DNA of 25,169 bases, taken from positions 1 through 25,169 of the IMG/VR virus record IMGVR_UViG_3300010885_040599. One strand, 5' to 3'. Each line of letters opens with the position of its first letter. The stretch's first letter is position 1. Source of the DNA: a virus. This document shows, piece by piece, positions 1 through 25,169 of the stretch. The translations under genes were made by a program, and so were the position numbers. The notes beneath the pieces are model-generated. The model made no database searches, was not told where the DNA came from, and worked only from the letters and a program-made list of their open reading frames with translations.

Positions 1-14
1 ATTTGTTCGCTCAT
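1..14 (-). CDS. Start of a CDS running off the left edge
   Basis: An ATG on the minus strand (positions 14-12) lies 2 nt after the stop codon of the lipoprotein-like gene at 17-250 and reads M-S-E-Q before leaving the window. The tight spacing fits the operon style of the region. Only four residues are visible, so nothing can be said about function and the start itself is only likely. Confidence 0.4.
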
Positions 15-16
15 GG

Positions 17-250
17 TTACCGGTTCTTCTGGGCGTTATGGAACTTCAAGACGGCATCAGCCGCCTTCTTGGAATCAGCGTCCGAATAGCCTTCTTGCTT
101 GAATCGGCGTTCGGCATAGTCACGCTCTGGGCTAGAGCTGTAACTGCTACTGCCACCAGAAGGCGGCGTAGCGTCGACACAGCCAACGCAGTTCTGGATG
201 ATCAAGGCAATCGCGATGATCAGAATCGTCGAGGTCAGTTCATTCCGCAT
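17..250 (-). CDS. Small exported or lipoprotein-like protein
   Basis: The protein has 77 residues. A hydrophobic segment at residues about 7-19 is followed by cysteines at 21 and 24 (context IQNCVGC), then a Ser/Gly/Pro-rich stretch (about 28-40) and a charged, probably helical C-terminus with Lys/Ala/Asp. This order (signal anchor, lipobox-like Cys, flexible linker) suggests an exported lipoprotein. Neither Cys has a textbook lipobox: N precedes the first, and C-V-G precedes the second. The gene overlaps the 3' end of the upstream gene (240-578) by 11 nt, with a GGAG about 11 nt before the ATG. A small outer-membrane spanin subunit would have a similar layout, but no inner spanin or lysin gene is seen nearby. 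Unidentified family. Confidence 0.6.
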   Translation of the reverse strand: MRNELTSTILIIAIALIIQNCVGCVDATPPSGGSSSYSSSPERDYAERRFKQEGYSDADSKKAADAVLKFHNAQKNR

Positions 251-578
251 CGTCAGTTGGCTCCGTTGTAGGAAGAATAGGGTCGAGGTTATAGGGAAGC
301 TTGAGCAGCGCGATAGCCAGTCCTTGCGTGATCCGCTGGTCGAGCCGGATCAGGAAGCCATTGCGCAGCCGCATACAGGTCTGGGGCGGGGTGACGCTGT
401 TGTCCAACCAGACATGCATGTAGGGCGTCCCCAGATGCGTCAGGACGGGCGTGGCGTCTTCCGGGTAGTCCGGCGCCTTCTTGGCTGGCTCAGGGGCTAC
501 AGCGGCCGCCAGCGCTTTGATTTTGTTATCTAATCTTTGCCTATAGTGGTTGATTCGGTCTAGAAGTGTGTCAGCCAT
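240..578 (-). CDS. Hypothetical protein, 112 aa
   Basis: I do not recognise this protein. The N-terminus (residues 1-25, MADTLLDRINHYRQRLDNKI) looks like an amphipathic helix. It is followed by an Ala/Pro linker (about 25-40) and a mixed region with hydrophobic patches (THLGTPYMHVWLDN, GLAIALLKLPYNL). The start is supported by AGGAG 8 nt upstream of the ATG. It sits 11 nt downstream of the HTH protein gene and overlaps the next gene by 11 nt, so the three are probably co-transcribed. Confidence 0.65.
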   Translation of the reverse strand: MADTLLDRINHYRQRLDNKIKALAAAVAPEPAKKAPDYPEDATPVLTHLGTPYMHVWLDNSVTPPQTCMRLRNGFLIRLDQRITQGLAIALLKLPYNLDPILPTTEPTDDAE

Positions 579-589
579 CCGTGGTTCTC

Positions 590-943
590 CTACTGCATTG
601 GTTTAAATATGCCAGTGTGCTCGCTATATGAGTACACCGGCGCCGTCCAGCGTTCTGTGCGTTCGACCCGCATGCCGCCATGGCTTGTGATCATAACTCT
701 GTTCTTGGTCTTGCGCAGAGCGCGCAACGCCTCTGCGCGCTCTGCGATTTCCTCTTCAGTCGGGTCGCCAGCTAGTCGCTCTAGCTTTTCACGCGATCGC
801 TTGGGCAGCTTATGTTTCGTGACAAGCCGCGAGAGCTGACTCGCTGTGATCCCTAGTTCTTTCTGTATTTGGGTTGCCGGCGTGTCATTGTGCCAGAGCT
901 TGAATAGATCTGGCACATAAATAGGTCTGACTTCCCGCTGCAC
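590..943 (-). CDS. Small helix-turn-helix DNA-binding protein
   Basis: The protein has 117 residues and starts at GTG with a strong AAGGAGG SD about 6 nt upstream. Residues about 11-50 (DLFKLWHNDTPATQIQKELG then ITASQLSRLVTKHKLPKR) have the spacing of a helix-turn-helix of the kind seen in GcrA-like and homeodomain-like phage proteins: an acidic/aromatic first helix, then the 'ATQI..ELGITASQLSRLV' turn-recognition pair, then a basic tail. A charged coiled segment follows (55-80), then a basic and aromatic C-terminus. It probably binds DNA and may regulate transcription. No target can be deduced. Confidence 0.75.
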   Translation of the reverse strand: MQREVRPIYVPDLFKLWHNDTPATQIQKELGITASQLSRLVTKHKLPKRSREKLERLAGDPTEEEIAERAEALRALRKTKNRVMITSHGGMRVERTERWTAPVYSYSEHTGIFKPMQ

Positions 944-953
944 AAAGCCCTCC

Positions 954-1142
954 TTAGCTTCTTTTTTTACGTGCCCTGAGTTTGTCTAACAGGGCGCCGA
1001 CTTGATCATCAAATTCCCAGAACGGCTTGAGTACGCTGTCTGGGGTTTCAGGTGGTAATTCTTTCAGGTGCTTCAGTAATGCCAGCTTGCTGGTTGACAT
1101 CACTGTTTCGATAAGCGCTAACTCCTTGCGTGTAAACTCCAT
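954..1142 (-). CDS. Hypothetical small protein, 62 aa
   Basis: Unrecognised. The protein is short and mostly helical in appearance (MEFTRKELALIETVMSTSKL near the N-terminus), with a Pro-containing break near residue 30 and a basic C-terminal tail (KLRARKKRS). It lies 10 nt after the preceding gene and 10 nt before the HTH gene, in line with the operon. No clear SD precedes the ATG, which is the main doubt about the start. Confidence 0.55.
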   Translation of the reverse strand: MEFTRKELALIETVMSTSKLALLKHLKELPPETPDSVLKPFWEFDDQVGALLDKLRARKKRS

Positions 1143-1152
1143 TGGCCGGCGC

Positions 1153-1419
1153 TCACATATCTTTGTTGGGTTCCTTCACTACAGTCCAGCCAATGAACTT
1201 AAACACGTGCTTTGTGGCGTTGTAGTCAGCGCCTTCGTCTTCCCCGGGTGAGATCAAGATAAGCTGCTTGTTCTTATGGTCAACCCTGAACACCGTACCC
1301 GAGCGCGGAATCCCCCAAACACCGCCGTCTGCAATAACGCGGACGGTTTGCCGGCACCACTCCAGAATGTGCTCTGGCGGTTGGTCAAATCGGCCGGCGT
1401 CTTTATTGAACGCTACCAT
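1153..1419 (-). CDS. Hypothetical protein, 88 aa
   Basis: Unrecognised. The sequence alternates predicted strands and turns (RVIADGGVWGIPRSGTVFRV, KNKQLILISPGED, FKFIGWTVV), which suggests a small beta-rich domain. GGGAG lies 7 nt upstream of the ATG. The gene overlaps the end of the upstream gene (1403-1876) by 17 nt, so translation is probably coupled. The N-terminal part, about an ageing 'PPEHILEWCRQTVRVIADGG' element, resembles phrases in other phage hypothetical proteins but I cannot name a family. Confidence 0.65.
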   Translation of the reverse strand: MVAFNKDAGRFDQPPEHILEWCRQTVRVIADGGVWGIPRSGTVFRVDHKNKQLILISPGEDEGADYNATKHVFKFIGWTVVKEPNKDM

Positions 1420-1876
1420 TGGTTTTCTCCCGTTGGATCAATGCCCGGGTGTAGTCCATGGATACCAGTTCGTGACCCACTTGAAACCGCGCTAGCTCTG
1501 CTAGTAAATAGGGATCCCACGGGGCTCGCATTGGCAACGAGTCTGGCCAGTACATAGATTCGTTGGCATACGCTTCGCTTGCGCCGGATTCCTTATACGC
1601 CGCAACATAGGCGTCGCGGTAGCAGTCTTCAGCTTTGTCGAACTGCACCATAAGCACGACCGTCTCGGTTCCGTCGTCGCTTTTTTCGTCTTCTTGTGCG
1701 GCAGTGGCCAGCCGACAAGCGTAATGCGCCTCGACAAGATGACTAATGATCCCGGCGTCATGGGCGTCGTCAAAATCACTGTTGGCAAAGCTGCGCCGAA
1801 TCAGGCTAGCAATCGTTTCTTCAGTCACAGGGTCACGGTCAGCAATCAAAAACTCTTCGCGAATGGTTTCCGGCAT
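1403..1876 (-). CDS. Hypothetical acidic protein, 157 aa
   Basis: Unrecognised. I chose the ATG at 1876 (MPETIREEF) because it lies 2 nt after the stop of the upstream gene (1879-2352); an extension of 18 residues would run into that gene. The protein is acidic and helical: an N-terminal region with DPVTEETIASLIRRSF and a C-terminal half rich in aromatic residues (YRDAYVAAYKESGASEAYAN, PWDPYLLAELARF). No catalytic motif or membrane segment is visible. The SD is weak (AGAAAG), consistent with translational coupling. Confidence 0.65.
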   Translation of the reverse strand: MPETIREEFLIADRDPVTEETIASLIRRSFANSDFDDAHDAGIISHLVEAHYACRLATAAQEDEKSDDGTETVVLMVQFDKAEDCYRDAYVAAYKESGASEAYANESMYWPDSLPMRAPWDPYLLAELARFQVGHELVSMDYTRALIQREKTNGSVQ

Positions 1877-1878
1877 GG

Positions 1879-2352
1879 TTATGCTTTCTGTTTCTTGGGA
1901 TTGAAGTGCTCCACGATTACGCGTTGCCATTCCCGCGCTTGCGTGCCGCGGCCAAAGAAATCGTTGTAGTTCAGCTTGAGCTGATGCACGATGTCAGCCA
2001 GCACGTCGAGGCCGTAGACGCCTTCCATAGACTCTACAGGTTTACCGTCCGGGCCAAAGATTGTGCTTTTGTGGTCACGAAAGTCACTTTTGATAACACT
2101 CGTGTGCGCCTTGACCATGTCCTTGTGCAGGCCAAGCTCAAGGAACGCTTTTGGCTTCATGATCGTGTGGCCGTCGCAGATATCTGCTACGGCAAGAATG
2201 ACATTGGCCGGGATGTTTTCCCAGCGGGTCATGTCTTTCTTTTTAGCCTTTGGCTTTGCGGCTTTTGGGTTTGATTTTGCTGGCTTTGCTTTTGCCTTGG
2301 CTTTGGGCTTTCCCTTTACGATTGCCTTTTTGGCCACTTTCTTTTTTGCCAT
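1879..2352 (-). CDS. Lys/Ala-rich-tailed protein, possibly nucleic-acid binding
   Basis: The protein has 157 residues from the ATG at 2352. Residues 1-41 are almost only Lys, Ala, Pro, Val and Gly (MAKKKVAKKAIVKGKPKAKA and on), like tails of bacterial histone-H1-like or HU-tail proteins. Residues 42-157 form a compact-looking domain (WENIPANVILAVADI, DGKPVESMEGVYGLDVLADI, REWQRVIVEHF) that I do not recognise. Binding to DNA or RNA through the tail is an inference from charge alone. The start codon lies inside the upstream gene: the first 110 nt also encode the lysine-rich end of the protein at 2243-2746 in another frame. The SD is poor (AGAAAG). Confidence 0.7.
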   Translation of the reverse strand: MAKKKVAKKAIVKGKPKAKAKAKPAKSNPKAAKPKAKKKDMTRWENIPANVILAVADICDGHTIMKPKAFLELGLHKDMVKAHTSVIKSDFRDHKSTIFGPDGKPVESMEGVYGLDVLADIVHQLKLNYNDFFGRGTQAREWQRVIVEHFNPKKQKA

Positions 2353-2746
2353 TGGTGTCTTTCTTTGTGAGCACGGGTTTGGGAGTAGGAAGGAGGATGT
2401 CATTAATAAACTGCCGCCGAGCTTTATAGTTCTCGGCTCTAGATGCTGCGTTTAATTTCTCACTATCAACCCAGCGCCACGCCATCACGTACGCGCCGTA
2501 ATCTTTGTCCGTCGTAGAGACAGCCGCGTTGCCGTCTACTTCCAGAAAGCTTTCTTCGGCATCAATTTGCGCCGCGGCCACGTAGTTGTCGTGAAACTCA
2601 CTGTGGTGTTCTGCCGCAGCCATCTGGATCTTGACCGCAAGCCGGCTGTTCTTTTTGATATCTTGCAGATCTTCGTACTGGATGGCTACCCAACAGACGG
2701 TGTCAAACGGCCGGATGTCCTTATCAAAATGCACGTTCTTGCTCAT
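2243..2746 (-). CDS. Hypothetical protein with Lys-rich C-terminal tail
   Basis: The protein has 167 residues. Residues 1-125 look globular and acidic to neutral (FDTVCWVAIQYEDLQDIKKN, DKDYGAYVMAWRWVDSEKL) and I recognise no family. The last about 40 residues are Lys/Gly/Ser-rich (KKDTNGKKESGQKGNRKGKA and on), a disordered basic tail. This tail is encoded in the same DNA as the basic N-terminus of the next gene, in a different frame, over 110 nt. The gene begins 2 nt after the stop of the 'RQGD' protein gene, with a short GGA-type SD. It could bind nucleic acid through the tail. Confidence 0.65.
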   Translation of the reverse strand: MSKNVHFDKDIRPFDTVCWVAIQYEDLQDIKKNSRLAVKIQMAAAEHHSEFHDNYVAAAQIDAEESFLEVDGNAAVSTTDKDYGAYVMAWRWVDSEKLNAASRAENYKARRQFINDILLPTPKPVLTKKDTNGKKESGQKGNRKGKAQSQGKSKASKIKPKSRKAKG

Positions 2747-2748
2747 GT

Positions 2749-3363
2749 TCAGTCCAGTACGCGGGTAACGGTGTTGTCTCGGGCCACGGTGCGCTGATAT
2801 GTCACGCGGTACGAACCCGGGGGGAGAACCCAGTCTCCGTGCTCAGGATGCGTCACGGTGTTTGTTTCTGTCAAGGCGAAGATCGGACCAGCGAGCAAAA
2901 GCAGCGAAAGCGCGTCAACGCTAGCGATCTTGTTGGCGTCGGTGCCGTCCTTACGTGCTGCCCACTCAGCCGAACGCAACTGCTGCCGCAGGTCAGGTTC
3001 ATTCGCAGAAATGCCGTACTGCGCCGCCAGCTGAATAAACATCTCAGCGCTGCCGCCTTCGCAGGGCTCGTAGGCAGTGACGCCACGGCCATGCTCAAGA
3101 CAATGCCGGCTGCCCTTGGTGTTACCCGGGGCAAGCTGCATTGGGTACGACGGCGTGGCCTTCTTGAACAGGAACGGCGCTGATGTAACGTCCTCGATCA
3201 GCTGGATATACACGTCACCCTGCCGAACCGCGTCGCCGATACTGGCGGCTTCAGGGAAGTTCTGGGGATCATCGTTCTTGATCTTCTCGACCTGCGCCTG
3301 TGCCTCACGGAGCTGGCGAACGGCGGCGTGGTTATCAATATCAAATTTAGTAGCAGTAGTCAT
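2749..3363 (-). CDS. 'RQGD' protein, likely partner of the DUF6745 protein
   Basis: The protein has 204 residues. I chose the ATG at 3363 because GGAG lies 7 nt before it; a longer frame reaches back into the neighbouring gene and is unlikely. After a helical N-terminus it shows RQGDVYIQLIED (about 47-58), QLAPGNTKGSRHCLEHG (about 76-92) and a C-terminal THPEHGDWVLPPGSYRVTYQ block. From memory, this order (RQGD, LAPG..KGSRH, HPEHG..LPPG.Y.V.YQR) marks a small conserved family of unknown function, often encoded beside DUF6745 proteins in bacteria and phages. It lies directly downstream of such a gene here. No enzymatic function is known to me. Confidence 0.7.
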   Translation of the reverse strand: MTTATKFDIDNHAAVRQLREAQAQVEKIKNDDPQNFPEAASIGDAVRQGDVYIQLIEDVTSAPFLFKKATPSYPMQLAPGNTKGSRHCLEHGRGVTAYEPCEGGSAEMFIQLAAQYGISANEPDLRQQLRSAEWAARKDGTDANKIASVDALSLLLLAGPIFALTETNTVTHPEHGDWVLPPGSYRVTYQRTVARDNTVTRVLD

Positions 3364-3397
3364 AGGTAACTCCAAGGAAAGGAAAGGAAAGTAAGAC

Positions 3398-4873
3398 TCA
3401 AGAGGCGCCCAACAACCGCATGGGCTTTGAAGCATAGGAAACAAGCGCGCGGGTGTCAGAATCAACGTCATCGTTAGCCATCCATGCTTGCGCGTCTCGG
3501 CACGTTTGAATTGTGCTTGGGACACTCAAGAAATATCGCCGGCCAGTAGACCTGCAGAACAAGACCATACGGTTCTGTTGCGGACGGTTCCAGCGCACGT
3601 CATCTCTACTAGACTGTGACCGCGGTGCGCCGACCAACATCTCGATAGTGTTATCAATATCGTTCGTGCGCCGGTCGAGCACCGGGCAGTCAGCCTCGAC
3701 GATGAACTTATCCCAGCCAAAGCTTTCAATAGCCAACCGGCGAGTTTCCTCATTGTTAATACGCAGGATGTGCGCGGTCGTGAGCTTGTTTGGCGTATCT
3801 ACAATGTATCTACCGCCTTCTTCCATGTAGTGCCCGTCGTTAAACCAGAGCCGGGTACCGTCAGTCCACGACACAGCCGGCCCTGTCGTGCTATGCAGAT
3901 TACCTGCTTCGTTCGTGTGCATAGTCGGGCGGTCGGCCAGAATGATGCAGGACGACTGGAACGCTGCAAACGCGGTGCAGTGATGGAAGACTTCGTGCTC
4001 CCACGTCAGCTCGGGATCGTTGATGTGCAAGATACGCGCCAGAATCTCAGCGTCGATAGCCTTGGGTACATTGCCCAGAAATACGGCGTCTCCGCTACGC
4101 GCTACTGCGTTGTTTGCGTTTCGCACGACGTCCTCGACATCGATAGCCTTGCGCAGCTCGCCGATAGCGCTGAGCGTAATGTTGTTGTCCCAGAGAGCAG
4201 AGCTAGAAATCTCGCCAAGTTTTTTGCTCGTTAATGCGACTGTGGTCGGTTGCTCTTTGCCATCCCAACTGCGCCGCAATTCAGTCTTGTTTTCTAGCGC
4301 ATTGTGGTCATTTAAAAGCGACGCTACCATCCGCATAACGTTGTCTAGCGAGTTTGTGTTGTACGCCACCGCGGCGTTCTCACTATCAGAGCTAAATCGT
4401 GAACGAAACTGCGTACTGATTAGGCTAGTGGTCTGAGCTACCAATCGTTCTTGCGTAAGGTATTCAGCCCGGATAGCGCGCAGCCACGTACGACCGAATT
4501 CGCTATTGGCGTTGTGCCACCAGCGCCGATTGCCGCCGTTCCATTTGGCTAGCGGATCTCGGCGCAGGTCTTTCAGAAACCCCGGGTCGATGCCCAGCAA
4601 GCCGCAGATCTCTGTAGCCGTCTTCTTGTTCATGCGGCCACGCGTAACTGTGACGGCAAGCATGAACGCCACAGGCGATGCTACGGTAAGAAATTTGACT
4701 TCTTTGAGCTTGTGCTTGGCGCTGCGGTGGGCGCCAATACCGGTCTTATACGCTGCTTGGATATACGTCTTAGCCTTTTCGATATTCGGCACGCCAGCGT
4801 AAACATTGTTTTCCCAGCGTGCAAACGTCTCTTGAACAATTGCGCTATGCGCTTTGGATATCTTGGACTTCAT
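3398..4873 (-). CDS. DUF6745-like protein
   Basis: The protein has 491 residues. The middle to C-terminal part carries the pattern I associate with DUF6745: DRPTMHTNEAGNLHSTTGPA (from residue 314), VSWTDGTRLWFNDGHYM, then an NNEETRRLAIESFGWDKFI block (about 373-391) and a long variable end. The N-terminal half (1-200) is basic and helical with no motif I know. The molecular function of the family is unknown. The start overlaps the stop of the upstream gene as ATGA. The next gene downstream, across a 34 nt gap, encodes the 'RQGD' protein that commonly goes with DUF6745, so the two probably work as a pair. Confidence 0.75.
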   Translation of the reverse strand: MKSKISKAHSAIVQETFARWENNVYAGVPNIEKAKTYIQAAYKTGIGAHRSAKHKLKEVKFLTVASPVAFMLAVTVTRGRMNKKTATEICGLLGIDPGFLKDLRRDPLAKWNGGNRRWWHNANSEFGRTWLRAIRAEYLTQERLVAQTTSLISTQFRSRFSSDSENAAVAYNTNSLDNVMRMVASLLNDHNALENKTELRRSWDGKEQPTTVALTSKKLGEISSSALWDNNITLSAIGELRKAIDVEDVVRNANNAVARSGDAVFLGNVPKAIDAEILARILHINDPELTWEHEVFHHCTAFAAFQSSCIILADRPTMHTNEAGNLHSTTGPAVSWTDGTRLWFNDGHYMEEGGRYIVDTPNKLTTAHILRINNEETRRLAIESFGWDKFIVEADCPVLDRRTNDIDNTIEMLVGAPRSQSSRDDVRWNRPQQNRMVLFCRSTGRRYFLSVPSTIQTCRDAQAWMANDDVDSDTRALVSYASKPMRLLGAS

Positions 4874-5217
4874 GTGGTTTCTTGGTTAGTGACTTCGGAA
4901 TGCGGCATGTAACAAGGGTGCTGATAGAGCACCTTGCCGCCGCGGGATGTCTGAATTTTGATAATTCTATGGTCGAGAATATGTGCGCCGCCCATTGCGC
5001 GTTTGTTGTACAGCACAATTGGGACTTTATATTGCCCGCCACTGCGGCTCACGTAGCCGCACATGTCCATACTGTCTCCCCAATCTTGGCCGGCTTCTGG
5101 GCCTGTGATGTTGCCGTACCGGAACTTGATGCGCTTGTTATACAACCGACATGCTTCCAGTATGTTGGCAACTTCTGCCGGCGTCTCATCGTGATACCAT
5201 GTCCCGTTGAGTAGCAA
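4870..5217 (-). CDS. Conserved phage-type hypothetical protein, 115 aa
   Basis: The best start is a TTG at 5217, with AGGGGG about 7 nt upstream; no ATG with an SD is available nearby. The sequence TPAEVANILEACRLYNKRIK, then FRYGNITGPEAGQDWGDS, then GYVSRSGGQYKVPIVLYNKR and GGAHILDHRIIKI resembles a small beta-rich family often found in phages and plasmids (pattern 'R+R.YGD..TG..W....+.G.+.RS.G...P+L'). No function is known to me. It overlaps the alpha-CTD fusion gene upstream by 32 nt and the DUF6745 gene by 4 nt. Confidence 0.7.
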   Translation of the reverse strand: MLLNGTWYHDETPAEVANILEACRLYNKRIKFRYGNITGPEAGQDWGDSMDMCGYVSRSGGQYKVPIVLYNKRAMGGAHILDHRIIKIQTSRGGKVLYQHPCYMPHSEVTNQETT

Positions 5218-5896
5218 GTGTTTCCCCCTTGAGAGTTAAACCGTGCCGCGCTAGCGCTTCGCGAATTTGAGTTAAACTTGTAAGCCCAAACCCGCGGCAT
5301 TCCATAAGATCAGCCGCACTAAGCGCTGTTATGCTAGCGACAGATGTAGCGCCAAGGTTAAACAATGCTTTTTGTGCTCGGGGGCCTAAGCCCAGCCAGT
5401 AAACATGCTTTTGCAGAACGTCTGTCTCTTGCGCTGGTGGCGGCGCAGTGGGTCTTGGGTCGACAAAGCCGTAGCTAATTGACGCGCCCGTGGTGTTGAT
5501 TTCAAACGTCTCAAAGAGATCGCAGTCGCCTAGCCAGTAATCATGGATTGGCAGGATCTCGACAAAGTCATCGCCGCCTACCAGTTCCCGGCTCATTCCA
5601 TACCAGTCATCAAACTCGCCGACATTCGGGTCACAGCCCTCGGCGTATATCACGCGATTAGTGTTGCCGTCTTCTGTAAGCAAGCGCGGCTCACCGTTGC
5701 TCATGAGGTAGACGCCCTGATCATGTACGAATAAGAGCGCCGGGCCGCGGGGCGTTCTGTTAGTGATTGGCGGCAAGCCTGCTGCTGCGCACTCTTCGTC
5801 CGTCATGTTCTCGTAACCCATGTCGAACTCAGCTGCAGCCATAGCGTGCTCAATGAGCGGCTTCAGCTCCGACGTCTTGAACCTGCAGATTCCCAT
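5186..5896 (-). CDS. DUF3085-like domain fused to RNA polymerase alpha-CTD-like domain
   Basis: The protein has 236 residues. Residues about 4-125 fit DUF3085 as I recall it: FKTSELKPLIEHAM, GPALLFVHDQGVYLMSNGEP, RVIYAEGCDPNVGEFDDW and VGGDDFVEILPI. A Pro-rich linker (145-157) leads to residues 162-226, which match the RNA polymerase alpha C-terminal domain (two helix-hairpin-helix units): VYWLGLGPRAQKALFNLG, TSVASITALSAADLMECRGF, GLTSLTQIREALARHGLTLK. Aligned by eye to E. coli alpha, R265 (R173), G296 (G204) and S299 (S207) are kept, while N268 is Lys and K298 is Thr. The domain could bind DNA or contact transcription factors. Start ATG at 5896, with AAAGGGA upstream. The fusion and its position in a phage are unusual. 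Confidence 0.8.
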   Translation of the reverse strand: MGICRFKTSELKPLIEHAMAAAEFDMGYENMTDEECAAAGLPPITNRTPRGPALLFVHDQGVYLMSNGEPRLLTEDGNTNRVIYAEGCDPNVGEFDDWYGMSRELVGGDDFVEILPIHDYWLGDCDLFETFEINTTGASISYGFVDPRPTAPPPAQETDVLQKHVYWLGLGPRAQKALFNLGATSVASITALSAADLMECRGFGLTSLTQIREALARHGLTLKGETLATQRDMVSR

Positions 5897-5933
5897 CTTC
5901 TAGTTCCCTTTCGAGATGCTTGCTGCGGTCAAA
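5896..5933. repeat. 34-38 nt imperfect direct repeat, copy 1
   Basis: The segment is nearly identical to 6194-6231 (about 29 of the 34 central bases match, CTAG-TCCCTTTCGAGAT). This copy covers the last codons of the gene at 5900-6169 and the SD of the alpha-CTD fusion gene. The second copy lies within the DUF6915-like gene, in another reading frame. Confidence 0.6.
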
Positions 5934-6169
5934 TTTTGCCGCAGTTCGTTTATTAGTCTGGTACCCAGTTCATCTTCGCCAGCGGAGCCGTTGAGTAACG
6001 CGCTCTCATCGCCGTTGTCTGCTAACTCATCGGCGATGGCGTCAGTGAGGTTGAGCAAGCCAGAAATTAGTGCGTCGTTTACGTCAAACTTTTCCAGATA
6101 ACACAGTAAAAGCCGCTGAGCGTACAGCTCTGTTGTGTCGATACCGAGCGTGATATTTATGCGTGTCAT
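5900..6169 (-). CDS. Hypothetical protein, 89 aa
   Basis: Unrecognised. I chose the ATG at 6169 (MTRINITLGIDTTELYAQRL) because it overlaps the stop of the upstream gene as ATGA; a longer frame lies inside that gene. The protein appears helical, with a hydrophobic LISGLLNLTDAIADELAD stretch and an acidic middle. Its last codons lie in a 34-nt repeat shared, in another frame, with the upstream DUF6915-like gene. The gene ends 3 nt before the alpha-CTD fusion gene, whose SD lies in the same repeat. Confidence 0.65.
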   Translation of the reverse strand: MTRINITLGIDTTELYAQRLLLCYLEKFDVNDALISGLLNLTDAIADELADNGDESALLNGSAGEDELGTRLINELRQNLTAASISKGN

Positions 6170-6540
6170 GCGGTTGTCTCTACTTCCTCTGTTTCTGCTA
6201 GCTCCCTTTCGAGATTCTTGCCGCGGCCAAGCATCCAGCCTTCGGTTTTGATATTTGAAAGCCAATCCGCCACGGTGGGGATTCGGCCTAGGTCTTCTTT
6301 GACGTGCTGCTCGCCTATATAGCGCACAGGAACGACTCTGCCGGCTGAGTTCACGATCGTCACGCCGAAGATCCTCTCGGCCATGAAAATGCCCTCCGTG
6401 TGGTGGCGAAGGGCTCTGTGGCGAAAGTCAGCCATGTGCGCTTTGGACTCATCGAACCAGTCGTGGATCTTCTGGTAGTCCTCGGGTTCGCCGCCCCACT
6501 TACGGGCTGACGATATCGCGTGGTGGTATGGGTGAGCCAT
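6166..6540 (-). CDS. DUF6915-like protein
   Basis: The protein has 124 residues from the second of two adjacent ATGs (6540), which gives MAHPYHH and the better distance to GGAA; starting at 6543 would add one Met. Features match the DUF6915 family as I remember it: N-terminal MAHPYHHAISSARKWGG, then IHDWFDESKAHMADFRHRAL, RHHTEGIFMAERIFG, PVRYIGEQHVKEDLGRIP and a DW...GW end. The many conserved His, Arg and Asp residues suggest metal binding or catalysis, but no reaction is known. It belongs to a run of genes joined by TGATG- or ATGA-type junctions. Confidence 0.85.
   Translation of the reverse strand: MAHPYHHAISSARKWGGEPEDYQKIHDWFDESKAHMADFRHRALRHHTEGIFMAERIFGVTIVNSAGRVVPVRYIGEQHVKEDLGRIPTVADWLSNIKTEGWMLGRGKNLERELAETEEVETTA
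6194..6231. repeat. 34-38 nt imperfect direct repeat, copy 2
   Basis: Matches 5896-5933 (see there). In this copy the minus strand encodes KNLERELAE in the C-terminal tail of the DUF6915-like protein. In the first copy the same frame would read KHLERELE but is not used. A short duplication or recombination is likely. Confidence 0.6.
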
Positions 6541-6725
6541 CATTTCCTTTCGTTATACGGCGGATCACTCACCTTGAGTTTGCCTTCTGCTTTGGCGACT
6601 GCTTCTATTGCGTCATTGAGCCATCTAGGCATATCGTCGTTACTGATGTGCTTGTGCGCCCATATCACACTGCGCAGCGCATTCAACATGTCGGTGCTTG
6701 CTGCGATTAGATGGGAGTCCTGCAT
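6540..6725 (-). CDS. Small phage protein with LIAA-type helix
   Basis: The protein has 61 residues from the ATG at 6725, chosen because GGAGG lies 4 nt upstream and the ATG overlaps the previous stop as TGATG; a GTG one codon earlier is the alternative. MQDSHLIAASTDMLNALRSV followed by an IEAVAKAEGK-type end matches a widespread short phage motif (HLIAAAPDLLEALR...AKAEGK) of unknown role. It appears fully helical. Confidence 0.65.
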   Translation of the reverse strand: MQDSHLIAASTDMLNALRSVIWAHKHISNDDMPRWLNDAIEAVAKAEGKLKVSDPPYNERK

Positions 6726-7009
6726 CACTCCTCCGCGTCGGTTTTGCTGTAGTCACCGGCTTCTGTATCGCATTCAAATGTATGCGCAATTGCTTCAAAA
6801 CAACTTTTGCGCAGACTTTTGTCTTCGTCGAGAAACAGGCGCTTGATAGCGGATGCAATGTGTGTGCCAGCGCACCAACCAATATCTGTCTTCCCGTTGT
6901 CAATAGACCAATACAGTTTTTCTTTTACCACGTCTTTCATGTCTTCGCGGTAATTTAATATTGTTAGCTTGACGGTGATTTCTTTATCGCAATCAATTTC
7001 TCCGCTCAT
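6725..7009 (-). CDS. Hypothetical protein, 94 aa
   Basis: Unrecognised. The chosen start is the second ATG (7009), which has GGAGG 4 nt upstream and overlaps the previous stop as TGATG. The protein is acidic overall, with beta-like segments at the N-terminus (ITVKLTILNYREDM, KEKLYWSIDNG) and a Cys (C48 region, IGWCAGTHIASAIKRLF) before a helical charged C-terminus. It is probably co-translated with its neighbours. Confidence 0.65.
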   Translation of the reverse strand: MSGEIDCDKEITVKLTILNYREDMKDVVKEKLYWSIDNGKTDIGWCAGTHIASAIKRLFLDEDKSLRKSCFEAIAHTFECDTEAGDYSKTDAEE

Positions 7010-7263
7010 CATTCCTCCGATACGCGTTTATTAGTTAGCCGCGGGACCATCCGGTCGTATGGCGGGTTGTCCGGCGGGCTTAAAGAAGCCAGCAGGTTTT
7101 CAAGTATGTCGATCTCTTCGTCAAATCCTCGGTCAGACAAATCCATTGCCGTTAATACTTGTTCTCGCGTCCTTGGCATATCTGTCACGACAACCCGGAT
7201 AAACTCCAGCGCCGTGATAAGCGCTGACTGTAACCCGGACGGTAATGGTTGCTGCTTTTTCAT
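7009..7263 (-). CDS. Hypothetical protein, 84 aa
   Basis: Unrecognised. The protein starts MKKQQPLPSGLQSALITALE and is mainly helical. A middle acidic segment (DRGFDEEIDILENLLASL) is followed by a Pro-rich end. The ATG shares its A with the last base of the upstream stop (TAATG), and GGGA lies upstream within that gene. No motif is visible. Confidence 0.6.
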   Translation of the reverse strand: MKKQQPLPSGLQSALITALEFIRVVVTDMPRTREQVLTAMDLSDRGFDEEIDILENLLASLSPPDNPPYDRMVPRLTNKRVSEE

Positions 7264-7790
7264 TAAAAATCCCGTTCGTATGTGTGAACGTCAGAAATGC
7301 GTTCGTTTACCACCATGTGAATTTTGCTGTCCACAAGGTCAATATCAATCTCGCCGTAACTACCTTCGTTGATTTCCCAGCCGTTCGGTAGGATGTGCCA
7401 CATGGCAACCTCGAACGCGTTGAGCTTCATAGTCAGCTGTTCGAGTTGTTCAGTCGTTCGTGCACTATCAATTGTTTGGCGCTTAAACGTACTGAACGAC
7501 ATGCCGTGTTCGTCGTTTTCAAGTGCTACTTGGTGTGGATATGTCGCGTTGCGTTCTGCGGGGACGCGATTAGGTAGTATCTTAAATACGTCAAAATCAC
7601 CGCTATCGCCGCTGCCGTCAAACTCTGCGTGCACCATTTCAAAACCAAATGAGTGCAATAGCGCGCATGTTTCTTTGATAATTTCTTCTGGCTTTTTAGT
7701 TTTTGTGGCTGGCACTTTGCCTCCGTTCAATGCTTGATCGATGCGCTGTTGCATCTCAAACTGCGTCGGTCTGTATTCCGGGCTGGTCAT
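7263..7790 (-). CDS. DUF6878-like protein
   Basis: The protein has 175 residues. The pattern AEFDGSGDSGDFDVFKILPN, a helix ending in FEVAMWHIL, and NGWEINEGSYGEIDIDLVDS followed by IHMVVNERISD corresponds to DUF6878 as I remember it (DG.GDSG..., GW..N.GA.GE...D, I....N.R). The Asp, Gly and Glu repeats suggest a metal or nucleotide site, but no activity is known. The first 40 residues form a Lys/Gln-rich leader. The gene starts 2 nt after the stop of the upstream gene, has no clear SD, and may rely on translational coupling. Confidence 0.75.
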   Translation of the reverse strand: MTSPEYRPTQFEMQQRIDQALNGGKVPATKTKKPEEIIKETCALLHSFGFEMVHAEFDGSGDSGDFDVFKILPNRVPAERNATYPHQVALENDEHGMSFSTFKRQTIDSARTTEQLEQLTMKLNAFEVAMWHILPNGWEINEGSYGEIDIDLVDSKIHMVVNERISDVHTYERDF

Positions 7791-7792
7791 AG

Positions 7793-8305
7793 CTAGTAGC
7801 TCGCGTAGATCGTGCAGGGCTTGCCTGTTTCACGTTCCTTCTGCTCGGCTAGCGCTACAAAATCTCGAAACGACTGCAGGACGCGCTCGGTCATATCTGG
7901 GTCATCGCCGGCATAGACAGTGCGTTGTCGTTCTCGCACAGCTTCTTCGACGGTCATGGGCGATGTCGTGTCGCGCTCTTCGATAGGTCCGCCTTCAATC
8001 TGCATACCCATCGTCTGGAACATCTGCATAATCTGCGCGGCCATCTCATGACCGACGCTACTGTTGTACGCCGGCTCAGTGACATTCGTGAGTCGCTCGC
8101 GCAGAATCTCAGCCGGGATTTCAGCGCGGCATGTCTCACTCTCAAACGCTTCGCGGCACAAGATCTTGGTGGCATAGGGGCCGCCGTGATAAGCCTCGCG
8201 CAGATAGCCAGCGCTTCCTGATGTTACAGAGAATCCTGTACTCCACTGAGCTTTCTTGTCATCTTCATTGATGCCGGCCCACTCCAAATAAATATCAATT
8301 CCCAC
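7793..8305 (-). CDS. Conserved hypothetical protein ('MGIDIYLEW' family), 170 aa
   Basis: The start is GTG at 8305, with a near-perfect GGAGG 5 nt upstream. The sequence MGIDIYLEWAG, GYLREAYHGGPYATKILCRE, IPAEILRERL and the C-terminal FRDFVALAEQKERETGKPCT then IYASY is a pattern I have seen in phage and bacterial hypothetical proteins. Its function is unknown. The conserved YHGGPYAT and the terminal ASY suggest a small enzyme or binding fold. The gene lies just downstream of a strong terminator that ends the secreted-protein transcript, so it may need its own promoter or read-through. Confidence 0.75.
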   Translation of the reverse strand: MGIDIYLEWAGINEDDKKAQWSTGFSVTSGSAGYLREAYHGGPYATKILCREAFESETCRAEIPAEILRERLTNVTEPAYNSSVGHEMAAQIMQMFQTMGMQIEGGPIEERDTTSPMTVEEAVRERQRTVYAGDDPDMTERVLQSFRDFVALAEQKERETGKPCTIYASY

Positions 8306-8318
8306 AAGTACCTCCGGT

Positions 8319-8358
8319 TAAAAGAAGAGGGCGCCGAGTTTTTACACTCGACGCCCTC
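8319..8358 (-). terminator. Rho-independent terminator after the secreted-protein gene
   Basis: On the minus strand GAGGGCGTCGAG (8358-8347) pairs with CTCGGCGCCCTC (8338-8327), a 12-bp stem with one U-G pair and an 8-nt loop, followed by TTCTTTTA. It lies 30 nt after the stop codon of the secreted protein gene. The pairing is better in RNA read on the minus strand than on the plus strand, which supports its direction. Confidence 0.8.
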
Positions 8359-8388
8359 CATGGCGTTCATTGTCAGTATCAGTCGCGA

Positions 8389-8718
8389 TTAGCGGCGGAC
8401 GGGCTTGTACACCGTGCGGTTGGTCTTCCGCACCACGTGCCCGCCGAAGAGGCGGTTACGGCAGTGCTCACTGGTTTCCTGCTCGACGTTGTAGCGCTTC
8501 TGTGTCTGGCAGCGACCACTGGTGCAAACCGGAGAAGCATCGCAGTCCGTGCAAGCAGCAACGGGAGCAGCCGCCACGGGTGCCGGCGTGCAATCAGTGC
8601 AGGCAGCCTTCTGCCCGTGATTCACAACCACAACGCTCTGGGGCTCACCGCTGTTACCAGCAGCAGCAACCGAGACGAACGACAGAACAGCAACAACCGC
8701 AGTAAAACAAAACTTCAT
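8389..8718 (-). CDS. Secreted cysteine-rich small protein
   Basis: The protein has 109 residues from the ATG at 8718, with AAGGAG 7 nt upstream. Residues 1-20 (MKFCFTAVVAVLSFVSVAAA) form a clear Sec signal peptide with an AAA cleavage region. The mature part has repeated CTDC units separated by Ala/Pro-Val linkers (two CTDC, then CTSGRC), so pairs of Cys two residues apart recur. It ends in a basic tail with RNRLFGGHVVRKTNRTVYKP. This resembles small exported Cys-rich proteins I associate with planctomycetes. It may act in the periplasm or envelope, and disulfides or metal binding are possible. It has a candidate promoter upstream and a terminator downstream, so it is probably a separate transcription unit. 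Confidence 0.75.
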   Translation of the reverse strand: MKFCFTAVVAVLSFVSVAAAGNSGEPQSVVVVNHGQKAACTDCTPAPVAAAPVAACTDCDASPVCTSGRCQTQKRYNVEQETSEHCRNRLFGGHVVRKTNRTVYKPVRR

Positions 8719-8776
8719 CGTAAACTCCTTAAAACACTTCCATGCAAACACAAACGTATGTGCTTGCCACTCTTTT

Positions 8777-8793
8777 GCGTGGTTCCACCACGC
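8777..8793. repeat. Inverted repeat upstream of the secreted-protein gene
   Basis: GCGTGGT-TCC-ACCACGC is a perfect 7-bp inverted repeat with a 3-nt centre. It lies between the candidate promoter and the start codon of the secreted protein gene, about 59 nt before the ATG. It could be an operator or a 5'-UTR hairpin. No U tract follows in either direction, so it does not look like a terminator. Confidence 0.5.
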
Positions 8794-8816
8794 ATCATCG
8801 GCTAGGCGCTACAAGC

Positions 8817-8845
8817 ACCATAACTGATTGATTTTTCTTCTGCAA
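8817..8845 (-). promoter_or_regulatory. Candidate sigma70-like promoter for the secreted-protein gene
   Basis: On the minus strand TTGCAG (8845-8840) and TATGGT (8822-8817) are separated by 17 nt; each matches 4 of 6 consensus bases. The predicted start of transcription is about 90 nt upstream of the ATG at 8718. It lies in the only sizeable gap in this part of the window. The match is modest and host sigma preferences are unknown. Confidence 0.35.
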
Positions 8846-8860
8846 CCCCAACTTTGCGCG

Positions 8861-9190
8861 TCAATCATCGGCTAATTGCGCCATACCGCTTTCGCAGATA
8901 GACCGGCACTCATCGGGGTTTGCGTCGAGCCACACCCAAAACCACTTGCTGAGCATTTGCTGCTCTGCCGCAGTTGGGCGTCTTCCTACCTCGTCGCCCT
9001 CAAACTTCACCAGCGCGCAGACGACGCTCTCAGGTTCGACACTTGGGTCATACCCGGGGTAGCCGTCGCCATTGCTGTCATACATGACTCCCGAATCTCC
9101 CGGGTCGTATGTGAAATCAATATCAAACTCAAACTCGCCGGCAAAGCCAGTTGGGTTTTTTCCGAGTTCATCTTCGACAGACCAGCGCAT
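8861..9190 (-). CDS. Hypothetical acidic protein, 109 aa
   Basis: Unrecognised. The protein is acidic, with FEFDIDFTYDPGDSGVMYDS then NGDGYPGYDP in the middle, and a C-terminal half with a Trp-rich helix (EQQMLSKWFWVWLDANPDEC). The DSNGDGYPGYD stretch looks like an EF-hand-type calcium loop (D-x-N-x-D-G-x), but it stands alone without flanking helices, so calcium binding is only possible. GAGG lies 6 nt upstream of the ATG. It is the last gene of the AAA+ operon, 2 nt after its neighbour. Confidence 0.6.
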   Translation of the reverse strand: MRWSVEDELGKNPTGFAGEFEFDIDFTYDPGDSGVMYDSNGDGYPGYDPSVEPESVVCALVKFEGDEVGRRPTAAEQQMLSKWFWVWLDANPDECRSICESGMAQLADD

Positions 9191-9192
9191 AG

Positions 9193-9456
9193 TTACCTCG
9201 TTACGTGAACTGGGCGTAAAGTCAATTCGTTATCCAACCACGCAATCTCGGCAGCCAGCGCTTCTGCTCGTGTGTCAAACGGGCCAAGGAATGGACCGTT
9301 TACGGGCGCAAGATCAGCACCCCACTTTCCGGGCTGGTCTGCAATAGGCTCGACGTGGCTGGCACGCTTGATATCCAACTCGCCGAGCGCTGACAGATTG
9401 ATATCTTCGTTGTAGACGCATTGGGCTGTACCGTCTGGGCGAACATAGATATTCAT
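9193..9456 (-). CDS. Conserved hypothetical protein ('RASHVEP' family), 87 aa
   Basis: The sequence MNIYVRPDGTAQCVYNED, then IKRASHVEPIADQPGKWGADLA and GPFLGPFDTRAEALAAEIAW, recalls a widespread small family with the pattern RASHVEP....W.ADL.P..GP.LGPF..R.EALAAE..WL (the spans shown here are adjacent blocks). Its function is unknown. GGGAG lies upstream of the ATG, which overlaps the previous stop as ATGA. The gene belongs to the operon that contains the AAA+ ATPase. Confidence 0.75.
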   Translation of the reverse strand: MNIYVRPDGTAQCVYNEDINLSALGELDIKRASHVEPIADQPGKWGADLAPVNGPFLGPFDTRAEALAAEIAWLDNELTLRPVHVTR

Positions 9457-10451
9457 TTGTTGTCTCCCATAGATATCAACCGGCGACCAGTAGCCGCGGC
9501 AAAGTCAAACGGCTCACGCCGCGGGGGCAATGACGCCAACACCGCATGAGACGTACCAGCTCTGCGAGTAATATCTGCGTTATTGTACGCCTCAAAGTCC
9601 GACATATTTCGGATACGTGCATTTGGAAATACAGCCGAGTCGATTGTTTCCGCGCGCACGTACTGCTGCTGGTCGCGATTGTATTCCGGGCTGAGCCGAA
9701 TATTGCCGCCAACGATTCTGGTGTGGCCCTTGATGTGCAGGAACGCGTGAAAGTCCTGACAGCCAACGATCATGACGTCATCAGTGATAAGCAAATGTCC
9801 GCTTTCGTCTGTGGCATGGGTGCGGTATTTGTTCGACATGATCAGCGAGCTGGACAGAATCTTGGCGTTATTTTTGATGGTGATATAGCCGCTCAGGGTA
9901 GATGCAATAATGACAATGTTGTTCATCAAGTAAACATCGCCATACACGTGCGAACGGAGGAGCTGCGTATATCCAGTGATACGGGCGTGATTCTCGACGG
10001 TGCTGTCTCTGATAAACGGATACTCGCGGATCGTGGCGTTACCCTTGATCATGCTTGTGCCGCAGATCGTGCCGCCGTAGACCGCTGCTTTTTCAGTAAC
10101 CTTGGAGTCGTCGTACAGCATGGTGTTGCCGCCAACAAAACCAAGGTTACGCACTTCGGCAGCGTCGCGAACATAGGCACTGCCGGCTACATTTGCGCGA
10201 TCTCTAATTCTGGCGTTTCCCTCGACCACAGCGTTTTGATATACCTGCGCCAGCTTGCTTACAAATACCGTATCAGAAACCTTGGCCGTGTCCTCGACCC
10301 AACCGTTGCCATTTACATGCCGGTGCGCGAATACCTTGCCCCGGCCATCTTTGAAATCATGTTTCGGTGCCCGCACTTTGCGGGGCTTCTTGGCCGCCGG
10401 CGCCGGAGTTTCTGACTCCAGCTCCGGCGCCGGTGAAACGACTTCTGACAT
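9453..10451 (-). CDS. Left-handed beta-helix (hexapeptide-like) protein
   Basis: The protein has 332 residues. A Pro/Ala/Lys-rich linker (1-30) leads to DFKDGRGKVFAHRHVNGNGW (32-51), an entry motif I recall from phage and bacterial YdcK-like repeat proteins. Residues about 55-270 are imperfect short repeats with regularly spaced V/I/A and N/G turns (e.g. AQVYQNAVVEGNARIRDRAN, AAVYGGTICGTSMIKGNATI), the pattern of a left-handed parallel beta-helix. No acyltransferase active-site His is obvious, so it may serve as a scaffold or binding protein rather than an enzyme. The C-terminus (about 270-332) is irregular. GGAG lies upstream, and the gene follows 2 nt after the previous gene in the AAA+ operon. 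Confidence 0.8.
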   Translation of the reverse strand: MSEVVSPAPELESETPAPAAKKPRKVRAPKHDFKDGRGKVFAHRHVNGNGWVEDTAKVSDTVFVSKLAQVYQNAVVEGNARIRDRANVAGSAYVRDAAEVRNLGFVGGNTMLYDDSKVTEKAAVYGGTICGTSMIKGNATIREYPFIRDSTVENHARITGYTQLLRSHVYGDVYLMNNIVIIASTLSGYITIKNNAKILSSSLIMSNKYRTHATDESGHLLITDDVMIVGCQDFHAFLHIKGHTRIVGGNIRLSPEYNRDQQQYVRAETIDSAVFPNARIRNMSDFEAYNNADITRRAGTSHAVLASLPPRREPFDFAAATGRRLISMGDNK

Positions 10452-10453
10452 GT

Positions 10454-11404
10454 TTACTCCATGCTTATGATGCGACGACGTGGCGCGTCGACAATTACGC
10501 TGTTCAGCGCAGTTTGCAGATTTGACATCTGCGCAGTCAGGTTCTGCCGCAGCGACTTATCGGTGCGAAGCTCTTGAGCGCTGACGCCGCTGACGAGGTT
10601 GCTGGCCTGCGAGATAAGCGATTCCAGCTGCGGGTTCGACCGCACATTCATCTTGCGGAAGTTCTCATAGAACTCCTTGAAGTTATCGACAGCCGTGGAG
10701 CGGAATTTCTTCTGCGTCCCGTCTGGGTTATCGGCCAGCCGCTCGATTAGGTGCGACACCATGTCAGACAGCTGCTCGGCAAACGCTTCCTCGGCCATGG
10801 TGACAGCGTTCTCGAAGCGCTGCTGTACCCGGTTTTGCTCCTGCTCATACAGCTCGGGGTTGAAGTTCATGAGATACCGCGGCGGCTCGACGGGCGGATA
10901 CTCCCACGAAATGGTAAACATGCCTTCCAGAGTCGCCGGATAGTCAGACGGGTTATACAGCTGACCCAGCTTTTCGCGGGCAGCAACCTTGATAGCCTCG
11001 TATTCCAGCTGCAGGTTTGCAGCGGCCGCGGAGAGCTGATCTTTGAACTCTCGCATCTTGGTTTCGAACGCCTCGACGTCTGCCTGTCGAATAAGCCGCA
11101 CGCCTTCCTGCGGATAGGGCAGGGTCATGCCGCGCCAATAGGCTGAGGCCTGATGCTTGATAGCCGTAACGGCTTTGTAGGCCGGGTGCTTTGTATCGAT
11201 CAGCTTCTTTGAAGCCGAAACGAGATCCGCCGCCGCGTCGAAGCTACTTGCTGCCTGCGTGGTCTGCGCATCCGACAGTTTGCGGTGCGTACCCAGCCAC
11301 GAGAACGCAAGCTTGACGGCGCCCATGCTTTGGCGCATTTCACGAGCTGTGCCGTTAACGCTGGCTTCGGCGGGCGTTTGTGTTGTTTCAGTCTCTGTGG
11401 ACAT
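10454..11404 (-). CDS. Helical protein of the AAA+ operon, 316 aa
   Basis: I cannot place this protein in a family with confidence. It is almost entirely alpha-helical: a Thr/Glu-rich leader (1-20), then helices with SKKLIDTKHPAYKAVTAIKH and the aromatic-Pro segment YWRGMTLPYPQEGVRLIRQA (about 92-111), long amphipathic helices rich in Gln/Glu/Ala, and a basic end. It recalls proteins encoded next to AAA+ ATPases in some phages (DUF3150-like), but this is a weak recollection. AAGGGG lies just upstream of the ATG. It directly follows the Ycf46-like ATPase gene and may be its partner or substrate. Confidence 0.7.
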   Translation of the reverse strand: MSTETETTQTPAEASVNGTAREMRQSMGAVKLAFSWLGTHRKLSDAQTTQAASSFDAAADLVSASKKLIDTKHPAYKAVTAIKHQASAYWRGMTLPYPQEGVRLIRQADVEAFETKMREFKDQLSAAAANLQLEYEAIKVAAREKLGQLYNPSDYPATLEGMFTISWEYPPVEPPRYLMNFNPELYEQEQNRVQQRFENAVTMAEEAFAEQLSDMVSHLIERLADNPDGTQKKFRSTAVDNFKEFYENFRKMNVRSNPQLESLISQASNLVSGVSAQELRTDKSLRQNLTAQMSNLQTALNSVIVDAPRRRIISME

Positions 11405-11430
11405 GTTTCCCCTTTTTGTTATTTAAAACT

Positions 11431-11461
11431 CAGCGCTGCAACTGCACAGTTGCCAACGCTG
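11431..11461 (-). terminator. Hairpin between the AAA+ gene and the next gene
   Basis: GCAACT-GCAC-AGTTGC (11438-11453) forms a perfect 6-bp stem, flanked by CAGCG (11431-11435) and CGCTG (11457-11461) that extend it across a small internal loop. On the minus strand it is followed by AGTTTTAAAT. It may be a partial terminator or attenuator, or an RNA processing or stability element, that lowers expression of the genes after the AAA+ ATPase. The U tract is short. Confidence 0.5.
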
Positions 11462-11467
11462 TAACTA

Positions 11468-12955
11468 TCAGTTCGCGGACGAACCGTTGACCATCCGGCG
11501 TCGGGTGGTCGGCTGCTGCACCGGCTTGCCGACTCGGGTGTAAATACCCTTGTTGTCGGCAGACAGGCAACGACCTTCTGCCCAGTTGCGCAGATGCTCG
11601 ATCTGCTCGGCCGATGTTACAGACACCGGCACGACATTCTGGGCCGACTCGACGAGTGGGATTTCAAGCAGCGCTGCCAAGCGGCAGCACGACTTGATCT
11701 CGGCACCGGTCCAGTTGGAATCGTCGGGCTTGGCTTGGCCCTTGTCCAGACCAAAGTGGTCGAGATAGATATCCCAGATTGCCGCCCGCTGCTCGGCGGC
11801 CGGCAGATCTACGAAGAACACACCGTCGAAACGCTCGGCGCGTGCGAACGGCGCCGGCAGCTGGCTGGCGTCATTGCAGGTGCCGATGAAGAACACGTCG
11901 CTGGTGTGGTCGTTGAGCCACGTCAGCAGCGTGCCGAACAGCCGGGCAGAGACGCCAGAGTCATTCGCGCCGCCGCTAGCGACGCCGGCCAGACCCTTCT
12001 CGATCTCGTCGACGAACAGCACGCATGGTGCCATGGCGTCGACTTGCTTGAGAGCCCGGCGCATGTTGCCCTCGGACTCGCCCACGAACTTACCCATCAG
12101 GCTACCGAAGTCGAGCATGACGGTCGGACGCCCCACCTCGTTGCCCAGCGCCTTGGCGAACTGGGACTTGCCGCAGCCCGGAGGCGACAGCAGGAGCACG
12201 CCCTTGGGTCGCTTGTCGACGTTCGTCTCACCCTGTCGACGCATGGCGCGCAGGCAGAATTTCTTCAGGTTCTCAAGGCCGCCCAGATTCTCAAAGTCAG
12301 CGTCGCCACGATAAAGCGACAGCGTGCCGCTCTTCTCTAGCGTCTGTGCCTTGATCGTCCAGATCGTGTCGGCGGTGAGCTTCTTATTACGCACCAGCGA
12401 CAGGGCGAACGCATCCTCGGCCTCCTGCCGTGTCAAACCCTTGGCGGCGTCGACCACGACCTGCACGTCTGCGTCAGCCGGTTTCTTGAACTCCGAGTCA
12501 GGCCCGAACAGCGTGCCGCACAGCGACGTCAGCTGCGCGCGGTCAGGCAGTTCATGGTGAATAACCGTGAACAGCTTCTCGACCTCGGGCTGGAGGGCGA
12601 CCACCGGGGCCATGATAACAATATGCTGGCCCTTGCTCTTGCCCGTCACCAGCCGATTGGCCAGCGTCTGCAGCACCTGCGGATTGCCAAGGAACCGATG
12701 GAAATTCTTGAGCACAAAAATAGTCTGGCTCTTCTGCGGCGGCTGATCCAGATATTTCAGCGCCTCGACAGGACCGGGCGCCTTTACCGCGGCGGAATAC
12801 AGCTCGCGGTCGATGTCCCATACATCAAAGCCCCAGTCCTTTTCGTCTGCAAGCTTGCGGATAGAGTCGATGGCGTCGTCACACTCCTGTGACTCAACCC
12901 AGATGCCGGAAAAGCCGGCGCAGACCAACTCCATGATTTCTTTTTCGAGCGACAT
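11468..12955 (-). CDS. Ycf46-like AAA+ ATPase
   Basis: The protein has 495 residues, near the usual size of Ycf46-type ATPases. Residues 1-205 match the family's N-terminal domain as I recall it (IFVLKNFHRFLGNPQVLQTL, ELPDRAQLTSLCG, GLTRQEAEDAFALSLV, then KAQTLEKSGTLSLY). The AAA+ core has GGLENLKKF (225-233), Walker A SPPGCGKS (257-264), the pore-loop-like GKFVGESE (288-295), Walker B LFVDEIEKG (313-321), SGVSARLFGTLLTWLNDHTS, sensor-1 N361 and an arginine region ARAERFD (371-377), so ATP hydrolysis is plausible. Plastid and cyanobacterial Ycf46 is poorly understood. AAGGA precedes the ATG. The upstream genes encode DUF2997 and Ycf35-like proteins, which makes this a conserved module in a phage. 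Confidence 0.9.
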   Translation of the reverse strand: MSLEKEIMELVCAGFSGIWVESQECDDAIDSIRKLADEKDWGFDVWDIDRELYSAAVKAPGPVEALKYLDQPPQKSQTIFVLKNFHRFLGNPQVLQTLANRLVTGKSKGQHIVIMAPVVALQPEVEKLFTVIHHELPDRAQLTSLCGTLFGPDSEFKKPADADVQVVVDAAKGLTRQEAEDAFALSLVRNKKLTADTIWTIKAQTLEKSGTLSLYRGDADFENLGGLENLKKFCLRAMRRQGETNVDKRPKGVLLLSPPGCGKSQFAKALGNEVGRPTVMLDFGSLMGKFVGESEGNMRRALKQVDAMAPCVLFVDEIEKGLAGVASGGANDSGVSARLFGTLLTWLNDHTSDVFFIGTCNDASQLPAPFARAERFDGVFFVDLPAAEQRAAIWDIYLDHFGLDKGQAKPDDSNWTGAEIKSCCRLAALLEIPLVESAQNVVPVSVTSAEQIEHLRNWAEGRCLSADNKGIYTRVGKPVQQPTTRRRMVNGSSAN

Positions 12956-12971
12956 GTGGTTCCTTTGTTAA

Positions 12972-13163
12972 TTAGTTTTCGATCTCGTTCGTCTGCTCGT
13001 TGCTAGCGGTGTAATATTCGCTAGTCATGGTGTCGCTCGTCTTGGCGCCAAGCGCCGCTTCCAGTGCGCGGGTTGCGTCCTGACACGAGCTGCCCGTGAA
13101 ACCCTGAGTCTCAATCTTCGTTTCGCCCTTGGGCGAGATGGTGATCTGAATGGTCTTGCTCAT
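12972..13163 (-). CDS. DUF2997-like small protein
   Basis: The protein has 63 residues from the ATG at 13163 (MSKTIQITISPKGETKIETQ), with GGAGGG about 11 nt upstream; a TTG three codons earlier touches the SD and is unlikely. The sequence TISPKGETKIETQGFTG, SSCQDATRALEAALGA and an acidic tail fits DUF2997 as I recall it (I.+SP.GE...ET.GF.G..C...+R.LE..LG). The family has no known activity. It often sits beside Ycf35/DUF1257 genes, as here, where it lies between the Ycf35-like and Ycf46-like genes. Confidence 0.85.
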   Translation of the reverse strand: MSKTIQITISPKGETKIETQGFTGSSCQDATRALEAALGAKTSDTMTSEYYTASNEQTNEIEN

Positions 13164-13168
13164 GTGTA

Positions 13169-13531
13169 TCAACCCTCCACATTTATGTTAAGCTTGATCG
13201 AACCGTCTTCCAGAATCTGCTCGTATACCGAATAGCCGCCCTTCTGGGCTTCATGAATCGCCTTCTCGACGGCATACGCCTGCAGGAACTTGTCGAGTTC
13301 CTTCTGGTCGCCCCAGTGGCCGTTGTAGTTGTCGAAATCGACGGCGCCGGTTTCGAGGTTGCAGACAACCGGATAGTTCCAGCCGGGGAGCTTCACGCCC
13401 AGACCGGTACGCTGGACCACGTAGACACCGAACGTGTCCATGGTGGGCTGCTCCAGCCCAAGCCGGCGGCATGCTGCCGCCACGGCTTCAGCGTCACGAA
13501 CTTCTGTCTTGATTTGTGCAATATGTGACAT
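13169..13531 (-). CDS. DUF1257 / Ycf35-like protein
   Basis: The protein has 120 residues, close to the usual Ycf35 length. MSHIAQIKTEVRDAEAVAAA at the N-terminus, LGLEQP, a GVYVVQRTGLGVKLPGWNYP block, YNGHWGDQKELDKFLQAYAV and the C-terminal GGYSVYEQILEDGSIKLNIN match DUF1257 as I recall it. The family is found in plastids, cyanobacteria and other bacteria with unknown function. AAGGT lies upstream of the ATG. It starts a three-gene block (DUF1257, DUF2997, Ycf46-like) spaced by 5 and 16 nt. The gene is 2 nt from the unknown protein gene upstream, so both probably share one transcript. Confidence 0.88.
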   Translation of the reverse strand: MSHIAQIKTEVRDAEAVAAACRRLGLEQPTMDTFGVYVVQRTGLGVKLPGWNYPVVCNLETGAVDFDNYNGHWGDQKELDKFLQAYAVEKAIHEAQKGGYSVYEQILEDGSIKLNINVEG

Positions 13532-13533
13532 TG

Positions 13534-13842
13534 TTACCTTCTTTTTGTTCTAAAGGGATCTTGAAGCCCAAAAACGATAGTGCATTCAAACTCTTCTGGC
13601 GTGATGTAATCGTTGTTAGTAAAACACTGCAAAACATCTACGGCTGTTGCGCGGTTATAAGCGACTTTAAATTGTTTCGGCCCGGCAGGTGTGTCCAGCC
13701 GATACTCAGTAATATCGTGGAGCGTAACCACTTCCGGGATAGCAATAACGTCTGCATACTCTGCGCTCAGCTCTTTTATTTTGTCGAGCGCTGTCAAGAT
13801 GCGTTCTTTGTCAGCTGCGTGTTCGTCATCGGTGTACTTCAT
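13534..13842 (-). CDS. Hypothetical protein, 102 aa
   Basis: Unrecognised. I chose the ATG at 13842 because it overlaps the previous stop as ATGA and has AGGG just upstream; a GTG two codons earlier is the alternative. The protein begins MKYTDDEHAADKERILTALD, contains VIAIPEVVTLHDITEYRLDT and ends basic (DPFRTKRR). No domain motif is visible. It lies immediately upstream of the Ycf35-like gene and could belong to the same module. Confidence 0.6.
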   Translation of the reverse strand: MKYTDDEHAADKERILTALDKIKELSAEYADVIAIPEVVTLHDITEYRLDTPAGPKQFKVAYNRATAVDVLQCFTNNDYITPEEFECTIVFGLQDPFRTKRR

Positions 13843-14123
13843 GAGCACCCTATAACTAGTGCAGTTGTTTCAACCCAGACATGTGCGCCGCAACTCAGCG
13901 GCTTGTCTGGCGAGTAAAAAACTTTTGATGGACCACGAATTTCAACTGTGCCGCAGCGGTATGACTTGTTGCGCCACTGAATAGTTGTGACTGCTTCTTT
14001 GGCGCCCGTCTTTTTGTTGCTGCGAATGATGTGCTGATTAACGTGAATTCGTTTGATAGTGCCGGCCGGGAAAACGCGGTTACACGCTTCCGCCGACCCG
14101 GTGGGGCATACGGCTGTCGCCAT
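13839..14123 (-). CDS. Small conserved phage protein ('RIHVNQHIIR' family), 94 aa
   Basis: The protein has 94 residues. KRIHVNQHIIRSNKKTG, VEIRGPSKVFYSPDKPLSCG and AHVWVETTALV correspond to a small beta-rich family I have seen in many phages and prophages (pattern I.V.QH.I+.N...., GPS.V.Y.PDKPLSCGA.VW.ET). Its function is unknown. TAGGAG lies 5 nt upstream of the ATG and directly touches a 20-bp palindrome, so translation or transcription may be controlled there. It is the first gene of the AAA+ operon. Confidence 0.8.
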   Translation of the reverse strand: MATAVCPTGSAEACNRVFPAGTIKRIHVNQHIIRSNKKTGAKEAVTTIQWRNKSYRCGTVEIRGPSKVFYSPDKPLSCGAHVWVETTALVIGCS

Positions 14124-14135
14124 GGGAACTCCTAA

Positions 14136-14155
14136 GCAATTCCAGCTGGAATTGC
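14136..14155. repeat. 20-bp perfect palindrome next to an SD sequence
   Basis: GCAATTCCAGCTGGAATTGC is a perfect palindrome. Its lower end touches the TTAGGAG SD (14135-14129) of the gene at 13839-14123. The position suggests an operator for a dimeric regulator. Alternatively, the stem could form in mRNA and influence ribosome access. Confidence 0.6.
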
Positions 14156-14161
14156 GGGCTA

Positions 14162-14178
14162 TCGGACAGCGTGTCCGA
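14162..14178. repeat. Inverted repeat TCGGACA-GCG-TGTCCGA
   Basis: A perfect 7-bp inverted repeat with a 3-nt centre, 6 nt beyond the 20-bp palindrome in the same gap. It could be a second operator or part of an RNA structure. No U tract follows it. Confidence 0.5.
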
Positions 14179-14201
14179 CGCGATAAAGATATCCGGCCCG
14201 C

Positions 14202-14259
14202 CGCCGCCCTTGGGGTATGCTTGCCGCTTTATCAGTGCGGGGCAAGACCAAGGGCGGCG
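14202..14259. repeat. Large nested inverted repeat in the operon leader
   Basis: CGCCGCCCTTGG (14202-14213) and CCAAGGGCGGCG (14248-14259) are perfect 12-bp arms. Inside, CTTGCC (14220-14225) pairs with GGCAAG (14241-14246), with possible GC pairs further in. The result is a long two-part hairpin. It lies between the 3' end of the acidic HTH gene and the AAA+ operon. Without a U tract it is not a typical terminator; a structured leader RNA, cruciform or protein-binding site is possible. Confidence 0.6.
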
Positions 14260-14285
14260 AGCGAGTGGACACGTGGGTACTACGC

Positions 14286-15137
14286 TCAGTGCGCCATCAT
14301 GGCGCCGAGCTGCTTATGGGCCGACAGGATCTCGCCTGCCGAGTCATAGCAGCCGCCGCAGGCCGCGAGGAACGCGGAAGCGGCCTTCAACTGATCCATG
14401 GGCAGCGCGGACACAGTGCCGGTTGCCGGACGGGCCTTGGGCGCAACACGCTGCGTCTCCGCCGTGGTCTTCTTGACCTTGTTGGCTACGCGGCTCTTGT
14501 CCTCGCCCGCAGCGACGAGCTTCTTGCCGCCGCGCGAGGCGCCGCCCAAACCGGCCTTCTTCAACAGCTGGCTTACTTGCGCCGGGCTGACTTCGATCTT
14601 CCGCTTGGCAAGGGCGGCGACAATATCGACACCACGAACGGAATCGCCAGAGGCCTTCCGCTTTGCAATCTCGTCACGGATGTGGTCAGCGCCGCTTTTC
14701 TTCTCGGACATGTTGGATACCTTCTTTTTTGCGCCAGCGGTTACGGGAGCTGGCGCGGAATCTTCGTCTTCAGCCACTTCGGCTTCGACTTCACCGTCTT
14801 CGGCAACGTCGCCGTCTTCGGGTGCGTAACCATCAACTTCTTCTTCGGCGTCTTCTTCGTCATCAGCTTCTTCAGCTTCATCTTCGAGATACGCTTCGTC
14901 ATCACCATCTTCTTCCAGAAGTTCAGTTCCGTCTTCGGCAACTACTTCTGACTCTTCAAGCTCAGCATCGACGTCCGAGTCGGTATCGTCATCTTCGTCG
15001 GCCAACATCCGTTTTGTCCTTTCTTCCTTCTTCGCTTCTTTTACTGGGGCTGGTTTGCTGCCGCTCAGATTGGGCAGCGGTTTTCCCCACAAGTTTGCAG
15101 GGCTGATGAATCCACCAACCTCTGTCTTCTTTGCCAT
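14286..15137 (-). CDS. Acidic-linker protein with HTH-like domain
   Basis: The protein has 283 residues. A short basic N-terminus (1-45) precedes a very acidic, low-complexity stretch (about 47-127, mostly Asp/Glu). Residues about 150-196 (HIRDEIAKRKASGDSVRGVD then IVAALAKRKIEVSPAQVSQL) look like a winged-helix or helix-turn-helix unit, followed by a Lys-rich linker. The C-terminal SALPMDQLKAASAFLAACGG then CYDSAGEILSAHKQLG is a helical module I recall after such HTHs in planctomycete-type proteins. The protein probably binds DNA and may interact through its acidic part. It has AGGAGG 5 nt before the ATG and a candidate promoter, so it probably starts a transcript. Confidence 0.7.
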   Translation of the reverse strand: MAKKTEVGGFISPANLWGKPLPNLSGSKPAPVKEAKKEERTKRMLADEDDDTDSDVDAELEESEVVAEDGTELLEEDGDDEAYLEDEAEEADDEEDAEEEVDGYAPEDGDVAEDGEVEAEVAEDEDSAPAPVTAGAKKKVSNMSEKKSGADHIRDEIAKRKASGDSVRGVDIVAALAKRKIEVSPAQVSQLLKKAGLGGASRGGKKLVAAGEDKSRVANKVKKTTAETQRVAPKARPATGTVSALPMDQLKAASAFLAACGGCYDSAGEILSAHKQLGAMMAH

Positions 15138-15184
15138 ACGTTCCTCCTGCTGTGCCGGCGGCTAATTCCGTGCCGGCTAACTTT

Positions 15185-15212
15185 ACGATACGCGCCTGAA
15201 AACAAAAATCAA
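15185..15212 (-). promoter_or_regulatory. Candidate sigma70-like promoter
   Basis: On the minus strand TTGATT (15212-15207) and TATCGT (15190-15185) are separated by 16 nt, with 4 of 6 matches each. Transcription would begin about 40 nt upstream of the ATG at 15137. It lies in the 94-nt gap before the acidic HTH gene, which has a strong SD. A weak stem (CTTAGC/GCTAGG) just upstream may end the transcript of the previous gene. Confidence 0.4.
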
Positions 15213-15231
15213 CCGCCTAGCAAAATATTCG

Positions 15232-15543
15232 CTAAGGGTGTGTTTTTGACGCTCTAAAATAGAAATAGAGCCGCGGCTCATCATTGAACAAGACTGTGCC
15301 ACGAAAGCTGGTTATCTTGTCAATTACGTGCACGTAGGGCGGTTCAAAGTGCGATACCTCGAAATGCTGCAACAGCTCTTCGCTATTCCAGACGCGACCT
15401 TCGCCGTAGTAGTCTTCGAGGATGGCGCGCAATTCACCGCTGTCAAGATGCGCAAATTGATTTTTGAATATTTGCGCAACGATGTCATGCGGTGGATTGA
15501 TATCAAATCCCGTTGTGGGGATCTCGGCGTTATTCTGACTCAT
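15232..15543 (-). CDS. Hypothetical protein, 103 aa
   Basis: I chose the ATG at 15543 (MSQNNAEIPTTGFDINPPHD); a TTG eight codons earlier is possible and neither start has a good SD. The C-terminal half (EELLQHFEVSHFEPPYVHVI then DKITSFRGTVLFNDEPRLYF) follows a pattern I recall in planctomycete proteins: '+ELL..F.V..F..P.V.V..K..G..G.+.F...PR.YF.F'. Function unknown. It overlaps the upstream gene by 14 nt. Confidence 0.6.
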   Translation of the reverse strand: MSQNNAEIPTTGFDINPPHDIVAQIFKNQFAHLDSGELRAILEDYYGEGRVWNSEELLQHFEVSHFEPPYVHVIDKITSFRGTVLFNDEPRLYFYFRASKTHP

Positions 15544-15928
15544 TGCTGCTGGTTGGATTAGGTGCAAGTTTGTTGAGTTCTTCTAGTTGTGTTTGTACTT
15601 GCGCGGATATTTGTGCAGCGTAGCGCTCATAGGCGCCAAGCTGTCCAACCAAATCGCGGTGGATGTCGACATTAAAAACTGCAAGCCGTTTGAGCGTTGC
15701 CAGCAGACTTGCAACATACGGCGGCTGTTGATTTTTCAAATGCAGCAAACCGGCCGGCATGTTCTCTGGCTGGTTTTCCCAGATCGGAACAATTGCGATG
15801 CCGTGCAACTCGGGCACCGCGGTTATGATATTACTGCAGAAATCTTCGACATGTTTGACGAATTCTGCGTCAAACGGCAAGCGGGTTGGATTACTTGTCT
15901 GATTCTCGGGTTGCTGAGCCGCTTCCAT
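15530..15928 (-). CDS. Conserved hypothetical protein, 132 aa
   Basis: The start is the ATG at 15928 with GGAG upstream (MEAAQQPENQ). The middle (DFCSNIITAVPELHGIAIVP, IWENQPENMPAGLLHLKNQ, PPYVASLLATLKRLAVFNVD then IHRDLVGQL) matches a small family I associate with planctomycetes (VPEL.G+AV+P.W...P...P.GLL.L....PPY...LL.L..RL..F..D+HRDL). The C-terminus is a helical Gln/Glu segment. Function unknown. It overlaps the membrane protein gene upstream by 38 nt and the next gene by 14 nt. Confidence 0.65.
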   Translation of the reverse strand: MEAAQQPENQTSNPTRLPFDAEFVKHVEDFCSNIITAVPELHGIAIVPIWENQPENMPAGLLHLKNQQPPYVASLLATLKRLAVFNVDIHRDLVGQLGAYERYAAQISAQVQTQLEELNKLAPNPTSSNESE

Positions 15929-16295
15929 GCAAAAAATCTCCAAAAAGATCGGGGCTGTACTTTGCTGCCTCGGGGAGTAGGCTGTCAATAATGTTCCCCA
16001 GCCGCGTCGCGGCGAGGCTGTAGATTACCACTCGCACGATTACGTGCAAGATGCCGCCGCACCAATTGCCCGCTACCAACAGCAGGAACAGATACAGCGG
16101 GACGTGATAGGACTTGCAGAACGGGCAATTGATCAGCTCTAGCAGCCGACCTTTGACCGATTCTCGCGGCGTAACGTCCTGCAGCGCTTGCGCGTACGCC
16201 CGCGCCGTATCGAAGAGCGAGCCCTTGTGCCAGACTTCAATGACGGCACCGGCTGCAAAAACTACTGCAAAAAAATCAAACGGCGTTAGATCCAT
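15891..16295 (-). CDS. Membrane protein with CPFC motif (DUF1360-like)
   Basis: The protein has 134 residues from the ATG at 16295, with GGAAG 6 nt upstream. Hydrophobic segments lie at about 6-22 (FDFFAVVFAAGAVIEVW), about 67-80 (VPLYLFLLLVAG) and about 84-105 (GGILHVIVRVVIYSLAATRL). ELINCPFCKSYHVPLY between them recalls DUF1360-type membrane proteins (CPFC followed by a membrane segment). The family function is unknown. The Cys pair could bind metal or form a disulfide. It overlaps another small membrane protein gene by 20 nt at its start. Confidence 0.7.
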   Translation of the reverse strand: MDLTPFDFFAVVFAAGAVIEVWHKGSLFDTARAYAQALQDVTPRESVKGRLLELINCPFCKSYHVPLYLFLLLVAGNWCGGILHVIVRVVIYSLAATRLGNIIDSLLPEAAKYSPDLFGDFLHGSGSATRESDK

Positions 16296-16479
16296 GTTGC
16301 TTCCGTGCTTTCGATTTAGGTGCTGCTGTGTAACCGCGCATGAAACATGCGCCAGTGTATATTGCTGCACCTGCTGCGAAAAGCCCGATCACGCCTAGTT
16401 CTGGCAGCGCCACCAATCCGCCTAAAAGCAGAATGGCCGCGTAGCCGCTAAACGTGTCGTTCGGGTTTGGTTTTGCCAT
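16276..16479 (-). CDS. Small two-segment membrane protein
   Basis: The protein has 67 residues. Two hydrophobic stretches (GYAAILLLGGLVALPEL, about 12-28, and GVIGLFAAGAAIYTGACF, about 29-46) are joined by a very short turn, and the C-terminus is basic (PKSKARKQHG). This is the form of a class II holin or a small accessory membrane protein. No lysin gene is nearby, so a lysis role is only a possibility. AGGCG lies upstream of the ATG. Confidence 0.6.
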   Translation of the reverse strand: MAKPNPNDTFSGYAAILLLGGLVALPELGVIGLFAAGAAIYTGACFMRGYTAAPKSKARKQHGSNAV

Positions 16480-16485
16480 GTTCGC

Positions 16486-16710
16486 CTACGAGCTGTAATT
16501 GTCGCCATACGGCCACACCTCGGTGCGTGTTGTGTCTGGGACATTGGGGTTATTTAAGAAACTGGGTAGCGGGAGCGGCGGTTCAAGTTTAAGATGATTG
16601 ACCGCGTTGTCCGGCAGGTAAATTTGCGGTCCGGGGCCTCGGCGTGTACCTTCGACGTACAATTGGCGCCGTTCTTGATAAAGTTTCGCGGAACGTCCAA
16701 CAGTGGCCAT
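16486..16710 (-). CDS. Hypothetical protein, 74 aa
   Basis: I chose the ATG at 16710 (MATVGRSAKLYQERRQLYVE) because GAGGG lies about 6-8 nt upstream; a GTG at 16761 would add 17 residues. The protein is basic at the N-terminus and Pro-rich at the C-terminus (PPLPLPSFLNNPNVP). I recognise no family. It may be disordered. Confidence 0.6.
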   Translation of the reverse strand: MATVGRSAKLYQERRQLYVEGTRRGPGPQIYLPDNAVNHLKLEPPLPLPSFLNNPNVPDTTRTEVWPYGDNYSS

Positions 16711-16769
16711 GTTTAGTCCCTCTTGGCGGTGTGGCGGGTCACCGTTTAGTATACCCGTCACCTTGCCGC

Positions 16770-16940
16770 TTACTTTCTGGTTTTTTCTTTGATGGTTGCC
16801 GCGGTTACCGCAAACAGGCTACCGAGCACGTACGACAGGCCTTTCAGCCCTTCTACAAATACTTGCCCAGTGTAGTTTACGCTATCCTCGACCCATTGAA
16901 ATTCCCAGTTGTTGTTATCGTCATTGTTATAGTGGTTCAT
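16770..16940 (-). CDS. Small hypothetical protein, 56 aa
   Basis: I chose the ATG at 16940 (MNHYNNDDNNNWEFQWVEDS), whose codon overlaps the ATG of the divergent terminase gene (CATG at 16938-16941). AGG lies about 8 nt upstream. A GTG at 16982 would add a hydrophobic N-terminus (GIFVALSALLGLIM), making a signal-anchored version possible. The C-terminal half is hydrophobic to amphipathic (GLSYVLGSLFAVTAATIKEK). Function unknown. Confidence 0.5.
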   Translation of the reverse strand: MNHYNNDDNNNWEFQWVEDSVNYTGQVFVEGLKGLSYVLGSLFAVTAATIKEKTRK

Positions 16941-18852
16941 GATCAAACCTAATAAAGCTGATAAGGCGACGAATATACCCACAGCGGGTATACGGTCGCT
17001 TATGGATGACCTACTGTCTATCGACGTTACTGATCAAGCGTCGGTGCATGCCAGAGCTGCGGTACTCAAAGAGCTAGCGGGGCGGCACGCGTTCCCGTCC
17101 CTTGAGCCTTTGTTACCGCTCGTTCTGAACCTCAACGGTAAGCCTTACACCATAAAAGATCACTTCGCTTTTTCCCCCCTTTTTAGGGTATTAACACCCA
17201 AGAATCAGGTGTGGTGTACGGGCCGTCAGGTATCGAAGTCAACATCGCTTGCGGCGCATGGTGTTGTATTTTCTAACGCGGTGCCATTCTTTAAAACACT
17301 GTATATCACTCCTCGGTTTGAGCAGGTTCGAAGGTTTAGTAACAACTACGTTCGTCCGTTCGTTGACCTGTCTCCAATCAAATCGCAGTGGAGCGGTACG
17401 AGTACGGAGAATTCTGTATTGCAGCGTTCGTTCAAGAACAACTCGATGATGTTGTTCAGCTTTGCGCTGCTCGATGCTGATAGAGTCCGCGGTGTGTCTG
17501 CTGACCGCGTGTGCATCGACGAAGTTCAGGACATGGACCCAGACCATGTACCTATCATTCAAGAAACAATGTCGTATAGTCGTTGGGGGACCAGCTATTA
17601 CACGGGGACGCCAAAAACTTTAGACAACTTAATTTACGGATTATACAAACGCTCCTCGCAGGCTGAGTGGTTTATACCGTGTGAGTCTTGCAAGCACTGG
17701 AACATTCCAGCGCTGGAGCATGATCTTGACGCCATGATCGGTGACTACAACATTCACATCAGCGAGAAACAACCGGGCACGGTCTGTGCGAAATGCCGCA
17801 AACCAGTTAACCCTAGGCACGGGCGCTGGGTACACAGATTCCCCGAGCGCCGTTGGCAATTTGCTGGTTATCACGTTCCGCAGATTATTCTGCCGCTGCA
17901 TTTTGCCGACCCGGAAAAGTGGTCGACTTTGTTATTAAAACGGGAGGGCTATGGAAACATGACCCAAGCCCAGTTCTATAACGAAGTCATGGGCGAAAGC
18001 GTCGACACCGGGCAAAAGCTCATCAGCGAAACAGATTTGAAGGCTGCGTGTTTACTTGACTGGGAAAACAAGAAAGAACCTGAGCCGGCGTGTTTCAAAA
18101 ACTTAAGCGACTACAAACATCGCATACTGGCGATTGACTGGGGCGGCGGCGGTGAAGCAGGTATCAGCTTTACCGTATTGTCTGTCATGGGCTTTCGACC
18201 AGACGGCACAATTGATGTTATCTGGGCCAAACGTTTGCTCATTGGCGGCGACCATCTTGCGGAAGCCGTCGAGTGCATGAAGTGGTCCAACTTGTTCAAG
18301 TGCGACTTCGTAGCCCATGACTATACCGGCGCCGGCACCGTGCGTGAGACAGTTATGGTTCAAGCCGGGTTTAACCTTGACCGTGTAATGGCCATGCGGT
18401 TAGTTCGCTCGGCCGCGCAGGACTTGTTGGTGTACAAGCCGCCGACCGAGATTAACCACAGAGCGCACTACAGTCTTGATAAGACCAGATCGCTTTTGTA
18501 TACGTGCCAAGCTATCAAGCTGAAGCAGGTCCGGTTTTTCCAGTACGATCGTATCTCGCAGGAAATGCCGGGCCTGATCTCTGACTTCTTGGCGCTGGTC
18601 GAAAACAAGGCCGACTCACGCACGAGTAGTGATATCTATACCATTACCCGGAATGTGCTTCTGACCGACGACTTTGCGCAGGCCGTGAATCTGGGCTGCG
18701 CTGCCCTCTGGCATATCAACGACGCGTGGCCCAACTTCGCCGCTATTGCTGGCGTTGCCCGAATAACCGAACGGCAAGCTGCGGCAGAACGCATTGATGA
18801 CGACGATTGGGCTGACGACGCCATCGGCAACAATTTCTTTGGCGGTTACTAG
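16939..18852 (+). CDS. terL: Phage terminase large subunit
   Basis: The protein has 637 residues and would package DNA into the capsid: an ATPase motor plus a cutting nuclease. The P-loop-like CTGRQVSKST (93-102, K100), Walker B RVCIDEVQDMD (190-200, D194/E195) and a YYTGTP coupling motif (220-225) are present. A zinc-ribbon insertion has C248, C251, C283 and C286. The RNase-H-fold nuclease shows D400 (ILAIDWGG), D461 (VAHDYTGAG) and D577/D578 (LLTDDFAQA), so all acidic residues appear kept. The annotated ATG has no SD; M22 (17002) is an alternative. It is the only plus-strand gene. No small subunit is recognisable nearby. The zinc ribbon suggests a GpA-like branch, with low certainty. Confidence 0.93.
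   Translation: MIKPNKADKATNIPTAGIRSLMDDLLSIDVTDQASVHARAAVLKELAGRHAFPSLEPLLPLVLNLNGKPYTIKDHFAFSPLFRVLTPKNQVWCTGRQVSKSTSLAAHGVVFSNAVPFFKTLYITPRFEQVRRFSNNYVRPFVDLSPIKSQWSGTSTENSVLQRSFKNNSMMLFSFALLDADRVRGVSADRVCIDEVQDMDPDHVPIIQETMSYSRWGTSYYTGTPKTLDNLIYGLYKRSSQAEWFIPCESCKHWNIPALEHDLDAMIGDYNIHISEKQPGTVCAKCRKPVNPRHGRWVHRFPERRWQFAGYHVPQIILPLHFADPEKWSTLLLKREGYGNMTQAQFYNEVMGESVDTGQKLISETDLKAACLLDWENKKEPEPACFKNLSDYKHRILAIDWGGGGEAGISFTVLSVMGFRPDGTIDVIWAKRLLIGGDHLAEAVECMKWSNLFKCDFVAHDYTGAGTVRETVMVQAGFNLDRVMAMRLVRSAAQDLLVYKPPTEINHRAHYSLDKTRSLLYTCQAIKLKQVRFFQYDRISQEMPGLISDFLALVENKADSRTSSDIYTITRNVLLTDDFAQAVNLGCAALWHINDAWPNFAAIAGVARITERQAAAERIDDDDWADDAIGNNFFGGY
16974..16992. promoter_or_regulatory. Inverted repeat TATACCC-N5-GGGTATA
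   Basis: A perfect 7-bp inverted repeat lies inside the first codons of terL if translation starts at 16939, or just before the alternative ATG at 17002. The core GTATACCCG is also present at 16749-16757 on the plus strand and at 16993-16985 on the minus strand. It may be an operator near the divergent start, but the evidence is only the repeated word. Confidence 0.35.
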
Positions 18853-19181
18853 TAGATCCGCCAACAGACTTCGCGCAGATACTCTTTGACCAGCTCCAGA
18901 TCTCTGACGGGCGTGGCTTCGATATTCTGCACGACGATTAGCGCGGCGTCATGAAGCGCCTGTGCCGCTTCTGTGCAGTCCATGCTCTGCGTGTACAGCT
19001 GCCAAGTGGTACCAGTCTTCGGAACATAAGGCCCTTTACCGTGAACCGCGGCGTCGATTAACTCCTGAAATACGGAGTCTGGTTCAGTGTCGTTTGCGCC
19101 GAACTCCCGGTACTTGCTCTGCGTCTTTTCAAACTCTTTGATCAACGCTTTGATTGCTTCCAGTGGGACGTTCATTGTCAT
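18849..19181 (-). CDS. Hypothetical protein, 110 aa
   Basis: Unrecognised. The protein is probably helical: MTMNVPLEAIKALIKEFEKT at the N-terminus, a Gly/Pro/Thr middle with a Trp (GKGPYVPKTGTTWQLYTQSM), then DCTEAAQALHDAALIVVQNI. Its stop codon (TAG) shares the CTAG at 18849-18852 with the stop of terL, so the genes converge with no space for a terminator. AAGG lies upstream but far from the ATG (about 13 nt), so a downstream Met is possible. Confidence 0.6.
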   Translation of the reverse strand: MTMNVPLEAIKALIKEFEKTQSKYREFGANDTEPDSVFQELIDAAVHGKGPYVPKTGTTWQLYTQSMDCTEAAQALHDAALIVVQNIEATPVRDLELVKEYLREVCWRIY

Positions 19182-19198
19182 TGGCGTTTACTACCTTG

Positions 19199-19639
19199 CT
19201 AGTTATTAGACGGCTCAGTGCGCTTGTTTTTGTGCGCCAGCGCCTCTTCGCGACCCTTCTCGGTTACAGAGAAAGTGAAATCATTCGCTTCTCCATCAAA
19301 CGCGCATTCTAAATACCCCAGCTTTACGCCAAGCTGCACTACGTTGGATTCAATACGGGTCATCAGCGCCTTGAACATCTTGCGCATCTGATTATTGAAC
19401 TCTTCTTCTGTCTCGCCACCGATGGCGTAAAACCCGTTACCATTCAGCGCGCTGTGTTCTTTGACGATGGCTTCCGTCTCGTCAAGTGACAGAAAAACGT
19501 GCTGCTCTTCTGAGATCTCTTTGGGTATACAGTAGTTCATCTCAGCCACAGTCTTTGCGAATAGCGTCAGCGCATAGTCACGTAACATAGTGATAGTGCC
19601 GCCCATGATCTTGCTGTCTTCATTTTCTTCGTTAGACAT
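19199..19639 (-). CDS. Hypothetical acidic protein, 146 aa
   Basis: I chose the ATG at 19639 (MSNEENEDSKIMGGTITMLR), with AGGAG 7 nt upstream. The protein is acidic and helical, with KEISEEQHVFLSLDETEAIV, ETEEEFNNQMRKMFKALMTR and a C-terminal part resembling a small sensor or winged domain (VQLGVKLGYLECAFDGE, then FTFSVTEKGREEALAHK). The final 'VTEKGREEAL' resembles the end of winged-helix DNA-binding domains, so DNA binding is possible but unproven. It overlaps the upstream gene by 8 nt. Confidence 0.6.
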   Translation of the reverse strand: MSNEENEDSKIMGGTITMLRDYALTLFAKTVAEMNYCIPKEISEEQHVFLSLDETEAIVKEHSALNGNGFYAIGGETEEEFNNQMRKMFKALMTRIESNVVQLGVKLGYLECAFDGEANDFTFSVTEKGREEALAHKNKRTEPSNN

Positions 19640-19946
19640 TGAGGTTCTCCTGAAGTCGTGCAGCGGCAACGACGGCGTCATACCGCCCCTTGGCAATGAT
19701 ACGTTCGCGAGCAGCCTCGCGCAGCTTTTTCAGATGGTCTGCGTAGACATCGTCGGTATTCACCATCGCTTCGGCGCTGGAGAAGCTGTGGGGCTTCCCG
19801 GTCAGCTTGTTGTCGCCGCTACCCATGATGTGCTCGACGGCGTTCAGCTTGACGACGTGCCGGTTGTCTTCCAGCTCCATCTCGCGGGTTACAGCGTCAG
19901 CCAGAGCGACTGCAGCCTGTTCGATCTTGTTTGCGTAATTACTCAT
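19632..19946 (-). CDS. Conserved phage protein ('GKPHSFSSAE' family), 104 aa
   Basis: I chose the ATG at 19946, with GAGGAG 7 nt upstream. MSNYANKIEQAAVALADAVT, MELEDNRHVVKLNAVEHIMG, NKLTGKPHSFSSAEAMVNTD and VYADHLKKLREAARERIIAK match a small helical family common in phages (pattern N.LTGK.HS.SSAE..V..D..Y). Its function is not known to me. It overlaps both neighbours by 8 nt, which indicates coupled translation. Confidence 0.8.
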   Translation of the reverse strand: MSNYANKIEQAAVALADAVTREMELEDNRHVVKLNAVEHIMGSGDNKLTGKPHSFSSAEAMVNTDDVYADHLKKLREAARERIIAKGRYDAVVAAARLQENLNV

Positions 19947-20232
19947 CGGTTTTCTCCTCAAGGTCGTATTTGCGGGCTATTTCTGTAACAACTTGTTCTA
20001 TATCGGAAACCGCCGTGTCAAAGCGGCGGATTACTTCGTCAGGATCGTCGGACTCGTCCTCTGCTTCAAATAACAAAAAGGCGAACAGCGTATCGCCGCA
20101 AGCGAGAACGCCTTTGTTGCCGCCCATTCGTTTTTTATAGGCGGCAAAGGTTTCGTTTTCTTCGGGCGGTTCCAACGCGAGCAGGTCTGACCCGGGATAC
20201 GCGTCATAGATATCTTTAGGTGTGACGTTCAT
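19939..20232 (-). CDS. Hypothetical acidic protein, 97 aa
   Basis: Unrecognised. The protein begins MNVTPKDIYDAYPGSDLLAL, has an acidic EPPEENETFAAYKKRMGGNK region, a hydrophobic LFAFLLFEAEDESDDPDEVI segment and a helical end with many Asp/Glu. The ATG overlaps the stop of the upstream gene (ATGA). No enzymatic motif is visible. Confidence 0.65.
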   Translation of the reverse strand: MNVTPKDIYDAYPGSDLLALEPPEENETFAAYKKRMGGNKGVLACGDTLFAFLLFEAEDESDDPDEVIRRFDTAVSDIEQVVTEIARKYDLEEKTDE

Positions 20233-20960
20233 TCAGCGCATACTCCGCCTACGAGCCATTGTTCGCCGTGGTCAACTGTCTTTGTGGCGTAGAGCTTTTC
20301 CGCAAACTTTGCGTCCACGGCTTTCAGCCACTTTACCTCCGCGTCAGCAGCTTTCCGCAACTTGTGCCGCTGATTGCCAACAACCTTTAACGGCTTTAGC
20401 ATCTCGGTTGTGATCAGCTCTTTCGTGGTGCCAATCACATTCAGCGCATCACGAAATGTGTTTTCTGCCGCACGCGCTGCATCGTGTTTTGTGCGCCACG
20501 TTTCGTAAGCTCTGGCAAACTGTGTTTTTTGCGCCGCAGTAAGCTGGTCAGCAATAATCATCCGGCGTTTGTAGTCTGGAGCTACTAATACGCTAATTGC
20601 GCAACGCAGGCCGTAAGAACAGTCCGACGCGTCGGTAATAATGACAGAGCAGTTATGTTCTCTGCTCGGCTTGCCTTCAAACGTCGGCTCTTTCGTCTTC
20701 TCTTCGCGGCGGTCTTTGTACTTGACAGCAACAGCGTTGCCCCACTTTTCACAGACTCCGTCAAGATAGTCGTCTGCTTCGCGCTGCGTCTCAAACACGC
20801 GGTTACCGACCGTGATTCCGCGCAGCGTTGAGAAGGTGCCGTTGTAGGCGTTGCTGCCGTATTCATCGCGCAGGCTTTCTACGCGGCTGTTATATGCTTT
20901 CTCTAATTCTTTCGGTGTCAGCTTTCCGTCAAAGACTTCGGTGTGAAAACACGCGCCCAT
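20229..20960 (-). CDS. Conserved phage protein ('MGACF' family), 243 aa
   Basis: The protein starts MGACFHTEVFDGKLTPKELE, has an EYGSNAYNGTFSTLRGITVG segment, and its C-terminus ends in WLVGGVCAE. I recall a phage family of unknown function with an N-terminal GACF, T..E....., YNG.F and a final WLVGG.CA.. pattern. The middle has Cys pairs (NCSVIITDASDCSYGLRC, about residues 103-119) that could bind metal. CGGAG lies 6 nt upstream of the ATG. The next gene downstream starts within its stop codon (ATGA). Confidence 0.75.
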   Translation of the reverse strand: MGACFHTEVFDGKLTPKELEKAYNSRVESLRDEYGSNAYNGTFSTLRGITVGNRVFETQREADDYLDGVCEKWGNAVAVKYKDRREEKTKEPTFEGKPSREHNCSVIITDASDCSYGLRCAISVLVAPDYKRRMIIADQLTAAQKTQFARAYETWRTKHDAARAAENTFRDALNVIGTTKELITTEMLKPLKVVGNQRHKLRKAADAEVKWLKAVDAKFAEKLYATKTVDHGEQWLVGGVCAE

Positions 20961-20962
20961 TG

Positions 20963-21208
20963 TTACTCCGGGTTACTGAGATCCTGATTGGCCTGCCGCT
21001 CTTGGCGCGTCGGCTTGCGCTTGGGGAACTTGTCCGAGTGGCACACGTAACAGTGGCTCTGGCGGCAACCTGAGCAGCGCATCGTTTTACGGAAGCGGCC
21101 CACGGCTGGGACGTACTTGTTGTCGTCTGGCCCTAAACACCCTGCCAGTCGCTTATACATCTGCACGCGACTTTCAATGATATGCTTTTCTTCGTGGTAG
21201 CGTTTCAT
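20963..21208 (-). CDS. Small Cys/His zinc-binding-like protein, 81 aa
   Basis: The protein has 81 residues: MKRYHEEKHIIESRVQMYKR, then a cluster CSGCRQSHCYVCH (about residues 45-57) with CxxC...CxxCH spacing that suits one zinc ion, and a basic tail (KFPKRKPTRQERQANQDL). A similar small family (MKRYHEE...C..C+...C.LCH..K..) appears in phages from memory. It may bind nucleic acid or protein. The ATG overlaps the previous stop as ATGA. Confidence 0.75.
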   Translation of the reverse strand: MKRYHEEKHIIESRVQMYKRLAGCLGPDDNKYVPAVGRFRKTMRCSGCRQSHCYVCHSDKFPKRKPTRQERQANQDLSNPE

Positions 21209-22803
21209 TCTGTCTCCATGTCAAGGTGAAACGTGCCGCCGTGCTGGGCGACAATATTCTGGACTTCAGCGTCTGTCAGCTCGAAAAATTCGCTTTGCCG
21301 GCCGTCATCGCGGCGCCGTCGTTTTGCTGCGTGTTCTCTATGCAAGCGAGTTTCCAGCGCTACGCAGTCTCCTGTCACAATATGACCGACAAGTATCAGC
21401 CCATGAATCCCGCACTCTAATTGTCGCTTACGTTCAGCAACTGTGCGGCTTGTACGCCCTATTTTAACAAACCCGGTATATGGCTCACGCAAGAAGTAAA
21501 CGTATTCTTCTCGTGTGTTTTCTGCTGTCTCGTCTGGTTTTTCTGGACCTAAGAAACCAGTAGGAACACTTTCCAGTTTCTTAAGCAGAACCTTGGCGCC
21601 AGCGCGAAAAATTAACACCGGTTCTTTGCGGCCCGGGCCTGTCCAGTACAGCGCCATGTGCGGGTTGCGAATGTGTGGCGATATCTCTGTTTTTTTCTGC
21701 AGCTCTTTGCCAACAGAAAAGCCGCGACCTTGGATTTGTGCCGCTTTGTCTTCAAGCCATTTTTTTGCGGCGGCGTCTGTTTCTTTGTCGTAGCGTTCTT
21801 GATGTTTAGCCAACACGATTGGCGCGATTAGGTTATCGCCGCGATGGAGCATAGACGTGAGCATAGCCAACTTAAAAACAAATTCATGCACTTCTTGCGA
21901 CTGAAACCCCATATAGGTTGGGTGCGATTTTCTATTCCCCGGATATATTTCTATGTCGCGCTGCGCCAAAATTGTTTCTTCAAGTGAGCGTAAAATACAT
22001 TGCGCTCCCTCGGCTGAGTCATTAGTGTTTCCGGGAATCCGTTCAAAATTGCGTGAAAACCCAAATTGTTCGTCTGGCGACAATGGGTCTGGTGCCTGCA
22101 ACGCTTGATATTGCATAGCGCGCTCAGTGTAACCTGTTTGATCGCCAAAATTTAACGGAAATCTAGGTTCGTATGGGCGGAATGCGTTGTGAGCAACGCG
22201 GGAAAATAGCGCCGCAAGCGTAAACACGTCGTGCTTAGACTCGTCAGAGAGTGTATGCACATACTGCACAGTTGCTGTTGCGGCAACACCGCGCATGATG
22301 TCTTCGCCCGCAGAGTTGAAATACTCAGTATTTTTTGGCACATTGTGCGGGTGGCCTACTGTAAGCAGAATTGTTTTGATGCCGTACGGTTCATGACCTG
22401 CCGGAAAACGAAATAACATTGTTCGGTATGGCAAGTTTAAAAAGGCGGCAGAGACTTGCAGTTTTGTATTCCGCACTAACTTTTCAACAATTGGATACAC
22501 GTTGTAAAACGGCCGATCTGATTCAAGCCATTCGTATTCTGATAGCGCTGAGATATGTTCGCGTTCGCTATCGCCTTGGCACTTGGCTTCGTACTTACCG
22601 CCTTTAATATCAAGCGGCGGTTGTTTTATGACATGCTCAAGTACTTCTTTGCTGCTACGTTTGCGCGCGTTTTGTATTGATGTTGTATACATTACGCTGC
22701 CGGTAAGAACGGACAAAGACTCAGGCCGCCCAGCTGCTTTTAATTTTTGTTGACAATCCGCAATTATTCGACTTTTTGCACTTTCAAAATCATGGAACCG
22801 CAT
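21205..22803 (-). CDS. Large protein with C-terminal T5orf172/GIY-YIG-type domain
   Basis: The protein has 532 residues. Residues 432-517 match the T5orf172 (MUG113-like, GIY-YIG fold) pattern: EYVYFLREPYTGFVKIGRTS with Y434/Y436 and KIGRT (447-451), R458, E484 in ALETRLHREH, and EFFELTDAEV. The catalytic Tyr, Arg and Glu type residues appear kept, so nuclease activity is plausible but not shown. Residues 97-150 (RPFYNVYPIVEKLVRNTKLQ, RTMLFRFPAGHEP) and 360-417 (RGFSVGKELQKKTEISPHIR, PHMALYWTGPGRKEPVLIFR, VPTGFLG) recall a family in phages and planctomycete-like genomes without known function. AAAGGA lies 7 nt upstream of the ATG. Confidence 0.75.
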   Translation of the reverse strand: MRFHDFESAKSRIIADCQQKLKAAGRPESLSVLTGSVMYTTSIQNARKRSSKEVLEHVIKQPPLDIKGGKYEAKCQGDSEREHISALSEYEWLESDRPFYNVYPIVEKLVRNTKLQVSAAFLNLPYRTMLFRFPAGHEPYGIKTILLTVGHPHNVPKNTEYFNSAGEDIMRGVAATATVQYVHTLSDESKHDVFTLAALFSRVAHNAFRPYEPRFPLNFGDQTGYTERAMQYQALQAPDPLSPDEQFGFSRNFERIPGNTNDSAEGAQCILRSLEETILAQRDIEIYPGNRKSHPTYMGFQSQEVHEFVFKLAMLTSMLHRGDNLIAPIVLAKHQERYDKETDAAAKKWLEDKAAQIQGRGFSVGKELQKKTEISPHIRNPHMALYWTGPGRKEPVLIFRAGAKVLLKKLESVPTGFLGPEKPDETAENTREEYVYFLREPYTGFVKIGRTSRTVAERKRQLECGIHGLILVGHIVTGDCVALETRLHREHAAKRRRRDDGRQSEFFELTDAEVQNIVAQHGGTFHLDMETE

Positions 22804-22818
22804 TTAGCATCCTTTCAG

Positions 22819-23259
22819 CTATGGCTCGCATAGCAATACGATTTTGCAGCCTCCCCTCTCCGCGATCTTGAGTACGGATTTGTGGTAGACAGCTACAGGT
22901 TTATCTCTAGCAACGTGGCCGGCGCTCATCAAGGCTTGCAGGCCGAGCTGGGCAAAACCTCGGTTTCGCAGCTCAGGATCGACAAAGCACTCGATGGTTT
23001 GGGCTGTGACCGGCTCGCCGTTGAGCTTTTCAGGCCACGGGCGTGTGCCGACCCAACCCGCCAGCACGGCGTTGCACCAGATGATGGCGATGGCCATCTC
23101 GGGGTGCGGGCCGGGCTCTGGATTGATGTAGCGCTTTTCCAGCTCTTTGCGAATCGAGCTGTCGCTTTTTGAATCCGGCCACGACAGCCGCGTGTAGATA
23201 GCTGTTACGTCAATCGTACGCAGCTCATTGATATCTTTAATTTTGATCCAGAAGTCCAT
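22819..23259 (-). CDS. GNAT-family acetyltransferase-like protein
   Basis: The protein has 146 residues from the ATG at 23259, with GGAGG 7 nt upstream. The core AIAIIWCNAVLAGWVG, ECFVDPELRNRGFAQLGLQA and a final strand with GCKIVLLCEP resembles GNAT acyltransferases; VDPELRNRGFAQLGL corresponds to motif A, which holds the acetyl-CoA pyrophosphate (R-N-R-G-F-A in place of the usual R/Q-x-x-G-x-G/A). The substrate is unknown. It lies just downstream of tRNA-Thr, which could indicate a link with tRNA or protein modification, but only by position. Confidence 0.75.
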   Translation of the reverse strand: MDFWIKIKDINELRTIDVTAIYTRLSWPDSKSDSSIRKELEKRYINPEPGPHPEMAIAIIWCNAVLAGWVGTRPWPEKLNGEPVTAQTIECFVDPELRNRGFAQLGLQALMSAGHVARDKPVAVYHKSVLKIAERGGCKIVLLCEP

Positions 23260-23295
23260 GTTAAATCCTCCAAGACTTAACACAGATTTTAACAA

Positions 23296-23368
23296 AGCCA
23301 GTGGCCGGGAACGATCCGGCGACATTCAGTTTACAAAACTGACGCTCTACCAACTGAGCTACACTGGC
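23296..23368 (-). tRNA. tRNA-Thr (anticodon UGU)
   Basis: The minus strand folds into a full cloverleaf of 73 nt: acceptor GCCAGTG/CACTGGC, D arm GCTC-AGTTGGTA-GAGC, anticodon arm TCAGT-TTTGTAA-ACTGA with anticodon TGT (reads ACA, Thr), a 5-nt variable region, and T arm GCCGG-ATCGTTC-CCGGC. The discriminator is U and no CCA is encoded. Odd point: the T loop begins A and has U at position 58, the reverse of the usual T54/A58 pair. It probably supports phage codon use. It lies 7 nt from the end of the Pyr_excise-like gene. Confidence 0.93.
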
Positions 23369-23375
23369 AATCTAT

Positions 23376-23837
23376 TTATGTAAGAGCTGCAGCCTCCGGC
23401 CAATAGTATGGCAGATCTACAGGCTCTTGCCACCCAAATTTTGAGTAGTACGTGTAGTCTTTGCGCAGCAGGTTGCTTCTGTGAGAAGCGTGGAACCTAC
23501 GGCTGCCGACCCACGGCGGGTAATGATTGTGTACCACGAGCGGGCGCATCCGGGAATAGACTGCCATGAACTCCGGGTGCAGGTTGTCGTTGAAGCCGCG
23601 GGAGATCCACTCACGGCAAACGACGGCGGAATAAACCACTAGTGCTAGCTCATGCCCGGCCCACATCTTTACGGCCGGATGGTTGCGCCAGCGAGATACA
23701 TAGGGTTCGTGCTGTCCGATACCCACGCCGAGCGCCAAGAGAATTTGTTTGCATTCGACTCGTTGCTTGCCGAGCCTTTTGTTATCTAAACACCGCGCTG
23801 AGACTCGAAAGCTTCTGCTCGGTAAGAAAGTTTGCAT
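23376..23837 (-). CDS. Pyrimidine-dimer DNA glycosylase family (MSMEG_6728-like) protein
   Basis: The protein has 153 residues. MQTFLPSRSFRVSARCLDNK, RLGKQRVECKQILLALG, RWRNHPAVKMWAGHELALVV, CREWISRGFNDNLHPEF, and a HASHRSNLLRKDYTYYSKFG stretch with final LPYYWP match the MSMEG_6728-like branch of the Pyr_excise family (related to T4 endonuclease V) as I recall it. It may repair UV-damaged DNA. The conserved MQTF start fits the ATG at 23837, but AAGGAG lies only 2 nt before it, an unusually short spacing. The tRNA gene follows, and the acidic protein gene precedes it. Confidence 0.85.
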   Translation of the reverse strand: MQTFLPSRSFRVSARCLDNKRLGKQRVECKQILLALGVGIGQHEPYVSRWRNHPAVKMWAGHELALVVYSAVVCREWISRGFNDNLHPEFMAVYSRMRPLVVHNHYPPWVGSRRFHASHRSNLLRKDYTYYSKFGWQEPVDLPYYWPEAAALT

Positions 23838-23845
23838 AGCTCCTT

Positions 23846-24112
23846 CTATTCGTCGTCTGGGTAGTCCTCCGAGTCGAAATCCTCTTCGTACTCTGGTTCG
23901 TCATCTTCGTATGTCTCGTCCTCGTCTTCGTCTTTCCACTCTTCTTCGTCGTCTGTCTCGTCTTCATCCTCGTCTTCCGGGATAAAGAAGTTTGGCTTTT
24001 GCTGCGGTTCATCGTCATCGTCTTCATCGTCGTCACCGCTGACGAACTGCCACTCTTCCTCAATGAAGTCGTCGTCGAGTCCGTCGTCGTGCCGAGAATC
24101 CATATAGTTCAT
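23846..24112 (-). CDS. Extremely acidic small protein, 88 aa
   Basis: The protein has 88 residues, of which about 50 are Asp or Glu, with only a few Lys/Arg/His. Runs such as GDDDEDDDDEP and EDEDEDETDDEEEW (residues 26-60) alternate with isolated Trp, Phe and Tyr. It appears mostly disordered. It may be a DNA mimic, a chaperone-like or a nucleic-acid-displacing protein, as many phage inhibitors are, but this is inferred only from charge. CGGA lies upstream of the ATG. It sits 3 nt after the unknown gene at the right end and 8 nt before the Pyr_excise-like gene. Confidence 0.65.
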   Translation of the reverse strand: MNYMDSRHDDGLDDDFIEEEWQFVSGDDDEDDDDEPQQKPNFFIPEDEDEDETDDEEEWKDEDEDETYEDDEPEYEEDFDSEDYPDDE

Positions 24113-24115
24113 GAT

Positions 24116-25169
24116 TTATCCGATGTCGCGCGCAGCTGAGTTATTATCGTCGGTCCAGAATTGCCTACACCACTTCTCGTCTACAAGAACGCCGGGCATA
24201 TCTTGAATTAACTCTTCACCAGCAAACACGCCGGCGTTGGTCAGTAAATCTACAATTGCCAACCAGTTCGGCACCACGCTTTTGCCGTTATAAAAATACC
24301 TATCTATGGCCTTACGATTCAACCAGCAATGTTCTTTTTGCCGAAGAATGTAATTGTAAGGCTGGTCTTTGCGGCGTGGCCTTGGCAGCACATCAAGCTT
24401 TCCGGCCTGAATTCCGTTATTAATCTCGTGCATCAGGGCGACGTGGGCGTGGGCTGGTGTAAGTAACTGCCCGGCGGCGTACTCGTGATTGAATGTCTTG
24501 CCGTATACCTCATCCAGCCATTTATGCAGGTCCAGCAGCACCGACGCCATGAGCGACGTGCCGGTTGTGGCAAGGCGCATGCGGTTCTGCAAGGCCCGCT
24601 GGATATAGGCGGGCAAAACGTGCCGAAGTGCCGAGAAATCCGTGGCCGGCGGCGGCGCTTCGCCTTGAATGACGTTCCAGCCATAACCGGGCGCGGAGGC
24701 AGCGCACAGTTGAGACAGGCGCACTACCGCGGCGTGGTTATGGCATTTTGTAATAGCGGCGCTAAACAGCGTGTCATCAAAAGCGCTGGACGCAAACAGC
24801 GGCCAGTCGATTTGTTTTGTGGCGTCGAATAGCTGCCGGCTCATGTGGTTCTTTTGCATGAGCGACGACTGGATTTGGTCGCAGTTAAGCGCCGCGCCAA
24901 TCCGGGCTGCGGCACCAAAATTATTACCGATTATTCCGACGGCCGTAAAATCCTGCCGCAGGACGGGCGCCAGTAGGTTGGCTGCCACGGCGCTGAATAC
25001 ATTCCAGATAAACCCGTTTTGATAACTTGGCGCCAAGAACTGATGAATGGCTGGCGGCGCAATCGGGGTCGGCTCTGGAAAGCTGTCGCGTTTCTTGGTC
25101 TGCGGCAGGACGACTGTCTGAGCAACGGCGCCCGTGTTTGTTATCTCGTACGGGCCAAACCGAAACACG
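24116..25169 (-). CDS. Unidentified large protein, truncated at the right edge
   Basis: At least 350 residues are visible. The 5' end lies outside the window: a GTG codon sits at the edge but the frame is open to the last complete codon. The middle has hydrophobic helices (GFIWNVFSAVAANLLAPVLR), a Gly/Asn loop (VGIIGNNFGAAARIG) resembling a P-loop without its Lys, a His/Cys region (ITKCHNHAAVVRLSQLCAAS), and a C-terminal part rich in Trp/Tyr/Arg (QPYNYILRQKEHCWLNRKAI, FYNGKSVVPNWLAIVDLLTN). The last block is typical of helical DNA- or RNA-related proteins, but I cannot name a family. Confidence 0.6.
   Translation of the reverse strand, partial: VFRFGPYEITNTGAVAQTVVLPQTKKRDSFPEPTPIAPPAIHQFLAPSYQNGFIWNVFSAVAANLLAPVLRQDFTAVGIIGNNFGAAARIGAALNCDQIQSSLMQKNHMSRQLFDATKQIDWPLFASSAFDDTLFSAAITKCHNHAAVVRLSQLCAASAPGYGWNVIQGEAPPPATDFSALRHVLPAYIQRALQNRMRLATTGTSLMASVLLDLHKWLDEVYGKTFNHEYAAGQLLTPAHAHVALMHEINNGIQAGKLDVLPRPRRKDQPYNYILRQKEHCWLNRKAIDRYFYNGKSVVPNWLAIVDLLTNAGVFAGEELIQDMPGVLVDEKWCRQFWTDDNNSAARDIG

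Follow-up and report, generated by a model that had tools for sequence, protein, structure and literature searches.

A 110-nt same-strand gene overlap with lysine-rich tails in both reading frames in an uncultivated phage

Overlaps in which the 3' end of one gene covers the 5' end of the next gene on the same strand can arise through the extension of either gene, and their existence needs no selection (PMC3887535). Overprinted frames of viruses are typified by a restricted phylogenetic range, an atypical codon usage and a disorder-prone composition (PMC8227390, PMC6195259), and the ancestral frame of such a pair is expected to lie closer to the codon usage of the genome than the novel one (PMC8227390). 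The locus described here resembles the long phase-1 class of terminal same-strand overlaps (PMC3887535) in its layout, with the proviso that the phase numbering of that paper may not be the one used here; it differs in that both shared tails are strongly basic and in a length that is unusual for its surroundings, where neighboring genes mostly overlap by a few nucleotides. As in overprinted de novo viral frames, the N-terminal tail of the downstream protein combines restricted range, atypical codon usage and disorder-prone composition, the differences being that an N-terminal extension of an existing protein, and not a complete protein, would be new and that both products share the Lys bias. 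Histone H1-like Lys/Ala/Pro repeat tails such as that of the chlamydial protein Hc2 (PMC2848022) are likewise of Lys-rich low complexity and vary in length through in-frame insertions and deletions; here, a tail of 30-43 residues is carried on an unrelated core and the likeness is compositional.

Two adjacent genes and their shared nucleotides

The stretch of DNA analysed, referred to below as the window, is the viral record IMGVR_UViG_3300010885_040599 (25,169 bases). Since relatives of its genes lie on contigs of up to about 205 kb, it is probably a fragment of a large-phage genome. The two genes of interest, both of them open over the coordinates given in Table 1, share nucleotides of the same strand in different frames, the 3' end of the upstream gene doubling as the 5' end of the downstream gene, and the same holds for three relatives. 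Twelve of the last 36 codons of the upstream gene (NGKKESGQKGNRKGKAQSQGKSKASKIKPKSRKAKG) and 15 of the first 36 codons of the downstream gene specify Lys, which bears out the preliminary description of the locus as a 110-nt overlap with Lys-rich tails in both frames. Nearby lie a conserved gene (2749-3363) common to about 20 viral contigs of up to 205 kb, an adjoining gene for a DUF6745-domain protein (3398-4873, minus strand) and a gene in which a DUF3085 domain precedes an RNA polymerase alpha C-terminal-like domain (5186-5896, minus strand), an odd pairing for a phage gene.

Table 1. Features of the window discussed in the text
Feature	Coordinates	Strand	Remarks
Downstream gene	1879..2352	-	157 aa; Lys/Ala/Pro-rich N-terminal tail (residues 1-40), conserved core from residue 41
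Internal ATG (M41)	2230..2232	-	Matches the start of many distant homologues
Upstream gene	2243..2746	-	167 aa; folded-type body (about residues 1-120), then Lys-rich C-terminal tail
TAA stop of upstream gene	2243..2245	-	Downstream frame reads GCT AAA here; 10 nt ahead of the M41 ATG in 4/4 phages
Putative dual-coding overlap	2243..2352	-	110 nt; downstream frame shifted +1 from upstream frame; basic tails in both
Invariant 18-nt block GTAAAGGGAAAGCCCAAA	2302..2319	-	VKGKPK in the downstream frame; same in 4/4 phages
A AAA AAG heptamer	2341..2347	-	Downstream frame, just after the long start; within a stretch invariant in 4/4 phages
Purine block AAAGAAAG	2359..2366	-	6 nt ahead of the long start; identical in 4/4 phages; weak Shine-Dalgarno match
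Terminase large subunit gene	16939-18852

Three close relatives carry the two genes side by side: L003 (3300042556_001707), L004 (3300010885_027199) and L005 (3300027777_001718). Both frames are open in all three, with overlaps of 101, 80 and 119 nt, respectively, and this retention of both frames despite differing overlap lengths supports the earlier proposal of dual coding; no close homologue with a broken frame was found among the three. The four lengths, 110 nt in the window included, are all congruent to 2 modulo 3, from which it follows that the low-complexity stretch has gained and lost whole codons. Across the four phages, net charge ranges from +11 to +14 in the upstream tails and from +13 to +17 in the downstream tails, and the downstream frame retains the pattern MAKKKxAKKA[IV]VKGKPK. 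A sequencing-error frameshift splitting a single gene was ruled out, given that the two-frame layout recurs in four independent contigs and that the genes lie apart in distant relatives. The body of the upstream protein, whose gene lies at 4523-5005 in L003, is 96% identical among L003-L005 and about 65-70% identical to that of the window, a wider divergence than that of the downstream core, which is about 85% identical to the window's; the discrepancy suggests gene exchange.

The heptamer that follows the long start raises the possibility of recoding, as a -1 slip at this site would presumably lead into the upstream frame, where it would make a short basic peptide or tune downstream expression. 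The surrounding stretch, GCAAAAAAGAAA, is invariant in all four phages; MAKKK starts, however, are common and yield the A AAA AAG heptamer on their own, and we regard recoding as very improbable.

Substitutions, chance expectation and putative translation of the two frames

Between L003 and L004, 6 of 17 amino acids are changed in the upstream tail, with no synonymous substitution, as opposed to 5 of 108 in the body, with 22 synonymous substitutions (Fisher P 8e-4); between L003 and L005, the replaced residues number 7 of 17 in the tail and 4 of 108 in the body (Fisher P 6e-5). The tail and core of the downstream protein show 2/16 and 3/59 changed residues (P 0.29). All of these comparisons draw on four related sequences and few changes. 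Between the window and L003, the fraction of changes that are synonymous in the downstream frame is 0.67 vs 0.21 expected (P 0.014 under random placement of the observed changes), an excess that reaches significance in this pair and in none of the other four computed. Synonymous change is also lower in the overlap than in the core (2/31 vs 28/101, P 0.014), a difference that is confounded by codon class and hints at constraint from both frames. The overall pattern suggests that the downstream frame is now the more constrained of the two, and that the upstream tail keeps its charge and openness rather than its sequence.

Conserved open frames in four phages, together with this substitution pattern, would be compatible with translation of both shared tails, and on the strength of the latter the downstream frame within the overlap is most likely translated. 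Were the downstream gene instead to start at M41, by reinitiation 10 nt beyond the upstream TAA, the downstream frame of the overlap would go untranslated and there would be no dual coding. M41 is conserved in 4/4 phages and corresponds to the start of many distant homologues, the spacing between TAA and ATG fits translational coupling, the Shine-Dalgarno match at the long start is poor, and the codon usage of the downstream tail is atypical, all of which would suit such a start. The sole coding frame, that of the upstream gene, would then be the one showing 0-1 synonymous changes and many replacements, and the reading leaves aside the retained MAKKKxAKKA[IV]VKGKPK pattern and a start codon held at the same position even though it is ATG in the window and GTG in L003-L005. 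A later start of the downstream gene, which the preliminary description had named as a result that would count against it, is thus disfavored by the substitutions and finds some support in the conservation of M41 and the weakness of both Shine-Dalgarno matches; we consider it unlikely.

For an estimate of chance expectation, the codons of the downstream tail were redrawn from the phage's own codon usage with the amino acids fixed, and the upstream frame was scored. In these samples the upstream frame was open for a median of 12 codons and for at least 36 codons with a probability of about 0.06; when open, it was roughly neutral (-1, as compared with +13 observed), the observed net charge being reached in 0 of about 1200 open samples. 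The other three phages gave the same outcome. Reverse resampling of the upstream tail left the downstream frame open in 90% of cases with a charge of 17 +/- 1.7 (18 observed), a consequence of the phase, in which an upstream AAR followed by A yields the downstream codon ARA; given a basic upstream tail, this phase makes a basic downstream tail almost inevitable. When the tail's own codons were shuffled, both openness (P 0.36-0.46) and charge (P 0.10) were ordinary, so that the unusual feature lies in the choice of A-ending codons and not in codon order. A-ending codons account for 49 of the 67 codons ahead of an A-starting codon and for 22 of the 63 elsewhere (20% and 16%, respectively, in bulk genes), and no T precedes the stop at sites ahead of A-starting codons; this bias is suggestive rather than proof, since the amino-acid mix differs between the two codon classes.

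Whether the upstream tail is more than a passenger can be weighed on these results. It is conceivable, if doubtful, that the downstream tail alone is functional and that the upstream gene simply reads on to the first NNT-AA stop, its basicity being a by-product of A-rich DNA. That the upstream tail varies almost as the downstream frame permits (0 synonymous changes and 6-7/17 residues replaced in L003 vs L004/L005), and that shuffled codons give ordinary openness and charge, would be expected of such a passive tail. Yet the phage's codon usage predicts early closure and neutrality rather than +13, A-ending codons cluster precisely where the third base sets upstream Lys vs Glu or a stop, T is lacking at such sites ahead of the stop, and the codon usage of the upstream frame is typical. 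Equally doubtful, if conceivable, is selection that acts on both frames at once in favor of disordered polybasic tails, whereby synonymous choices (A rather than G or T ahead of A-starting codons) would keep the upstream frame open and positive and two proteins would share a nucleic-acid-binding tail cassette. The selection for basic tails that had been proposed at the outset holds up in part: charge is kept in both frames, but the upstream tail changes far faster than the body (6-7/17 vs 4-5/108); the downstream tail is conserved to much the same degree as its core, but its basicity comes near-automatically with that of the upstream tail. For the downstream tail, selection for basicity is plausible.

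Distribution, codon usage and starts of the downstream gene

Homologues of the downstream core were found on about two dozen viral contigs. Outside the clade formed by the four phages, most of these proteins have their first residue at or close to the equivalent of M41; in several cases the start is preceded by a strong Shine-Dalgarno sequence and the gene overlaps a different upstream neighbor by a short stretch. Other N-termini occur in a few divergent homologues, and none of the distant homologues on these contigs has a long Lys-rich N-terminus. The tail is thus confined to four contigs while the core is more widespread. Distant homologues of the upstream protein (L018, L020-L022) end in a C-terminus without a basic tail and have different 3' neighbors. 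Whole-record searches located the upstream gene in the overlap clade (the L005 contig) and on three contigs without the downstream gene, and nowhere else; they turned up neither a second copy nor a distant genome that carries both genes. Because the distant homologues of either protein are devoid of the tails, the overlap is clade-specific, and by these searches the junction and both tails are specific to one clade of large uncultivated phages. A tblastn search of both proteins and their distant relatives against 50,697 phage records gave 0 annotated relatives, and no relatives were matched in prokaryote genomes. L031, which was picked up by its DNA pattern, encodes an unrelated Lys-rich protein.

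In all four phages, the overlapping stretch has a codon usage typical of the phage when read in the upstream frame (z -1.0 to +0.3) and an atypical one when read in the downstream frame (z -2.3 to -3.8), the four comparisons being those of sequences related to each other and hence not independent. By the published criterion (PMC8227390), this asymmetry designates the upstream tail as ancestral and the downstream extension as the newcomer, and the distant downstream homologues that start near M41 agree with the extension being newer. Phylogenetically restricted and less genome-like in its codon usage than the upstream frame, the downstream N-terminus looks like an overprinted newcomer. Alternatively, both tails could have arisen at once from an A-rich, low-complexity insertion, which would mimic the asymmetry in codon usage.

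M41, which was referred to as M42 in the preliminary description and whose ATG occupies 2232-2230, is probably the ancestral start of the downstream gene. It may still be used through reinitiation, in which case a short form could coexist with the long form. Shine-Dalgarno strength does not arbitrate between the two starts, as both matches are weak: neither M41 nor the long start (-0.9 to -1.5 kcal/mol) has a strong sequence. An additional in-frame ATG at 2403, upstream of the long start in the downstream frame, had been overlooked; it has no counterpart in L003-L005, where the frames open just one codon ahead of the GTG. The region of the long start bears some resemblance to that of M41 (2350-2366 vs 2232-2242, minus strand; L003:4890-4910 and 5005-5025), the two regions of L003 sharing the pattern AAAGAAAG..TGACCCG.TGG, perhaps from an old local duplication. 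The long start as a diverged duplicate of the M41 region was not retained, local alignments giving weak support, with P values of 0.01, 0.01, 0.09 and 0.04 for regions picked post hoc.

Proposed history and possible roles of the tails

The reading to which we give somewhat more credence than doubt is that of a clade-specific terminal same-strand overlap, both frames of which are translated and in which the downstream N-terminus was overprinted on an AAR-rich upstream tail. The upstream gene would have been newly placed ahead of the downstream gene, and its Lys-rich disordered C-terminal tail, either already present or acquired, would have ended just short of the M41 start. The downstream gene would then have gained an earlier ATG or GTG within this tail, its N-terminus being overprinted in the +1 frame; since AAR-rich DNA reads as Lys in shifted frames, the new extension would have been basic from birth. 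The extension would later have become the more constrained of the two, leaving the upstream tail loosely held, that is, open and basic but free in sequence.

The two tails probably serve as flexible, polybasic segments, and that of the downstream protein may plausibly raise the affinity of its core for nucleic acid; binding of nucleic acid by the tails is suggested by their composition. The downstream protein has no significant match in Pfam, NCBIfam, PHROG, PDB sequences or Foldseek and, with the caveat of a low-confidence model, no known DNA-binding family among these resources resembles it in sequence or fold. The upstream protein weakly matches phrog_6739 (E 1e-4), a family of unknown function. 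AlphaFold, run on four-row alignments, gave poor models (mean pLDDT 52 and 43), and in these low-confidence models both tails are unstructured, as is much else.

The overlap is a clear, conserved instance of a type already known and not a new mechanism, tidy but modest, and it leaves general views unchanged. Its value lies in an order of events that can be read from a clade-specific junction, a putative ancestral start that survives as an internal Met and a more recent frame marked by its codon usage. It further illustrates that AAR-rich DNA can give a neighboring gene a basic tail free of cost, because Lys codons survive frame shifts, and that N-terminal extensions can be hidden from start calling in compact phage genomes.
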